Source: SAR202 cluster bacterium (lineage in GTDB: Bacteria > Chloroflexota > Dehalococcoidia > UBA6926 > VFHL01). Taken from it: 64,000 nt of DNA. A model generated the notes under the pieces. It had not been told where the DNA came from, made no database searches, and worked only from the letters and a program-made list of their open reading frames with translations. The stretch covers positions 62,001 through 126,000 of the forward strand of contig VFHL01000004.1 of assembly GCA_009392005.1 (NCBI GenBank), given 5' to 3'. The translations under genes were made by a program, and so were the position numbers. The stretch's first letter is position 1. The number at the start of each line of letters is the position of its first letter. Positions 1 to 64,000 of this stretch are shown here, piece after piece.

Positions 1-650
1 TTCCAGGGAGAAATATTATTCACTTACCAACGATGAAAACCCATGTTTTCACGACAATAACTGGGGCGATGAAAAATGCTTTTGGTGGATTGCTGAATCA
101 TAAACGACATTGGACCCATTCAGTGATTCATGAAACTTTAGTAGATTTGCTGGCGATTCAAAAGGAAATCCATCCAGGAATATTTGCAGTAATGGACGGG
201 ACATTTGCGGGTGATGGTCCTGGACCACGCGCAATGCGATGGCACGAAAAAAATGTGATTTTAGCATCTTCTGATCAAGTGGCGATTGATGCTATTGCAG
301 CCAAGATGATGGGTATCGATCCTATGTCGGTAAAGTTCATTCGATTGGCGCACGAACGAGGGTTGGGAGTTGGGGACCCTCGAGATATTGAAGTTGTAGG
401 TGAAGATATAGAAGAGGTTAATTGGAATATGCAAGCTAGCGAAGAAACTTTTGCTAGCCGAGGGCAAAAATTGATCTATTGGGGGCCTTTGAAGCGTCTA
501 GAGACCCTGCTATTGAGAACAGTCCTCGCTCCATGGAGTTATGCAGCATCAAACATATATCACAATGGATATTGGTACAATTTTGTTGGACGCCGCAGAG
601 TGAAGGCGGCGTTACAAACCCCCTGGGGACGTTTGTTTCAGAAATATTGA
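1..650 (+). CDS. DUF362 domain protein, 5'-truncated by window edge
   Basis: The open frame enters from the left edge (first whole codon at 3) and ends at 650. The in-frame Met at 33 is internal, because the residues before it (NIIHLPT) continue the DUF362 signature of a Pro-x-x-Lys-x-His stretch followed by a Thr-Gly-Ala-x-Lys-Asn segment. DUF362 proteins often accompany 4Fe-4S ferredoxin domains and are poorly characterised. No Cys cluster is seen in the visible C-terminal part, so any ferredoxin domain would have to lie upstream of the window. The segment with DGTFAGDGPGPR and the loop around SSDQVAIDAIAAKMMG are typical of the C-terminal half of the family. The function is unknown. Confidence 0.8.
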   Translation, partial: PGRNIIHLPTMKTHVFTTITGAMKNAFGGLLNHKRHWTHSVIHETLVDLLAIQKEIHPGIFAVMDGTFAGDGPGPRAMRWHEKNVILASSDQVAIDAIAAKMMGIDPMSVKFIRLAHERGLGVGDPRDIEVVGEDIEEVNWNMQASEETFASRGQKLIYWGPLKRLETLLLRTVLAPWSYAASNIYHNGYWYNFVGRRRVKAALQTPWGRLFQKY

Positions 651-728
651 ATGTTTCATTCCAATCAGATGTGTTGTTTTTAAATTTGATATCGGGATTC
701 AACAGATTTCGCTGGAGTAATTTTTAGG

Positions 729-1016
729 ATGCCAACAGCACAAGTAGGGCAAAAAGTTTTGGTTGATACACCTGAATTGCAGGAGCCAGGAACATTAGTG
801 GGCGGTAACGTAGTTGTGAACGGAATGGTGACAGAAGTCGACCCAAATAACCGTCTTGCAACGATACGTCTATCTCCGGCATTCTCTATCGGTGTTACTG
901 GAACGATCAAGAATGTCAATGAAAGTACCGATATGGTGACTGTAGAACTTGATGAACCATTGGATGGCCAGGAAACAATTGTTGTCACAGCGGAGAGAGT
1001 AGCTGTTATTCAGTAG
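729..1016 (+). CDS. Hypothetical 95-aa beta-rich protein
   Basis: A short gene starting at ATG 729, with GGAG about 11 nt upstream and no other good start. The product is acidic, lacks Cys and membrane segments, and is rich in Val, Thr and Gly in short alternating stretches. This pattern suggests a small beta-barrel, but I recognise no family. It follows the DUF362 gene by about 80 nt on the same strand and its last 11 nt overlap the 3' end of the convergent HerA-like gene. That it is a real gene is supported only by its position and its codon-like composition. Confidence 0.5.
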   Translation: MPTAQVGQKVLVDTPELQEPGTLVGGNVVVNGMVTEVDPNNRLATIRLSPAFSIGVTGTIKNVNESTDMVTVELDEPLDGQETIVVTAERVAVIQ

Positions 1017-2616
1017 GTGATTTGAAAAGAGTTTCCCACTCTTCGGGATCCGCTTGGTCATCGGTTCCAACTGGAGGAAATGCTTTATATGAATCACTGG
1101 AGCCGTATTCTCTAGTTTGAATGACAATTGGCATCGGCACGCCATGTCCAAAGATCAGAGCCTGCTGTTTGCTCTCGAGGCGAGATAGTACTCGACGCAA
1201 TTCGGTTCGCGCCGCATTTCCTGATAAAACAGCATCGATATCCCGTTCATCATCAAGAAGGCAGGAGAACCGTGTTCCTAATTGGGACATAACATCGTCA
1301 TCGATACCGCTTGGTCTTTGATCTACGACGAGCAAAGTGACTTTATTTTTGCGATCTTCCCGGGCGATTGTACCGAAGATACTTCTTGAACCGACATCAG
1401 TGTTTAGAAATTTATGTGCTTCTTCGATTGTGATTATGAGTGGTTTTTGCTGAGAGTCATCATCCATGTCTGCGTAATTCGCATGTATTCGGCGAGTCAA
1501 CAAATTAGCAACTAACATATAAGCTGCGAGGTCACGACTATATTGCCCGAACTCTAGAACGACGGTCTTGCCAATTTTCAAGGCATTAAGCACGCGTTGA
1601 ATGGATTCATTTCCTTGTCCGTCACGCATGAATTTGAATCGCTTTACGTTTTGTAGACGTCTCCACAAAGCCTGGAGGGCACCTGGATGTGCATTGAATT
1701 CATCGGCAAGTTCTTCAAAGCTAGTGGTTTCACTTTTGTCGAAAAATGTACTTAACCAGCTATTGCCCCACCTGCCTTGAAGCAGATATGTTGTTTCCAC
1801 GCCAATTTCAGTGATGTTAAAGGTTTCACCAAGGACCGCGATGTCACTCGCAGTGATATCGTCGAATCCGATCTCAACGACGTGATCTATTTGATGGCGA
1901 TGTTTAACGGAATAATTTTGGTCCAAGGTAAATACTTCGACGCGATTAGGGTAAATCTGTTTGAGACCTTTGACTGGGTGGCCTGCTTCGCTGGACCCTT
2001 GCCAGCCATATTCGTTGTCCATATCGAAAACTAAGTTAGCTGCGATTTGCTTTTGTGCAATTCCCAACAGGATTAAGCGGGTCAAGAATGTTTTGCCAGT
2101 TCCACTCTTTCCGAACACACCGCTGCTGCGCATGACAAGGTTTTCAAGGTCTAAGTGGATTCGAATTTCCATGTCTAATGGTGAACCAACATGAAAATGC
2201 TGTTTGTCTTCCTCACCAAACACTGCATTTATGTCTTCGTCAGAAGCGACTGTAACCTTGGTGAAATGGCTAGGGACGGTTTTGACCGGTTGGGGAGCAT
2301 TTGTCACTGGCTGATTTTCAATTGTTAGCATTGGGCGGACATCGAGAGAACCGAAGAACGTCGTTCCGGATAGGGAAGATTCGATTAATGGATTGCTCAT
2401 ATCAGGCGGTATTTGGCTCAATGATTGATCAATCATTTCAAGTCGGACGTCGGTGATCATACCCAAGAATCGGCGTTCAGTCCCATGGATGGTGACGTAT
2501 GTGCCGACCTTAATTTCCTCAAGGTTAGAAGATTTGTCTAGCTTGATATCTAGACCACGATCCAGTGATCCACCTACAACTAACCCGAGATGTGATTGAT
2601 TGTGTAACATGCTCAT
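1006..2616 (-). CDS. HerA-like ATPase (HAS-barrel, DUF87)
   Basis: A 536-aa ATPase of the HerA/FtsK superfamily. The N-terminal about 110 residues look like the HAS barrel (GLVVGGSLDRGLDIKL, then a VGTYVTIHG strand). The Walker A motif GKSGTGKT is at residues 169-176. A hydrophobic strand ending in IEEAHKFL, around residue 395, is the Walker B with its catalytic acid. SQLGTRFSCLL near 450 fits the later motifs. HerA hexamers translocate double-stranded DNA and in archaea work with the nuclease NurA in end resection, but no NurA-like gene is visible next to it here. The start is ATG 2616, with a second ATG two codons later and no strong ribosome site. The gene stands alone on its strand. Confidence 0.85.
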   Translation of the reverse strand: MSMLHNQSHLGLVVGGSLDRGLDIKLDKSSNLEEIKVGTYVTIHGTERRFLGMITDVRLEMIDQSLSQIPPDMSNPLIESSLSGTTFFGSLDVRPMLTIENQPVTNAPQPVKTVPSHFTKVTVASDEDINAVFGEEDKQHFHVGSPLDMEIRIHLDLENLVMRSSGVFGKSGTGKTFLTRLILLGIAQKQIAANLVFDMDNEYGWQGSSEAGHPVKGLKQIYPNRVEVFTLDQNYSVKHRHQIDHVVEIGFDDITASDIAVLGETFNITEIGVETTYLLQGRWGNSWLSTFFDKSETTSFEELADEFNAHPGALQALWRRLQNVKRFKFMRDGQGNESIQRVLNALKIGKTVVLEFGQYSRDLAAYMLVANLLTRRIHANYADMDDDSQQKPLIITIEEAHKFLNTDVGSRSIFGTIAREDRKNKVTLLVVDQRPSGIDDDVMSQLGTRFSCLLDDERDIDAVLSGNAARTELRRVLSRLESKQQALIFGHGVPMPIVIQTREYGSSDSYKAFPPVGTDDQADPEEWETLFKSPTE

Positions 2617-2945
2617 TACAATTGCATGATAAATGATTCTTGTTGTGGAATCACTATTGCGACCTGAGGCGAAATGGTTAAGCTTTTGTTGAATAGAGTA
2701 TTTGGGTATTGATGGAGTGGCTTAGATTGTGTACTGGAAATAGGATTTACAGGCGCTTACATACTCTGGTGGATGACACACAACAAAGGTAATAATATTA
2801 GGATTGTGAGTTCCAATTGGAAAAGGCGTGTTGTTTAGTCTACAAATTAACCTAAATATATGTATTATGGTGTACATACAATTCGGAGAGCGCCACCCCC
2901 CCGCTAATCGAAACAAATTAATTACCATCAGAAACCAGGAATAGC
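2617..2945. other. Intergenic 329 nt between divergent genes
   Basis: This gap separates the HerA-like gene (minus) from the desaturase operon (plus) and must hold both promoters. It is AT-rich and has a C7 run at about 2894-2902. AGGA at 2937-2940, 5 nt before ATG 2946, is the ribosome site of the desaturase. I found no convincing paired -35/-10 boxes, no tRNA and no strong hairpin. The one minus-strand open frame in it (about 68 codons) has no coding character. Confidence 0.5.
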
Positions 2946-4016
2946 ATGTATTTAATCAATGACCAATCACCATATAGATCAGTTCTCGATTCATACGTGG
3001 CAGAACAGATTCCCAAGTTGAAGACAGTGCAAGAATCAGATCTTGAGTCCATGTTTGAAAATTTCAAACCTGAAGATTTGATTTCGTATTCGAATGTTAG
3101 TGCTAATGAGTTAATTGAAACATTCCGATTGTCCTTGATTACTGAGTCTTTGACTGACCAATATGCCGATACCTATATTACTGGGGCGAAGTTGGCGGAC
3201 GCTGAATGGCTAGGGGAATACATTACAAAGTTTTGGGTTCCCGATGAGCTCGGGCATGCGGATCCTTTCAAAAATATATTGCTCGATTTTGGTTTCAGCC
3301 AAAAATCATTGGACAGTGATATCAAAGAGGCAAAAGAAACAACAGAGTATTTAGATGCGCATGAATCAGGTTTGCATCCAATTGCTTTAACAACTTATGG
3401 AATGCTTCAAGAGTGTATTACGGATTATTGGTATGAACTTCAGGGGCAATTTTTCCCAAGGACGAGTAATACATCAAAGGTGATCAGTAAGGTGAAGGGT
3501 CGGGAAGCGTTGCATACAGTGCAATTTAGGCATTTGACAGCGCTGCAATTAGAAGCCGATCCCTCGCTCATCACAGAAGTGATTCATGCGGTGAACAAAT
3601 TTCAAATGCCATCGAATCACATTCCTTTGGTAAAAGAGATTGAAGAGAAAACTCAGGAAATGATTCCCCGCATGAATGGTGAGGTCATTACACTTTTGAG
3701 GCGGATTATTCGGCACCTAAACGTTGCTTTGAATGATAAAGATATGCTTGGCAAACTTTTGGCTGAATACGCAACGTCACGAGAGCAACGATTCATCTCT
3801 CTCTTACCAAACTATGTAGTGATGGAGGCATTAAATCGCATAACCGGTGGTTATGGGTTGATTGGTGAAATCGTTTTGGATGCATTGGGTTTGACCGCAA
3901 ATGAGGCTGAGGCGGAAACAACAAGGATTGAACGCGTACAGAACTATTTCCGCAATATCATTAAGAGATGGTTGAGAGAACGCTTGGAATTAGAGGGGTT
4001 TCTTGCGAGCAAATAA
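2946..4016 (+). CDS. Soluble di-iron acyl-ACP desaturase-like protein
   Basis: A 356-aa, all-helical protein with two EXXH iron-ligand motifs, E101-L-G-H104 (in VPDELGHADPF) and E187-A-L-H190. Further Glu residues (E67 or E88, and E156) are placed as expected for the ferritin-like di-iron fold of soluble acyl-ACP desaturases (FA_desaturase_2). There are no membrane segments, which separates it from membrane desaturases. Family members remove two hydrogens from an acyl chain using O2 and reduced ferredoxin. It heads an operon with two CFA-type methyltransferases, a flavoprotein and DUF1365, so the likely role is to make the double bond that the later enzymes modify. Other ferritin-like oxygenases remain possible. 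AGGA 5 nt upstream supports ATG 2946. Confidence 0.75.
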   Translation: MYLINDQSPYRSVLDSYVAEQIPKLKTVQESDLESMFENFKPEDLISYSNVSANELIETFRLSLITESLTDQYADTYITGAKLADAEWLGEYITKFWVPDELGHADPFKNILLDFGFSQKSLDSDIKEAKETTEYLDAHESGLHPIALTTYGMLQECITDYWYELQGQFFPRTSNTSKVISKVKGREALHTVQFRHLTALQLEADPSLITEVIHAVNKFQMPSNHIPLVKEIEEKTQEMIPRMNGEVITLLRRIIRHLNVALNDKDMLGKLLAEYATSREQRFISLLPNYVVMEALNRITGGYGLIGEIVLDALGLTANEAEAETTRIERVQNYFRNIIKRWLRERLELEGFLASK

Positions 4017-5253
4017 AGTGGGCAAAAGAATGGGTTTAACAAATATCGCAAGAAAAATATTACAACGTCAAATCAACCTCTTAGGATGGCTTTTACATTT
4101 CGTTTTGCTGAGGCGTATTCGCAATGACAGGGTTTCGGTTGGACTCCCAAGAGCAGTCGAAACTAACAGTAATTCAAATCCAAAAAAATTGGTTCATTTG
4201 AACGTAAATGAGTGGTCTTTTTTCTTAGACCTCATTTTCGGCTATGATCTCGGTTTTGCCGAATCCTATATGCAAGGTAAATGGGACACCGAAGATTTAA
4301 CCGCACTTTTTAGAAATTTAAGGGCGCATTCGGATAAGAAGTCCAAGTCATCAATCGGCAACTATGCGCCCCTGAAGTTATATTCCAAATTTTGGCAACG
4401 TTTACGAGTCAGGAACACTCCCTATTGGTCGAAGAAAAATATCCATGGCCATTATGATTTTAGCAATCAATTTTTCGCAAACTTTCTCGATAAAGGCATG
4501 ACATATTCTTGTGCAAGGTTCGATGAAGATAATGCGACGCTTGAAGATGCACAAGAATACAAGATTGCTTCGCTTTTCAAGGATAGTGGACTAAAGCGGA
4601 ATGACAGGATTCTTGATATCGGTTGTGGTTGGGGACGTTTAGCGATCAAAGCGGCTGAGGAATATGACTGCGAAGTTCTTGGTGTTACATTGTCTGAAGA
4701 TCAATACGAATATGGATTGGAACGTGTTCGCGAACGTGGTTTAGAAGACCGCGTGGAAATTCTCTTGCAAGATTACAGATCTGTAACAGGAGAATTTGAT
4801 CATGTGTATTCCATTGAAATGCTCGAAGCCGTGGGTGAAAAAGGTCTCGAGGAATTTCTGATGCGGAGTCGTTCCTTACTCGTTCCAGGTGGGACATTAA
4901 ATCTACAAGTGATAACCATTCCTAATGATCGTTATGATGAATACAAGAGCAACTGTGATTTCATCCAGCGATACATTTTCCCGGGTGGTTTGTTGCCGTC
5001 GCTAGAGAAAATCAATGAAGCAATTGATCAAACAGGCCAGTTTGAGCTCGAGGCTGAAAGATCAATAGGTCGACACTACGCACGTACACTTAGATTTTGG
5101 AAAGAGAATCTTTTGCAGAATCTTCCTGTGGTGAAAGAACTGGGTTTTCATGATCGCGATATACGGCGATTTTTGTACTACTTTAGTTATTGTGAAGCAG
5201 GTTTTTTGGATCAATTGATTGACGATTATCAACTGCGCCTTAGGCGGACATAA
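4003..5253 (+). CDS. Cyclopropane-fatty-acyl-phospholipid synthase family protein
   Basis: A 416-aa protein (up to 9 residues fewer if a later start is used) with full CFA synthase architecture. It has an N-terminal lipid-binding part (about 1-140), the signature HYDFSNQFFANFLDKGMTYS near residues 150-169, and SAM motif I LDIGCGWG near 205-211. The acidic YSIEMLEAVG segment follows near 270 and the C-terminal FIQRYIFPGG near 305. CFA synthases transfer a methylene from SAM to the cis double bond of phospholipid acyl chains. The start is uncertain: TTG 4003 has GAGGGG just upstream and overlaps the desaturase by 14 nt, while GTG 4018 and ATG 4030 are alternatives. It shares the operon with the desaturase and a second, divergent CFA-like gene. 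Confidence 0.88.
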   Translation: MRANKVGKRMGLTNIARKILQRQINLLGWLLHFVLLRRIRNDRVSVGLPRAVETNSNSNPKKLVHLNVNEWSFFLDLIFGYDLGFAESYMQGKWDTEDLTALFRNLRAHSDKKSKSSIGNYAPLKLYSKFWQRLRVRNTPYWSKKNIHGHYDFSNQFFANFLDKGMTYSCARFDEDNATLEDAQEYKIASLFKDSGLKRNDRILDIGCGWGRLAIKAAEEYDCEVLGVTLSEDQYEYGLERVRERGLEDRVEILLQDYRSVTGEFDHVYSIEMLEAVGEKGLEEFLMRSRSLLVPGGTLNLQVITIPNDRYDEYKSNCDFIQRYIFPGGLLPSLEKINEAIDQTGQFELEAERSIGRHYARTLRFWKENLLQNLPVVKELGFHDRDIRRFLYYFSYCEAGFLDQLIDDYQLRLRRT

Positions 5254-6300
5254 ATGTGGTACGAAAGCCTGATTGATCGTGGGATTCTGCCTCGTGTTGT
5301 TTTGCGTTACGCCATTAAATATGGATTAGGCCGCTATGCTCGCATTGTAGAGCGGTTAACAGAGGAGGGCGTTGAACGACAACAGTTTAAATTTCGAGCA
5401 GATTGTTTAAGCAAACCTATTGCAATTGATGTCGAAATAGCGAATTTACAGCACTATGAACTACCGGATGAACTCACTCGCTCTGTTCTCGGGTCACATT
5501 TGAAATATAGCGGCTCATTTTGGAATGAACCTACACAATCCCTGAATCAAATTGAGTTTGCGACATTAGAACAATATGACATGCGGGCAGAAGTTAAATC
5601 TGGGCAAAGCATATTAGATATAGGTGCTGGTTGGGGCGCGCTTACCCTTTATCTTGCAAAAAAATACCCGGAATCTGTTATAACAGCACTGACCAATTCG
5701 TTGACGCAGAAAAATTATATTGAGAAAGCGGCTGTTGAACGGAATCTTCACAATATAAAGGTGGTGAAGGAAGATATTGCTAGGATTGATTTTGAAAAGA
5801 AATTCGATCGGATTTTCGCTATCGAAATTTTTGAACATACACGCAACGCTAAGTCATTGTTTGAGAAGATATCCAGTTGGATGAATCCAGAAAGCAAACT
5901 GTTTTTTCAAGTTTTTTCGCATAAAAAATACCCCCAAATATTCGATGATGTTGCAACCTCTTGGATGGCGAAGCACTATTTCACTTCTGGTATGATGCCC
6001 TATGTTGGTTTTTATGATGATATTCAAAACGTATTCAGGCAAGAAAGGCAATGGTATGAAAGTGGTATCCATTATCATAAAACGCTTGAATTTTGGTTGA
6101 AGAATCTTGATCAAAAAAAACCACAGTTATTGAAACGGGTAACCAACAATGAAGCAAAGCGATCAATGAATGTTCAAATTAATCGCTTTGAACTTTTTAT
6201 ACTCATTTGCTCAGAGTTGTTTCGCTACAATTCTGGCCAAGACTGGCACTTAATGAACTATTTGTACGCTCCACGTCAGATCACGGACGAAGAAAAATGA
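5254..6300 (+). CDS. Second CFA-like SAM methyltransferase (coclaurine N-methyltransferase-like branch)
   Basis: A 348-aa class I methyltransferase whose ATG follows the previous stop codon with no gap. SAM motif I is LDIGAGWGALTLYLA near residue 120. The preceding LKYSGSFW and the following TNSLTQKNYI resemble the CFA-related branch that includes plant coclaurine N-methyltransferases. It lacks the HYD-x-N-x-FF signature of its upstream neighbour, so the two are not recent duplicates. In other bacteria a methyltransferase of this sort sits beside CFA synthase, COG2907 and DUF1365 genes. From context it probably also methylates an unsaturated acyl chain, but the product (cyclopropane, methyl branch or other) cannot be read from sequence. 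Confidence 0.82.
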   Translation: MWYESLIDRGILPRVVLRYAIKYGLGRYARIVERLTEEGVERQQFKFRADCLSKPIAIDVEIANLQHYELPDELTRSVLGSHLKYSGSFWNEPTQSLNQIEFATLEQYDMRAEVKSGQSILDIGAGWGALTLYLAKKYPESVITALTNSLTQKNYIEKAAVERNLHNIKVVKEDIARIDFEKKFDRIFAIEIFEHTRNAKSLFEKISSWMNPESKLFFQVFSHKKYPQIFDDVATSWMAKHYFTSGMMPYVGFYDDIQNVFRQERQWYESGIHYHKTLEFWLKNLDQKKPQLLKRVTNNEAKRSMNVQINRFELFILICSELFRYNSGQDWHLMNYLYAPRQITDEEK

Positions 6301-7565
6301 AAATTGGGATCGTTGGTGCGGGTATTTCCGGTATGTCCGCTGCATACGAATTACAGAATAGTCACTCTGTGACGTTATTGGAGGCGCATGACCGTATAGG
6401 AGGCCATGCGAATACCATAGATGTGATTGATCCAAATGGTGAAAGGGTGTCGATTGACACTGGATTCATTGTATTCAATAGAACAAACTATCCGGAATTT
6501 TGTGCATTTTTGGAAAACATTGGAACTAAATTTGTAGATTCGGATATGTCGTTTTCATATTCGAATTATGGATCCGGATATGAATACGCTGGGACGATAA
6601 AAGGTTTGTTACCACGGTTGAAGTTTTTTGATGTTGTCAATCAGATTCGATTTCTCATGAACGTGTACAGGTATTCCAAATTATTGGCTGATCGTCGTGA
6701 GCAAATTGAGAGAAGAGGAATGACGCTCGGAGAGGCGCTCAAGCTCTTGAATTGCCCGGATTCAAGTATTGAAAACTATTTTTTGCCGATCGCGTCTACG
6801 ATCTGGTCATGTAAAGATGATGAATCTCGAGGTATGCCAGCGACGTCATTCATTGATTTTTTCTCGAATCATGGATTGCTCCAGTTACGCAACCGACCCC
6901 AATGGTTGACGATCTTAGGGGGTAGTAAAGAATACTTAGCAGATTTCAAATCAAAATTTCATGGTGATATTAAAATGGGCTTCCGGGTGAAGAAACTTAT
7001 AGTTGACGACAATAAAACAGTCGTAACTTCAGAGAAGAATGAAAAGATGGAATTTGATTGTATAGTACTTGCTATACATGCTGATGATGTATTGGATATC
7101 GACGCAAACATTTCAGATGCTAACAAAAAAATTTTGGAGAGTTACGAGTATTCTTCGAACTCAATTTACGTTCATAAAGATGTCCGTCTAATGCCTCGGA
7201 ATCGAAATGTATGGGCGTCTTGGAATTGCATTAGATCTGATGATAATTCACGCTTAACTTCAAATAAGATTGCTGGTCATACGACGTATTATATGAATCG
7301 ATTGCAAGCAATCAATTCTCCAGATGATTACTTTGTGACATTGAATCCGACAGCTGAACCGGCGATGAATAAGTTGATCTATAAAACACACTATTCCCAT
7401 CCTGTTTTGAAGCATAGTGTGGAAACCCAGACGCATAATTTTAATGTACTGAATGATAACCGAAGCGTGTTTTTTTGCGGAGCACACTTTGGGTATGGTT
7501 TCCATGAAGATGGCTTCAAATCCGGAAATATTGTGGCTGATTTGATAACCTCATTTGGAGATTAG
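6297..7565 (+). CDS. FAD/NAD(P)-binding amine-oxidase-like protein (COG2907)
   Basis: A 422-aa flavoprotein. The start is ATG 6297, which overlaps the previous stop as ATGA and places the Rossmann motif GIVGAGISGMSAAYEL at the very N-terminus. The E35-x7-GG pattern (LLEAHDRIGGHANTID) binds the ribose of FAD, and GAHFGYGFHEDGFKSG near the C-terminus is the second FAD contact. Homologues (COG2907) are recurrently adjacent to DUF1365 and CFA synthase genes. In actinobacteria and alphaproteobacteria, other flavoproteins act with CFA-like methyltransferases to give saturated methyl-branched or furan fatty acids. A redox step on the methylated acyl chain is therefore the best inference. Confidence 0.85.
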   Translation: MKIGIVGAGISGMSAAYELQNSHSVTLLEAHDRIGGHANTIDVIDPNGERVSIDTGFIVFNRTNYPEFCAFLENIGTKFVDSDMSFSYSNYGSGYEYAGTIKGLLPRLKFFDVVNQIRFLMNVYRYSKLLADRREQIERRGMTLGEALKLLNCPDSSIENYFLPIASTIWSCKDDESRGMPATSFIDFFSNHGLLQLRNRPQWLTILGGSKEYLADFKSKFHGDIKMGFRVKKLIVDDNKTVVTSEKNEKMEFDCIVLAIHADDVLDIDANISDANKKILESYEYSSNSIYVHKDVRLMPRNRNVWASWNCIRSDDNSRLTSNKIAGHTTYYMNRLQAINSPDDYFVTLNPTAEPAMNKLIYKTHYSHPVLKHSVETQTHNFNVLNDNRSVFFCGAHFGYGFHEDGFKSGNIVADLITSFGD

Positions 7566-7569
7566 GATT

Positions 7570-8403
7570 ATGCGATCAGCTGTTTTAAGAGGCGCACTGA
7601 CCCACCAACGACACCAGCCGTTTAAGCATGATTTTGTATATTCTCATTCGATGCTCTTAATTGAAATCAGCGACTTAGAGGACACACGGCGATTATCCAG
7701 GTTGCTTGGTTACAATAAGTGGAGAGTCTTTTCAATTTATGATAAATATCATCTCGCCGACAGCTCTGCAAAAGACCTTAAATCAAAAGTAGCGGAGATA
7801 TTCTTCGAGCATTCTCTTCACACGTCCAAAAACGAGACGTATGTATTAACCACTCCCAGTTTTTTTGGGTACACCTTTAACCCTGCGACATTCTATTTTC
7901 ATGTAGCAAGTGACGGGGCATTTCTAGCGGCGGCTGTAGAAGTAAGTAACACGTTTGGAGAAACTCATCTTTATAAACTTGATAAATTAGTCAGTAATGA
8001 ATCTGATCGGTTTGTATTTGAACATAAAAAAGAGTTTCACGTTTCACCATTTATTCAACGACATGGTGATTACCGATTTGTGTTTGAGTTAAATCAAGAT
8101 GGAATTTCGTTACAACTTGACTTGATACAACAAGATGAAGTTGTGATTTCTACTTGTTTTCGTGCGAAAAGATTCAGTTTGAATAGCTTAGAGTTGGTTA
8201 AATCTAGTATCGCTATTTCGCGAGTGATCCTGTTCACTGAAGCGCGGATATTGTTTCAGGCTTTTAAGCTGTTATTTGTCCGAAAGGCGCGATTTTATAC
8301 TAAACCAGATCCGTTGAACGGCACGTCGATATCACCGGTTCCGTCTTTGATAAAAAAGCTGATTTTTCCATTCAAATCAAAAAATGATTATGAACGTTCA
8401 TAA
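7570..8403 (+). CDS. DUF1365 family protein
   Basis: A 277-aa protein. The start is ATG 7570, with GGAG and AGGATT upstream, and it lies 4 nt after the flavoprotein stop. Family hallmarks are the N-terminal GALTHQRHQPFKHDFVYS, the central segment FGYTFNPATFYFH and EVSNTFGETHLY. DUF1365 (COG3496) has no established biochemistry but is nearly always next to COG2907 flavoproteins and CFA synthase. It ends the operon and its 3' end nearly touches the convergent alpha/beta hydrolase gene (9 nt apart). It is inferred to act on the same lipid substrate. Confidence 0.88.
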   Translation: MRSAVLRGALTHQRHQPFKHDFVYSHSMLLIEISDLEDTRRLSRLLGYNKWRVFSIYDKYHLADSSAKDLKSKVAEIFFEHSLHTSKNETYVLTTPSFFGYTFNPATFYFHVASDGAFLAAAVEVSNTFGETHLYKLDKLVSNESDRFVFEHKKEFHVSPFIQRHGDYRFVFELNQDGISLQLDLIQQDEVVISTCFRAKRFSLNSLELVKSSIAISRVILFTEARILFQAFKLLFVRKARFYTKPDPLNGTSISPVPSLIKKLIFPFKSKNDYERS

Positions 8404-8412
8404 ACGTACCTA

Positions 8413-10425
8413 TTATGGTTGCAACTGTAGAGGAAATAACATGGTATTTTGATCGGTGGGATCACGTTTCCTCGCTGCGTCTATATAGCGATTGGCGTCT
8501 TCTTGAAGAATGTAACCACCTTGTAGCAGGTCATCAACTGCATCAGTAATTGCTTGGATGTATCCATGATGATTTCCGTATCTTTCTTCAATGGATAACC
8601 GCGGATCATTTTTCTTGATACGCTCAGAACTAGTCCTTGGGAAAGGTATGAAGCTTCCTGTTAGGTTGGCAAGTTCATTTTTCGCAAAACCCTGTTTCCT
8701 TAAGCTCCAACCTGTATGGGTTCCAATTGGTACTTGGATGTCAGGTGATCTCAGTCCGGCTGTGTCATTACCATCCTCATCAATATTGGGAACGTAAAGA
8801 GTGTATTGCTTGCCTGTGTCCTTTGGAGGGTGATTCGATATGATCCCTTTATCGAAATCCCTTCCGTAATCATATAGTGGTAATTGACTTGCGTTAGCAG
8901 GAGTATTGGTGTCAGGAATTGATGGAAAGCCAGCCAGCGCTTCTTTTGGTGTTATGAGGGAGTGATCTTTGAGCTTAGGTATCTTGTTGGCTGGAGGGGA
9001 AACACCCTGTGAAACCCATGCATCCAATGCTGTTAAACAGGCCCGCATGAATGGTGAGGTTGCGTTAGTATTGGGTATTTCTTGAGAAATGGTACCTATG
9101 CCACTTGCTCCCCCATGCTGCGCGCTTGCAAGAAAATACATTCTAACATTCTCAGGGATTGCAAGATCAGTTAGAGTCGATGGGTCAATGTGGCCAGTTG
9201 ATGCATGACGCTGCCAGTATTCGGTCGCGGTATGGGTGTGAATGACTAGAGGATCAGAAGCCGGGCGTTTCAAAACACTGTCTTTATTGGGTTGGAACGG
9301 GTCTGTAGTTTCTGAGTATGCGAATGGATATCGTTCTGATGGCCACTGATGCTCTTCGTGTTGCCGGGGAAATCGTCCGACTTGAGCAAATCTTGTGTTC
9401 ATAAATAGGCGGCCACCGCCTGAAACGTGGGGATAGATGCCATCGAATACCTTGCGTGATTTTGCGTCGATATTAAAACCATCATAAACGAACTGGCGCA
9501 GAACACGTGCGCAAAGTGACGATCCAAAACCGTATGCATTATCGATGTAACTTGATAGAGGATTCGTTGTCCCCGAAGCGTCGTGAGACTCATAGCGTAA
9601 GGTCGAAATAAGACTACGGATCGCTTCCATTCCAAGTCCCATTACACGAGATCCTTCTGCTTCATAAATGAGTTCGTAAATCCACCCAGGGGAGAAACCA
9701 TCAGCTAAATAGATGTCAGTTGCCGACGGAACAATCGATAAACGCCCGGTTTCAGAGTTAACGCTTGCACGGGCGAATTGCCAATCAGTGGGCGGGACTA
9801 GCAATCTTGGATCAGCCTCATTTTGCCTCCGGGTAAGGGTGGCTTGTTCAGTATCTAGACTGATTGTTTCATATGACCGAACACTTGTGTTGCCACTTAA
9901 GGGCAGGGAAATGACGCCTTCTTCGTCAGCTATGAACTCGGAGCGTATTCTCCCTCTTATTCGCTTACCATTCTGATATGCCTCCGGAAGCTCAATAGAT
10001 AACTGGTCCTTAGACGGGAGAATATCTCCTTGCCATCCCGACCAAATAATGGTGTAACCCTGACGCATTAAAAAGCCATTGCCCGCATGCTCGACACTTA
10101 ACGGGTCAGCAGATGCAGGAGCATCATTGAAATTCCGTAAGACGGTCCTTTTCCCGCGGTTATTGACATCGTAAAGGAGTCGGTGATTGCCTCGGGCAAG
10201 ATCTACGGGCTTCAAGATATCTATATCTCCATGGAATTCTATTAACCCTTTGGAGTTCACCTTAGCCTTATCACTATCGACAATCTGTTTAGCTTGGGAA
10301 TCTTCAGGATCCATTTCATAAATGGCTTTGCCAATTAAACGTTCATAAGGTCCAGTTTGTTCGAAATTGATATTGTCTGCAAAGATCTTCTTTTCTGTAA
10401 ATTGCAGGTGGACTTTAGAAGGCAT
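8413..10425 (-). CDS. Large alpha/beta-hydrolase domain protein (Abhydrolase_10-like)
   Basis: A 670-aa protein. ATG 10425 is chosen over an upstream TTG (10443) because GGGAG lies 5 nt before it. Segments such as YDVNNRGKR, GYTIIWSGWQGD, LRQFVYDGFN and HVSGGGRLFMNTRFAQ are typical of the long alpha/beta hydrolases grouped as Abhydrolase_10. The usual nucleophile motif G-x-S-Q-S-G-R before LRxFxYxGFN reads GSSLCAR here. The first Ser is kept but the next residues differ, so activity is uncertain. No signal peptide or membrane segment is seen. It is transcribed alone and converges on DUF1365. The substrate is unknown; esterase or lipase-like activity is the family expectation. Confidence 0.75.
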   Translation of the reverse strand: MPSKVHLQFTEKKIFADNINFEQTGPYERLIGKAIYEMDPEDSQAKQIVDSDKAKVNSKGLIEFHGDIDILKPVDLARGNHRLLYDVNNRGKRTVLRNFNDAPASADPLSVEHAGNGFLMRQGYTIIWSGWQGDILPSKDQLSIELPEAYQNGKRIRGRIRSEFIADEEGVISLPLSGNTSVRSYETISLDTEQATLTRRQNEADPRLLVPPTDWQFARASVNSETGRLSIVPSATDIYLADGFSPGWIYELIYEAEGSRVMGLGMEAIRSLISTLRYESHDASGTTNPLSSYIDNAYGFGSSLCARVLRQFVYDGFNIDAKSRKVFDGIYPHVSGGGRLFMNTRFAQVGRFPRQHEEHQWPSERYPFAYSETTDPFQPNKDSVLKRPASDPLVIHTHTATEYWQRHASTGHIDPSTLTDLAIPENVRMYFLASAQHGGASGIGTISQEIPNTNATSPFMRACLTALDAWVSQGVSPPANKIPKLKDHSLITPKEALAGFPSIPDTNTPANASQLPLYDYGRDFDKGIISNHPPKDTGKQYTLYVPNIDEDGNDTAGLRSPDIQVPIGTHTGWSLRKQGFAKNELANLTGSFIPFPRTSSERIKKNDPRLSIEERYGNHHGYIQAITDAVDDLLQGGYILQEDANRYIDAARKRDPTDQNTMLFPLQLQP

Positions 10426-10465
10426 TCCATTCTCCCAAATCAAGTAATTCTAGTTACACGCCTAT

Positions 10466-10473
10466 ACACGTGT
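10466..10473. promoter_or_regulatory. ACACGTGT palindrome upstream of the hydrolase gene
   Basis: A perfect 8-bp palindrome about 41 nt upstream of ATG 10425 of the minus-strand hydrolase gene, within a short GT/AC-rich stretch. It could be an operator, but an 8-mer of this kind arises easily by chance. Confidence 0.2.
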
Positions 10474-10527
10474 GTTGTGGTTTTCTGCAATGACTATTTT
10501 TGATCTGACTTGAAAGTATAGGTCGCT

Positions 10528-11463
10528 TTATATCGATAATTCGCGAGGCAGCGGAAAAAAAACATCTTCAGTAGAATCACGTATGATTTCAAATGATTCG
10601 ACTCCGTTTTGTTTGAAATACTCACATACTTCTTCAACTAAATAGTCGGGTGTAGATGCTCCGGATGTAACGCCAACTCGGTGAGCGTTGTCGAACCAAT
10701 TCGAATCAATTTTTGTTGCACTGTCAATCAAATAACTTGTGCAGTTGTATTCCTCAGATACCTCTTGAAGGCGTAATGAGTTAGAGCTGTTGTCAGCTCC
10801 AATAACGAGTATCAAATCAACGCTTTCAGTCATTTTTTTGACTGCATTCTGTCGATTTTGTGTAGCGAAACAGATATCAGATTTTGTAGGAACAACCAAA
10901 TTAGGAAATCTGCGGCGTAAGACATCAATGATTGACGTCGTATCATCTAAGCTTAAGGTGGTTTGTGTAATGACCGCGACTTTGTCGGGATCGGGAATAG
11001 AGACATCTTCAGCTTGTTGTAAATCACTGACCAATTGCGTAGCATGGGGGGCTTCGCCAATTGTTCCGATAACTTCATCATGGCCATCATGACCAACCAA
11101 TATGATTGAATATCCCTCGCGGGCGAATTTCACTGCTTCGAGATGGACCTTCGTGACGAGTGGGCACGTCGCATCAATGATATTCAGATTGTTTTTGTCT
11201 GCAATGCTTCTAACTTCGGGCGAAACGCCATGGGCGCTAAAAATTGTTAGAGATCCATCTGGAACTTCGTCCAGTTCATCGACAAAAAAGACACCCTTGT
11301 CGCGCAACCCTTGTACGACGAAAGAATTGTGCACAATTTCCCGCCGCACATAAACTGGTGGGCCAAACACCTCTAATGCTTTTTCAGCGATGTCTACTGC
11401 ACGCACGACCCCGGCGCAGAACCCTCTTGGTTCGGCTAGGAAAACTTTTTGTATATTCTTCAT
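10528..11463 (-). CDS. ispH: 4-hydroxy-3-methylbut-2-enyl diphosphate reductase (IspH/LytB)
   Basis: A 311-aa enzyme, the usual length. It catalyses the last step of the MEP pathway, reducing HMBPP to IPP and DMAPP with a 4Fe-4S cluster in the cytoplasm. The three cluster ligands are visible: C16 (RGFCAGVVRAV), C100 (DATCPLV) and C198 (ICFATQNRQ). The His of FSAHGVS, the GHDGHDEV segment and the C-terminal SGASTPDYLV complete the active site. The start at ATG 11463 is clear. No other isoprenoid gene is in the window; it is monocistronic between the hydrolase and the divergent VOC gene. Confidence 0.97.
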   Translation of the reverse strand: MKNIQKVFLAEPRGFCAGVVRAVDIAEKALEVFGPPVYVRREIVHNSFVVQGLRDKGVFFVDELDEVPDGSLTIFSAHGVSPEVRSIADKNNLNIIDATCPLVTKVHLEAVKFAREGYSIILVGHDGHDEVIGTIGEAPHATQLVSDLQQAEDVSIPDPDKVAVITQTTLSLDDTTSIIDVLRRRFPNLVVPTKSDICFATQNRQNAVKKMTESVDLILVIGADNSSNSLRLQEVSEEYNCTSYLIDSATKIDSNWFDNAHRVGVTSGASTPDYLVEEVCEYFKQNGVESFEIIRDSTEDVFFPLPRELSI

Positions 11464-11673
11464 AATTCTCTCAACACATTGTCGCCCTTGAATTATTTCT
11501 AGTCAACGCTTCATTAACTTAATGCTTAAAACAGAGGACATAGTGGTTGATAGAAAGGGTGACTGCCACCGGGGAAAATATGCTTGTTGGGGCGTTTTTT
11601 TTAAGTGAACATGGTAACCTTTTTGCTGTGGATAAAAACTGAGGTAGGTATTTTTGCACATTGGAGGAGCGAT

Positions 11674-12624
11674 ATGGGTTTTACGCGGATAGATCATGTT
11701 GGAATTCTCGTTGACGATCTCGAGATCGGACGGCACGTTTATTGTGACGGATGGGGTTTGGATGTTGATGAACATCGCTCTCCTTGGCCAAATGGTCGCC
11801 CCGGAACATTTGATGATGTAACGAGTATAGAGATACCAATTGGGGAAATGTACATAGAGGTTAGCAAACCTAATGATCCAAATTCCCCGGCTGGCCAGTT
11901 TGTGGCCAACAGACCAGGAATGTATTACGTTTCCTTGGCATCAGACAACTTTGAGAATGACGTTAGTGTGTTGGAATCAAAGGGAATTGGTATAGAGAGC
12001 CGTTCATCTGATGGTGATTCGGTGATGCTAGAGCCTAGCAACACGTTAGGGGTTCGGTTCCAGGTTGTACGCGAAGATAACTACTACGCACACCCGTATT
12101 ATAAAGGGGACGGTACATTGCAAGGGATGGCGCATATCGGTCTCGCTGCAAGGAGCGCGGAAGAAGTGCGACATCTTTTTGTTGATTTGCTTGGATTTAA
12201 TGAAGATGCCTCTCAAGAACGTGGGCAAGATGGTCCCGGTGAAGATCGCGACCGTGGGCGTGCAGCAAGCGACCCTGTACATTTGATTGAGTTTCCAATT
12301 GGTGGTTCAGTTATTGAAATCAGCATTCCAACTACTGACGATAGCGGGACAGCGAAATTAGTCGCACAACGTGCGACCCAAGGGGCAACATTCCATCACA
12401 TTTGCCCATTCGCAAAGGATGTCCACAGATCCATCGAGACCGGAGTCGCAGCTGGTTTGCAGCAGATCGGTAGTATTCCTGAGAAGGGCCAAGCTGAAAC
12501 GTTTGTTGCTTGGTTTCACCCGCGAACCTGCGCTGGAGTTCTTACCGAGATATGGAATCGGACACCCGGCGGAGAACATGCGCAACATACCCATGGAATG
12601 CATCCCGGACCCGACAACGATTAG
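11674..12624 (+). CDS. Two-module VOC (glyoxalase-fold) protein with His-rich tail
   Basis: A 316-aa protein. ATG 11674 is fixed by GGAGGAG 4 nt upstream. It has two vicinal-oxygen-chelate modules. Module 1 (about 1-135) starts with TRIDHVGILV and has the acidic strand MYIEVSKP. Module 2 (about 150-300) starts with MAHIGLAARS and has SVIEISIP and a final LTEIWNR. The His and Glu residues fit the divalent-metal site of the fold. The C-terminal tail holds a His cluster (EHAQHTHGMHPG). A clear paralogue lies at 58938-59885, inside the CoA-transferase cluster, which suggests an epimerase, lyase or dioxygenase step on an acyl-CoA or 2-oxo acid, but this is inference. Confidence 0.85.
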   Translation: MGFTRIDHVGILVDDLEIGRHVYCDGWGLDVDEHRSPWPNGRPGTFDDVTSIEIPIGEMYIEVSKPNDPNSPAGQFVANRPGMYYVSLASDNFENDVSVLESKGIGIESRSSDGDSVMLEPSNTLGVRFQVVREDNYYAHPYYKGDGTLQGMAHIGLAARSAEEVRHLFVDLLGFNEDASQERGQDGPGEDRDRGRAASDPVHLIEFPIGGSVIEISIPTTDDSGTAKLVAQRATQGATFHHICPFAKDVHRSIETGVAAGLQQIGSIPEKGQAETFVAWFHPRTCAGVLTEIWNRTPGGEHAQHTHGMHPGPDND

Positions 12625-12657
12625 GATATATCTCGTCGATTAGCCCATAAATTCATC

Positions 12658-13809
12658 TCATCTATTTTGGAGCTGTTCTTTGAAGTCAAGATATCTTAGG
12701 ACATCTTGACTTTGGAGGATTCCAACTAAATAGCCGTCCTGCACGACAAAGAGTTGTTTATATTCGTTCGTGGTAAAGATGTTTAACGCTGTTAACGTTG
12801 ACTCATCTGGATGTATCGTGATTGGAGCAGAGCTTTTCATTATTGATCTGACGAGTGTTACATCCCATTCAGTTGGCGGAATCCGAATAATATCGGTCAA
12901 CTCTACAAAACCTTGAAACACATCGTTTTCTACGACTGCTATCAATGTTTCGCCAGATTCGACAAAAAATCCATCCAAAAGATTTTTGATAGACGAGGTC
13001 GGCGAAGTGGTTTTTGGTGCTCGATACATGAGTTGTGATACAGATATTGGGCTTAAATCATTTTCGGTGCTTTTAGATTTCCATTCATGCGTTGCGGCAA
13101 GCAAAAGGAACCAACCGAAGAATGTAAGCCACAACCCACTAATATAAGACGAATGCAATAATTGGAACAATCCAAAACAGACGAATAACCAGCCAGAAAT
13201 TTGGCCGACTCTTACTGAGATGTTGTTTGCACCGATCATGCTATTCGTGCTGCGCGATATAAGAGAGCGAAGAATTTGCCCGCCATCAAGGGGGCTGCCG
13301 GGGATGAGATTAATTATCACGATGAATCCATTGGCGATTCCAGTAAAAGCTAGAATTGCTCCAAGTGCCGAATTTTCTCCCGTCTCATTAAGATATGCGA
13401 GGGAGAAAAGTAAGGGGATGGAAACACACAAACTCGCGAAGGGTCCTGCAACCATGATAAAGATATGCTCTTGCAATTTTATTGTTCTGTCGCGAATGTA
13501 TGTGACGCCGCCGAATATAAACAAAGTGATCTGCAGAACCTGATGTCCACGGGATTTTGCAGCAAAAGAATGTGCTAATTCATGGATCAAGACCGAGATC
13601 AGTAGCAGCATTGCGGATATTGATGAGGTAAACCAATACTTTGTTGGAGACCATCCTGGATAGAATGTTGGGAAGACGCTGTCCGCAAGGAACCAAGCAA
13701 CTAACCCGAATCCAATTAAAGATGAATAGTGAATAGCAACATTAGTATCGTTGATTTGCCCTATGTGGAAAGGTCCTGGCACTTCAATCACTCCATTTCG
13801 TCGATTCAC
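12658..13809 (-). CDS. Site-2 protease family zinc metalloprotease with CBS pair (M50)
   Basis: A 383-aa intramembrane protease. The zinc motif HELAH (H76-E77, H80) lies in a membrane helix, and the third ligand region NLIPGSPLDGGQIL (D175) in a later one. About six membrane segments span residues 25-245. The C-terminal 110 residues form two CBS motifs, which in the SpoIVFB-like group bind nucleotides and gate the protease. Such proteins cleave membrane-anchored regulators. The annotated start is GTG 13809; other GTG codons follow within 10 codons and none has a good ribosome site. It converges on the VOC gene, and no substrate protein is evident nearby. Confidence 0.92.
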   Translation of the reverse strand: MNRRNGVIEVPGPFHIGQINDTNVAIHYSSLIGFGLVAWFLADSVFPTFYPGWSPTKYWFTSSISAMLLLISVLIHELAHSFAAKSRGHQVLQITLFIFGGVTYIRDRTIKLQEHIFIMVAGPFASLCVSIPLLFSLAYLNETGENSALGAILAFTGIANGFIVIINLIPGSPLDGGQILRSLISRSTNSMIGANNISVRVGQISGWLFVCFGLFQLLHSSYISGLWLTFFGWFLLLAATHEWKSKSTENDLSPISVSQLMYRAPKTTSPTSSIKNLLDGFFVESGETLIAVVENDVFQGFVELTDIIRIPPTEWDVTLVRSIMKSSAPITIHPDESTLTALNIFTTNEYKQLFVVQDGYLVGILQSQDVLRYLDFKEQLQNR

Positions 13810-14030
13810 CTGTGCAATTAATTTGAGTTTTAACTACGCTGTCGTTCGTTCGCTGTTAATGCTGTGTGGATTTGTGTTTAACTATATGATACACAACAGA
13901 CTTGTACGCTTGGGAGACTCTACAGATATTTTGTTGGATGATTTGAATATTTAGAATAGTTCTGGATTGCCGACTAGAATATCCCTTGCTTGTGTCTATA
14001 GTCTAACTTTATTACGATCTACACATAACT

Positions 14031-14036
14031 TATAAT
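14031..14036 (+). promoter_or_regulatory. TATAAT -10 box upstream of cmk
   Basis: A consensus -10 hexamer. The -35 region (TTTATT at 14008-14013, 17 nt spacer) is poor. Transcription would start at about 14043-14044, exactly at an in-frame ATG, so the cmk transcript could be leaderless or have a leader of about 12 nt to ATG 14056. Confidence 0.4.
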
Positions 14037-14055
14037 TGCTTTGATGGTGGTTAAT

Positions 14056-14727
14056 ATGAGTACGAAGAACATGAAAAAAACAATAATTGCGATAGATGGG
14101 CCGGTAGCGTCAGGGAAGAGTTCTGTCGGAGAGAAGGTGGCGGCCAGAGTCGGTTGTAAATTTCTTGACACTGGTTTGATGTATAGAGCTGTAGCCTGGT
14201 TATCTGGCGAACTTGGCGTTGAAACTTCCGATGCCCGTGGATTGAAAGACCTCGCTGCGGACATGGAGATCACGATTCGTGGAGCACGAATTTTGGTTGA
14301 CGGAGAGGACGTTAGCACGCTTCTTCGGCGTAAGACTGTTGAGGCTAGATCGTCATTGGTGGCAACGATTCCTGATGTTCGGAAAACATTGGTTGCGAAG
14401 CAACAAGCGATGGCAGCAGGCGGTGGTATTGTTATGGTGGGGCGTGATATCGGAACAGTTGTTTTACCGAATGCTCCGTTAAAGATATATTTAGACGCAC
14501 CGATCTCAGAGCGGGCCCGTCGTAGGCATCAAGAATTAGTGGAACGAACCCCGAATGTTTTAGAGCAGGATGTCTTCCGCGATCTTGAAGAACGAGATAA
14601 AACTGATTCAGAACGCAAGGCATCACCATTGCAGCCAGCCGATGACGCGATTGTGATTGATACGGGAGAGCTTAGTTTGGATAATGTGGTTGACATTGTT
14701 GTGGATCTTATACCTGATGAGAGCTAG
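14056..14727 (+). CDS. cmk: Cytidylate kinase
   Basis: Phosphorylates CMP and dCMP with ATP. It is 223 aa from ATG 14056, which has GGTGG just upstream; ATG 14044 and ATG 14071 are alternative starts. The P-loop reads IDGPVASGKSSVG, LDTGLMYRAVAW is the CMP-binding segment, VMVGRDIGTVVLPNAPLKIYL is the core strand, and ARRRHQE plus RDLEERDKTDSERKASPL form the lid and phosphate contacts. The gene overlaps plsC by 11 nt, an arrangement seen in many bacteria, so the two are probably co-transcribed. Confidence 0.96.
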   Translation: MSTKNMKKTIIAIDGPVASGKSSVGEKVAARVGCKFLDTGLMYRAVAWLSGELGVETSDARGLKDLAADMEITIRGARILVDGEDVSTLLRRKTVEARSSLVATIPDVRKTLVAKQQAMAAGGGIVMVGRDIGTVVLPNAPLKIYLDAPISERARRRHQELVERTPNVLEQDVFRDLEERDKTDSERKASPLQPADDAIVIDTGELSLDNVVDIVVDLIPDES

Positions 14728-15373
14728 TTGGTTCTATAGTTTTGCGACAACGTCACTCGCCTTCCTCTTCCCACTTTTGACCCGTTGGAATGTCGAATTT
14801 CGCGGTCCGTTACCTAGTGGACCTTTAATCGTGATGGTGAATCATAGCGGTTTTTTGGACCCTGCTCTCGTGAATAATAGCTTGAAGCGAAGAGTTATCT
14901 TTCTTGCGAAACAAGAGTTGTTTGACAAAAACCGCGTGGCTAGCTGGATCACCCAGCATTACGGTGGAATTCGGCTTAATCGTGGGCGTTTAAATCGAGA
15001 TAGTTTACGTTTGGCGGAAAGTGTTCTCGGCCAGGGTGGTGCAATTGGCGTGTTTCCAGAGGGGACCCGGAGCCATTCGGGTGTGTTACAAAGAGGACAA
15101 CGCGGAGCAGCTCTTCTGGCGATACAATCGAGAGTACCAATCGTTCCTGTCGCACTTGTGGGAACAGAAAAATTGAATCGTTGGTATCACCTTTTTTTGC
15201 GACCGTCGATTGACGTCATTGTTGGAGAAGCATTTGTTTTACCAATCGGTACAGAAGATTCGAGGAAAGCTCAAACGTCTAATGCCACAACTATGATTAT
15301 GGAGAAAATAGCTTCACTACTTCCGGAACATCGTCGGGGGGCATATATTGGATGTGTACCATCCACTCATTAA
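14717..15373 (+). CDS. plsC: 1-acyl-sn-glycerol-3-phosphate acyltransferase
   Basis: A 218-aa membrane-associated acyltransferase that makes phosphatidic acid. It has the NHSGFLD (HX4D) motif near residue 43, the FPEGTRS motif near 115, and VPIVPVALVG near 142. A hydrophobic N-terminal helix (YSFATTSLAFLFPLL) anchors it. The start is ATG 14717 inside the end of cmk; the longer frame beginning at 14657 adds no family sequence. It probably forms an operon with cmk. Confidence 0.93.
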   Translation: MRASWFYSFATTSLAFLFPLLTRWNVEFRGPLPSGPLIVMVNHSGFLDPALVNNSLKRRVIFLAKQELFDKNRVASWITQHYGGIRLNRGRLNRDSLRLAESVLGQGGAIGVFPEGTRSHSGVLQRGQRGAALLAIQSRVPIVPVALVGTEKLNRWYHLFLRPSIDVIVGEAFVLPIGTEDSRKAQTSNATTMIMEKIASLLPEHRRGAYIGCVPSTH

Positions 15374-15431
15374 CGTCGGTACAATGGAATATATGAAGCA
15401 GGTTTTATTATCGTCTTGAAGGGTGCGAGTT

Positions 15432-17279
15432 GTGTGTGGAATTGTTGGATATATAAGCAATGAATCAGAAGCGACACCGTTTCTATTACAAGGCCTGTCA
15501 TCTCTAGAATATCGCGGTTATGACAGTGCCGGTATTGCCGTAATAGGGGCGGAGGGTTATATCGGTGTCCACAAATCTGCTGGCCGTTTGGAGACACTTC
15601 GAGAGAAGATAAAAAAGTCAGATCTTCGAGGTACAGTTGGTATAGGGCATACGCGTTGGGCGACCCATGGGCGGCCGACGGTTGATAATGCTCATCCTCA
15701 TTTTGATTGCCAAGAAGAGATCGCAGTTGTTCATAATGGTATTGTTGAAAACTTTCCAGCTCTTCGCCAACGACTAGAGGAGAATGGTCATCATTTCTCT
15801 TCACAAACTGACACCGAAATCATTTCTCATATGGTTGAAGATGAAATAAAACAAGGTCTGACTTTAGAAGCGGCGACAAGGGCGACATTGGCTCGCCTCG
15901 AGGGAGCGATGTCAGTATTGATCGGGTCAACACATGATCCGGACAACTTGGTGGCGTTCAGAAAAGGGAATGCTGGTGGGTTAGTCGTCGGTTACGGTGA
16001 TGGCGAAATGTTTATCACAAGCGATATGCCGGCTTTACCTGCTTCTACAATCCAAGTTGTACACCTTAGGAATGGCGAAGGTGTAACTCTTTCTTCTGAA
16101 GAAGCACGTTTCTGGGACATTGATGGTCAATCTATTTTTCAAGAACCTCGGCGTGTGTCGCAAGATCCGGTCGCTGTTGCTAAGAATGGTTACAAACACT
16201 TTATGTTGAAGGAAATGTTTGAGCAATCAAATGTTGTTGCAGATGTAATGAGCGGTCGCGTAGATCTTGACGTGGCAGACCTCAAACTGGAGGAATTAGC
16301 GTCCTTAAATGACAAGCTGAGTGATATCGAGCGGGTCGTTCTCACTGCTTGTGGTAGTAGCTTGCATGCCGCTATGGTGGGACAGCGGTATATAGAAAGC
16401 ATCAGCGGTATTCATGCTGAGGTGGAATTGGCATCCGAATTACGCTACCGAGACATACAGTTAGGTCCAAAGACGCTCGTAGTGTCGGTGACGCAATCAG
16501 GTGAGACTGTTGACACATTAGCTGCGATGGATCTAGCTCAACAGGCGCACGCCCTTCAAATAACATTAACGAACGCTATGGAGAGCCAATCCGCACGTAT
16601 TGCTGATGGGATCATCGATCTGCGCGCCGGCCTCGAAATAGGAGTCGCTTCAACAAAAACATTTGTATCATCATTAGTATCTCTTTATCTTCTAGCAATT
16701 CACCTTGGTCGTTTAAAGGGTACGTTGACAAAAAATCAGGTGAATTCTCTAACTCAAGATCTGGCTCACCTTCCAGCCTTGGTGAGTTCCATCCAGGACC
16801 ATGCAAGAGAGTACGAGGAAATCGCCCGATTTTTTGCGCGATCAAATGCATTCACTTTCATCGGTCGAGGGTACTCGTATCCAATTGCCTTAGAAGGTGC
16901 TTTGAAGCTGAAAGAATTAGCGTATATTCAGGCAGAAGGTTATGCCGGCGGTGAAATGAAACATGGACCAATTGCTTTGGTGGATGAAAATATGCCGACA
17001 TTTGCTATCGCTCTTCGCGGTAGACTATTTAGCAAAATGTTAAGCAATATAGAAGAGATTCTCGCACGAGATGGTAAAGTTATAGCGTTGGTGTGTGAAG
17101 GTGACGAAAGATTGGTGAACAAGGTGGATCATGTGATATCTATTCCAGATCTATCGACACATCTTTCTCCCATTCTTGCGTCAATACCACTGCAATTATT
17201 TGCGTATCATATAGGTGTTCTCCGTGGTTCTGATGTGGATCAGCCAAGGAATTTAGCGAAGTCAGTTACGGTGGAATGA
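15432..17279 (+). CDS. glmS: Glutamine-fructose-6-phosphate aminotransferase (isomerizing)
   Basis: A 615-aa enzyme that makes glucosamine-6-phosphate for cell-envelope amino sugars. The start must be GTG 15432, because this places Cys2, the N-terminal nucleophile of the glutaminase domain, directly after the initiator (CGIVGYI). AAGGG lies about 8-10 nt upstream. The glutaminase domain (about 2-220) shows GIGHTRWATHGRP and HNGIVENF. Two SIS domains (about 290-430 and 460-605) follow, with TQSGETVDT and the ELASELRY segment. The C-terminus ends NLAKSVTVE, as is standard. No glmS ribozyme fold is apparent in the short upstream gap. Confidence 0.97.
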   Translation: MCGIVGYISNESEATPFLLQGLSSLEYRGYDSAGIAVIGAEGYIGVHKSAGRLETLREKIKKSDLRGTVGIGHTRWATHGRPTVDNAHPHFDCQEEIAVVHNGIVENFPALRQRLEENGHHFSSQTDTEIISHMVEDEIKQGLTLEAATRATLARLEGAMSVLIGSTHDPDNLVAFRKGNAGGLVVGYGDGEMFITSDMPALPASTIQVVHLRNGEGVTLSSEEARFWDIDGQSIFQEPRRVSQDPVAVAKNGYKHFMLKEMFEQSNVVADVMSGRVDLDVADLKLEELASLNDKLSDIERVVLTACGSSLHAAMVGQRYIESISGIHAEVELASELRYRDIQLGPKTLVVSVTQSGETVDTLAAMDLAQQAHALQITLTNAMESQSARIADGIIDLRAGLEIGVASTKTFVSSLVSLYLLAIHLGRLKGTLTKNQVNSLTQDLAHLPALVSSIQDHAREYEEIARFFARSNAFTFIGRGYSYPIALEGALKLKELAYIQAEGYAGGEMKHGPIALVDENMPTFAIALRGRLFSKMLSNIEEILARDGKVIALVCEGDERLVNKVDHVISIPDLSTHLSPILASIPLQLFAYHIGVLRGSDVDQPRNLAKSVTVE

Positions 17280-17401
17280 TTTTGTATTGTGAAGTTTTGG
17301 ATTTCAAAAAGCGTATCTCACAAAAATAATCCATCCAAGTTGCAACGTTTAACAGGTCATTTTCTCAGCAAGTTGGAAAATAACTGACGAATGACGATGG
17401 T

Positions 17402-17422
17402 GCTATACTTGTAGGAGTATAG
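17402..17422 (+). promoter_or_regulatory. Extended -10 (TG-n-TATACT) overlapped by a 7-bp inverted repeat
   Basis: TGC followed by TATACT (17401-17409) is an extended -10 element. CTATACT (17403-17409) and AGTATAG (17416-17422) form a perfect inverted repeat with a 6-nt centre over the start-site region. No T-run follows, so it is not a terminator. It could be an operator controlling the AsnC-domain gene, about 65 nt downstream. Confidence 0.4.
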
Positions 17423-17485
17423 TATCAAGTCAAATAAGTCGTTTTGCTGTTGGTTATAGGTAATTCAATAAGAGGTATTTAAATA

Positions 17486-17722
17486 TTGCCGACGAAAGCG
17501 TTTGTTTTAATCGAAACAGCTGTTGGGAAAACAAGAGACGTAGCAGGTAGCTTGGAGTCTCTTGGGGCCATGGATTCAGTCGATGTAGTGACAGGACCAT
17601 ATGACATCATTGCGGTCGTCAGTGCATCGGATTTGAGTTCGGTGGGAGATTCGGTAGCAACGAACGTTCATAGCATCGAAGGGGTCGTGAGAACAGTCAC
17701 TTGTCTGTCAGTGGAGGTATAG
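17486..17722 (+). CDS. Stand-alone Lrp/AsnC ligand-binding (RAM) domain protein
   Basis: A 78-aa protein that matches only the C-terminal effector-binding domain of Lrp/AsnC regulators. It has AFVLIETAVGKTRDVAGSL, then VTGPYDIIAVVSASD (the conserved G-x-Y/F-D strand) and GVVRTVTCLSVE. No helix-turn-helix is present. Such proteins form oligomers that bind amino acids and may modulate full-length regulators or enzymes. The start is TTG 17486 with AGAGG about 10 nt upstream. It precedes the rpmH/rnpA block by about 120 nt and may be a separate unit with its own palindromic promoter. Confidence 0.85.
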   Translation: MPTKAFVLIETAVGKTRDVAGSLESLGAMDSVDVVTGPYDIIAVVSASDLSSVGDSVATNVHSIEGVVRTVTCLSVEV

Positions 17723-17842
17723 AGTTTGTTTCTCCATATGGTTTTTGGATGTGTTAGGAACGAGCTGAATAATCATAATATTATAGTAGCAATTGAGGCC
17801 ACTTTAGATTAGGTTTTAAGGTGACGGTAAAGATTGTAGGGT

Positions 17843-18355
17843 TTGGAAGAAATTAATACAGGAGATCTTGGCCAAGATGCCAAAAAGAACATATCAACCG
17901 AAGCGTATTCCACGGAAAAGGAAACACGGATTCAGGAAACGAATGTCGACACAGGACGGCCGGGCCGTGTTGCATCGACGTCGAACAAAACAGCGGAGCC
18001 GACTGGCGATCTAAAAAGTCATTTTCTACCACGGAAGCGGCGATTAACAGGGCGCCAAGATTTTACTCGTGTGATGAACTATGGCGGGGTTTACACAAAC
18101 AAGCTGGTTGTACTGCGTTGTCACCCAAATGAATACGGACATCCACGATTAGGGTTCTCCACAGGTCGGAAGATTGGGAATGCTGTTCGACGTAATAGGG
18201 TTAAACGGATGCTTCGTGAAGCTACAAGAGTAGTACCTTTGTCAGGTCCATGGGACATTGTGATTATTGCGCGAGCGTCGGTGCCGAAAAATATTGATAT
18301 CAAGGTGTTGAAGCGAGCAGTGGAGTCTGCCTTAGGTGATTCTCCTGTGACATAG
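17843..18355 (+). CDS. rnpA: Ribonuclease P protein component, N-terminally extended, containing nested rpmH
   Basis: A 170-aa frame whose last about 110 residues are a standard Rnp[17 protein letters not shown], then [24 protein letters not shown] (the RNR signature), then DIVIIARAS. It binds the P RNA for tRNA 5' maturation. Between the in-frame stop at 17837 and the RnpA core there is no ATG or GTG, and the only TTG is at 17843, so a 61-residue extension appears required. That extension is read from the same DNA as rpmH in another frame. A comparable nested arrangement is known in Thermus. The ribosome site before 17843 is poor, so start at an unusual codon is an alternative. Confidence 0.88.
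17877..18014 (+). CDS. rpmH: 50S ribosomal protein L34 (nested inside rnpA)
   Basis: A complete 45-codon gene from ATG 17877 to TAA 18012-18014. It starts [19 protein letters not shown] and continues [21 protein letters not shown] to a final SRLAI. This is an unmistakable L34: the YQPK start, the HGFRKRM core and the Arg/Lys-rich helix. AGGAG at 17860-17864 lies 12 nt upstream. The frame is +1 relative to rnpA and the gene lies wholly inside the rnpA open frame (17843-18355). It is the first gene of the conserved rpmH-rnpA-yidD-yidC-jag order. Confidence 0.97.
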
Positions 18356-18382
18356 GAAGATACTTGGAGTAAATATTAAGAG

Positions 18383-18619
18383 ATGGTGAGCCGTATAACT
18401 ATTAAGCTTATTGATGTATATAAAGTAGCCATTTCACCACTTTTACCCTCGAGCTGCCGATTCGAACCGACGTGTTCAATGTATATGCGAGATGGAATCG
18501 AGTTACATGGTGCCCTGATAGGGACCATAATGGGTGTTCGGAGAATTCTTCGATGCCATCCATGGAGCGTTGGTGGGTTCGATCCTGTTCCGATGAAAAG
18601 TAGATATTCGAAAAAATGA
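18383..18619 (+). CDS. yidD: Membrane protein insertion efficiency factor YidD
   Basis: A 78-aa protein with the family core: [19 protein letters not shown] (Cys-containing SCRFxPTC), AIxxHG-like ELHGAL, and [17 protein letters not shown]. YidD is an inner-membrane-associated helper near YidC and is usually encoded between rnpA and yidC, as here. ATG 18383 is 27 nt after the rnpA stop. Confidence 0.95.
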
Positions 18620-18655
18620 CAACTTGCAGATTAGACGAAAGTTTTCAAAGAAATA

Positions 18656-19759
18656 ATGGGTATCAGCAACAATAATCAAAACCGGTTTCTTTTGTTCGCA
18701 CTAGTAGGTCTATTGACGTTGATGACTGGATGTACTGGTCAACTTTTCAATGAGACGTCTTGGTCTTCTGCGGTGTTAAATGGTGAGACGGATTCTATTG
18801 TTTATGGATCTCCTTTCGGAGGTATCGTTTCTTTTGATTCGGTGACGAAGCGTAAATTATGGCAATTCCCGGAAAAAGATGATCCGGATTTGAATCCTGT
18901 ATATGCAACACCACTTAGTGCGAATGGTTTGTTATATTTTGGTGATTCCAATGGGACTTTTTGGGCTGTTAATGCCCAAGGAAAAGACCAATGGGAATTT
19001 TTTCTGGACGGGTCTATTTTTGGGAACGCAGTGATCGATTCTGGTGGTGACACTTTATTTATTGGGTCCACGACTGGCTTCCTCTATGCATTGAATGCCG
19101 ATAGTGGTTCCCCCCTTTGGCGGTTTCCTACGGACGATGTTGGCGCGATCCAAGGGGGCATATGGGGGACTCCAGCAATTGATCAAGATACATTGTATGT
19201 TCCTGGGATGGATAAATATCTATATGCTGTTGATATTGCTACAGGCACATTGAAGTGGAGATTTGAAACGGCTGGTCAAATCGCAGGGACTCCACTTGTA
19301 GAAGGAAATAGCATATATTTTGGCTCATTTGATCACAACCTCTACTCAGTAGATCGCAGGAATGGTGAAGAGAAATGGAGATTTACCAGTGAGAATTGGT
19401 TTTGGACATGGCCCGCGTTAATTGGAGATACTCTCTATGCCGGTGGATTGGATCATAGTTTGTACGCATTGGATCCAAATACTGGTCAGCTGGAGTGGCG
19501 CTTTCAATCCACGGGACCAATCCGCACGACCGTCACTCCCATTGAAGACGGTCTAGTTTTTGGTACTGAAGACCGAATGGTATACGCCGTTGGCTTGGTG
19601 GGTAACGAGTTGTGGAAACAAGATTTAGGATCTTCTGTTTACTCGCATATTTCTTTGATTGATGATTCTTTATTCGTAGTTGGACAAGATGGCCGGGTTC
19701 ACATCTTGGAGACAAATAGAGGTTCCGTACTGTGGGACTTCGATAGCAGGGCTGAATAA
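18656..19759 (+). CDS. PQQ-like beta-propeller lipoprotein
   Basis: A 367-aa predicted lipoprotein. A signal peptide of about 25 residues (FLLFALVGLLTLMTG) ends in a lipobox-like MTGC with Cys26. The rest is about seven repeats of the PQQ/pyrrolo-quinoline propeller type, each with a DxxTGxLxWRF-like strand (for example DIATGTLKWRFET, DPNTGQLEWRFQS) and an LYAxDxxxG turn. BamB of outer-membrane assembly has this fold, but quinone-free propellers have many roles. It lies between yidD and yidC, with 2 nt to yidC, which suggests a link to membrane-protein insertion or folding at the cell surface. That link is inference from position. Confidence 0.85.
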   Translation: MGISNNNQNRFLLFALVGLLTLMTGCTGQLFNETSWSSAVLNGETDSIVYGSPFGGIVSFDSVTKRKLWQFPEKDDPDLNPVYATPLSANGLLYFGDSNGTFWAVNAQGKDQWEFFLDGSIFGNAVIDSGGDTLFIGSTTGFLYALNADSGSPLWRFPTDDVGAIQGGIWGTPAIDQDTLYVPGMDKYLYAVDIATGTLKWRFETAGQIAGTPLVEGNSIYFGSFDHNLYSVDRRNGEEKWRFTSENWFWTWPALIGDTLYAGGLDHSLYALDPNTGQLEWRFQSTGPIRTTVTPIEDGLVFGTEDRMVYAVGLVGNELWKQDLGSSVYSHISLIDDSLFVVGQDGRVHILETNRGSVLWDFDSRAE

Positions 19760-19761
19760 GA

Positions 19762-20685
19762 ATGGAATTGATCTCAACAATTGGTACGATTGTGGTTGTT
19801 GAACCATTACTGAATCTATTGATTGTCTTCTATAACCTTTTATTCGACAATATTGCGTTGAGCATTATTGCGATCACCATTCTGATTCGGTTAGCTACAT
19901 ATCCTTTAACGGTGCGCCAAGTGCGCATGACTCGTGCGCAATCGGATATCGCTCCGAAACTGCGTGTAATTAATGAACGATTCAAAGGTGATCCGCAAAG
20001 GCGTAGTCAAGAAACGATGCGTCTCTATCGTGAATCTGGAATAAGTCCAGTTGGTTGTATCGGTCCAATGGTCATTCAATTTCCGATATGGATCGGCCTT
20101 TATTGGGCGATCATCAAAGGGATTGGTGATACCCCGGGCGCAATGATCTATTTATCCCAACATTTATATGGGTGGATACCAGGCATTTTAGACACCCTGC
20201 CAATCAACGTTTTTGTGCTCGGTATTGATTTGACTGAAAGGCCCGGGGATTCAGGGGTTGCAGCTTTGGGTATAGTGATCCCATTTCTTGTTGGTGCATC
20301 TATGTTTGTTGTTCAAAAAATGACGATGCAGAATAATGCCGGGAACCCACAAGCTCAATCAACTAGTACGATGATGTTGTATATGTTCCCCATCTTTTTC
20401 GGATGGCTGACAGTTCAATTTCCTACAGGTTTGGCATTGTATTGGTTAATATCAAATGTGGTAACAATTGGCATGCAATATTTCATCATTGGCTGGGGTG
20501 GGCTCCGACCGAGTCGGAATACCAGCGAAGAAGTGAACCGATCTGCGCATGAGGAGGGCACTGATGACAGAGAAGGAACAACTGGAAATAACAGCCAAAA
20601 CAGTGGACGAAGCGATTCAAATCGGCCTAAGCGAACTCGACGTCGATCTGGACGAGGTCGAGGTCGACGTCCTCGGTCGCGGTAA
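19762..20685 (+). CDS. yidC: Membrane protein insertase YidC/Oxa1
   Basis: A 307-aa short-form YidC without the large periplasmic domain of proteobacteria. The first core helix (IALSIIAITILIRLATYPLT) carries the conserved cavity Arg region. The cytoplasmic coiled-coil loop (QSDIAPKLRVINERFKGD) follows, then helices around 105-125, 175-195 and 210-240 ending in FPTGLALYWLISNVVTIGMQ. The last about 55 residues are a hydrophilic, Arg-rich tail (SRGRGRRPRSR-like), much of it encoded by DNA that is also the start of jag. YidC inserts membrane proteins with or without SecYEG. Confidence 0.95.
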   Translation: MELISTIGTIVVVEPLLNLLIVFYNLLFDNIALSIIAITILIRLATYPLTVRQVRMTRAQSDIAPKLRVINERFKGDPQRRSQETMRLYRESGISPVGCIGPMVIQFPIWIGLYWAIIKGIGDTPGAMIYLSQHLYGWIPGILDTLPINVFVLGIDLTERPGDSGVAALGIVIPFLVGASMFVVQKMTMQNNAGNPQAQSTSTMMLYMFPIFFGWLTVQFPTGLALYWLISNVVTIGMQYFIIGWGGLRPSRNTSEEVNRSAHEEGTDDREGTTGNNSQNSGRSDSNRPKRTRRRSGRGRGRRPRSR

Positions 20686-21196
20686 AGCCGGAATTCTTGG
20701 TATTGGATCCGAACCAGCGCGGATTCGGTTAACAATCCGTGGAAACGATGGTGCTGCGATCGCGCGGGAGATGACATTAACCGTGATGGAAGCGATGGGT
20801 GTTGAAGTTGACGTCTATATTGTATCGCCTGAGGGTGAGCAACCTATTTCATTAGATATACGGGGCGAAGATGCTGGGTTGTTGATAGGACGACAAGGCC
20901 GAACTCTAAGTGATATTCAAATGATAATTGCACTACTTGTGAGTAAAAAGCTGGAGCAATATACGTCAGTAACGCTTGATGTTGAAGACTATAAAAGTCG
21001 CCGTTTTGAACAAATCCGACAGGTGGCTCGGAACGCGGCAATTCAGGTAGACAAATATGGGGATCCTGTGACGTTAGAAAATATGAATTCTGCTGAACGC
21101 CGCATCGTACATATAACCCTTGCAGAAGACCCAACGGTTGAAACCCAGAGCGACGGACGTGGGTCAGACCGTCGCGTTACAATTTACCCGAGCTAG
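20564..21196 (+). CDS. jag: RNA-binding protein Jag/KhpB (Jag_N-KH-R3H)
   Basis: A 210-aa protein with all three domains in order: Jag_N (ITAKTVDEAIQIGLSEL to GKAGILGIGSEPARI, about 5-55), a type II KH domain with the GLLIGRQGRTLSDIQ loop (about 90-140), and R3H ending MNSAERRIVHITLAEDP with a following ETQSDGRGSDRRVTI. GAGGAGGG 5 nt upstream fixes ATG 20564, so the gene overlaps the yidC tail by 122 nt in another frame. Jag/KhpB binds RNA and affects cell elongation and sporulation genes in Gram-positive bacteria. Confidence 0.95.
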   Translation: MTEKEQLEITAKTVDEAIQIGLSELDVDLDEVEVDVLGRGKAGILGIGSEPARIRLTIRGNDGAAIAREMTLTVMEAMGVEVDVYIVSPEGEQPISLDIRGEDAGLLIGRQGRTLSDIQMIIALLVSKKLEQYTSVTLDVEDYKSRRFEQIRQVARNAAIQVDKYGDPVTLENMNSAERRIVHITLAEDPTVETQSDGRGSDRRVTIYPS

Positions 21197-21206
21197 GGAG
21201 CAAATT

Positions 21207-22046
21207 GTGGGTACGACTTTTGTTACGATCGGTCACGTAACTAAAGATATAACGCCAACTGGCACTCAGGTTGGAGGGCCAGGACTCTATTCTGCTATGA
21301 CCATAGCAAAATTAGGGCACTCCGTTTCGCTGATCACCCGGATTGGTCGGGATTATTCGATTGGTAGTGTCGATTCGTTAATCGATATGATTGATCTAGA
21401 AGCAGATGTCACAACGACTTTTCAAAATGAAGAGACCGACCTTGGCCGGCAACAAACCATTATTGATGTCGCACCACCAATTAGCACCGCAGAAATCCCA
21501 TGGGAGCTTCTAGACTCACCTGTTGTTTTATTGGCGCCAGTGGCCGGTGAAATCGAACCGAATTTTACCGCGAAATTCCCTAAGTCATTGGTTGGAGCAG
21601 GGATTCAAGGCTGGTTGCGTCGCTGGGATACGACTGGGAAAGTTCGCGCGAGGTCTCCGAAAGAAGCTATCGGGGCGCTGCCTCCGTTGGGAGCGGTATT
21701 TGTTTCAGCAGAAGATTGGTCTGGTTCTATTGCCGATATGGAAGAGGTTGCTGCTGCATCCCCTATATTGGTGGTGACACAATCAGCGGCTGGAGCTCGT
21801 ATGAAGCTTGGTGATTCATGGCACGAAATACCACCAACCAAGGTGAATAGTGTTGATCCAACCGGAGCGGGTGACGTGTACGCGGCATCGTTTCTGGTGC
21901 GTTTATATGAAACAAGAGATCCATTAGAGTCCGCTCATTTCGCTGCATGCGCGGCCGCGCTTTCGATTGAGGGCATTGGAGTGACTCGAATACCGACGCG
22001 TGAACAAATAGAAAACAAGAGGAATGGAGAACCCGCTAAATCATGA
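21207..22046 (+). CDS. PfkB family carbohydrate/nucleoside kinase
   Basis: A 279-aa ribokinase-superfamily member. GTG 21207 is chosen for AGGGAG 6 nt upstream, 10 nt after jag. The N-terminal substrate region has GGPGLYSAMTIAKLGHSVSLITRIGRD, and the C-terminal signature VDPTGAGDVYAASFL holds the catalytic Asp of the anion hole. It is shorter than most sugar kinases and the lid region looks reduced. The substrate cannot be assigned. It may be co-transcribed with the yidC-jag block upstream. Confidence 0.88.
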   Translation: MGTTFVTIGHVTKDITPTGTQVGGPGLYSAMTIAKLGHSVSLITRIGRDYSIGSVDSLIDMIDLEADVTTTFQNEETDLGRQQTIIDVAPPISTAEIPWELLDSPVVLLAPVAGEIEPNFTAKFPKSLVGAGIQGWLRRWDTTGKVRARSPKEAIGALPPLGAVFVSAEDWSGSIADMEEVAAASPILVVTQSAAGARMKLGDSWHEIPPTKVNSVDPTGAGDVYAASFLVRLYETRDPLESAHFAACAAALSIEGIGVTRIPTREQIENKRNGEPAKS

Positions 22047-22097
22047 TGATTTGGAAGTCGAGGGAACCCACGTTAAAATGGGTCTTCATGTTCCATT

Positions 22098-22103
22098 TAT
22101 AAT
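22098..22103 (+). promoter_or_regulatory. TATAAT -10 candidate upstream of leuC
   Basis: A consensus -10 hexamer about 95 nt before the leuC start. The best -35 (TTAAAA at 22073-22078) is 19 nt away and weak, so the assignment is tentative. The leader between them and leuC has no clear leader peptide or T-box. Confidence 0.25.
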
Positions 22104-22196
22104 TATGTGATTGATTTGGAATATGGCGAATGGTACCAAGCGAACTATTCATTGGTTTGATCAGTACATAGATAAAATAACCGAGGAGTGGAAAAA

Positions 22197-23597
22197 ATGG
22201 GCGAAACGATGTTCGATAAAATTTGGGATGGCCATGTTGTGCACCGGGAACCTGGTCAAGCAGATCTGATTTATGTAGATTTGCACTTAGTTCATGAGGT
22301 GACTTCTCCCCAGGCATTTGAGGGGCTCCGAATGAATGGACGTACGGTGAGAAGGCCAGATTTAACAATCGCAACTGTAGATCACAACGTTCCGACAACT
22401 GATAGAACGCTGCCGATTGAAGACCCAATATCTAAAAAACAGATTGACACGTTGTCTGACAACGTAGAAGAATTTGGTATCCCTTATTATGGGATGCACA
22501 GTAAAGGCCAGGGCATAGTACACGTTATTGGTCCAGAACAAGGCTATACACAACCTGGCAAAGTAATCGTTTGTGGAGATAGCCATACATCGACTCATGG
22601 TGCGTTCGGGGCAGTTGCGATGGCTATTGGTACTTCGCAAGTAGAACATGTATTGGCTACGCAAACGCTAGTGATGCCAAAGATGAAAACTATGGAAATT
22701 CGTGTAAATAACCAACTTCCAGTAGGTGTCACAGCAAAAGACCTCATTCTCGGTATTATCGGAAAAATTGGTGTGAACGGTGGAGTCGGATATGCTATCG
22801 AATTCACAGGTGAAGCAATCCGATCATTGTCGATGGCTGGTCGAATGACGGTATGCAATATGACTATTGAAGGCGGCTCTCGCGTTGGAATGATTGCTCC
22901 AGATGAAACTACGTTTGAGTGGATGCGCGGCCGGCCAAATGTTCCTGAAGGTGCTGAATTTGAAGCGATTGTTGAGGAATGGAAGGATCTTGTGACTGAT
23001 GAAGACGCTGTGTATGACAAGGTCATTGAAATAGATGCCACAGAATTGACCCCATATGTGACTTGGGGAACCAATCCAGGAATGGTCGTTCCAGTTACCG
23101 ATAACGTGCCTGACCCATCATCATTCGCAACAGAATTAGAGCAAGAATCGGCAACTCGCGCGTTGGCGTACATGGGACTAGAGCCCGGTGTTGCAATGAA
23201 AGATATTTTGATAGACCGTGTGTTTATAGGATCATGTACTAATTCACGGATAGAGGATCTGCGTAATGCAGCCGCGGTTATAAAGGGAAGACGTGTTAGC
23301 CCTGCTGTTCAAGCCATGGTCGTACCCGGATCATTTGTAGTAAAAATGCAAGCTGAGTCAGAAGGTATAGACAAGACGTTTGAAGAGGCGGGGTTTGAAT
23401 GGAGAGAAGCAGGTTGTTCTATGTGCTTAGGGATGAATCCAGATACATTATCGCCACAGGAACGATGCGCTTCGACCTCGAATCGGAACTTTGAAGGTCG
23501 CCAAGGAAAAGAAGGAAGAACACATCTTGTAAGCCCGGAAATGGCTGCCGCCGCTGCGATTGAAGGTCACTTCGTTGATATTAGGGATTGGAAATAA
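22197..23597 (+). CDS. leuC: 3-isopropylmalate dehydratase, large subunit
   Basis: A 466-aa aconitase-family subunit that, with LeuD, interconverts 2- and 3-isopropylmalate in leucine synthesis. The 4Fe-4S ligands are seen in [15 protein letters not shown] and [12 protein letters not shown]. The substrate loops include [14 protein letters not shown] and [15 protein letters not shown] 22197 has GAGGAG 8 nt upstream; an upstream GTG (22188) is less likely. It is followed by leuD (56 nt) and leuB; leuA is not in the window. Confidence 0.97.
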
Positions 23598-23653
23598 AAA
23601 GCCGCGGGACACGATAAAGTTTGCAGATGAATTGAAATAGATAGGATAGTAGC

Positions 23654-24346
23654 ATGGAACCTTTTAAAACAATGACGGCAAAAGTAGCTCCGATGAATCG
23701 CGTCAACGTAGATACGGATGCGATCGTACCAGCTAGATATCTTAAAAGGATAGAGCGGACAGGTTGGGGAGAATTTCTGTTCTATGACTGGGCACATAAC
23801 TCTGATGGGAAATTGAATGGAGATTTTGTGCTAAACAAACCTGAATATAAAGATGCGAAGATTATGGTCGTCGGAGAAAATTTTGGTAGCGGATCATCAC
23901 GAGAACATGCTGTCTGGGCGATTGCTCAAGCAGGATACAGGGCACTTGTTACATCAAGCCTTGCTGATATTTTTCACAACAATTGTTTTGAAAATGGAGT
24001 GGTTCCGGTTTTGGTGGATGAGGACACACTCAACATGATTATGGAGAACACCGAGACGATTCCTGGGTATGAACTGACAGTTGATCTTGAATCCGGTGAA
24101 ATTTATGATTCAGAAGGTCTTCAAGCACATATTGGTGTTGATAAAGAACCAGAGGAGAAAGACATTTCGTCTTCAGACCAACAGGGAGCAGGGATCTATT
24201 CCGAATTTGTTGTACATCGCGATAATGAGGCACATCAGTTCCGCAGCTATACACTTCAAAAAGGACTCGATGAGATAGGTCGGACACTCCAACAAGAGGA
24301 TAAAATAGATGAGTTCGAAACCAAAGTTCGTGGAGATTTGAAATAA
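23654..24346 (+). CDS. leuD: 3-isopropylmalate dehydratase, small subunit
   Basis: A 230-aa swivel-domain subunit. It has NVDTDAIVPARYLKRI near residue 18 and GENFGSGSSREHAVWAI near 74, the substrate-binding loop of the family, plus SLADIFHNNCFENGVVPV. It is longer than minimal LeuD (about 200 aa) because of an acidic insertion of roughly 20 residues (KEPEEKDISSSDQQGAG) near 165-185, outside the conserved core. It pairs with LeuC. Confidence 0.96.
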   Translation: MEPFKTMTAKVAPMNRVNVDTDAIVPARYLKRIERTGWGEFLFYDWAHNSDGKLNGDFVLNKPEYKDAKIMVVGENFGSGSSREHAVWAIAQAGYRALVTSSLADIFHNNCFENGVVPVLVDEDTLNMIMENTETIPGYELTVDLESGEIYDSEGLQAHIGVDKEPEEKDISSSDQQGAGIYSEFVVHRDNEAHQFRSYTLQKGLDEIGRTLQQEDKIDEFETKVRGDLK

Positions 24347-24443
24347 ACAAAGATCATATGCATAAAGACAAATGTGATGGCACCCCATGGTTTTTAGGTA
24401 TCACGTAATGAATCATTACATTAACAGGAGATGATTGGATCTA

Positions 24444-25547
24444 ATGAAATACACAATTGCGGTTCTTCCAGGTGATGGTATTGGGCCTGAGGTAACGACT
24501 GAAGGAAAACACGCACTCGATGCTATAGGCCAGGTTTTTTCACATCAGTTTGAATTTGTTGAAGGTTTGGTAGGTGGGATCGCAATCGATGAAACTGGCA
24601 TTGCTTTACCAGAAGAGACAATTGAGATCTCACGACGAGCAGATTCTGTCTTATTCGGCGCTGTTGGCGGACCAAAATGGGATGATCCTAGCGCATCGGT
24701 GCGCCCTGAGGATGGCATTATTGGTATTCGAAAAGCTCTTCGCCTGTATGCCAATTTAAGGCCTGTTGTTGCACAAAAAGATCTTCTTAAAGCGTCTCCT
24801 CTTAAAGAAGAAAATCTTATCGGTGTCGACTTCGTTGTTATCCGGGAGCTGACTGGCGGCTTATATTTTGCTAAGCCCAAAAAGCGGTGGACAAATCGAA
24901 ACGGTCGAATGGCGGTTGATACCTTAACGTATTCGGAGAAGGAAGTAAGACGCATTCTTAAAGTTGCGTATGATTTAGCGAGGACACGTCGTCATCGTGT
25001 CGCCTCAGTTGATAAATTTAATGTGTTGGAGTCAGGCCGACTCTGGCGCGAGATTGCTATCGAGATGGCTGCCGAATACCCTGATGTTGAAACAACACAT
25101 ATTCTTGTAGACGCTTGTGCAATGAAGCTGATTCAAGACCCAGGTAGTTTTGACGTCATTGTTACAGAGAACATGTTTGGTGATATTTTGACTGATGAAG
25201 CATCCGTTTTAGCGGGCAGCATGGGTCTTTTACCATCAGCCAGTTTGGGCTTGAAGAAAGTTAATAAAGCTGGTGGGGGACAATTTGGATTATACGAGCC
25301 GATCCATGGGAGCGCACCGGATATAGCTGGAAAAAATGCAGCGAACCCACTTGGTTCTATTCTCAGCGCGGCGATGTTACTGCGGCTTTCATTCGGGCTC
25401 GAACAAGAGGCCGAACATTTAGAGCAGGCTGTTGCTCGAGTCATCTCCGATGGCCATCGGACTCCAGATATCGCTACGGCTGGAGATACGGTTGTTACGA
25501 CGACCGAGATGGGCAAATTGGTTGTCGATCATGTTAATAATCCGTAG
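24444..25547 (+). CDS. leuB: 3-isopropylmalate dehydrogenase
   Basis: A 367-aa NAD-dependent oxidative decarboxylase giving 2-oxoisocaproate. The N-terminus is YTIAVLPGDGIGPEV. Substrate loops include LRLYANLRPV, RELTGGLYF and VDKFNVLESGRLWRE, with the metal-binding Asp set in the FDVIVTENMFGDILTDEAS region. The cofactor loop GLYEPIHGSAPDIAGKNAANPLG is the NAD-type form. The start is either ATG 24444 (AGGAG 13 nt upstream) or TTG 24435 (4 nt); homology favours the ATG. It is the last leu gene; the 62 nt that follow show no terminator. Confidence 0.97.
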   Translation: MKYTIAVLPGDGIGPEVTTEGKHALDAIGQVFSHQFEFVEGLVGGIAIDETGIALPEETIEISRRADSVLFGAVGGPKWDDPSASVRPEDGIIGIRKALRLYANLRPVVAQKDLLKASPLKEENLIGVDFVVIRELTGGLYFAKPKKRWTNRNGRMAVDTLTYSEKEVRRILKVAYDLARTRRHRVASVDKFNVLESGRLWREIAIEMAAEYPDVETTHILVDACAMKLIQDPGSFDVIVTENMFGDILTDEASVLAGSMGLLPSASLGLKKVNKAGGGQFGLYEPIHGSAPDIAGKNAANPLGSILSAAMLLRLSFGLEQEAEHLEQAVARVISDGHRTPDIATAGDTVVTTTEMGKLVVDHVNNP

Positions 25548-25609
25548 CGGTTACGTGGGATGTTCTAGAGGGTTGATGTAAGGGTTTAGATTTCTGATCT
25601 GGCCAGCCG

Positions 25610-27424
25610 ATGCCCTTCAAAGGTTGGTTTTGCATGCGCCGACGCAACAGACAAAATTTACCCTCATTTCGAACTGCGGTGGGCCGTGGGGATTATGCCC
25701 GAATCTTGTCATATTTTGGTCCATACAGAAACCAGGGCGTTTTGATGTTGTTGTCAACGGTATTGGTGTCGATCCTTGGATTGATTCCAGCAATACTGGT
25801 AAAAAATCTTATCGATTTCGCGATTCCCAATTCTGATTACACTCTGCTTACTAGTTTGGCGTTAGCTATGGTTTTCACTGCACTTGCTTCTGGTTTCCTA
25901 TCGGTGGGACAAAGTTACTTGAATTCTCTGGTAGGGCAAGGTGTCATGTTTGATTTGAGAAACGAAATGTATACGCATTTACAGAGGATGTCATTGAGTT
26001 TTTATTCGAAAACACGTACTGGTGAGATCATGTCGCGTATAAATGATGATGTTGGCGGGATTCAGAACGTCGTAACGGGGACTTTAGTTACAATCTTGAC
26101 CGATCTCATCGTTGTGATCAGTACACTTGTACTAATCGCAATCCTTGACTGGCGTTTAACGATTGTTGGTGCGGCACTACTTCCTTTGTTTATCTGGCCA
26201 TCGAAAAAGGCAGGTAATTTACGACGGGAGATACGCACGACGGTTCAAACTAAGCGAGCGCAAAGATCCGTCTATATGCAAGAAACCTTGAACATAAGTG
26301 GATTCCTCCTGGTCAGATCGTTTGCCAAGGAGCAATTTGAAGCCTTCCGCTTCAGTCGTATTTCAGAAGAATTGACTCGTCTTAACATACGACTAGCAAT
26401 GGTTGGTAGATGGTTCTTCATGTTATTAGGGCTTTATGGTGCAATAGGTCCAGCGATTGTTTACTGGTACGGTGGACGTCTGATAATTCAAGATGAACTA
26501 TCAATTGGTACGCTAGTGGCCTTTACCGTACTATTAACGCGGTTGTTCGGTCCTGCGTCATCGTTGGCAAGTGTTCATGTCGATTTAACGACTTCGTTAG
26601 CCCTTTTCGAGCGGATATTTGCCTATCTCGATTTGGAACCAGAAGTCAAACAACGTCCCAAAGCGATGGCACTGGAAAATGTCGATGGTCACGTTCATTT
26701 CCGTAATGTTTCATTCTCTTACGAGAACGATCAAAAGGTTTTCAATGGTATCAATGTTAACATTCACGCCGGAGATTTAGTTGCGCTTGTCGGACCGAGT
26801 GGTGCTGGAAAGACCACGTTTACATATCTGCTTACAAGATTATATGATCCAGAAACGGGGGTTATTACAATTGATGGACATGACATTCGGAATGTAACTC
26901 TTCAATCATTGAACTCCCAGATAGGTACCGTCCCGCAAGATCCATTTTTGTTTCATGATACCGTTTATTACAACGTTGCATATGGAGTAAAAGAGACATC
27001 ATTAGAGGCTGTTGAACAAGCATGTAAGGCTGCCCAAATTCACGACGTGATCGTAGCGCTTCCAAATGGCTATGACACGTTGGTTGGGGAACGTGGACAT
27101 CGATTATCAGGTGGAGAGATACAACGATTGGCGATTGCACGTATCCTGATTAAGGACCCTCGAATTTTGATCTTTGATGAAGCAACATCTGCAATTGATT
27201 CAATTGCCGAGGCACAAATTCAAAAGGCCGTTCAAAGTTTAACGAAAGATCGAACAACAATCGCTATCGCTCATCGTCTATCAACGATTCTTGCAGCGGA
27301 CCAAATATTAGTTCTCGATAGTGGCAGGATTGTCGAATCAGGCGTCCATTCAGACCTGATCAACAGCGACGGATTATACGCCAAGATATACAAAGAGCAA
27401 TTCAGCCCTGAGGGCGTTCGCTAA
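25610..27424 (+). CDS. ABC transporter, fused membrane and ATPase domains (ABCB/MsbA type)
   Basis: A 604-aa half-transporter. Six membrane helices span about residues 35-330, with the intracellular loop FYSKTRTGEIMSRINDDV typical of exporters. The nucleotide-binding domain has Walker A GPSGAGKTT near 400, Q-loop GTVPQDPFLFHDT, signature LSGGEIQRLAIAR near 500, Walker B ILIFDEATSAID and the H-loop IAIAHRLS. It should work as a homodimer, since no partner is adjacent. Substrates of the family include lipids and drugs. ATG 25610 and ATG 25634 are both possible starts. Confidence 0.94.
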   Translation: MPFKGWFCMRRRNRQNLPSFRTAVGRGDYARILSYFGPYRNQGVLMLLSTVLVSILGLIPAILVKNLIDFAIPNSDYTLLTSLALAMVFTALASGFLSVGQSYLNSLVGQGVMFDLRNEMYTHLQRMSLSFYSKTRTGEIMSRINDDVGGIQNVVTGTLVTILTDLIVVISTLVLIAILDWRLTIVGAALLPLFIWPSKKAGNLRREIRTTVQTKRAQRSVYMQETLNISGFLLVRSFAKEQFEAFRFSRISEELTRLNIRLAMVGRWFFMLLGLYGAIGPAIVYWYGGRLIIQDELSIGTLVAFTVLLTRLFGPASSLASVHVDLTTSLALFERIFAYLDLEPEVKQRPKAMALENVDGHVHFRNVSFSYENDQKVFNGINVNIHAGDLVALVGPSGAGKTTFTYLLTRLYDPETGVITIDGHDIRNVTLQSLNSQIGTVPQDPFLFHDTVYYNVAYGVKETSLEAVEQACKAAQIHDVIVALPNGYDTLVGERGHRLSGGEIQRLAIARILIKDPRILIFDEATSAIDSIAEAQIQKAVQSLTKDRTTIAIAHRLSTILAADQILVLDSGRIVESGVHSDLINSDGLYAKIYKEQFSPEGVR

Positions 27425-27437
27425 TTGGGAAAAGTAA

Positions 27438-27926
27438 TCAACCCGATAAATGTTCCAGCACCAGTCGTAGAGCTCGATCGGTCGTTTTGAGCATGTTCCC
27501 ATACCGGTCAGGAGAGTCCCAGTTTTCTTGAACCACAATTTCTGTGCCATCACGTTCTACTAGTGCGATGTATACCATGCCAACAGGTCGCCCTGACCGC
27601 CCTCCCGTCGGGCCAGTAATACCTGATTGAGCAATTGTAATATCTGCGTCAGACAAAGCTCGGACTTTGTGAGCTAATGTGGTTGCGACCTCTGCACTGA
27701 CCGCCCCTTTTTCTTCAAGAAGGCTTTGGGGAATTTGTACGACTTCACGCATCAACGTACCGCCGTAACAGATTATCCCGCCTTTAAAGAAACGAGTGGC
27801 TCCCGGTACTGCCATCAAACGGCTCCCAATGAGCCCGCCAGTGTCAATCTCTCCGACGCTGATTGTCATTTCACGTTCAGCTAAAGTTTCCCCTAACCTT
27901 ACGGCAACATCTTGGATTTCTGTCAT
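27438..27926 (-). CDS. CinA C-terminal-like (PncC family) protein with altered active site
   Basis: A 162-aa protein that aligns along the whole nicotinamide-nucleotide amidase fold. It has VPGATRFFKGGIICYGG, GAVSAEVATTLAHKVRALSDADITIAQSGITGPTGG and PVGMVYIALV. The usual catalytic motif ESCTGG reads EIDTGG at residues 26-31, so the Ser is replaced by Ile. The Lys of the usual SNxxK segment is Met59. Either the enzyme has lost amidase activity or it belongs to a divergent subfamily with another role. It is monocistronic and converges on the ABC gene with a 13-nt gap. Confidence 0.82.
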   Translation of the reverse strand: MTEIQDVAVRLGETLAEREMTISVGEIDTGGLIGSRLMAVPGATRFFKGGIICYGGTLMREVVQIPQSLLEEKGAVSAEVATTLAHKVRALSDADITIAQSGITGPTGGRSGRPVGMVYIALVERDGTEIVVQENWDSPDRYGNMLKTTDRALRLVLEHLSG

Positions 27927-28275
27927 AGTATTCTAACCTCTGTTATTCTCAATGCGTATTCCATTTCCGGATTATGGAGCTATCTTCTCAAATAGTACTG
28001 TAGAAATTCAATCCCTGCTTAGATTGGTGTCATTTTTGATACTCCATTCACTATGATTTGGTTATTGTGTGAAACGAGGTAGACACCCACAACCATGGTT
28101 CTTGGTCTTTAACAAAATGCTGTCCACATCGGCTTATGTCGGAACCCGAAATGGAGTTGTTGGCACGGTATTTGTCCTGCTGATAGTAATGTATTCGGTA
28201 CTGTACGTCGGCACCGGTTTGAACTATTTAAAATGTTCATTTTAATCAATGTTGATGGAAAGGTAGTTGTTCAAA
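27927..28275. other. Intergenic 349 nt between divergent genes
   Basis: This gap separates the CinA-like gene (minus) and an alpha/beta hydrolase gene (plus). Its right end holds a plausible promoter with a palindrome (28219-28246, listed separately). The rest shows no RNA gene, repeat or convincing open frame. Confidence 0.5.
28219..28246 (+). promoter_or_regulatory. Promoter with palindromic operator before alpha/beta hydrolase gene
   Basis: TTGAAC (28219-28224, -35) and TTTAAT (28241-28246, -10) are spaced by 16 nt. The perfect inverted repeat TTAAAATGTTCATTTTAA (28228-28245, 8-nt arms, TT centre) fills the spacer and most of the -10, the usual place for a repressor site. The hydrolase start codon is about 30 nt downstream. 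Confidence 0.5.
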
Positions 28276-28902
28276 ATGCAAATTCAGTTCGAGGCAGATG
28301 GTTTTTCGCTTGAAGGTGAACTATCGTTGCCGATTAGTAACTCCCAATGCCCTGGGGTAGTGATCTGTCATCCTCATCCTCAATATGGCGGGAATATGCT
28401 AAACAATGTTGTACAAACAGTACGAAATACCCTTATTCAGAAAGACATTGCTGTTCTTACGTTTAACTTTCGTGGCGTTGGCAAAAGTCAAGGCACTTAT
28501 TCCGGCGGTGAAGGTGAGGATAAAGATGCGATCGCAGCATTAGATTATTTGAAAACTGTTGATCAGATAGCACAGGGGCCGATTGGTTTGTGTGGCTATT
28601 CTTTTGGTGCTGGTGTTGCATCTCGAGTTGCTATGCAGTACCAAGGTTTAACGGCGCTCGGGTTGATTTCTGGATCTGTGCAACCTGAATGGGTCAACCT
28701 CCCATCAATAGCGAAGTTATTTATCTCGGGAGATCGAGACGAATATGTTTCTAACAAAGATGTTGAATCTCTGGAAAGTAATCTGCCGCATCCCCGTGAA
28801 ATTATTATGGTGCCTGGGGTGGACCATTTTTGGTCGTCTGGAGAAGATGTACTCAACACGCATATCGGAAACTTTTTCGAACGAGAATTGTCTTCATTGT
28901 GA
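28276..28902 (+). CDS. Small alpha/beta hydrolase (dienelactone hydrolase-like)
   Basis: A 208-aa cytoplasmic hydrolase. The nucleophile elbow is GYSFGAG near residue 117, the acid is in SGDRDEYV near 157, and the catalytic His is in GVDHFW near 190. The N-terminal ICHPHPQYGGNM and NFRGVGKSQG are typical of the COG2945 group. ATG 28276 is preferred over TTG 28267, which is only 3 nt from the AAGG ribosome site. The substrate is unknown. The palindrome over its promoter suggests regulated expression. Confidence 0.88.
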   Translation: MQIQFEADGFSLEGELSLPISNSQCPGVVICHPHPQYGGNMLNNVVQTVRNTLIQKDIAVLTFNFRGVGKSQGTYSGGEGEDKDAIAALDYLKTVDQIAQGPIGLCGYSFGAGVASRVAMQYQGLTALGLISGSVQPEWVNLPSIAKLFISGDRDEYVSNKDVESLESNLPHPREIIMVPGVDHFWSSGEDVLNTHIGNFFERELSSL

Positions 28903-28952
28903 ATGACCTATTGATGGTGATTCAAAAACAAGCGACGGTGTACCCCTAATTT

Positions 28953-30170
28953 ATGTCTAGCAACATTCGACCTCAACCTCGATATGCTTGGATAGTCATG
29001 GGTGTCCTTTGGGGGATGGATCTTGCCAATGTCTTCGTGTTCCAATCGCTGGGTGTGTTATTACCACTGTGGGAAGAAGAATTGGGCGTAACAACATTTC
29101 AAGCAGGTTTGTTAGGTTCTGCTGGGTTTTTGGGGTTTGGTCTCATGGCTTTGCCTGCCAGTATTTGGCTTACAAAATACAATTCCAAATTGATGGTGTT
29201 GCTGCTTGCAGGCGGTATGGCCGTAACCGTTTTTTTACAAGGCATTACGTCGGTAGTTAATTTGCTTATATTAGGTCGGTTCTTATTTCTTATGTGTTCG
29301 GTAAGCCGCATACAAATGCAAGTCTTATTTATTCAGCAGTGGTTTCAACCTCGGTTATACGCAACGATCAACAGTCTAGATTTTGGAAACCGATCCATTG
29401 GGCAAACATTAGCGCTTATGGTCACTCCGCTACTCATCACGTTGTTTGGAAGCTGGCGATTGGTTTATTGGGGCGTTGCTGTCTGGTTGTTTATACTTAT
29501 TGTCATCTGGGTTTTCGTTGGTAAGGAGAATAAAACATTAAATCCGGCTCCTGATGATGAAATTGAGATTGGTAGCCCTATCAAAGTGTTGCAACGACAT
29601 AAGGTTCTCTGGCTTGTATCGGGCGCTCAAGTGGGGCTCGCATTTACGTTTGGTGCGTTTGCTACATTTTATCCGATCTATGTGATAGACAAACTAGGAT
29701 TTTCACTTTCGACGGTTGGTATTTTATTCGGATTCATGCCGATCGGTTCAATTGTGGGTTCGATTTCCGCTGGTCCATTGTCCCAATTGATCAGGAAAAG
29801 GAAGCCGTTCATATGGATACCAGGAATATTCCTTCCTATAATCTATTTTGCCCTTGTCTATGCGACATCTGAAATATTTATTGCACTTTTGTTTTTTGCA
29901 TCTGGATACTTGGCTATGTCGGTGCCGCCAATTGTATCGACAATCCCATTCGATATGAAATTATCTCCTCGCGAAATTACCGTTGCTCTTGGGTTGAATA
30001 GGACACTTTTTCCATTTGCGGCAGCGATCGGGCCGTTTTTGGTCGGAATTATTGGAGAAAGCTCTGGGTCGCTTGCATTGGGTCTTGTTGTTACATCACC
30101 ACTCTCTGTAACTCTTTTGGTTTGCGGTATTTTGATTCCAGAAACGGGTAATCCTGATAGGACAGAATGA
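28953..30170 (+). CDS. MFS transporter
   Basis: A 405-aa protein with about 12 membrane helices and the MFS loop between helices 2 and 3 (ALPASIWLTKYNSK) in degenerate form. A hydrophilic central loop (KENKTLNPAPDDEIEIGSP) separates the two six-helix halves. It belongs loosely to the nitrate/cyanate-type or general anion branch, but the substrate cannot be assigned. It starts at ATG 28953, 50 nt after the hydrolase, so the two may be co-transcribed. Confidence 0.85.
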   Translation: MSSNIRPQPRYAWIVMGVLWGMDLANVFVFQSLGVLLPLWEEELGVTTFQAGLLGSAGFLGFGLMALPASIWLTKYNSKLMVLLLAGGMAVTVFLQGITSVVNLLILGRFLFLMCSVSRIQMQVLFIQQWFQPRLYATINSLDFGNRSIGQTLALMVTPLLITLFGSWRLVYWGVAVWLFILIVIWVFVGKENKTLNPAPDDEIEIGSPIKVLQRHKVLWLVSGAQVGLAFTFGAFATFYPIYVIDKLGFSLSTVGILFGFMPIGSIVGSISAGPLSQLIRKRKPFIWIPGIFLPIIYFALVYATSEIFIALLFFASGYLAMSVPPIVSTIPFDMKLSPREITVALGLNRTLFPFAAAIGPFLVGIIGESSGSLALGLVVTSPLSVTLLVCGILIPETGNPDRTE

Positions 30171-30240
30171 AGGTTCTAGTTCTACTCAAGTTATTTTGAT
30201 GAAACACCTTATCTGTTTTTGCATCCTAAGCTAAAATCAA

Positions 30241-30768
30241 ATGATGAACCGATCTCAAAAATATATGGCCTCTGTGTTCCGGGATCACTGGTCTTTTATC
30301 TTAATCGCGGTTGTAACCATTGTTCTTGATCAGATAACAAAAATACTGATTGTAAGTAATATCGCTCTTTATCATTCAATACCCGCAGAAGGCATCATTC
30401 GTCTCACACATATTGTGAATACCGGTAGCGCCTTTGGCTTATTCCAAAACCAAACGACGTCTCTCATCATGGCGAGCGTTGTGGGTATTTTTGCGATTGT
30501 TTTTTATTACACGACGATATCAAAAACACGATCTTTCCGATGGGCAATGGGACTCCTCTTAGGTGGTGCCATTGGCAACTTGATTGATCGAGTTATTCGT
30601 GGAAAAGTAATTGATTTTGTCGATGTCGAGTTATGGCCAGGATTCCATTTCCCGGCGTTTAATGTTGCTGATGCTTCTATTAACATTGGGTTTTTTATGA
30701 TCCTATTCCTCGTTTTGAAATCGCAAATTGGTAAAAACAGAGATGACCCGTCGCCAGTAGATGATTAG
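30241..30768 (+). CDS. lspA: Lipoprotein signal peptidase (signal peptidase II)
   Basis: A 175-aa membrane aspartyl protease that cuts prolipoproteins before the lipid-modified Cys. It has four helices, with catalytic Asp116 in GNLIDRV and Asp144 in FNVADASINIG, and the early VLDQITK motif. TAAAAT ends 3 nt before ATG 30241 and 6 nt before a second ATG (30244), so the mRNA may be nearly leaderless. Its clients in this window could include the PQQ lipoprotein. Confidence 0.96.
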   Translation: MMNRSQKYMASVFRDHWSFILIAVVTIVLDQITKILIVSNIALYHSIPAEGIIRLTHIVNTGSAFGLFQNQTTSLIMASVVGIFAIVFYYTTISKTRSFRWAMGLLLGGAIGNLIDRVIRGKVIDFVDVELWPGFHFPAFNVADASINIGFFMILFLVLKSQIGKNRDDPSPVDD

Positions 30769-30777
30769 TGATTTGTG

Positions 30778-31662
30778 ATGCCAGCATATTCTGTTCTGAT
30801 AACCGGGCTTATCAGTATCTCATCTGCCAGTGTGCTTATTCGTCTCGCCGAAGCCCCCATTGTAATAATAGCTGCTTCCCGACTAACTATTGCTGCACTA
30901 ATTGTTGGACCGCCGAGTTTGGGAATCTATCGAAAAGATTTACCAAAATTATCGTGGCCTTTTTTCATGACGTGTGTCGTTGCGGGGGCTTTCCTCGCCT
31001 TCCATTTCTTGTTCTGGATAGCGTCTCTTAATCTAACATCAGTACTTAGTTCGGCGGTTTTTGTCACATCACACCCAATTCTGATTGCTTTTTTGGGTCC
31101 AGTTTTTATTAGGCGCGAAACTTTTTCTTGGCGCGTGTGTATTTATGCCTTGTTAGCGGTTCTGGGCGCAGCAATATTGACGATTGGAGATGCAGCGAAA
31201 CTAGGGCAAGCGTTGTTTGGAGACATGCTCGCATTCCTAGGCGCGGTGATGATGTCAGGTTATCTATTGGTCGGTAGGCGTTTAACGAAACACATACCAC
31301 TACCGCTTTATTTGACGATCGTGTATTCATCAGCGAGTATTATTTTGATTGGGTTAGTCGTGACTCTTGACGCACCAGTATTTGGTTACACAAATAACAC
31401 TTACCTGTATTTGCTGTCGATTGCAATCTTCCCGCAAGTCATCGGACATTCTTTGATTAACTGGGCTTTGCGGCGCTGGTCAGCTATCTTTGTTTCGGTG
31501 ACAATCGTTTCTGAGCCCGTGATAGCGTCAATATTGGCGGCTGTTTTCTTAGGTGAGGTCCCATCGTTGATAGCAGTTTTTGGTGGAATCATCATCCTTA
31601 CGGCAATATATCTGACTGGAGCGTTCGAGACTCGTAATCAACGTAAACATTTTCTTGAATGA
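30778..31662 (+). CDS. EamA/DMT-family transporter
   Basis: A 294-aa protein with about ten membrane helices as two EamA repeats. The first repeat shows SASVLIRLAEAPIVIIAASRL and the second GALRRW-like NWALRRWSAIFVSVTIVSEPVIASILAAVFLGE. DMT proteins export amino acids, nucleotides or other metabolites. The gene begins 9 nt after the lspA stop (GTG 30775 is equally possible), so the two genes form an operon. Confidence 0.9.
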   Translation: MPAYSVLITGLISISSASVLIRLAEAPIVIIAASRLTIAALIVGPPSLGIYRKDLPKLSWPFFMTCVVAGAFLAFHFLFWIASLNLTSVLSSAVFVTSHPILIAFLGPVFIRRETFSWRVCIYALLAVLGAAILTIGDAAKLGQALFGDMLAFLGAVMMSGYLLVGRRLTKHIPLPLYLTIVYSSASIILIGLVVTLDAPVFGYTNNTYLYLLSIAIFPQVIGHSLINWALRRWSAIFVSVTIVSEPVIASILAAVFLGEVPSLIAVFGGIIILTAIYLTGAFETRNQRKHFLE

Positions 31663-31689
31663 AATGCATAAATCATAAATTTGGTGCCA

Positions 31690-33237
31690 TCATTTCTCTA
31701 AATGGATGATGCCATTCGTACCATCGATGGTGATGGTTTGGCCATTATTGATCATATTCGTCCCGTTTTGGGTCTGTATTACGCAAGGGATTTGATACTC
31801 TCGCATAAGTATTGGGGCGTGAGAAGCGATTTCACCATAATCTAAAACAAGAGCATCTATGCTGGGTAATAGTGGAATCCACATTGGTCCAGCATTTTTA
31901 GTAACAATGATGTCGCTAGAGTCAATCATTGGGATCGAATCTGTTGAATCGATAACCCTGGCACGGCCAGTCGTAATGCCTGCTGATGCCGGTACACCCT
32001 TTAGCGAAAACTTCGAGGATGAGATGTTTGTCTCATTCTCTTGTATTTTGGCGGAAGAGGCGTCAAGGCGCTTCGGAGGTGTGATTTCAGCTTGGTTTTC
32101 ATGTTCCGTTCGATTTGTTTCAATTATCCGTGTCAAATCCGGAACCGTAACACCAGAGATCACTGCCATTACTTGTTCAAGATTCAAGAAAAATATATCG
32201 TCTTTAGTCGTTAACGTGTCGTTGTTAACCAGTCGATCGGCTAATTCTGTTAAGCATATTCGGATATATCCATTTGTCATCTGTTCGATGAAAAAATTAT
32301 GGTTTTCTCGGTTGGTGGCATTGTTTCGGGCAAGGTCTAGGGCAGTAAGAAATTGGTTTCGGTCTGTATCGTTTTTTAGAGTTTCCATAATCTCGTTCTG
32401 GAAGGATTCACGTTTTTCTCTTAGAGCACTGGCATTCTCAGCGAATTTTGCGATCTCAGTATCCAGGTAAGGATGCAAAATTGCTAATACCTGAGCAGGT
32501 TCTTCTAACCAAGTTGGTGTACGCCACGAAAATGGAGAGCCAAAACCGTGTCCAGTTCGCAACCCAAAATCTGCAATGAAATCGAGTAGATTCTTCAGAA
32601 ACGCAAACCCATCATCTGTTGTCGTTAATATCGCTAGTGCTTCTTCTGGTGGATGAGAACGGATGGCGCTTCTCACATCACCCGGGGTTTGAATAAATTT
32701 TGCGAGGTCAGTAATTCCTGTGAGAAGTTCTTCTGTCAGATTCGATGTTCCTGTTAGAAGGATCTCTGTTTGAAGAGTGTATGGTTGGTCACATAATTCT
32801 TGATATGTGTCTATCCAATACGATCTTATTGAAGGAAACTGGAATTGCTCGTGTAACTCCCAATGCCTGTGATAAATTTCTAGCAAATAGGTGAAATGCT
32901 GGCTTAGTTCTGAGAGATTGGATTCTTTGAAAATGACCTGCCGCATCGGTTTCAAATTTGATTGTATCTCTGGCAAGTATGTATTCCTCCATGCGCTCTC
33001 CTTACCCATCATTTCGGCGCTATTCGCGTTGGGATTTACGTTCAAGCGATCTTTATCTTCTTCGGCGTGTGTATAAAGGTATCCATCTACAAAATTGTAT
33101 GCATTGGGTGTCGACTGAACGTCTGTTGATACTCCACCGTAATTCATGCTAATTGCAATGAGATCTTGTTCAAGAGGCGTGAACACTTGAGGAGAAAATT
33201 GGTTGTCCAATAACCAAAAGTTTTGTTCGTTGACCAA
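31690..33237 (-). CDS. PEP-utilising enzyme mobile-domain protein lacking an ATP-grasp domain
   Basis: A 515-aa protein. The C-terminal about 90 residues are the PEP-utilisers swivel domain: GVPASAGITTGRARVI, then GEIASHAPILMREYQIPCV with the phospho-acceptor His473. The N-terminal about 400 residues are helical, with an early FWLLDNQFSPQVFTPLEQ motif shared by PEP synthase-like orphan proteins. No ATP-grasp (PPDK_N) domain is present here or in the neighbours, so it cannot by itself make the full PEP synthase or rifampin phosphotransferase reaction. The TTG start at 33237 is strongly backed by AAAGGAGG about 7 nt upstream. Confidence 0.8.
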   Translation of the reverse strand: MVNEQNFWLLDNQFSPQVFTPLEQDLIAISMNYGGVSTDVQSTPNAYNFVDGYLYTHAEEDKDRLNVNPNANSAEMMGKESAWRNTYLPEIQSNLKPMRQVIFKESNLSELSQHFTYLLEIYHRHWELHEQFQFPSIRSYWIDTYQELCDQPYTLQTEILLTGTSNLTEELLTGITDLAKFIQTPGDVRSAIRSHPPEEALAILTTTDDGFAFLKNLLDFIADFGLRTGHGFGSPFSWRTPTWLEEPAQVLAILHPYLDTEIAKFAENASALREKRESFQNEIMETLKNDTDRNQFLTALDLARNNATNRENHNFFIEQMTNGYIRICLTELADRLVNNDTLTTKDDIFFLNLEQVMAVISGVTVPDLTRIIETNRTEHENQAEITPPKRLDASSAKIQENETNISSSKFSLKGVPASAGITTGRARVIDSTDSIPMIDSSDIIVTKNAGPMWIPLLPSIDALVLDYGEIASHAPILMREYQIPCVIQTQNGTNMINNGQTITIDGTNGIIHLEK

Positions 33238-33291
33238 AAAGAAACCTCCTTTCTTTTAGATCCCATATTAGCGCTCCGAGGCCATCTCTTC

Positions 33292-33321
33292 AAAAAACGG
33301 GTGTTTATGGAACCGTTTTTT
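33292..33321. repeat. Inverted repeat in divergent promoter region (terminator- or attenuator-like)
   Basis: AAAAAACGG (33292-33300) and CCGTTTTTT (33313-33321) form a 9-bp stem with a 12-nt loop, followed by T on both strands. GGGTG (33299-33303) can instead pair with CACCC (33326-33330), giving two mutually exclusive folds. It lies between divergent genes, where a simple terminator is not expected. Confidence 0.4.
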
Positions 33322-33403
33322 TAATCACCCTTGTGTATGGCGTTCATTGTATGATTGCTACTGAAATATAAAACATGGACTTTGGTTGTTTGAACAGCAA
33401 ATA

Positions 33404-35449
33404 ATGATACATTTCCGCCGGGTTTTGGCAACAATTATTGGTATTGCTTTTCTTTTCGTGTTTTTTGCCACGCTTGGCGTCTGGCAGGTGAACGGAATTG
33501 TCCGTGATACAAGCTTCTTCCAAAAGCATATTCGCGAAGCCGAATTGTTTGATGATATCTACCCTGTCATAGTGTCGGACGCGCTCGAACGGTATTTTAC
33601 CGAAGATAATGTAGCTGGTTTTGAACTTCCCTACGTCGTGGACAATGCAAGCGCACTCGCGGAAACAGTTCTAGCACCGGAATGGATTGAAGAACAGGTC
33701 GCTCATGTTATAGGTGAAGTTCATCCGTACCTTATTGGTACTAATGATTCATTCAACGTCAAAATTGAAATTTCCGATCGCGTAAGCCAATTAGCGGAGG
33801 TGATTCAAGAACCTGAACATCAAAATTTTTTGCATGCGCTATTTATTCAAGAATTCTTGGCTCCATTAGTTGTTGACTCGCTTCAGGAACTTTTGGATAT
33901 GGAAATCACTTCGGACAAAGTTATCAATGCTATCGAAAGATCCATTCCATCAGACGCACTTTTGGGACAAACAGCGGAAATAACTGAACAGATCGTCAAG
34001 AATGCAGCGATTCCTGATGAAGAGGAGTTATTTCGCCTTGAAATCAAAGAGCTTGTATATTCGAGCTTAATTGGGTCCGATGCGCCGCTTAAAGTGATGT
34101 TGAAAGACACTGGTGCTTACGAGGCTGCGGTTGATATGTTGATTCCATTGATCGTTGAGGAATTGAACGCATCAAATACGAGCAGTATTGCACACAACTC
34201 GTTAGATGGATCTGTAATCAAAATAAAAATAGGGGAGAATCTGTCCATCGAGCTCACCTCTGAAGAGATTCAGAGTTTTCTAGAAGATTCATTGGCTGAA
34301 ATGTTTCGTGGGCACGCCAGAATCGATCAAATTTTTGATCCGCTGATTCTATATTTCGTTGGAGAGAACGATGCTTTTTCGATCGCGTTAGATTCAAGTG
34401 ATTTGTCAAATCTTTTTACTGGATTTGTTAACGAAAAATTCCTCACTACCTTTGAAATGAAATATCGCGAACTGCCAGAATGTGATCCGAAAACAGCGAT
34501 TCTATTTGCGCAAAGACAATCCACTCAAGAACTGCCAAATTGCCGTGTCGTAGGATTGTCGGTTGAACAGATTCAAATCGCTGCGGGTTTGCCCATATTT
34601 CCTTCTTTAACTCGCAGCCAGGTTGAGCACGCCTGTAGCTGCTCAATCGATTCTATCCTAAGTGGTTTGGATACAAACCAGATGCTTGAAGTTATTGGTT
34701 TCACTAGTGGAATTAGCGACAGTGACTATAAAAATATGTTTCCTGATCAAATAATGTTTGGAAACATGGAAATGATAGCCATGTTTGGCGAAAGCGGGCA
34801 CGAAATAGTGAATAACGTTAGGACTTTTGTGCAAAATGGGTATGTTGTTCGAAAAACCGATACCTTATTTGGTTCGGACCCGCTACACGAGTTGTTAATT
34901 TACAAATATGTATCTGAAGGGATCAAATTCAATGAATCTGACTTCGCTTTATGGATGGAAAGCGATTCAGACGACCAGAGACCGGCGGAAGTGGATAAGG
35001 ACCCCATGGAGGATCGACTTAAGGACATTCATGTGGCCCTTTCGACTTTGGAGCGTGTCACATACCCATTGATAGCTTTGTCGGTTCTACTCCTCGTTAT
35101 TGTAAGTATTTTGGGTGGCCGGGGATGGCGTGGAAGATTGCAATGGTTTGGAACCTGGGGATTGGTCGCATCTAGTTTACTGATCACCCTGACCGGACCT
35201 ATCTATCATTACGGTATTGCTCCGGCCTTAATTAACGGACGCCTGGTTCCTATTAACGCTCTAGATATGGGGCAGGCTGGAGCAGCCAATAGATTACTCA
35301 TCGATAGAATGCTATCTTTGATGGAATCAATGATTGGCGCAATGGTTCTACCGATATTGGTTGCTTGTCTAATGGTTGCAGTTGGTGCTATTTTGCTCTT
35401 GGTTTTCGTGCGCTTTTATCATCGTGGTAAACATAATTATAGTGGTTGA
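33404..35449 (+). CDS. Large membrane-anchored protein of unknown family
   Basis: A 681-aa protein from ATG 33404 (TTG 33386 is also possible). One membrane helix near the N-terminus (VLATIIGIAFLFVFFATLGVW) is followed by about 520 mainly helical, acidic residues on the outer side. They include two similar acidic segments (EEELFRLEIKELVYSSLIG and SSELTSEEIQSFLEDSLAEM-like). Three membrane helices (about 555-575, 588-608, 640-670) close the protein. Four Cys at about 360-420 (ECDPK, NCRVV, HACSC) may form disulfides. The domain layout recalls exported sensor or scaffold proteins, but I recognise no family. It faces the divergent PEP-utiliser gene. Confidence 0.75.
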   Translation: MIHFRRVLATIIGIAFLFVFFATLGVWQVNGIVRDTSFFQKHIREAELFDDIYPVIVSDALERYFTEDNVAGFELPYVVDNASALAETVLAPEWIEEQVAHVIGEVHPYLIGTNDSFNVKIEISDRVSQLAEVIQEPEHQNFLHALFIQEFLAPLVVDSLQELLDMEITSDKVINAIERSIPSDALLGQTAEITEQIVKNAAIPDEEELFRLEIKELVYSSLIGSDAPLKVMLKDTGAYEAAVDMLIPLIVEELNASNTSSIAHNSLDGSVIKIKIGENLSIELTSEEIQSFLEDSLAEMFRGHARIDQIFDPLILYFVGENDAFSIALDSSDLSNLFTGFVNEKFLTTFEMKYRELPECDPKTAILFAQRQSTQELPNCRVVGLSVEQIQIAAGLPIFPSLTRSQVEHACSCSIDSILSGLDTNQMLEVIGFTSGISDSDYKNMFPDQIMFGNMEMIAMFGESGHEIVNNVRTFVQNGYVVRKTDTLFGSDPLHELLIYKYVSEGIKFNESDFALWMESDSDDQRPAEVDKDPMEDRLKDIHVALSTLERVTYPLIALSVLLLVIVSILGGRGWRGRLQWFGTWGLVASSLLITLTGPIYHYGIAPALINGRLVPINALDMGQAGAANRLLIDRMLSLMESMIGAMVLPILVACLMVAVGAILLLVFVRFYHRGKHNYSG

Positions 35450-35489
35450 AAAATTTAAAATTGGGTTGAAAACTGCTTAAGATACACAT

Positions 35490-36548
35490 CTAATTAGACG
35501 CTTCGAGTATCCTTTCCGCGTATAGATCCGCCGCTGCACTTGTTGGAATTCCTTCGGTCTTTGATAGATCAATTACCTCAGTCATTGTATCGAAAATCTT
35601 TGTGGTACGGTTAAAGGCCCATTCACGGTTGTATGATTGCTTAATTTCAAATGAGAGATTGATCACTCCTCCCGCATTTGAGATGTAATCGGGTCCATAC
35701 AAGATGCTCCGTTGCTGAATCAGTTCACCATCACTTTCTTTCAAAAGTTGATTGTTTGCAGCGCCACAGATTATGGATGTCTTTAATTGAGGAATGGATG
35801 TCTCATTTAATCCGCCCCCGAGTGCACATGGCGCGAGAATGTCGCATTCCATACTCATTGCATCGGCAAGTTCAACAGGAGTTAATTGGAACTTTGACTG
35901 GGCATACTTGATGGCATCATCTGAGATATCACTGCCAAATAAGATTGCTCCCGCGCGGTGAAGATGTTCGGCGAGATAAGTGCCGACTTTGCCCAGACCC
36001 ACGATCACAATCCGTCGACCTGACAAATCATCCGTCCCGAACGCTTCATTCGCGCAAGCGCGAATTGCATGGAATATGCCCCATCCTGTCGCAGGCGATG
36101 GATCTCCGCTTCCGCCAGAATCTATAGGCAGTCCAACGATATGTTGGGTACCTGCGGCAATTTGGCGCATGTCAGCTTCAGTAGTTCCAACGTCCTCTGT
36201 GGTAATATATCGGCCGTTCAAGCGTTCAACTTGTTGACCGAAGTTACGAAAAAACTCTTGGGATTTATCTGTAGACGGATCTCCCCACACAATTGCTTTT
36301 CCACCACCTAATGCTAATCCGGCAGCGGCGTTTTTATAGGTCATTGCTCGGCTGAGGCGCAATACGTCGGTGATCGCATCATTTTCTGTTGAATAATTCC
36401 ACATGCGACACCCCCCAAGAGCTGGACCAAGCGTTGTGTCGTGGATTGCAATTGCACCCTTAAGTCCAACAGCCTGATCTGCGAACAAAACGAGTTGCTC
36501 ATGTGAAAATTCAGAAATATGCTCGAGATAGTCTGAGTCTGTTTGCAT
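35490..36548 (-). CDS. Leucine/phenylalanine/valine-type amino acid dehydrogenase
   Basis: A 352-aa NAD-dependent oxidative deaminase of the Glu/Leu/Phe/Val family. GPALGGCRMW near residue 41 and K72 and K84 (MTYKNAAAGLALGGGKA) form the substrate site. The Rossmann motif is IVIVGLGKVGTYLAEHL near 182-198. NAGGVINLSFE near 310 is typical of leucine dehydrogenases rather than glutamate dehydrogenases. It is the last gene of the pnt operon, 10 nt after pntB. NADH made here could feed the transhydrogenase, which fits amino-acid catabolism. Confidence 0.9.
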   Translation of the reverse strand: MQTDSDYLEHISEFSHEQLVLFADQAVGLKGAIAIHDTTLGPALGGCRMWNYSTENDAITDVLRLSRAMTYKNAAAGLALGGGKAIVWGDPSTDKSQEFFRNFGQQVERLNGRYITTEDVGTTEADMRQIAAGTQHIVGLPIDSGGSGDPSPATGWGIFHAIRACANEAFGTDDLSGRRIVIVGLGKVGTYLAEHLHRAGAILFGSDISDDAIKYAQSKFQLTPVELADAMSMECDILAPCALGGGLNETSIPQLKTSIICGAANNQLLKESDGELIQQRSILYGPDYISNAGGVINLSFEIKQSYNREWAFNRTTKIFDTMTEVIDLSKTEGIPTSAAADLYAERILEASN

Positions 36549-36558
36549 AATTGACCGT

Positions 36559-37968
36559 CTAATCCTCTTCAGAAACGGCCTGTACTAACTTGTTTAACGA
36601 ATCCTTCGCATCACCAAAAAGCATCATCGTATTATCCTTATAGAACAATTCATTATCCACGCCTGCGAACCCTGGATTCATACTTCTTTTCAAAAAGAGA
36701 ACACTTTTTGAATGATCGACATTTAGTATTGGCATTCCATAAATTGGGCTACCTACCGTCTCTCTTGCCGCTGGATTTACTACGTCGTTCGCTCCTACAA
36801 CTACGGTAACATCAGTTTGAGAAAAATCTGAATTGATTTGTTCTAAATCAAACAATTTATCGTAAGCGACATCCGCTTCTGCAAGCAGCACGTTCATGTG
36901 CCCAGGCATTCGACCCGCAACCGGATGGATGGCGTATTTTACCTGAACTCCTCGCGATTCAAGAAGGTTGGCCAGTTGCTTGATTTGGTGTTGGGCTTGT
37001 GCCACAGCGAGTCCATATCCTGGAACGAATATCACGGTGTCAGCATACGCAAGGCCGACTGCCGCGTCTTCAGCAGTGACCTCTCGGGCTGGTTCACGGG
37101 CATCACCCTCGGAAATGTCTTTCGATTCGGATGTTCCACCAACCCCTCCAAACATAACGTTCCGTAACGACCGATTCATCGCTTTGGTCATAATGCGGGT
37201 TAAGATAAGCCCAGCCGCTCCCACGAGGGACCCAGCAACAATAAGAACCGTATTTTCCAGAACAAAACCTGCGGCAGCCGCAGCCAGCCCCGAGTATGAA
37301 TTCAAGAGAGAAATAACGACAGGCATATCCGCTCCGCCAATGGGAATAACCAGTAGAATGCCGAGAGCCAAACAAGCGGCTATTAGAACAAAGAAAACAG
37401 TTTCATTTGGTGTAATAACTAAAGATGAACCAACTGCGGCGATTAGAATAACAAATAGTAGTGATATCCAACGATGCAGGGGGAATTGTATCGGTCGTCC
37501 AGAAACGATACCTTGCAATTTTCCGAATGCTACCAAGCTACCAGAAAGTGTAACGATTCCTATAAGGATGCTGAGAACAATTGTAATAGACAACGTCATC
37601 GTGAAAGTGTCTGGTGCTTCGTTTAAACGCATGAATTCAGATATAGCAATTAATCCGGATGCGCCGCCACCCAGGCCGTTGAATATAGCGACCGCTTGAG
37701 GCATCGCAGTCATTTGAATCGCCCTTGCGAATGATGCCCCGATGATCGATCCAATAATGATGCCTGTAGCAATTAAGGTGTAGTTCACAATCCCTGCATC
37801 AAGTAGGGTTGCGACAATTGCGATAAGCATTCCGACGCTTGCCAAACGATTGCCATTTCTAGCAGTCGCCGGAGAATTCATCAAATGCAATCCATAAATG
37901 AACAATATGATCGTAATCAAGTAAACGGCACTAATTCCATCAGTCATGGTAAAAGTCATATCACTCAT
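36559..37968 (-). CDS. pntB: NAD(P) transhydrogenase subunit beta
   Basis: A 469-aa subunit. Eight or nine membrane helices in the first about 270 residues form the proton channel, and the C-terminal about 180 residues form the NADP(H)-binding domain III, with PGYGLAVAQAQH, YAIHPVAGRMPGHMNVLLAEA and VVVGANDVVNPAA. It couples proton flow to hydride transfer from NADH to NADP+. ATG 37968 overlaps the pntAB stop by 3-4 nt (ATGA). Confidence 0.96.
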   Translation of the reverse strand: MSDMTFTMTDGISAVYLITIILFIYGLHLMNSPATARNGNRLASVGMLIAIVATLLDAGIVNYTLIATGIIIGSIIGASFARAIQMTAMPQAVAIFNGLGGGASGLIAISEFMRLNEAPDTFTMTLSITIVLSILIGIVTLSGSLVAFGKLQGIVSGRPIQFPLHRWISLLFVILIAAVGSSLVITPNETVFFVLIAACLALGILLVIPIGGADMPVVISLLNSYSGLAAAAAGFVLENTVLIVAGSLVGAAGLILTRIMTKAMNRSLRNVMFGGVGGTSESKDISEGDAREPAREVTAEDAAVGLAYADTVIFVPGYGLAVAQAQHQIKQLANLLESRGVQVKYAIHPVAGRMPGHMNVLLAEADVAYDKLFDLEQINSDFSQTDVTVVVGANDVVNPAARETVGSPIYGMPILNVDHSKSVLFLKRSMNPGFAGVDNELFYKDNTMMLFGDAKDSLNKLVQAVSEED

Positions 37969-38264
37969 TGGTCACGCTTCTTTTCTTTCCGGAACATTTG
38001 GAGCATTCGGTCAGTGACCATAAAGCCTCCAACTACATTGATTGTGGCCAGAATAATTGCAATCAACCCGACTGCCGTGGGCAATGTTAGACCCATAGGG
38101 CCGGAAACAATTAAAGCTCCTACTAGTGCGATACCAGAAATCGCGTTCGCTCCTGACATTAGTGGAGTGTGGAGGGTTGGCGGGACTTTGGTGATCACTT
38201 CGAATCCAGCGAAAAGCGCTAGAACAAAAACGTACATAGCGATCAAGAAACTGTTATCAAGCAT
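37965..38264 (-). CDS. pntAB: NAD(P) transhydrogenase alpha subunit, membrane part
   Basis: A 99-aa protein with three membrane helices: NSFLIAMYVFVLALFAGFEVI, the GANAISGIALVGAL segment, and GLIAIILATINVVGGFMVTDRML. It is split from the NAD-binding part, as in Rhodospirillum and many other bacteria. AAGGA 5 nt upstream supports ATG 38264. It is coupled to pntB by overlap. Confidence 0.95.
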   Translation of the reverse strand: MLDNSFLIAMYVFVLALFAGFEVITKVPPTLHTPLMSGANAISGIALVGALIVSGPMGLTLPTAVGLIAIILATINVVGGFMVTDRMLQMFRKEKKRDQ

Positions 38265-38325
38265 CTTTTTCCTTACTTTTCCCGAACGAAACCGAGTTTG
38301 ATTGTCTTTAGATTCGTTCTTGGGT

Positions 38326-39477
38326 CTATCCTTTGAAAGTTTGTCGTGTTACTTCGTGAATGATGCTGCCTTCGTGGGTAATACATGATCCACCGACAAT
38401 CTCATCATCAAAATTAAGATTGATCTTCTCATCCACGATTATCTCTTCTAGCAAACTTGAGATGTTGCGGGCGTACATATTGCTGGCGTGTATTGGCAGC
38501 GATGCAGGAATATTGATCGGCCCGTGAATCGTTACGCCATCTTTTTCTACGACGGAACCAGGAATTGTAGCCTCACAATTTCCACCAGTTTCTGCCGCAA
38601 TGTCAACAATTACAGATCCACTACGCATGCTCGATACCATTTCATTGGTGATTAAAGTGGGAGCAGGGCGACCAGGTATTAACGCCGTCGTGATAACAAA
38701 ATCCATTTCTTTGATGCGATCTTCGAGCATCCTTCTTTGCCGATCTTGAGATTCTTTGGAGAGCTCTCTGGCATATCCACCTGAATCTTCTACATCATCT
38801 GATAGATTTTCTGCTTCAAGGAAGATTGCTCCTAGGCTTTGAACTTGCTCTTTTACAACCGGCCGAACATCGTACCCGAACATCATAGCGCCAAGCCTTC
38901 GTCCTGTGGCGAGTGCTTGAAGCCCGGCAACGCCAGCGCCCAATATCAGTCCTTTAGCAGGAGCGTATGTTCCAGCTGCGGTCATCATCAATGGTAAAAG
39001 CCGTCCCATCGTATCAGCCGCTATCAAAACAGCTTTGTAGCCTGAAAGAGAACTCATTGAAGTCAAAGCATCGCATTTTTGTGCTCGGGCGATTCGAGGG
39101 ATTGCATCCATACTGAAGCTCGTGATGTTCTGGTCCAAGCATCGTTGCACAAGGTCATGATTAACCAATGGTTGCATAAATGAAATAAGGGTCGCTCCGT
39201 TTCGCATGAGATTTACTTCGTGTACCCCAAGTTCCTTATTCTCTATTGGTGGTTGTACTTTCAATACCATGTCTGATTCTTGGAAAAGTGTCTTAGGATC
39301 ATCAATAATACGCGCCCCGGCATCAACGTAGTTTTGATCGGATTCATATGCATCTTTCCCAGCGTTGGCTTGGACAAGCACTTCAATTGAGGGTGTGATT
39401 ATTTTGGAAACAACCTCGGGTGTCACTGAAACACGTGTTTCATCAGTGGTGATTTCGGTCGGGATTCCTATTTTCAA
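38326..39477 (-). CDS. pntAA: NAD(P) transhydrogenase alpha subunit, NAD-binding part
   Basis: A 383-aa domain I protein, of the alanine dehydrogenase/PNT fold. It has GIPTEITTDETRVSVTPE at the N-terminus, the DAIPRIARAQKCDALTSM core, GAGVAGLQALATGRRLGAMM for NAD binding near 180, and VDIAAETGGNCEAT near 290. TTG 39477 has AGAGG 6 nt upstream. It is the first of the three-gene pnt operon, which ends with the amino acid dehydrogenase. Confidence 0.95.
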   Translation of the reverse strand: MKIGIPTEITTDETRVSVTPEVVSKIITPSIEVLVQANAGKDAYESDQNYVDAGARIIDDPKTLFQESDMVLKVQPPIENKELGVHEVNLMRNGATLISFMQPLVNHDLVQRCLDQNITSFSMDAIPRIARAQKCDALTSMSSLSGYKAVLIAADTMGRLLPLMMTAAGTYAPAKGLILGAGVAGLQALATGRRLGAMMFGYDVRPVVKEQVQSLGAIFLEAENLSDDVEDSGGYARELSKESQDRQRRMLEDRIKEMDFVITTALIPGRPAPTLITNEMVSSMRSGSVIVDIAAETGGNCEATIPGSVVEKDGVTIHGPINIPASLPIHASNMYARNISSLLEEIIVDEKINLNFDDEIVGGSCITHEGSIIHEVTRQTFKG

Positions 39478-39667
39478 TTTGGCCTCTTTATGCAGAATTA
39501 ATAGCGTTGCTTAAACGATCCGGATCTACCATTGTAATGGGTCGAGAATATTTTCACAAACACTTCCCACGAGTATATACAAGACCGTCGGGCCCCGATA
39601 CCGGCTCTGTTACGTGAACAATCACATATGTACTTTAAAGACGGTTATCGGAACTGTTCGTGACCAG

Positions 39668-40969
39668 TTAATTTACGTGTGGAGCGTAGTCCATCCCAAT
39701 ATGTCCGGCTTTTTCTAATGCTGCGTATTCGGTGTCCGATTTCCCTAAGAGTTCCTTGTACACATATTCGTTGTGTTCTCCGAGAAGCGGTGTATGTCGA
39801 ACAATACTCAACGGCGTCTCAGAGAATTGGAAAAACATTCCAGGGTAGAGATGTGTACCTGCCTCAGGATGTTCCACTTTTTCAAAATAGCCACGTTCTT
39901 GTAAATGAGGGTCATTGTAGCAATCTGCGACATCCATAACTGGCCCTGCTGGCACCCCATGTTTTTGCAAGAGATGCATTATCTCATAATGATCATGTTG
40001 GGCGGCCCACTGAGCAACGTGTTGATCTAGTGGATCTTGATTTTCAAGGCGAAGGGCGGCACTACTGAATCGATCTTCCTGTGTCCATTCAGGGTTTCCA
40101 AGCGCATTACAGAAACCTGTCCATTCTTCATCGTTAAGGACAGTAATATTAACCCATCGGTCCTCTCCGTTACTTTGATAGCACCCGTGAGGCGCTCCAT
40201 ATGCATGGCGGTTACCAAGGTTTTCTGCAACCCGACCATTCATCTGATAGTCAAGAAAAGCTGGACCAACAAAACCTAAAATATTTTCTGAAAGACCCAT
40301 ATCAATAAGCTGGCCTTTACCTGTACGATTACGGTAATGAAGGGCAACGATTGCAGCAAAGGCGGCTGTTGCGCCGTGTACTGGATCGGCAGGATTTCGC
40401 CAAGGAATTTCAGAAGCGGCCATATCAGTATAACCGTTTAATAATGCACGCCCTGCTTGAGCCTCGGCAGAAATACCGAAACTTCGCCAATATGCGTTCG
40501 GTCCAGTCGTTCCATAGCCAGGCATCCTTATCATGATCATATCTTTTTTGATATCCGTTAACCAATCGTATGAAATACCTCTGCGTTCCATAAAGTCCGT
40601 CGCATGATTCTCAATTACCAAATCACTTACAGCGACCAACTCAGAAAGAATTTCCATGCCCTCGGGTTTATGTAAATCAACAGTCATACTGTATTTATTC
40701 CTGCTGTGAGCATTAAAATTCGCACCACGATTCCATGGTCGTTCGCCTGGGTCGCCATCCGGGTAACTTCGCCGTTGAATTGGAGCGTGCTGCACCTGTT
40801 CTTTTGTTATTTTTGCGCTGTTGACGCGCCCGCCAGCTCCTATTTCTTGGATTGTTTCAACACGAATAACCTCTGCGCCCATATCAGCAAGTTTTGCCGT
40901 TGCAGCGGGCCCTGCAATAACAACCGTAAAATCTATGATTCTTATACCTTCAAGTGGTAAATTTGGCAT
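39668..40969 (-). CDS. Class III CoA-transferase, pair 1 subunit A
   Basis: A 433-aa CaiB/BaiF family protein. ATG 40969 is chosen because the family sequence begins LPLEGIRIIDFTVVIAGP; the longer start (41008) adds an unrelated 13-residue leader. The expected catalytic Asp is D223, in GKGQLIDMGLSEN. An insertion of about 20 residues (around 45-90) sets it apart from its partner. Class III enzymes move CoA between carboxylic acids through an aspartyl-CoA anhydride. Its partner gene (41032-42243) lies directly upstream, and the two together match the pair at 61078-63650. Confidence 0.92.
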   Translation of the reverse strand: MPNLPLEGIRIIDFTVVIAGPAATAKLADMGAEVIRVETIQEIGAGGRVNSAKITKEQVQHAPIQRRSYPDGDPGERPWNRGANFNAHSRNKYSMTVDLHKPEGMEILSELVAVSDLVIENHATDFMERRGISYDWLTDIKKDMIMIRMPGYGTTGPNAYWRSFGISAEAQAGRALLNGYTDMAASEIPWRNPADPVHGATAAFAAIVALHYRNRTGKGQLIDMGLSENILGFVGPAFLDYQMNGRVAENLGNRHAYGAPHGCYQSNGEDRWVNITVLNDEEWTGFCNALGNPEWTQEDRFSSAALRLENQDPLDQHVAQWAAQHDHYEIMHLLQKHGVPAGPVMDVADCYNDPHLQERGYFEKVEHPEAGTHLYPGMFFQFSETPLSIVRHTPLLGEHNEYVYKELLGKSDTEYAALEKAGHIGMDYAPHVN

Positions 40970-41031
40970 TTCAAAGTATCCCTTTCGCTGAGTCATCCCA
41001 TGTACCATGATTTGTTATTGTTAACATCAAA

Positions 41032-42243
41032 TTAAATTACCCCGTTAGACCTTAACTGAACCAATTGCTCTTTAGTAAAACCCATGTCTCCATAAATCTC
41101 TTCATTGTGTTCTCCGAGGCGAGGAGCTGTCCGCTCAATACTCCAGGGTGACTCGTGCATAATGAAGGGTCGTCCAATTGTACGGATCTTACCAAGGTCA
41201 GGGTGTTCTACCTCGACAAAAACATCTCTTTCATTAAAATGTGGATCGGTGTCAACTTCCGCAATAGTGTTAAGCGCACCACAAATCAAACCGTTTTCCG
41301 CACCTATTTGGGCGATTTCCCGTTTCGAATGTTCCATCGTCCAACCAATGAGAACGGCTTCAAAAAGGTCACGTAAGTCCGGGTCTCGTTTGCCCTCTGG
41401 TGTTAGATATCTTGGATCTAAAAGCGGCTCTGGATCGCCCATCATTTTAACTAATCGTGGAAACATACGATTGTCGCTGGCTGCCATTACAAAGTAACCA
41501 TCTTGACATGGGAATACCCCATTGGCGAACCCTCCTGCGGCATTGTCGCGATCAGTAACCTCACCAGAATATTGGTATGCCAGTAAGACTCCGATTCGAC
41601 CATCAACGCTTCCTAAGACAGCCTCCATTAAAGAAACATCTACATGTTGACCAACATTTTGATACCTAGCTCCGAAGAATGCACCCATTGCTCCAGCCGC
41701 CGCCACGGAACCTCCATGGTAAAGCGCTGTAGGTAGGCCTAGGCTAACTGGCTCACGGTCAGGATTCCCTTTGTTGTACATTGGCCCACCCATTCCATAT
41801 AAAACCATTTCAGATGATTTGTATTCTGCATATGGTCCAGTTTGTCCAAAGTTTGTAATAGATGTTAAGACAATGTTCGGTTTGATTTCCTTAAGAGTGT
41901 CGTATGACAAGCCAAGGTCACGCATGACATGCGGCCTGAAGCTTTCTACCACCATGTCTGCATCACGTACCAAATCTTTGAAAATCTCTTTACCGCTGTC
42001 TGATTTTAGATTCAAAGTGACACTACGTTTATTGAGATTCAAGTGAAAAAAGGTTCCACTCTTCTCAAGATGTGGTTCATCATTGGGAAATGGTCCCATG
42101 TTGCGAGCGGGATCGCCGGAACCAGGCTTCTCAATCTTGATTACATCCGCACCGTAAGTAGAGAGCAATTTAGTGCAGTACGGGCCCGCTAAATATTGAG
42201 TCAAATCTAAAACACGCATATCACTCAAAGCTGTATCTTGCAT
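41032..42243 (-). CDS. Class III CoA-transferase, pair 1 subunit B
   Basis: A 403-aa CaiB/BaiF protein starting at ATG 42243 (MQDTALSDMRVLDLTQYLAGP); 37 extra upstream codons are not family-like. The catalytic Asp is D202 in VGQHVDVSLMEAVLG. NFGQTGPYAEYKSSEMVLYGMGG is a signature that the other B subunit shares closely. It is followed by subunit A after 62 nt, so a heteromeric enzyme such as BbsEF or SmtAB is plausible. The acyl substrates are unknown. Confidence 0.92.
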   Translation of the reverse strand: MQDTALSDMRVLDLTQYLAGPYCTKLLSTYGADVIKIEKPGSGDPARNMGPFPNDEPHLEKSGTFFHLNLNKRSVTLNLKSDSGKEIFKDLVRDADMVVESFRPHVMRDLGLSYDTLKEIKPNIVLTSITNFGQTGPYAEYKSSEMVLYGMGGPMYNKGNPDREPVSLGLPTALYHGGSVAAAGAMGAFFGARYQNVGQHVDVSLMEAVLGSVDGRIGVLLAYQYSGEVTDRDNAAGGFANGVFPCQDGYFVMAASDNRMFPRLVKMMGDPEPLLDPRYLTPEGKRDPDLRDLFEAVLIGWTMEHSKREIAQIGAENGLICGALNTIAEVDTDPHFNERDVFVEVEHPDLGKIRTIGRPFIMHESPWSIERTAPRLGEHNEEIYGDMGFTKEQLVQLRSNGVI

Positions 42244-42486
42244 AGAGCCACCCCATTCCGAAATGTTTGGCGCCAGTATATCCTCATACGATTTAAACAC
42301 GCAATGAGGATGACGTATGGGAGGCAATATTTGTTTTTGCGACACCGGCTGCAAGAAGTTTCAATTGGTTGCAGGACATTTTTGGAGATATATATCATTG
42401 GAGACCACAAAAATTCTGGCTTGAGATTGCCCTTAATAGTATTCTGATATTTGAATATTCGATCCTATAGTAGAAGGATTAAATCA

Positions 42487-44913
42487 TTGGTTAACCTTTT
42501 AGTCTGGGTTGTCGTTTTAGAAATTGTGGGTATTATTGCCTTTCCCATTGGATATCCATTGTTTAAACAACTCAGTGATGCTGGCTTCGCAATTTCAAAA
42601 GTTTTGGGGATTTTATTAGGTTCCTACATATTTTGGATCATGGCGATTCTTGGCATTTTCCCAAATAGCTATCCAGGGATAGTTATAGCGTTTACGCTTT
42701 TGGCCTTGTTGGGTTGGTACTCATACCAACGTCATCGGGAAGACATTCATGACTTTTTCCGAAACAATCAGCGAAATATATTGACTATTGAGGCAATTTT
42801 TTTCACAACATTCATTCTCTATGGCCTTGTGCGTTCTTTGAACCCGGCCATTAATTTATCAACATTCGATACCATAACAACTGAGCAACCGATGGACCTT
42901 ATGTTGCTCAAAGCAACAATGACAAGTAGTTCGTATCCTCCACATGATAGTTGGCTAAGTGGATCTGTGATCAGATATTACTATTTTGGGTATTTGGCAA
43001 TTGGTTGGGTAGGTAGGTTATCTTTATCTTCTGCGCCATTCGTATACAACTTTGGACTCATCACCATTTTCGCGCTCACTTTTACGACGGTTTATGGAAC
43101 CGTATTTAATGTAGTGACACTCGTTAACGATAAAACCCAAATATCACAGCGACATGGTTTTCTGGCAGGAATTTTAGGGGGAATGCTCGTCCTTGTACTT
43201 GGTAACCTAGTTGGGTTTTTAGCGATTATTCGCCACTGGGGATTTGGGGGTGGTGCTTTTTGGAAATGGTTGAACATTCCCGGTCTGCTGTCTCCAGTAA
43301 CCAACCTGTCAATTTTACCGAGAGACAATTCATGGTGGTGGAGGGCAACACGAATTATTACAGATGGGCCCGGAGCAAACCCCATCGACGAGTTCCCTGC
43401 CTTCAGTTTCTTATTAGGAGATCTTCATCCCCATTTAATGTCGCTACCATTTGTAATGTTGGCGATCACCACTGCATTTGCTCTTTTTAAGCGCAATGGA
43501 TCAATAAATATATTATGGTTTTACAAACACCCAATATCGACTCTTTTGATCGGTCTTATTATCGGTGCACTTGGTTTCGTGAATAGTTGGGATTTACCAA
43601 CTTACGGTTTCCTGATTTTAAGTACGCTTACGTTAAAACTCCTGTTAAATAACAAGCACAATAGGATGTCTTTCGTTAGAGATACGTTAGTAATGCTATT
43701 GGGTTTCGTTATCATGATTGGTCTCCTGTTCGCGCCGTTTTTCCTGTCATTCGATAGCCAGGTACAGGGAGTCTTACCAGTTGCGCAAACAGGTACACGA
43801 GTAGTGCACTATATTCTCTTATGGGGATTGTTCCTAGGTATTTTACTAGGCGTAAATGGATTTGTTTTCGTTGTGGAAAAAGGTAGGTTTCCAAAGGCTG
43901 GAGTTATCACCGCAACCGTCATCGGTATCGGCCCCATTGTTATTTGGAGTATCTTAATGACCTTTTTGACACTTCTCTCAAGTTTGGATTTTTTCTCGGA
44001 TATGGGCGTTCTTACCGAAAGTTTGATAACTGCAAGCAATAAAAATCTAATTTGGACCCCCGACGAGCTATTGGGAGGTGTCGCTGGAAGATGGATCCTT
44101 CTGAGCCCACTTATAATTCTCAATATAGTTACCGTATTGAATGTTGGTCGTTTGGTGACAAATAACGGTGACCAGCGATTGATATTCGGCTTGATATTGG
44201 GTGTGTTGGGTTTATTGGTGGCCATTACGGCGGAGCTGTTTTTTGTACTGGATCTGTTTGGTACACGAATGAACACTGTCTTCAAATTACATTATCAAGT
44301 GTGGTTATTACTTAGTGTTGGCAGTGCAATATGCTTAGGCTCAATTTGGTCTTCGCGAGAACAGAAGAAAAAAGCCCAAAGTAACTGGAGATCTATCCAG
44401 TATGTTTTAATGATTTTAGTCGGGTGTTTCTCGTTGTACTCAATAGTGGCATCTGTTACCCAAATAACAAATTCAACGACAGGACCGACATTAGATGGAT
44501 TGGCATTTCATCGTCAAAATTTGGGAGCTGAAACTGATGCGATTATTTGGCTCGGAAAACATGTAACAGGTAGTTCTGTCGTGCTTGAAGCTCAGGGAAA
44601 TGACTACACGGATTCTGCCAGAGTATCAACGATCAGTGGGATTCCAACTGTTCTGGGATGGCTTGGTCATGAGCAGCAATGGGGCCATCCTTATAACAAT
44701 TTGATTCAAAGGAGGCAAGATGTTGATACTATTTACCAATCGGAGGATTTTTCTGTCATTCGTAGGCTATTAGCAAACTATGATGTTTCGCATATCTTCA
44801 TTGGCCGGTTAGAACGTGCTCGATATGGCCTCGATGTTGACGCAAGAATGTCCGAAATGTTTCCAATTGTGTATCGTAATGAAAGCGTGACTATATATTC
44901 GACCGGCTCTTAG
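42487..44913 (+). CDS. DUF2298 (Chlor_Arch_YYY) membrane protein
   Basis: An 808-aa membrane protein with at least 15 helices. The start is TTG 42487, supported by GAAGGA 8 nt upstream; TTG 42451 would add 12 residues. The family segments seen are FPIGYPLFKQLSDAGFAISKVLGILL near the N-terminus, DLMLLKATMTSSSYPPHDSWLSG and YYYFGYLAIG after it, and EFPAFSFLLGDLHPHLMSLPF in the middle. The acidic-His loop is typical of GT-C-like glycosyltransferases. The family is known mainly from Chloroflexi and archaea and has no proven activity. A TIGR03663 gene follows after 13 nt. Confidence 0.92.
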   Translation: MVNLLVWVVVLEIVGIIAFPIGYPLFKQLSDAGFAISKVLGILLGSYIFWIMAILGIFPNSYPGIVIAFTLLALLGWYSYQRHREDIHDFFRNNQRNILTIEAIFFTTFILYGLVRSLNPAINLSTFDTITTEQPMDLMLLKATMTSSSYPPHDSWLSGSVIRYYYFGYLAIGWVGRLSLSSAPFVYNFGLITIFALTFTTVYGTVFNVVTLVNDKTQISQRHGFLAGILGGMLVLVLGNLVGFLAIIRHWGFGGGAFWKWLNIPGLLSPVTNLSILPRDNSWWWRATRIITDGPGANPIDEFPAFSFLLGDLHPHLMSLPFVMLAITTAFALFKRNGSINILWFYKHPISTLLIGLIIGALGFVNSWDLPTYGFLILSTLTLKLLLNNKHNRMSFVRDTLVMLLGFVIMIGLLFAPFFLSFDSQVQGVLPVAQTGTRVVHYILLWGLFLGILLGVNGFVFVVEKGRFPKAGVITATVIGIGPIVIWSILMTFLTLLSSLDFFSDMGVLTESLITASNKNLIWTPDELLGGVAGRWILLSPLIILNIVTVLNVGRLVTNNGDQRLIFGLILGVLGLLVAITAELFFVLDLFGTRMNTVFKLHYQVWLLLSVGSAICLGSIWSSREQKKKAQSNWRSIQYVLMILVGCFSLYSIVASVTQITNSTTGPTLDGLAFHRQNLGAETDAIIWLGKHVTGSSVVLEAQGNDYTDSARVSTISGIPTVLGWLGHEQQWGHPYNNLIQRRQDVDTIYQSEDFSVIRRLLANYDVSHIFIGRLERARYGLDVDARMSEMFPIVYRNESVTIYSTGS

Positions 44914-44926
44914 CATATTTATAAAA

Positions 44927-47059
44927 ATGGAACTTAGCAAAAACATTTCTACATACTCCAAACGTTTTCGATCGTTACTTCCGCGGGGCACTACGCTTGA
45001 CCCCACTAAATGGGAATTAGCGTCATATACCACTTTATTGATTCTTGCTTTGATATTTCGGTTTTGGGATCTGGATGTACGGGCCTATCATCATGATGAA
45101 AGTCTTCATGTCTATTATAGTTACATTTACGCTAATGGAGGCTCATTTCAACACAATCCATTAATGCATGGTCCTCTCCAGTTTGAAGCCACCGCGTTCA
45201 TGTTTAAGTTGTTTGGGGATACTGATTATGTTGGCCGCGTAATTCCAGCGCTCATTGGTGTGGTGGTTGTATTGACACCGCTTATGTTCCGTAACTACAT
45301 CGGGCGCATTGGAGCAGTTGCGACAAGTGTTTTACTAACTATCTCTCCAACAATGTTGTACTACAGTCGTTTCGCTCGGAATGATATTTATATTGTGCTG
45401 TGGGATATCCTCTTGGTATATGCCGCTTTCCAGTTTTTAAGGAACAAACAAAATCGATACCTCTACATGGCTGCAGCGGTAATAGCCTTGGGTGTAGCTA
45501 CCAAAGAGGTTTTCTTTATGCATTTGTTCATCGTTGCAAGTTTTCTTTTTATCATCAGTATTCCGGATTTGTTGGGATGGGTACGTCGAAGAATCACACG
45601 ATCTCAGGTGGCCCAGCGAACAGCAATGCTCGCTCTTGTTATTACATTAACAATTCCACAAATACCCGCCATATCGGTATTTGTTCAAGGATCTTTAGGT
45701 GTCACTCTTGTTAATGAAGATTGGGCAGCAGGGATTATTGGGGCCCCTATCAATGCGAAACCTGGCTATACAAATAATGTTCTTGATTGGTTATCGTCTT
45801 CTTCGGGAATACGAACTCCTGCCATAGATCAATTGAACGCACCGGTGGGTGTTCAGCCTCATGGGTCGCTTGAGGTCGGGCCTTTGGTATTGGAGGCCGT
45901 TGATGTTGCTGTAATCATAACCCTAATATTTATCATCTTGTCTGTAACGTTAGGGCTGTGGTGGGGAGGAAAGCCGTGGGCGATTGCAGCTGGAATATTT
46001 TGGATAATTTACCTGGCCCTTTTCACAACTTTTTTCTCAAATATGCAAGGGGTTGCTAGTGGATTGTGGCAGTCGTTGGGATATTGGTTAGCACAGCATG
46101 ACGTGCGTAGAGGCAATCAGCCTTGGTATTACTATATTTTAATGCTTTCAACCTACGAATATCTTCCTCTTATTTCGGCCTTTTCATTTACTGTTTGGTA
46201 TTTTGTGCGAGGGGCAGCGTTAAAATTCAGCCAGCAACAATTTTTGTTGTTTCTGGTCTACTGGAGCTGCCTCAATTTCCTTTTCCTTTCCTATTCCGGC
46301 GAGAAAATGCCTTGGCTTACCGTTCATCTCGCCTTGCCATTAATTTTCTTGACTGGTTTCGGATTCCAACAGATTACACAGAGATTGATTCCGAGGGCAA
46401 ATGAAAATATGGATGATACGAACCCCACTTCAACGAATTCTCTCCCGCGACAAGGACAATCTGGTCTGGGGAACATGTTGTTGGCAAAACCTGGTCATTT
46501 TGTTCTTATCGGTTTGGTGATTGTACTCTTTGTGCTTACGATCCGGACAAGCTTCACTGCAAGCTACAAAAACATTGATGTGCCACGAGAGATGCTAATA
46601 TACACGCAAACGTCCCCCACCATTCCTCAGCTTCGAGATCGTTTAGCGATGATGGAGGATCCCGCATATCCTGGGAACACCCCGATTTTGGTGGATATTT
46701 CTGACGCCTTTGGCTGGCCATGGTACTGGTATCTCCGGCGTTACACGAATGTGCGGTATGTTGATTTGAGCAGTACCACTGCAGACGCTGATGGAAGAGT
46801 GTTGTTCGTCAGGATGGGCAACGAAGATAAAGTACAAGGAATCGATGAAACTTATCAACCTAGTGAAAGATACGCGTTCAGACAATGGTTCCAAGAGATA
46901 TACAAGAAATCAGGTGGGCCACTGAATGGACAAGACTTCATTGACGGTGTATCTGACCCATCTACATTGAAAACTTTATGGAAATATTGGCTTTATAAAA
47001 CACCGCCCAGAGAAGTCGGTAGCATTGATGGAGTGGCATATTTCCCTAAATTGAAATGA
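44927..47059 (+). CDS. TIGR03663 membrane glycosyltransferase-like protein (Agl23-like)
   Basis: A 710-aa GT-C fold protein with about 12 membrane helices and the catalytic-type loop YHHDESLHVYY (H55-H56-D57-E58). NPLMHGPLQFE and FARNDIYIVLWD are further family segments. TIGR03663 proteins resemble the archaeal N-glycosylation-linked Agl23 and protein mannosyltransferase families and use polyprenyl-phosphate sugars. The outward C-terminal part (about 570-700) is a soluble domain. Pairing with DUF2298 recurs in Chloroflexi and suggests a shared envelope-glycan or glycoprotein role. Confidence 0.9.
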   Translation: MELSKNISTYSKRFRSLLPRGTTLDPTKWELASYTTLLILALIFRFWDLDVRAYHHDESLHVYYSYIYANGGSFQHNPLMHGPLQFEATAFMFKLFGDTDYVGRVIPALIGVVVVLTPLMFRNYIGRIGAVATSVLLTISPTMLYYSRFARNDIYIVLWDILLVYAAFQFLRNKQNRYLYMAAAVIALGVATKEVFFMHLFIVASFLFIISIPDLLGWVRRRITRSQVAQRTAMLALVITLTIPQIPAISVFVQGSLGVTLVNEDWAAGIIGAPINAKPGYTNNVLDWLSSSSGIRTPAIDQLNAPVGVQPHGSLEVGPLVLEAVDVAVIITLIFIILSVTLGLWWGGKPWAIAAGIFWIIYLALFTTFFSNMQGVASGLWQSLGYWLAQHDVRRGNQPWYYYILMLSTYEYLPLISAFSFTVWYFVRGAALKFSQQQFLLFLVYWSCLNFLFLSYSGEKMPWLTVHLALPLIFLTGFGFQQITQRLIPRANENMDDTNPTSTNSLPRQGQSGLGNMLLAKPGHFVLIGLVIVLFVLTIRTSFTASYKNIDVPREMLIYTQTSPTIPQLRDRLAMMEDPAYPGNTPILVDISDAFGWPWYWYLRRYTNVRYVDLSSTTADADGRVLFVRMGNEDKVQGIDETYQPSERYAFRQWFQEIYKKSGGPLNGQDFIDGVSDPSTLKTLWKYWLYKTPPREVGSIDGVAYFPKLK

Positions 47060-47128
47060 TTGTTGATGACCGGTGTTACACGGTTACGCGGGAAACACAT
47101 ATGAGCCCATTATGGAGTGATTTGTGTT

Positions 47129-47144
47129 TGTGATTTAGGTCACG
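47129..47144 (+). promoter_or_regulatory. CRP/FNR-type site with downstream -10
   Basis: TGTGATTTAGGTCACG is TGTGA-N6-TCACG, one base from the CRP consensus. TATACA (47164-47169) is a possible -10, placing the site centre about 40 nt upstream of the start, the position used by class II CRP activation. There is no good -35, as expected for an activated promoter. It would drive the MFS gene that follows. Confidence 0.35.
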
Positions 47145-47268
47145 GCGGTGTGGTGCTGACATTTATACAGCCTTGGTGTGAACTTTTTGTTACGGATTCA
47201 TTCGATATTTTCGGTCAGATTACGCTGGCGAAAATGGTCCCATAAGAAGTTGGTGTGCGGCATTTAAT

Positions 47269-48585
47269 TTGCAGAAAGGAACATTGTTAGTATTGAAGGG
47301 CGTTAAAGAGCGATTTGGTGGAAAAATCTATTATGGTTGGGTAATTGTAGCCACCATGGCGATCGCCAATATAGCCCAAACCGCTGAGTTCAATCCAGTT
47401 ATAGGTGTTTTTTTGAAGCCTATTACTGAGGAATTTGGTTGGTCACGGGCTATGTATGCGGGTGCAATCACTCTAGGTTCCTTTTTAGGAGGATTAGTCG
47501 CTGTCGTCGCCGGGCCTTTACTCGATCGATTTGGGCCAAGGAAAATTCTATTTGCAGCGTTTCTAGTTCTCGGGGCCGTAATTATCGGGTTGGGATTGTT
47601 CAAAACATTGTGGCAATTTTATATCGTCATGTCGACTAGTCGAGCGATCGTCCAAGGCGTAATTGCGATTTCCACGGGAGTCGTAATTTCTAAATGGTTT
47701 ATTCAAAAACGTGGAAGAGCGATTGCAATTTCAACTGCAGGTACAAGAGTGGGGAACGCGATTATCCCACTTGGAGTTCAAATAATCATCTCATCTTTTG
47801 GATGGCGTGTCGCAGCGATCGCCCTCGGGGCATTTACTTGGGCGATCACCCTTGTTCCAATTGCCCTTTTTCTCAGACGATCTCCGGAAGACATTGGTCT
47901 ACTACCTGATGGTGAAGAACGTCATTCTCGTAGCAATACTCGAGAGACGTTAGACGATGTCAACGAACCAACAACACAAAAAGAGGTGTCATTTACACCA
48001 CGTGAAGCTATGCGTAGCAGGGCATTTTACCTTGTTCTATTTGCGTCGTCAGCGGCTTTTTTTAATGGTGCTGGGGTCAATTTCAATATGTTTGCATACT
48101 TTACTGATCAAGGAATCCCTGATGATAAAGCTATCATTGTTTTGACAGTTTGGTCTGTACTCGGTTTTTTTGGCGGGATGTTTACCGGATTCTTGACTGA
48201 GAAGATTCACGTACGATGGATGATGATGGTAGTCTTTTTGCTGATTAGTGTCGGTGTATTTGTAATGAGTCTGATTAATGATTTGCGGACAGCTTATATA
48301 TTTGCGATTGTCCACGGCTTATGTTTTGGTGGAATGCCCATGCTCCAACAGATCGTATGGGCGGATTATTTTGGACGCGAATCTCAGGGTGCAATTCGGG
48401 GGATCGTCACTCCCATTCAAATGCTTTGTAATGCCCTAGGTCCGCTAGCTGCAACCTTAGTATTTGATAACACAGGAAGTTACATATCCATCTTTTATGT
48501 ATTTATAATAATCTACATCATCGCTGCGCTTGCTATGGCATTTGCTCGGTCCCCACAATACAAAAACGTTTCTCAAGAAGAATAA
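47269..48585 (+). CDS. MFS transporter, monocarboxylate/oxalate-formate type
   Basis: A 438-aa, 12-helix carrier. YGWVIVATMAIANIAQTAEFNPVIGVF, FGWSRAMYAGAITLG and GPLLDRFGPRK are typical of the OFA/MCT branch, which carries short organic acids. The central loop (EERHSRSNTRETLDDVNE) is hydrophilic. The start is uncertain: TTG 47269, 47284 and 47293 are in frame and AAAGGA lies before the last two. A paralogue of the same branch is encoded at 54883-56157. Confidence 0.87.
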   Translation: MQKGTLLVLKGVKERFGGKIYYGWVIVATMAIANIAQTAEFNPVIGVFLKPITEEFGWSRAMYAGAITLGSFLGGLVAVVAGPLLDRFGPRKILFAAFLVLGAVIIGLGLFKTLWQFYIVMSTSRAIVQGVIAISTGVVISKWFIQKRGRAIAISTAGTRVGNAIIPLGVQIIISSFGWRVAAIALGAFTWAITLVPIALFLRRSPEDIGLLPDGEERHSRSNTRETLDDVNEPTTQKEVSFTPREAMRSRAFYLVLFASSAAFFNGAGVNFNMFAYFTDQGIPDDKAIIVLTVWSVLGFFGGMFTGFLTEKIHVRWMMMVVFLLISVGVFVMSLINDLRTAYIFAIVHGLCFGGMPMLQQIVWADYFGRESQGAIRGIVTPIQMLCNALGPLAATLVFDNTGSYISIFYVFIIIYIIAALAMAFARSPQYKNVSQEE

Positions 48586-48750
48586 TCCCATTCTGATTTT
48601 ACGGACATTCGATGTCATATATTTGCTGATTTTTTGTAAACGAAACCACAAAACACAAGAGGCGCGATACAATAGCGTGGTGGGGAGAAAGTTTTGATTA
48701 AATTTACTTGTCTTCGATTTCTCGATTTGTGATAAAAGGAGGATTCCGTT

Positions 48751-49233
48751 ATGCAGTTTCCAGCGAGAGTGGATGTTCAGCTCATCGACGAAAATGAGCA
48801 AAACGTCAACAGTGAAAAGATCATTTTGTTCATGGAATTTTACCAAGATGGAAATCAGCGATACACGTTTATGGCGGGGTTGTCTAATGAGGATGGACGT
48901 ATAACGCTGAATCCTGAAGCGCTGAATAATCAGTTGGAATACAATCGTGCGCAGGATCCGGAAGGATTTGACACTACGCTGGAGGATTGTGACGACATCT
49001 TTTCACTACTAGTTGTGCCAGGCCAATATATAGATGACATTGTTGAACAACTGCAAAATGTTTCCACTAATGAAGAAGTTTCGAGTGCAATGCAAATGTA
49101 CCGAGAATCAACAAACTTTAGATACAACGAAGCCCGTATGGTATTCAATCTCTCTGAGGTTCCCGGTGATCAAAATGTGGTTTTGCAATTGCCTATCGAA
49201 CGTATTTCTTTTGGCAATCCATCCACAGACTAA
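48751..49233 (+). CDS. Hypothetical 160-aa acidic protein
   Basis: A complete gene with a very strong ribosome site (AAAGGAGG, about 8 nt before ATG 48751), which supports real translation. The product is soluble, acidic and rich in Asn and Gln, with a beta-rich start (ARVDVQLIDENEQ), a helical middle (YIDDIVEQLQNVSTNEEVSSAMQMY) and a beta-rich end (VVLQLPIERISFG). There are no Cys-metal motifs and I recognise no family. It stands alone between an MFS gene and the flippase-like gene. Confidence 0.7.
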   Translation: MQFPARVDVQLIDENEQNVNSEKIILFMEFYQDGNQRYTFMAGLSNEDGRITLNPEALNNQLEYNRAQDPEGFDTTLEDCDDIFSLLVVPGQYIDDIVEQLQNVSTNEEVSSAMQMYRESTNFRYNEARMVFNLSEVPGDQNVVLQLPIERISFGNPSTD

Positions 49234-49326
49234 GTGCCGAATGGTTGTATCACTTTCAAAGCATGAGAAAAGCAATGCTCGGACCAATACCCGTAATGTA
49301 TTCAGCTTTGAAAGCGGGCAAGGGAA

Positions 49327-50319
49327 GTGCTAAAGAAGAAACGCATCTGGCTGGGTGCCGTAATCAGTTTGATCTTTCTAGGTCTAATCTTCCGGCAAAT
49401 GTCGCTATCCGATTTGCAACACGCCCTTGGAGAAGCTCAATACGGTTATCTTGTTCCTGCGATCCTTATCTATTTTATATCTCTTGGCTTTCGTGCAATT
49501 AGATGTCACTTTTTGTTGAGACACCTGAAGCCCCTTAGTTTCAGCACTCTCTTTGGGCTTCTCTCAATTGGATACATGGTCAATAATATATCGCCCCTGC
49601 GTCTAGGTGATTTTGCTCGCTCCTATTTGCTGGGAGAACGAGAGGATATTAGTAAAGCATCGGCATTAGGAAACATAGCGGTTGAACGCACTCTAGATGG
49701 CATTGTTTTAGTCCTCTTCATGGCAGTGGCAGGTATAAGCTTATCCTTGACACCATTTCTGACACAGTTGGGGTATTGGGCGGCTATCGCGTTCATCAGT
49801 GTCCTCTTGGCAATGGTTGTGATTGTACTGTTCCCTCGGTATATGCTTCGCTTTGTTGGGTGGTTCATCAAATTCCTTCCGGGCAATCTAGGGAAGAAAA
49901 TGCATGAACTAGCGCTTCTTATAATTGATGGATTTAATGTGTTTCGCCGTCCTAAATTACTTGCTGCATCAGTCTTGCTCAGCGTGCCAATTTGGTTATG
50001 TGAGGCATGGATGTATTATGTCGTGGGCTTGGGTTTTCAATTACAATTATCTCTTGAGATTGTTATCATGATTACCGCCGCTTCAAACTTAGCGGTTAGT
50101 ATTCCCTCATCGCAAGGAGGCGTTGGTCCCTTCGAGTTTTTCGCAGCACAAACCGTAATGCTCACAGATGTGGCGCCGGAGTTAGCAGCCGCGTATGCAC
50201 TGGTTTTGCATATAACTCTGTTGCTTCCAGTCACGCTACTCGGTATTTTTTATTTAGGGCGATACAAATTAGCTTTGCGAGAACTCCTAACAATGGATTT
50301 ACGGCAAAAAGCTGACTAG
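49327..50319 (+). CDS. Flippase-like UPF0104 / lysylphosphatidylglycerol synthase TM-domain protein
   Basis: A 330-aa protein with about eight membrane helices and the family segments FRAIRCHFLLRHL, NNISPLRLGDFARSYLLG (the PxRxGD/E-like loop) and SIPSSQGGVGPFEFF. UPF0104 proteins resemble the membrane part of MprF and are linked to lipid or glycolipid flipping. The start is taken as GTG 49327. It lies near TIGR03663 and DUF2298 and is 120 nt before a flavoprotein gene, which fits an envelope-lipid or glycan context. Confidence 0.88.
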   Translation: MLKKKRIWLGAVISLIFLGLIFRQMSLSDLQHALGEAQYGYLVPAILIYFISLGFRAIRCHFLLRHLKPLSFSTLFGLLSIGYMVNNISPLRLGDFARSYLLGEREDISKASALGNIAVERTLDGIVLVLFMAVAGISLSLTPFLTQLGYWAAIAFISVLLAMVVIVLFPRYMLRFVGWFIKFLPGNLGKKMHELALLIIDGFNVFRRPKLLAASVLLSVPIWLCEAWMYYVVGLGFQLQLSLEIVIMITAASNLAVSIPSSQGGVGPFEFFAAQTVMLTDVAPELAAAYALVLHITLLLPVTLLGIFYLGRYKLALRELLTMDLRQKAD

Positions 50320-50439
50320 TTGTAACATAATCGATTTTGACAACATCTAATGAACGAGATCATAGGATAAGCAAATGTTTCCGAAAATATCACAACGTTT
50401 TGGATTAATCTCCAACAACAGAGAGAAAAGAGGATCCTT

Positions 50440-51750
50440 GTGAGGGTTGGCATCATTGGTGGCGGTGTTGGTGGGTTAGGCGCTGCATACGATTTGCTGA
50501 AATCCGGTCATGAAGTCGAGCTTTATGAACGAGCGCCATTTCTCGGTGGATTAGCATCTACATTCGATGTAGGCGGCGGACAGCTTGAGCGTTTTTATCA
50601 TCACCTATTCACTAGTGACACAACAATCATCGAGCTTCTTCAGGAACTTGGCCTTGATGATCGGTTGATTTGGGAAGATTCCAAGGTTGGCTGGTTTGCT
50701 GATGGAAAGATTTACCCCTTTTCGACTCCCTTTGATCTTTTGAAGTTTTCCCGGGTTAGTATTTTTGATCGAATACGAATGGGCCTTGTAACATTGTATC
50801 TCCAGCGGTACAAAAATTGGAAGAATTTGGAAAACATTACCGCAGCAGAATGGATGCGTAAATGGGCTGGTAAGCGCAATTGGGAAATGATATGGGAACC
50901 ATTGATGATGGGCAAATTCACTGTTTATAGAGAACAGATTGCGATGCCTTGGCTTTGGAGCAAATTTGTTACACGATCATCATCAAGGCAACATCTCCTA
51001 GGGAAAGAGAAGCTAGGGTATATCAGGGGCAGCTGGGGTACTCTTGTTGATGAACTACAACAAAGAATTACAAATATGAATGGTATTTTGAAACCAAACA
51101 CTCTCGTGACCCAAATTGTTTCGCAAGAGAATCGCATCACTGGACTAAAGATTAGAAATGCAGATGGGGAAGAAAAATTACGCCCTTTTGATGTTGTTAT
51201 TTCAACCGTGCCTACATTCCTTCTTCCCAACCTGATTGATCTTCCAAAGGAATATGCAGATCAATGTACAAGTGTTGAGTATGAAGGAGCGATAGCAGTC
51301 ATATGGGTTTTAAAGAAACCGTTATCGAACATATACTGGCTCAACGTCGCAGATCGAGACATCCCATTTCTCCTTGCTCTTGAACAAACAAATCTTGTGC
51401 CGCCCTCCGAATATGGTGGAAAGCATATTGTTTATACCGCGAACTATGTACCGAAAGATGATTACCGATGGCCATTGGATGAATCAGACATCGTGGCAGA
51501 TTACATTCCTCATCTGAAGAAGATTAATCCCTCATTTGAGGAATCCTGGATTGAAAAAACCTACCTTCATAAAGAGGCAGCCGCACAACCGATTATGACA
51601 ACAAATTACTCGCAAAAAATGCCTTCCGTGAAAACACCTATTAACGGCCTTTGGACTGCTGCCATGAGTCAGGTTTACCCAATGGATCGCGGGACGAATT
51701 ACAGTATTCAACTAGGAATCGACGTTGCGCGGAGGGCTGTTAAAGAGTAA
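50440..51750 (+). CDS. FAD-dependent oxidoreductase, protoporphyrinogen oxidase/UDP-galactopyranose mutase-like
   Basis: A 436-aa flavoprotein. The Rossmann motif is VGIIGGGVGGLGAAYDLLKSG at the N-terminus, then LYERAPFLGGLASTFDVGG and FYHHLF. MIWEPLMMGKF and GYIRGSWGTLVDEL are shared with amine-oxidase-type enzymes found in glycan clusters of Chloroflexi and actinobacteria. GTG 50440 has AGAGG about 8 nt upstream. The substrate is unproven; a sugar-nucleotide or isoprenoid-linked role would fit the neighbouring flippase and glycosyltransferases. Confidence 0.87.
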   Translation: MRVGIIGGGVGGLGAAYDLLKSGHEVELYERAPFLGGLASTFDVGGGQLERFYHHLFTSDTTIIELLQELGLDDRLIWEDSKVGWFADGKIYPFSTPFDLLKFSRVSIFDRIRMGLVTLYLQRYKNWKNLENITAAEWMRKWAGKRNWEMIWEPLMMGKFTVYREQIAMPWLWSKFVTRSSSRQHLLGKEKLGYIRGSWGTLVDELQQRITNMNGILKPNTLVTQIVSQENRITGLKIRNADGEEKLRPFDVVISTVPTFLLPNLIDLPKEYADQCTSVEYEGAIAVIWVLKKPLSNIYWLNVADRDIPFLLALEQTNLVPPSEYGGKHIVYTANYVPKDDYRWPLDESDIVADYIPHLKKINPSFEESWIEKTYLHKEAAAQPIMTTNYSQKMPSVKTPINGLWTAAMSQVYPMDRGTNYSIQLGIDVARRAVKE

Positions 51751-51752
51751 TG

Positions 51753-52985
51753 CTATTCTTGGGCAATAAGGATTCGTTGTTTTTGAATTATCGTTGGTAT
51801 TAGCAATACAATGCCCGCTATTAAAATGCCGCCTAAGACTGTATTTATCACTGCTGCTTGGATCAAACCAACTTGTGTGATCAGTGCGCCAGTAATCAGA
51901 CTGCCAATTGGTAAAGTGTAAACGGCCAATGATCTCAATCCCATCACTCGCCCTCGAAAGTCTGGTACGGCAATCCCTAGAAGTATTGAAGCTACGAGAA
52001 CAAGGCTCATTGATTGCATAATCCCAGCAATCATAATCAAGCCGAAAGAAAGCTCAAAAATTGGGGAGAGGATGACGATTGTAGTCATGATATGCCAGCC
52101 AATCAAGGCGATGATTCCTATTCTTCCTGCGTTTTCGATTGAACGCATTGATGCGACCACAATTGATCCTATAAATGCACCGATCCCAATTCCAGATAAG
52201 AGAAGGCCCAGCCCTGAAGATCCGCTGTTCAGTGTTTCCCTTGCATAAACGGGCATCAAAGCATAGTTGAAAGGAAATGCGGTTAAGTTGGCAACTGCAG
52301 CCATCAACAGTGCTGCCAATAGCGTTTTATTGTTTCTAACATAATTAATGCCTTGGACTAGTGTGGTCCAAAATGAATTGGTATATCCAATCGGCGATGA
52401 AGATTTGATTTTTATAAATGTAATTGACATTGCGCTTGCAATATAAACAAACCCGAGAACGAGATAAGATCCTGCAGGACCAACGATCGAAAAAAGAATT
52501 CCACCCGTAACCGGTGCTGCTATCTGCATCAGGTTTCTTCCAGAATTATTCAAAGCAACTGCATTCGATACTTTCTCTACGGGAACACTGTCTGCCACAA
52601 GAGCTTGCCTCGCAGGCATATCAAAAATGCGGGCAAGACCCGTCATCGCGGTAGCCACAAAAATATGCCAAGTTTGAACATTTTCAGAAAGGACCAAGAG
52701 TGTCATTACAAATGCTAAAGACGCCATAAACCCTTGCGCAGAAATCACAATTCCTGTTCTTGAGAAGCGGTCAGCAATGGCGCCGGTAAAAGCACCAAAC
52801 AACGTTGCCGCTTGCCGCGAGGTTGTAACAAACCCGACCAATAAAGGTGAATCTGTCAAGGTGAGGACATACCATGCCAAGACCACGGCCTCCATTTGTT
52901 GAGCAAATCCGGAAAAGATCGATGATAGCCAAATCAACCGGAAATTTTTTTCATGGAAGGTTATAAAAATCTGCAAAAAGTTCAT
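51753..52985 (-). CDS. MFS transporter, enterobactin-exporter (EntS/MFS_3) type
   Basis: A 410-aa carrier from ATG 52985 (TTG 52994 adds three residues). FRLIWLSSIFSGFAQQMEAVVLAWYVL is the typical MFS_3 start, followed by GAIADRFSRTGIVI, the loop 2-3 motif. PARQALVADSVPVEKVSNAVALNNSGRNLMQI and FRGRVMGLRSLAVYTLPIGSL are strong MFS_3 signatures. The family exports siderophores, macrolides and other hydrophobic compounds. It is divergent from the GNAT gene, with 40 nt between starts. Confidence 0.9.
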   Translation of the reverse strand: MNFLQIFITFHEKNFRLIWLSSIFSGFAQQMEAVVLAWYVLTLTDSPLLVGFVTTSRQAATLFGAFTGAIADRFSRTGIVISAQGFMASLAFVMTLLVLSENVQTWHIFVATAMTGLARIFDMPARQALVADSVPVEKVSNAVALNNSGRNLMQIAAPVTGGILFSIVGPAGSYLVLGFVYIASAMSITFIKIKSSSPIGYTNSFWTTLVQGINYVRNNKTLLAALLMAAVANLTAFPFNYALMPVYARETLNSGSSGLGLLLSGIGIGAFIGSIVVASMRSIENAGRIGIIALIGWHIMTTIVILSPIFELSFGLIMIAGIMQSMSLVLVASILLGIAVPDFRGRVMGLRSLAVYTLPIGSLITGALITQVGLIQAAVINTVLGGILIAGIVLLIPTIIQKQRILIAQE

Positions 52986-53013
52986 CTTTATCAAATTTCA
53001 GTCGTGCTGTGGT

Positions 53014-53019
53014 TATAAT
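53014..53019 (+). promoter_or_regulatory. TATAAT -10 box 6 nt before the GNAT start codon
   Basis: A consensus -10 hexamer ends 6 nt before ATG 53026, where transcription would begin at the start codon itself. No ribosome-binding sequence lies in between, so a leaderless transcript is the simplest reading. Confidence 0.45.
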
Positions 53020-53025
53020 GTCCTA

Positions 53026-53460
53026 ATGAGTAACTATAGTATTGTAGAGTTAACGCCAGATAACGAACAGCAATTCGTTGAAATTCTGAGCGAATTGCGC
53101 GAAGGTCTGATCTTAGAAGAGTTCCAAGATATTATAGCGCGGGCGCGGGAGAATCGCGAAAATTACCGCTTTGTTGGCGCTGAGTTGGATGGCGAGATTG
53201 TAGCGGTGACGGGTTATAGAGTAGAGCACAACCTCAAGAATGGTGGAATGCTTTTCTTCGTGGAGGATTTGGTCACTCGTTCAAGTTTTCGTTCTAAAGG
53301 GGCAGGGAAATTCCTGCTGTCTTATGTCGAGGATGAGGCGAGAAGATACGGCTCCCGAACCATCGAACTCAACAGCGGGACATGGAGAAAAGACGCCCAT
53401 AGGTTCTACTTACGTGAGCGTTATACGATAGATGAGTTCAGGTTTCGTAAGATTCTCTAA
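53026..53460 (+). CDS. GNAT family N-acetyltransferase
   Basis: A 144-aa protein with the GNAT layout: YRFVGAELDGEIVAVTGYR (beta strands 2-3), FVEDLVTRSSFRSKGAGKFLLSYVEDEARRYG (motif A with R-x-x-G-x-G-like SKGAG that binds the CoA pyrophosphate) and TIELNSGTWRKDAHRFYLRERY (motif B). It transfers an acetyl group to an unknown amine. It sits between two MFS_3-type exporters, which may point to resistance or modification of a small molecule. Confidence 0.88.
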   Translation: MSNYSIVELTPDNEQQFVEILSELREGLILEEFQDIIARARENRENYRFVGAELDGEIVAVTGYRVEHNLKNGGMLFFVEDLVTRSSFRSKGAGKFLLSYVEDEARRYGSRTIELNSGTWRKDAHRFYLRERYTIDEFRFRKIL

Positions 53461-53596
53461 AAAACGATATATGATTAGATCCAATCGTGAGCAATTCGTG
53501 TTAGGTGAGTTCTTATAGTGCACCACAAAACGTATCTTTCGGCTTTATTGTAAGTAAAGATTAAACACACGAAGTGCATATCACCTCGAGGGAAGA

Positions 53597-54856
53597 ATGA
53601 ACCAAGCGAATAAGGATAGCCGTCTAGGTATGTTGTCCGCATTGAGACACGGCAACTTCAAGGCTTTCTGGATTGGCCTTGTAGTGTCTGTTTCTGGTAT
53701 GCAAATGTTTTACGTCATTCAAGTATGGCTTGTTTATCACCTCACTGAATCTGCATTGCAACTCGGTATGTTGGGATTAGCGCGAGCTGTACCTTCGATC
53801 ATTCTAGGCCTTGCTGGCGGAGTCGCAGCGGACAAGATTGATCAACGCAAATTGTTAATGTTTACGTCAATTTTCATCTTCATCTCTTACACAATTCTCG
53901 CTACACTGACCCTTACCGGGAGCGTTAAGGTTTGGCATATCCTAATCACCGTGTTTGTTGTAGGGGGGTTCCAAGCATTTGACCAAGCATCGAGGCAGGC
54001 AATTTTTCCTCATTTGATTCCTCGATCCGAAATGCTGAAAGCGGTCGCATTGAACTCTACCGTTCATCCAGGATCCCGAATATATGCGCCACTTATAGGC
54101 GGATTCTTTATTGATTATGTTGGCACACCTATCATTGGGGCATCAATTGCTATATATGTGATTGCATTAACGTACGTATTTTTCTGTTTCCAACTATCTA
54201 GAGTTCGAATGCCAGCGATACCACGATCTGCAGAAGGGAATGGCTTTCAAGAAATCGTCAACGGTTTAAAATACATCTCTTTCAGGCCGATATTTCGATT
54301 GTTGATTGCAACCTCATTCATAAATGCATTCTTCGGAATGTCTCATTTAATTTTAGCGCCTATTCTTGTGGGGTCTTTTTTTGGAAATGCCTCTGGTTCT
54401 GCTGTGGCCATGCTATTCTCTATGGAAGGATTAGGTGGGGTTGTAGGGGCAATCGTTGGTGGGAATTTAAGTGCTTCGGGCCACTTTAAGATCCATAATA
54501 TAATAGTGCTCGGTGCCGCATTTTACGGGGTATTCCTTGTTGGCATAGCTATTTCTCCAATATATGCAATAGTCGCCATTTTGGAATTATTGTCCTCAAC
54601 ATCAAACAATCTTTTTTCAGTTATTGCTCAGACCACATTACAAACGCAAGTGACCGACGAATTTAGAGGACGTGTCATGGGTATTTGGAGCATGACATAT
54701 TCGATTATGAGACCGTTTGGACAGCTCGGTATGGGAGCGATTGGAAATACTTTGAATGCACCGCTCGCTATTGGTGGTGGTGGCTTAGTAGTATTTGTGA
54801 TTGCGCTTCTTGGTTGTGGTCGTAGTAATGAATTGCGATCATTAAAGAATTCTTGA
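53597..54856 (+). CDS. MFS transporter, enterobactin-exporter (MFS_3) type
   Basis: A 419-aa carrier with 12 helices. LSALRHGNFKAFWIGLVVSVSG starts the first helix, GVAADKIDQRKLLM is the loop 2-3 motif, and FDQASRQAIFPHLIPRSEMLKAVALNS and TDEFRGRVMGIWSMTYSIMRPFG are the MFS_3 signatures. It is a homologue of 51753-52985, on the opposite strand; both flank the GNAT gene. The substrate is unknown. ATG 53597 has GAGGGAAG upstream. Confidence 0.9.
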   Translation: MNQANKDSRLGMLSALRHGNFKAFWIGLVVSVSGMQMFYVIQVWLVYHLTESALQLGMLGLARAVPSIILGLAGGVAADKIDQRKLLMFTSIFIFISYTILATLTLTGSVKVWHILITVFVVGGFQAFDQASRQAIFPHLIPRSEMLKAVALNSTVHPGSRIYAPLIGGFFIDYVGTPIIGASIAIYVIALTYVFFCFQLSRVRMPAIPRSAEGNGFQEIVNGLKYISFRPIFRLLIATSFINAFFGMSHLILAPILVGSFFGNASGSAVAMLFSMEGLGGVVGAIVGGNLSASGHFKIHNIIVLGAAFYGVFLVGIAISPIYAIVAILELLSSTSNNLFSVIAQTTLQTQVTDEFRGRVMGIWSMTYSIMRPFGQLGMGAIGNTLNAPLAIGGGGLVVFVIALLGCGRSNELRSLKNS

Positions 54857-54882
54857 AGCTAAGCCATTCAATGGGTTAGATT

Positions 54883-56157
54883 CTAAATCTGCAATGATGG
54901 TTTACGGCAAATGAAATATGCAACTGCAGATACAGCATAAACGACGACGAAAGTGATTATCGCGATGTTGTAGTTGCCAAAGTAATCAAATACACCACCA
55001 GTAAAAATAGGTCCTGCGGCAGCTAACGGAGTCGTAGCCATACTAAGAATCCCCCATATCTTCGCATAATGATCTTGGCCAAAATATTCACCGAGAATCG
55101 CTCGATTTAACGCATGGGCTCCACCGCCAAAACCGTATATTAGTACAAAAACATACACTTGCCACGCTGACGTTGCTAGGAAAAGCAAGGCTAATGCCAA
55201 TGTTTCAAAGAGAACGATAATTGCCATGACCCGGCGTCTCTCATATCTATCGCTTACCCATCCACCCAAGATGGCACCACCAATTCCCATAAAAGCTAAC
55301 AAACCCACTGTGCTGCCCGCCATAATTGCTGAAAAGCCACGATCTTGGAGAAGCGGAGAAAAATGAAAAATCATACCTGATTGCCCAAACTGGCGTAAAC
55401 CCATAGCTAGATTCAATATCCAAAAGGCAGGTATCCGAACAACTTGCTGAACCGTAAAATGGGTAATACCTGCAATTGTTGACTGCCCTGAAGTAATTGC
55501 TGGTGAGTTTCCCTCTAAGGGATCTCCATCAGGCAGTAAACCCATATCGGATGGCCGCGTACGAATCATCATTGCAAATGGGAGAACAACCAATAAGAGC
55601 GCAATACCAGCAATGATTGCTGCAACCCGCCATCCAACGTTTGAAATCAATATTGCAACTAATGGAGCGAGCAAAACGCCTCCCGCTGCTTGAGCCGCCA
55701 TACCGAAACCCATCGCCCGCCCTTTTTTACGATTAAACCAGTTGTTTATCATTGCCCAATTAGGTGCAAACCCACCAATATTCGTACCAACGGAAACCAT
55801 AAATGTCCAAGTCAATATGAATAGGAGGAATGAATTCGTAAACAAACCGAATAATATGAGTCCAATTCCAGCCATTGTCATACCGAATATGATCGGCCTT
55901 TTGGGTCCTAATCGATCAATAAAATACCCAACAATTGGCGCCAGCAGAAAATTCTCGGCTCGTGCAAGGGAAAAAGCAACAGACATAGTTGTTCTGTTCA
56001 AGCCTAGAGCTGTAGAAACTGGAATAAAAAATACCGTAGCACTGTAAGTTATGATTCCACTCGAAAAACCCATAATCACACATGATGCGACAAGGAGACG
56101 CCATCCATAAAAGGATTTTGCGGACCAAGGCAATGACAAGTATCTCAATAAATGCAT
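54883..56157 (-). CDS. MFS transporter, monocarboxylate/oxalate-formate type
   Basis: A 424-aa carrier (ATG 56157; TTG 56187 would add 10 residues). FYGWRLLVASCVIMGFSSGIITYSATVFF, GYFIDRLGPKRPI and RPSDMGLLPDGDP are typical of the OFA/MCT branch. It is the last gene of the long minus-strand cluster with CoA-transferases and hydroxyacid dehydrogenases, so it is a good candidate for the carboxylate importer of that pathway. The 95-nt gap to the upstream gene leaves room for an extra promoter. Confidence 0.88.
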   Translation of the reverse strand: MHLLRYLSLPWSAKSFYGWRLLVASCVIMGFSSGIITYSATVFFIPVSTALGLNRTTMSVAFSLARAENFLLAPIVGYFIDRLGPKRPIIFGMTMAGIGLILFGLFTNSFLLFILTWTFMVSVGTNIGGFAPNWAMINNWFNRKKGRAMGFGMAAQAAGGVLLAPLVAILISNVGWRVAAIIAGIALLLVVLPFAMMIRTRPSDMGLLPDGDPLEGNSPAITSGQSTIAGITHFTVQQVVRIPAFWILNLAMGLRQFGQSGMIFHFSPLLQDRGFSAIMAGSTVGLLAFMGIGGAILGGWVSDRYERRRVMAIIVLFETLALALLFLATSAWQVYVFVLIYGFGGGAHALNRAILGEYFGQDHYAKIWGILSMATTPLAAAGPIFTGGVFDYFGNYNIAIITFVVVYAVSAVAYFICRKPSLQI

Positions 56158-56252
56158 AGGGTAGGCATCATCAGGCTTGAAGGACAAGCAGTGTCAAGAG
56201 GGAAGACACATTAAACATATATAGATAGCTTTCGATTATGCAATATTTCCAA

Positions 56253-56867
56253 TTAACCCTTCCCCATGTTTCGCGCCAGGAAAATTCGCCACGCGACGAC
56301 GACATTTGTCAAAACAGCAAGAATTGTTAGAGTCCAGAACATTTGACCAAGGATCGATCCAATTACCATCAGGAATAAGCGAGTGTCCCTAGACGCTATA
56401 ATAGCCGCCTGTCCAGAAAATCCTTCACCAAGGCTCGCCTCTGCCCGTGCACGCGAATAACTAATGTTTAGTGATCCAGCGATGGCAAGGAGGCCAACCC
56501 CTGCTACTAATTCCGGCAACATCAGGTTTTCATAGAGGAGCGACCAATAAATCATGCCGCTCAACATTCCAATATCCGCATAACGATCTAAAACGGCATC
56601 AAAAAATGCGCCGAAATTACTCGTCATATTTTTCGCACGCGCTAAATCACCATCTGTACTGTCAAGAACCATTGAAAATAGAGCAACCATGGCAGCTGCA
56701 ATGTTCAAGCCAAGAACAAAAAGTCCCAACGCAATTGATGCACACACGAATGCAGCGAATGATACATGGTTGGGTGTTACCGGGGTCGGAACTAGAGCTC
56801 GCGCAAGAGGTCGTGAAAATCGACGAAAAATGTATTCCGATATGAATCCTTCATTTAAAACAGCCAT
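56253..56867 (-). CDS. CDP-alcohol phosphatidyltransferase
   Basis: A 204-aa membrane enzyme with the full family motif D69-x2-D72-G73-x2-A76-R77-x8-G86-x3-D90-x3-D94 (DSTDGDLARAKN to FFDAVLD). About five helices follow. Such enzymes join a CDP-activated lipid or alcohol to glycerol-phosphate, inositol or another alcohol; the exact acceptor is not evident. It lies 14 nt after lhgO, so the two are probably co-transcribed, although a functional link is not obvious. Confidence 0.9.
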   Translation of the reverse strand: MAVLNEGFISEYIFRRFSRPLARALVPTPVTPNHVSFAAFVCASIALGLFVLGLNIAAAMVALFSMVLDSTDGDLARAKNMTSNFGAFFDAVLDRYADIGMLSGMIYWSLLYENLMLPELVAGVGLLAIAGSLNISYSRARAEASLGEGFSGQAAIIASRDTRLFLMVIGSILGQMFWTLTILAVLTNVVVAWRIFLARNMGKG

Positions 56868-56881
56868 ATTTTAATAAATCC

Positions 56882-58099
56882 TTACCCAACAAGATCAAAC
56901 GATTTTTCAGCCAAGTTGCCAACATACTCTCCAATTGCGAGAGAGGAGGTTGCTGCAGGAGACGGCGCATTACGAATGTGTATTGCATTTCGCGTTTCAT
57001 TAATACTGAAATCGCTAAGCAAGTTGCCCTTACGATCCAACGCTTGAGCCCTGACACCAGTATGGCCAGGAACCAAATCGCTCTCTGTGATTTCTGGCAT
57101 CAATTTCTGAAGGGCTTTCACAAACGCACGTTTGCTCGCTGATCGATAAAATTCACCAGCACCCATCTTCCAATATTTCCGCGTCATCGCCCAAAATCCA
57201 GGGAACCGAAATGTGCCTGCCATATCAGACATGTTAAATGTTGTTCGAGTGTATCCTTCTCGGGCGAATGCGAGCACAGCATTTGGGCCCGCTTCTCGTT
57301 CTCCATGGATCGTTCTTGTAAAGTGAACGCCAAGAAACGGAAACGCAGGGTCTGGTACAGGATATATCAGATTGTTAACAAGATGCTCGCGATCCTCCCG
57401 AAGCATATAATATTCACCACGAAAAGGAATAATCTTGATATCAACAGGGACTCCCAGCATTCTTGCGATGACATCTACGTGAAGGCCGGCGGCATTTATC
57501 AGATGTTTGGCTTCGATATCTCCGGCTGTTGTATTTAGTACAAGGCCTTCAGCTCTAGTTTCAATATCAAGCACTTCTGCGTCAGTATTGATCTCACTAC
57601 CATGTTCTTGAATTTCGGTCGCGTACGATGAAGCGACCAATTGGTAATCAACGATGCCCGTCGTTGGTACCACAATAGCCTTCAACCCTGTTGTATGCGG
57701 CTCATATTCACCAATCTGCTCTTTTTCGATCATTTCGATTCCTTGAACGCCATTCGCAATTCCGCGTTCAAACAAGTTTTGTAGCCGAGGCAACTCTTCT
57801 TCATCTGTCGCTACAACCAGTTTGCCACAGACATCGAATTCAATACCGTGTTCAGTACAATATTGCTTCATTCGTTCCGCACCATCTACACAAAACTGCG
57901 CTTTGAAAGAACCTGGTTGGTAATAAAGACCAGAATGGATTACACCGCTATTATGTCCGGTTTGATGTTGGCCAATTTCCGATTCCTTTTCGACGAGGCC
58001 AACAACCATTTTAGGAAACCGCTGCGACAATTCCCTTGCTATAGCCAAACCAACAATTCCACCACCAACCACAGCAACATCATATGATTTAAAAGTCAT
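56882..58099 (-). CDS. lhgO: L-2-hydroxyglutarate oxidase/dehydrogenase
   Basis: A 405-aa FAD enzyme. ATG 58099 has GGGAGGAG about 7 nt upstream. The FAD motif VVGGGIVGLAIARELSQRFP is at 10-29, then VEKESEIGQHQTGHNSGVIHSGLYY, a close LhgO signature. FGGEYYMLR-like FRGEYYMLRED and VPDPAFPFLGVHFTR are also family features. It oxidises L-2-hydroxyglutarate to 2-oxoglutarate and passes electrons to the quinone pool. No csiD is adjacent. It lies between the gamma-carbonic-anhydrase-like gene and the CDP-alcohol gene. Confidence 0.9.
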   Translation of the reverse strand: MTFKSYDVAVVGGGIVGLAIARELSQRFPKMVVGLVEKESEIGQHQTGHNSGVIHSGLYYQPGSFKAQFCVDGAERMKQYCTEHGIEFDVCGKLVVATDEEELPRLQNLFERGIANGVQGIEMIEKEQIGEYEPHTTGLKAIVVPTTGIVDYQLVASSYATEIQEHGSEINTDAEVLDIETRAEGLVLNTTAGDIEAKHLINAAGLHVDVIARMLGVPVDIKIIPFRGEYYMLREDREHLVNNLIYPVPDPAFPFLGVHFTRTIHGEREAGPNAVLAFAREGYTRTTFNMSDMAGTFRFPGFWAMTRKYWKMGAGEFYRSASKRAFVKALQKLMPEITESDLVPGHTGVRAQALDRKGNLLSDFSINETRNAIHIRNAPSPAATSSLAIGEYVGNLAEKSFDLVG

Positions 58100-58257
58100 G
58101 GCGATCTCCTCCCAGAAATTGATCGTGACGGATTGCAATCAAACTGAAGCCACTCCAGCAAACTGTATTACCACCACCAACTCCACAACATCTTATTAAC
58201 AGTATATCGATACGCCTCAATTTTAAATCAAACAGCTATGAGGGCCGACACGTTATC

Positions 58258-58276
58258 CTTATCGGGCGCCGATAAG
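58258..58276. repeat. 19-bp inverted repeat downstream of the gamma-CA-like gene
   Basis: CTTATCGGGCGCCGATAAG has perfect 8-bp arms around GCG. It sits 40 nt after the gamma-CA stop and about 160 nt before the lhgO start on the minus strand. There is no T-run, so a classical terminator is doubtful; an operator for lhgO or an mRNA-processing hairpin are alternatives. Confidence 0.4.
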
Positions 58277-58315
58277 ATCAATGTATCAATGGTAACGACT
58301 GCTATTGTTTGAACC

Positions 58316-58903
58316 TTAACTTGGTAAAGTGAGTACGTTGCCTTCTGGCCGTTCTGGCCGCCAATCTTCCGGCATGAGGAATTCGCCTGGCACATCGTCT
58401 AGTTTCTCTGCTTTGAATTTCTGGCCATTTCGTGCATAGCCTTCAGCTGTGCCTCGTATCATCTTATGGTGGCGCTCTTCTGTCTCTCTCCGCGCTTCCG
58501 CAGGAGCTCCCACGCAAAAAGAATTTGGCGGGAAGACGACGCGCTCTAAAACAGTTGACCCAGCGGCGACAATAGATTTTTCATTGATGATCGCCTCACC
58601 GTTCACAACTGCACCATTCCCTATAAGACAATGTGTCTCAACAGTTTTCGCATGGCACATCACGTGATGACCCAACGTCACGTATTCTCCAAACCATGCA
58701 TTACTGTCCGAATGGATCATACAATTGTCTTGTATATCAACATATGCCTCAAGAACAATCTTGTGAGCGTTCGCTCGAATAATAGTCCCCGGCCAAATAC
58801 TGCACATGGGACCAATTTCAACGTCCCCTACAATGTAGGCATCTTCGCTTATGAATGCACTCGGGTGAATTTTGGGCGTTTTTCCATCAAAACTGCGAAT
58901 CAT
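58316..58903 (-). CDS. Gamma-carbonic-anhydrase-like left-handed beta-helix protein (CaiE/PaaY-like)
   Basis: A 195-aa hexapeptide-repeat protein. GDVEIGPMCSIWPGTIIRANAHK forms early helix turns, then DIQDNCMIHSD (H64) and LGHHVMCHA (H79, H84) provide the three zinc ligands. The usual R-G-D of carbonic anhydrases reads R-A-N here. AAGGAGG 7 nt upstream gives a firm ATG 58903. CaiE, the homologue in carnitine operons, travels with the class III CoA-transferase CaiB. The same pairing occurs here, so a role near CoA-ester metabolism is likely. Confidence 0.88.
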   Translation of the reverse strand: MIRSFDGKTPKIHPSAFISEDAYIVGDVEIGPMCSIWPGTIIRANAHKIVLEAYVDIQDNCMIHSDSNAWFGEYVTLGHHVMCHAKTVETHCLIGNGAVVNGEAIINEKSIVAAGSTVLERVVFPPNSFCVGAPAEARRETEERHHKMIRGTAEGYARNGQKFKAEKLDDVPGEFLMPEDWRPERPEGNVLTLPS

Positions 58904-58937
58904 GATCTTTCCTCCTTATTTTTCTTTCGGTCAACTA

Positions 58938-59885
58938 CTAATCATTTCCGGGACCAGGATGAGTACCGTGTTCGTGATGTGCACCACCAGCTGGTCGATT
59001 CCAAATTTCGATTAATGTACCAACGCATGTACGAGGATGAAACCAAGCCACGACCTGTTTCGTTTCCTCACGAGGCGGGATGCTCCCTATTTGTTGTAAT
59101 CCCGCTGCTTTCCCATCATCAACGGCCTGATGAGTGTCAAACGCAAACGGGCAGATGTGATGGAATGTTGCACCTTGTGCCGCACGTTGCGCAACTAGTT
59201 TGGCAGTTCCGCTATCAGGAGTGGTTGGAATGCTTATTTCGATCACGCTACCGCCAACCGGATATTCAAGTAAATGTACCGGGTCCGATGCCGCCCGACT
59301 TAGGTCACGATCTTCTGACGGGCCATCTTGGCCTCGTTCCATCGTTTTATCTTCTCTGAACCCAAAAACACCCCCCCATAAGCCCCGTACCTCTTCGGCA
59401 TTCCGCGCTGCTAATCCAATATGTGCCATACCCTGAAGTAACCCGTTCCCCTTGTAAAAGGGATGCGCAAAGTAATGTTCTTCGGGTGTAATTTGAATGC
59501 GGATCCCCAAAGTGCTATCAGGATCTAACATCACCGGGCTTGTACCATCCCAAGCGCCATCTAACTTTACGCCTTTTGTTTGTAGAGCAGCGACATCAGT
59601 TTTGATGTCGTTAGATGCAAAAGATATGTAATAGAGGCCAGCTCGACGCTCTTCAACAAACTTTCCAGCAGGAGAGTTAGGGTCGTTCGGTTTGCTGATC
59701 TCAATATACATTTCACCAATAGGCATTTCTATACTCGTCACGTCATCGAACGTGCCTGACCTACCTTCTGGCCATGGGCTTCGATGTTCATCCACAGAAA
59801 GCCCCCAACCATCTCCAAATACGTGTCGTCCATCTTCTAGTTCACCAGCGAGAATCCCAACATGATCTATTCTTGTAATTGACAT
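58938..59885 (-). CDS. Two-module VOC (glyoxalase-fold) protein, paralogue of 11674-12624
   Basis: A 315-aa protein that aligns along its whole length with the VOC protein at 11674-12624. It starts SITRIDHVGILAGELEDG, has the GEMYIEISKPNDPNSPAG strand, a second module from MAHIGLAARNAEE, and the tail PAGGAHHEHGTHPGPGND with a His cluster. It is the third gene of the CoA-transferase cluster, between the Ldh-family and gamma-CA-like genes. A metal-dependent step on a CoA-linked or 2-oxo intermediate is the context-based guess. Confidence 0.87.
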   Translation of the reverse strand: MSITRIDHVGILAGELEDGRHVFGDGWGLSVDEHRSPWPEGRSGTFDDVTSIEMPIGEMYIEISKPNDPNSPAGKFVEERRAGLYYISFASNDIKTDVAALQTKGVKLDGAWDGTSPVMLDPDSTLGIRIQITPEEHYFAHPFYKGNGLLQGMAHIGLAARNAEEVRGLWGGVFGFREDKTMERGQDGPSEDRDLSRAASDPVHLLEYPVGGSVIEISIPTTPDSGTAKLVAQRAAQGATFHHICPFAFDTHQAVDDGKAAGLQQIGSIPPREETKQVVAWFHPRTCVGTLIEIWNRPAGGAHHEHGTHPGPGND

Positions 59886-59940
59886 GCTTGCCCCAATCCT
59901 TGTATGTGAAAATCAGTTTGTGTCGGAGTACGAATAATGA

Positions 59941-61026
59941 CTAGCGAAGTTTGAACGGGATCTCAAACTCGTGGCATATATCCTCGAACCAGTCTATCAC
60001 CTCAGGATGAAGAGGTATTCCTGTTTCAGCTCGCAAGGCCTCTGCTTCTTCCTCCTCTTGCCCAGGTGTCATTACACGTTCATGTCCAGGGGCTGGGGGA
60101 GTCGCTTCCATAAACTCAAGCCACTGATCCATCATATCCTTAAATTCATCAACGTCTGTGAAAGCATCGATATCATATGCTGCGACATAGTGTTTCGCAG
60201 ACCGACCTTCTTGTGGAAGGGCTCCGGGGATACCGGCGGAGAGTATGGTACACATAATCTCTACCACCATAGCGAATCCATATCCCTTGTGAGAGCCAAG
60301 TTCACGTGTTCCCCCGAAAGGGATATTCAAATAGCCTTCAGGTAATTGACCTTCAGATGTCGTCGGTGTCCCGCTTGCGTCAGCAACCATACCCGGAGGC
60401 AACACTGCCCCCAAACGGTTGGCAAGTTGTAGTTTATTTGAAGCCACCATACTAGTTGCAACATCAAAAACGAATGGATGCATGTTCCGAGCTGGTGCCG
60501 CTACAGCAATGGGATTAGTACCAAGTCGACCCTCCGCTCCGAAGGTTGGTAGTACCCCAGCACCCACAGCGGTCATTGCCATCCCTATCATATTATGCTC
60601 TAGTGCCATCATTGCGTGATAAGAAGCCATACCCATATGACCACCATTGCGCATGGTGACGACACCGACACCTGTTTCTTTCGCTTTCGCGATCGCGATT
60701 TTCATAGCTTTAGGACCAATGATGATTCCCAGGCCACCGTCAGAATCAATGGTTGCAGTAGAAGCACGTTCTCGAACAATTTTCCAATCTGGTGTCGGGT
60801 TCAATCGACCTTCGTTGTATCCCGCTACATAACTCCTGAGCATATTTGATACACCATGGCTATCAACCCCGCGCAAGTCAGCCTTAAGCAATACGTCACT
60901 CGCGAGTTCTGAGTCCTCTTTCGGTACGTTCATCTTTCCGAAAACCGCCTCTGTCGTGGCCCTCAAATCCCCTTCGTCTACATAAACTGCATCGTCCTCA
61001 GAAACCTTGAATTGGTCAAGTGGCAT
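59941..61026 (-). CDS. Ldh-family (malate/L-lactate/sulfolactate) oxidoreductase
   Basis: A 361-aa enzyme of the malate/L-lactate dehydrogenase superfamily. It has LLKADLRGVDSHGVSNMLRSYVAGYNEGRLNP, with the conserved His of DSHG, then ATIDSDGGLGIIIGPKAMKIAI, and NGGHMGMASYHA with the second His. FDVATSMVASNKLQLA and LGSHKGYGFAMVVEIM follow. These NAD(P)-dependent enzymes oxidise 2-hydroxyacids to 2-oxo acids. AAGGAGC 6 nt upstream supports ATG 61026. It lies directly after the CoA-transferase pair, which suggests a linked hydroxyacid pathway. Confidence 0.9.
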   Translation of the reverse strand: MPLDQFKVSEDDAVYVDEGDLRATTEAVFGKMNVPKEDSELASDVLLKADLRGVDSHGVSNMLRSYVAGYNEGRLNPTPDWKIVRERASTATIDSDGGLGIIIGPKAMKIAIAKAKETGVGVVTMRNGGHMGMASYHAMMALEHNMIGMAMTAVGAGVLPTFGAEGRLGTNPIAVAAPARNMHPFVFDVATSMVASNKLQLANRLGAVLPPGMVADASGTPTTSEGQLPEGYLNIPFGGTRELGSHKGYGFAMVVEIMCTILSAGIPGALPQEGRSAKHYVAAYDIDAFTDVDEFKDMMDQWLEFMEATPPAPGHERVMTPGQEEEEAEALRAETGIPLHPEVIDWFEDICHEFEIPFKLR

Positions 61027-61077
61027 GAGTTGCTCCTTGTCATTTGTCGATAGCCTTACACATTGATGTGGAAAATA

Positions 61078-62388
61078 TTACGGTACAGTAGGCAGCATGT
61101 CCATTCCAACGTGGCCCTCTTTAGCCAACCGTTGATACTCCTCTTCATCAAACCCCAAAAGCCCTTTATACACATATTCATTATGTTCGCCCAATAACGG
61201 CGGAGCAGTTCGTAATGCATTCGGTGTTTTTGACATTCTCCATAGCGGGCCATGGTACATCAAAGGGCCCATTTCCTGATGATCCAAAGTTTCAAAATAT
61301 TTTCGTTCAATCAAGTGTGGATCCTCTAATAACTGCAACTCATTCAAAACAGGGCCGCCAGGAACACCATGTTCTTGAAATATTGTCAGAAGTTCCCGGT
61401 GGTCTCGTTGCTGTGACCAATCCGAAATTATTTCATCTAGTTCAGCATGATTTGCATGGCGTGCATTAGAATCTACAAATCTCGGGTCATTTTGAAGCTG
61501 TTCTTTACGCATAACCTTTGTTAGACCAATCCACTCATCATTATTACTTACCGCGATGACAATCCAATTGTCATCGCCAAGACATGGATACACCCCATGC
61601 GGTGCACGGCGTTTGTCCAAATTTCCGATCGTTGTAGGAACTCGATTCGTCATTTCAAATTCCAGCAATGGTTCAGCAAGCATCGGAATATAGTTTTCGG
61701 CTAAGGCCATTTCAATTAGTTGCCCATCTCCACTTTTATTACGGTGCCATAGAGCCACGAGGATTGCGAATGCAGCGGCCATGCCGGCGGCTGCGTCAGG
61801 AGCAACGGTGTCACCCCGACGCGAATGCGGCTCATCTGGATGCCCCTTAATTTCAGAGAGACCTGTTACTCCGTCGACATGCAGACCAAGGCTGCGATAA
61901 TTCATGTACGGACCGGACAAACCATAGGCGGGCATGCGCACCATCACAATATTCGGTTTGATCTCCTTTAGCCATTCATATGAAATATCAAGTTTTACCA
62001 TCGTTTGCGGAACGTTATTTTCGATGAACACGTCAGCTTCTTTTATTAATTGACCTAACAAGTCATGTCCCTCAGCTTTTGTTAAATCGATGGTTACACT
62101 TTTTTTATTCCGACCCGTTGAGGTGAAACCCGCATGTCTGTTCCAAGGGCGTGGACCGGGGTCCCAATTGGGAAATGCAAGCAACATCGAATTCTCTTTT
62201 TTTGCTTGCTCTGCCAAATCAGGAGGGACAACCGCATATTGGCCTCGAGTACCGGGTCGCATCGTCGTAATATTTTCGACACGAATCACCTCTGCACCCC
62301 AATCCGCTAGATTCATCGTGGCATAAGGCCCAGCGTATATTTGCGTCAGTTCAATTACCCTAATGCCTTCTAATGGTAGTTTAGCCAT
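61078..62388 (-). CDS. Class III CoA-transferase, pair 2 subunit A' (catalytic Asp replaced by Glu)
   Basis: A 436-aa CaiB/BaiF protein, paralogous to 39668-40969 (same LPLEGIR start, same insertion at about 45-90). At the position of the catalytic Asp the sequence is DGQLIEMALAEN, with Glu226 instead of Asp. Class III CoA-transferases form their anhydride on Asp, so this subunit may be structural or may work with reduced efficiency. It is 47 nt after subunit B' in the same order as pair 1. GGGGG lies just before ATG 62388. Confidence 0.9.
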   Translation of the reverse strand: MAKLPLEGIRVIELTQIYAGPYATMNLADWGAEVIRVENITTMRPGTRGQYAVVPPDLAEQAKKENSMLLAFPNWDPGPRPWNRHAGFTSTGRNKKSVTIDLTKAEGHDLLGQLIKEADVFIENNVPQTMVKLDISYEWLKEIKPNIVMVRMPAYGLSGPYMNYRSLGLHVDGVTGLSEIKGHPDEPHSRRGDTVAPDAAAGMAAAFAILVALWHRNKSGDGQLIEMALAENYIPMLAEPLLEFEMTNRVPTTIGNLDKRRAPHGVYPCLGDDNWIVIAVSNNDEWIGLTKVMRKEQLQNDPRFVDSNARHANHAELDEIISDWSQQRDHRELLTIFQEHGVPGGPVLNELQLLEDPHLIERKYFETLDHQEMGPLMYHGPLWRMSKTPNALRTAPPLLGEHNEYVYKGLLGFDEEEYQRLAKEGHVGMDMLPTVP

Positions 62389-62435
62389 ATATGACCCCCA
62401 AGGATTCAGGATGTTTAAATCTATTCTGCATGTTC

Positions 62436-63650
62436 CTAGACCACTCCTGAATTGTGCAATTCAGTGAGTTCTTTCGACGTAAAACCCAGTTCATCAACAT
62501 ATACTTCATGATTGTGCTGCCCTAGAGTTGGTGCCGGCCTCCGAAGAGCCCAAGGGGTTTCAGACATAATCATTGGTCTTCCAGGCATCTTAACTTTGCC
62601 CGCCACTGGATGGTCAACTTCGACAAACATACCTCGATCGCCAAAATGATCGTCTGTCATAACATCTCCGGCGTTAAATATTGGACCTGAAAGGATGTGG
62701 TGCTCCTGAGCCAATGACCAAACTTCTCGCATCGTCCTTTGCATCAACCATGGAAGAAGATATTCATCATGGAATATCGCTGCGTTGGCGGCATCTTGAC
62801 GTGCAGTAGGTGTCGCAAAACGGGAATCTTCAAGTAGATCTATCCTACCAATCATCGCCAGACACAACTCAAAACGAGTGCCGCCGGCCGTTATATTGAT
62901 GTAACCATCTTTGCAAGGAAAAATACCTGTCGCCATGATTGCCCCTGGTGTCCTTCTAGGAAACACTGTTTTAACAAATTGCGATGCCATTAGCGCTGGG
63001 GCACGCCTATCTTGACTTCCTGCTTGTGTTTCAAAAATAGAAATGTCTACATGTTCACCAGTTCCTCGCACCGTTTTCGCGAAGAGAGCAACCATTGTCG
63101 CTGTCGCGGAAACAATTCCAGCTTGGCGCAGAGCGAGATCCGTACCATACTTCGTTGGTGCGCGGTCAGGTGCGCCAAGAAAACGGAGATTCCCTCCCAT
63201 ACCGTGAAGTACCGCTTCACTTGCTTTGTAATCTCTGTAAGGGCCTGTCTGCCCGAAGTTCGATATCGACACAAGGATCATTTCCGGATTCACTTGAGAA
63301 AGGGAGTCATAACTCAGGCCTAACGATGGCAGAGTGCTCGGCTTGAAGTTTTCAATTAGTACGTCTGACGTTTGAACAAGCTTCAACAAGATACTCTTAC
63401 CGATATCAGTCTTGAGATTTAGGGTTATACCACGTTTATTAGTATTGAGATGCAGAAACAACCCGCTTTTTTCATGATGTGGAATATCATCAGGAAATGG
63501 CCCTAAATTCCGTCCGATGTCACCACCATTCGGTCTTTCAACCTTAAGGACATTCGCACCATAGTCAGCCAGCATTTTTGAGCCATACGGGCCTGATATG
63601 TGATGAGTTAGGTCCAAAACCCGAAGGTCCGCCAAAGCCTGTGTTAGCAT
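62436..63650 (-). CDS. Class III CoA-transferase, pair 2 subunit B'
   Basis: A 404-aa CaiB/BaiF protein from ATG 63650 (GGAGGG 10 nt upstream; the 16 codons before it are not family-like). It is co-linear with 41032-42243. Asp202 in TGEHVDISIFETQAG is at the same residue number as in subunit B of pair 1, and NFGQTGPYRDYKASEAVLHGMGG is shared. It is the first gene of the cluster that ends with the MFS carrier. It probably provides the active site of a B'A' heteromer. Confidence 0.92.
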   Translation of the reverse strand: MLTQALADLRVLDLTHHISGPYGSKMLADYGANVLKVERPNGGDIGRNLGPFPDDIPHHEKSGLFLHLNTNKRGITLNLKTDIGKSILLKLVQTSDVLIENFKPSTLPSLGLSYDSLSQVNPEMILVSISNFGQTGPYRDYKASEAVLHGMGGNLRFLGAPDRAPTKYGTDLALRQAGIVSATATMVALFAKTVRGTGEHVDISIFETQAGSQDRRAPALMASQFVKTVFPRRTPGAIMATGIFPCKDGYINITAGGTRFELCLAMIGRIDLLEDSRFATPTARQDAANAAIFHDEYLLPWLMQRTMREVWSLAQEHHILSGPIFNAGDVMTDDHFGDRGMFVEVDHPVAGKVKMPGRPMIMSETPWALRRPAPTLGQHNHEVYVDELGFTSKELTELHNSGVV

Positions 63651-63767
63651 GACATACGTGCCCTCCATCATGATGTAGCATAGCAACAGACGATACATTT
63701 GAAGTATAACATTGAACTAACTGATACCAACCCATTAGAAATCTAACTGAATGATAGGAACCGAAAA

Positions 63768-64000
63768 ATGAAGATAGGGCTTATATCCGATACACACATA
63801 CCGGATTATCACGATGAACCACCAGAGCAAATTAAGGATGCCTTCGCAGGAGTAGAATTAATATTGCATGCTGGAGACATTTACGAATCTTCGTGTCTTG
63901 ACTGGCTTGAAACCATCGCTCCCGTAGTGCCATGTGAAGGGAATGGGGATTACCTCCGAAGCATCGAAGATGGCCGCATAAAGCGCAGCCAAGTTTTGGA
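63768..64000 (+). CDS. Metallophosphoesterase (YfcE/MJ0936 type), 3'-truncated by window edge
   Basis: The first 77 codons of a gene running off the right edge. AGGA 8 nt upstream supports ATG 63768. MKIGLISDTHIPD carries the first metal motif D-x-H and LILHAGDIYES the second (G-D-I); PCEGNGDY matches the G-N-x-D motif. These three motifs in this order define small calcineurin-like phosphodiesterases. It is divergent from the CoA-transferase cluster. Confidence 0.9.
   Translation, partial: MKIGLISDTHIPDYHDEPPEQIKDAFAGVELILHAGDIYESSCLDWLETIAPVVPCEGNGDYLRSIEDGRIKRSQVL

Follow-up and report, generated by a model that had tools for sequence, protein, structure and literature searches.

Five intact open reading frames, all on the forward strand, occupy positions 2946-8403 of the window, the whole stretch of 64,000 nucleotides that was analysed. 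The first gene, DES (2946..4016, 356 amino acids), is predicted from its ligands and a profile match to encode a highly divergent soluble di-iron protein resembling acyl-ACP desaturases. It is followed by CFA1 (4030..5253 from an ATG, with an alternative TTG at 4003), coding for a putative UfaM-like SAM-dependent fatty-acyl methyltransferase, and by CFA2 (5254..6300), whose product appears to be a second methyltransferase, similar to FufM and placed in the coclaurine-N-methyltransferase-like branch. The last two genes would encode a UfaD-like flavoprotein of the COG2907 type, a predicted methyl-branched acyl desaturase (6297..7565), and a UfaO-like DUF1365 protein, a predicted furan-forming oxygenase (7570..8403 from an ATG, alternative TTG at 7555). 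With ATG starts the junctions measure 13, 0, -4 (ATGA) and +4 nt; the overlaps or gaps below 5 nt of the original prediction hold for three of the four junctions, and not for the first, where the preferred ATG leaves the 13 nt. Pfam searches confirmed a CMAS domain in CFA1 (274 bits) and CFA2 (107 bits), Amino_oxidase/NAD_binding_8 in the flavoprotein and DUF1365 (PF07103, E = 4.5e-54) in the last protein. The operon proposed for these five genes is thereby confirmed. The host is an ocean bacterium of the SAR202-type Chloroflexota; its 1.6-Mb genome in 13 contigs is 94.9%-complete, was examined by protein-family searches and has SAR202 Chloroflexota as nearest named relatives.

Gene neighbourhoods were mapped at 11 loci retrieved with DES as query. 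The order DES-CFA1-CFA2-FAD-DUF1365 recurred in nine of them, all belonging to SAR202 and one broken at a contig end; in these nine other SAR202 loci the proteins are 35-64% identical to those of the window. At L014 the CFA1-CFA2-FAD-DUF1365 block is convergent with DES, and at L013 DES lies within a surface-sugar biosynthesis cluster. Distant DES homologues (26-31% identity) are found in DES-FAD-DUF1365(-CFA1) runs at L053, L057 and L058. Six loci (L054, L056, L059, L062, L063 and L064) have DES immediately 5' of CFA1 with no UfaD or UfaO, CFA1 is degraded at L055, and no CFA1 accompanies DES at L060 or L061, the latter a 4.4-kb contig; DES stands without any pathway gene at L013 and L060. 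The original prediction had named a desaturase-like gene unlinked in relatives as one observation that would refute it; by our own count, DES is linked to pathway genes in 22 of the 25 distinct Dehalococcoidia loci.

A survey of co-occurrence, one of the checks suggested originally, likewise came out in favour. Among 294 Dehalococcoidia genomes, DES was present in 16 and DUF1365 in 19, and both occurred together in nine, compared to 1.03 expected (hypergeometric p = 2e-8). As the gene order recurs in nine SAR202 loci and DES co-occurs with DUF1365, the association of the genes goes beyond chance. One family carries DES in 14 of its 16 genomes. The distance matrices of DES and CFA1 (18 loci) are correlated at r = 0.91 (permutation maximum 0.47), which vertical descent common to both could alone produce. 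In a sample of 400 Chloroflexota genomes the DES clade was found in Dehalococcoidia only, and plasmid records searched for it contained no DES relative.

The predicted furan fatty acid pathway

The chemistry of four steps towards furan fatty acids has been demonstrated in Alphaproteobacteria, where UfaM methylates 18:1 and shifts its double bond, UfaD desaturates to the methyl-diene, UfaO (DUF1365) uses O2 to form the furan, and FufM puts a second methyl on the ring (PMC7380195). Genes of the UfaM, UfaD and UfaO types lie together in one SAR202 operon. The flavoprotein is 32-35% identical to DUF1365-adjoining flavoproteins of Paracoccus, Phyllobacterium and Caballeronia, and the DUF1365 protein shares 27-30% of its residues with the proteins that hold the UfaO position in proteobacterial clusters, an identity low enough for a presumed UfaO-type protein that we count it against the furan reading. 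Counterparts of CFA1 and of the flavoprotein/DUF1365 pair occur in proteobacterial clusters adjoining sigma-E/ChrR, photolyase or lipocalin genes, and proteobacterial UfaD-UfaO-UfaM clusters repeatedly carry a CFA2-type gene too, adjoining sigma-E/ChrR or photolyase. The SAR202 operon includes no sigma-E/ChrR or DUF1295 gene, and a family search of the host genome found no photolyase. Since the four genes other than DES can each be paired with a characterised protein or branch (UfaM, FufM, UfaD and UfaO), we favour a dimethyl furan fatty acid as the predicted product, and the earlier view that the product is not predictable from sequence appears too cautious.

In the proposed route, DES would introduce a cis double bond into the saturated chain of an acyl-ACP. 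After passage of the chain to phospholipid, CFA1 would methylate one alkene carbon and move the double bond to yield a methyl-branched trans-monoene, which the UfaD-type flavoprotein would desaturate to a conjugated methyl-diene. The UfaO-type DUF1365 protein would close the furan ring with O2, and FufM-type CFA2 would add a second methyl to it; within the membrane, the product may scavenge singlet oxygen or serve as a signal. We infer the activity of each SAR202 enzyme and the position of the double bond from sequence comparison, and consider it likely that the operon represents a self-contained pathway to a (di)methyl furan fatty acid.

It is unlikely that the operon leads instead to methyl-branched unsaturated or saturated acids (e.g., 10-methyl), the flavoprotein reducing or isomerising the methylated alkene and DUF1365 being otherwise engaged. 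Such products would agree with the 10-methyl-branched, not furan, fatty acids reported for cultured SAR202 group I, and with 10-methyl C18:0 and probably 10-methyl C16:0 as major acids of the cultured SAR202 member Lucifugimonas (PMC10444878). The DES-CFA1 pairs that stand alone in six genomes of the class would also end at a methyl-branched monoene. The reductase of the 10-methyl pathway (BfaAB/TmsAB) is of the FAD_binding_4 type, whereas the operon flavoprotein belongs to the amine-oxidase family and had no FAD_binding_4 match in Pfam; moreover, that route offers no role for DUF1365 or for a FufM-type gene. Group I genomes were sought by their enolase-superfamily expansion, and G014, the sole genome with a group-I-like expansion, carries neither DES nor DUF1365. 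A link of the operon to the 10-methyl acids of cultured SAR202 was dropped, as the expansion occurs in no DES-bearing genome. Because no DES-bearing genome resembles group I, the lipid data of cultured SAR202 neither support nor refute the furan pathway.

The soluble desaturase-like protein

Residues E67, E101/H104, E156 and E187/H190 are kept in 21 DES homologues of 26-62% identity (the E101 codon contains one ambiguous base), and the di-iron ligands follow the order E..EXXH..E..EXXH in alignment with canonical PF03405 members. No Pfam match of DES exceeded the cut-off: PF03405 appeared only at E = 0.027 with 13.7 bits, below its gathering score of 22.7, for which reason DES is termed here a remote relative of PF03405 and not a member. 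Its relatives at L053 (27.7 bits) and L061 (23.3 bits) exceed the same cut-off; 13 of the 21 family members match PF03405 at E <= 1, the best at 1e-7, and at least two pass. Profile comparison by hhalign with acyl-ACP-desaturase-like proteins (12 proteins from other Chloroflexota genomes, two of them confirmed PF03405) gave E = 1e-15 and a probability of 98.6%, with both EXXH motifs and the Glu between them matched. PDB sequence searches with DES or its profile returned spurious matches only.

A first structural model, built from a 12-sequence alignment, had weak Foldseek matches only (E of at least 0.016), and the model from the 21-sequence alignment brought a modest improvement. Its top nine matches are castor and ivy acyl-ACP desaturases, a weak fit with no E below 1.4e-3 and a TM near 0.5, which makes the evidence from the fold supportive and not conclusive. 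R2-like oxidases and an aldehyde-deformylating enzyme come next in the list, and together with that TM value they would favour DES being another di-iron oxygenase (a hydroxylase, R2-like oxidase or aldehyde-deformylating enzyme) that acts on a pathway intermediate, while the cis double bond has another origin. We regard this as quite improbable, given that the top nine fold matches and the profile match are all acyl-ACP desaturases, that six loci have DES with the methyltransferase alone, and that the 94.9%-complete host genome contains no match to PF00487 (membrane desaturase) or to PF07977 (FabA/FabZ). ACP and ketoacyl synthases were found in the host genome. As both PF00487 and PF07977 are absent, no source of unsaturated chains other than DES can be recognised in this organism, although another unsaturation route may lie outside the searched families or in the missing 5% of the genome. 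The evidence supports DES as a distant homologue of acyl-ACP desaturases, predicted to introduce the cis double bond. The dedicated soluble di-iron desaturase that had been proposed to feed the methyltransferase/flavoprotein/DUF1365 set gains support from ligands, linkage and profile match, and the self-contained route from saturated acyl-ACP from a host with no other recognisable way to unsaturation.

The two methyltransferases

CFA1 is 35-39% identical to the methyltransferase adjoining UfaD/UfaO in Proteobacteria and 24% identical to CFA2. It is predicted to be of the UfaM type on the basis of the proteobacterial UfaM-position proteins. The best solved structures for CFA2 are coclaurine, THP and pavine N-methyltransferases (E = 4e-53), followed by CFA synthases at E = 4e-20, and in proteobacterial FuFA/ChrR clusters the second methyltransferase shares 35-37% identity with CFA2. 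The plant protein AT4G33110 is presumably CNMT-like. FufM shares 38% identity with this protein (LIME1), and Arabidopsis has a UfaM-UfaD protein as well as UfaO and FufM homologues (PMC10940516); the identity of FufM to UfaM is only 26% (PMC7380195). In Chlamydomonas, two CFA-type genes, DUF1365 and DUF1295 are co-induced by singlet oxygen, and one of the two CFA-type genes is labelled coclaurine N-methyltransferase (PMC4067076). CFA2 would belong to the CNMT-like branch that contains FufM, an assignment made by branch and not by alignment to RPA0924. The prediction of a dimethyl furan depends on this homology by branch, and the dimethyl product specifically is held with less confidence than the furan pathway itself.

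At the position of the catalytic His of CFA synthases, which we take to be that of E. coli His266, CFA1, CFA2 and all aligned UfaM-position proteins have Gln. A stress-lipid cyclopropanation module with CFA1 and CFA2 as ordinary cyclopropane synthases, as their CMAS domains and the raised cyclopropane acids in E. coli with Halomonas UfaM (PMC12089945) could suggest, was rejected on account of this Gln and is highly improbable, CFA1 reaching 240 bits under the 400-bit cut-off of the CFA equivalog and CFA2 being nearer N-methyltransferases.

Candidate light control and relation to known systems

The regulatory side of the furan operon, with its repressors of the B12 photoreceptor type, had been missed by the original prediction. 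Of the nine SAR202 five-gene loci having upstream sequence, all but L011 (hence L004-L008, L010, L012 and L067, eight in total) have a predicted B12-binding/HTH_3 regulator close upstream. In those eight loci, the B12-binding/HTH_3 protein and a TIGR01777-like epimerase are divergent to a membrane protein of ~190 aa, after which DES follows. At terrestrial L053 the gene immediately 5' of DES encodes a MerR-B12 protein, and a related sequence is found nearby at L057. The genome of the window encodes two B12/HTH regulators, one of which, adjoining an epimerase, is located 27 kb upstream of the operon. The Wx9EH motif, which defines the B12 photoreceptors CarH/LitR (PMC8156234), is present in the B12 proteins inspected, namely those of L008 and L053 and both host-genome regulators. 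Cobalamin domains that respond to light have been reported in fusion with an HTH domain at either terminus (PMC11796333).

Eight of nine intergenic regions have the 8-mer ATAATACA in common. Upstream of the window operon, a putative promoter/operator element TGTATTATGGTGTA (2861..2874, forward strand) resembles the TGTAYTATRGNACA element that SAR202 relatives have between the divergent regulator and operon genes. No other site in the 329-nt intergenic region scores higher with the PWM, and ~0.03 such sites are expected there by chance, but the element ranks only fifth in the whole window. The resemblance of the TGTATTATGG element upstream of the window operon to the relatives' intergenic elements is weak and suggestive only, so that no argument here depends on it, and the element at 2861..2874 may be just a -10 box. 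Expression of the operon is probably released by light via a B12-binding HTH repressor, and we place less confidence in this inferred control than in the furan pathway. Inhibition of cultured SAR202 by light (PMC10444878) fits a need for photo-protection.

Our analysis points to a known pathway in a new form, to which a new module, the soluble desaturase, has been added and which is probably controlled by light. Dimethyl furan fatty acids are light-protective membrane lipids; furan fatty acids scavenge reactive oxygen and are present in fish and other marine life, and their microbial makers are, to our knowledge, poorly known. In abundance, SAR202 ranks with the foremost uncultured groups of the ocean. 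We tentatively suggest that SAR202 and related Dehalococcoidia might have a complete light-released route that starts at saturated acyl-ACP and ends at dimethyl furan fatty acids, with an undescribed desaturase clade serving only this route and a B12 photoreceptor-repressor with a C-terminal HTH. If so, these abundant bacteria would be a source of marine furan fatty acids. The furan pathway would be extended to Chloroflexota as a concrete gene set, with an enzyme proposed to supply its unsaturated precursor and with ties to candidate B12 light sensors, and the five-gene cassette could allow furan lipids to be produced in hosts that lack unsaturated fatty acids.

SAR202 has the same four enzyme types as the UfaM-UfaD-UfaO-FufM system of R. 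sphaeroides/R. palustris, which is tied to photo-oxidative stress and in which UfaD and UfaO are adjacent as well (PMC7380195). In contrast to the alphaproteobacterial pathway, which uses existing 18:1 and has UfaM and/or FufM located elsewhere, SAR202 combines all four types and a dedicated soluble desaturase in a single operon. Recruitment of a desaturase to this pathway has a precedent in the Acinetobacter plasmid NZ_CP090068 (L079), where desaturase, UfaD, UfaO, UfaM, DUF1295 and a second methyltransferase form one gene run comparable to that of SAR202; that cluster also has lipocalin genes, and its desaturase is of the membrane PF00487 type and unrelated to DES, in place of which SAR202 would use an unrelated soluble enzyme. 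With the PF03405 proteins (castor stearoyl-ACP desaturase and mycobacterial DesA) DES shares the di-iron ligand pattern, a similar length and an F-x-MP motif after the second EXXH helix, yet it is only ~12% identical to solved members and forms a separate Dehalococcoidia clade. The SAR202 regulators resemble CarH/LitR (PMC8156234) in their B12-binding domains, the Wx9EH motif and a location beside a photo-protective cluster, and differ from them in that their HTH is of the Cro/C1 type (HTH_3) and C-terminal, whereas CarH/LitR have an N-terminal MerR domain, found among the regulators examined in terrestrial L053 only.

Genes flanking the operon in relatives

In most SAR202 loci, the desaturase-like gene (DES) is immediately preceded on its 5' side by a conserved membrane protein of ~180-195 aa without a Pfam match (L004:9400-9972, L008:9354-9941 and L012:3973-4503, among others), which is missing from the window's operon. 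Several SAR202 loci carry, immediately 3' of DUF1365, a conserved, membrane-anchored-looking protein of 250-265 aa, likewise without a Pfam match (L004:15382-16143, L012:9883-10680); none was seen 3' of the window's operon. A pyrimidine dimer DNA glycosylase (PF03013, UV repair) is inserted just 5' of DES at L006:9525-9941.

DES loci lacking an intact methyltransferase, and a plasmid cluster

A DES homologue (41%; L013:7819-8868) lies within a glycan/nonulosonic-acid-like cluster with no methyltransferase close to it, and possibly represents a second use of this desaturase clade. Remnants of the methyltransferase CFA1 in two frames 3' of DES (L055:7788-7944, genome G031) reflect either a decayed gene or an assembly error. 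The Acinetobacter plasmid NZ_CP090068 (L079) bears a complete furan-fatty-acid-type cluster, including a membrane desaturase.

Fatty acid synthesis and B12-binding regulators in the host genome

No match to a FabA/FabZ-type dehydratase (PF07977) was found in the window's own genome, G000, which does encode ketoacyl synthases and an ACP. Near one of its regulators (L071:6015-7449, minus strand), Epimerase and Polyketide_cyc are two separate ORFs, whereas relatives encode one fused protein of ~480 aa, an epimerase with a C-terminal extension. Two B12-binding regulators of G000, at C4:35681-36583 (L071:7682-8584) and C6:187901-188869 (L072:7902-8870), combine Wx9EH with a C-terminal Cro/C1-type HTH. 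CarH differs from this pair in domain arrangement. Green-light sensing is a candidate role for both.
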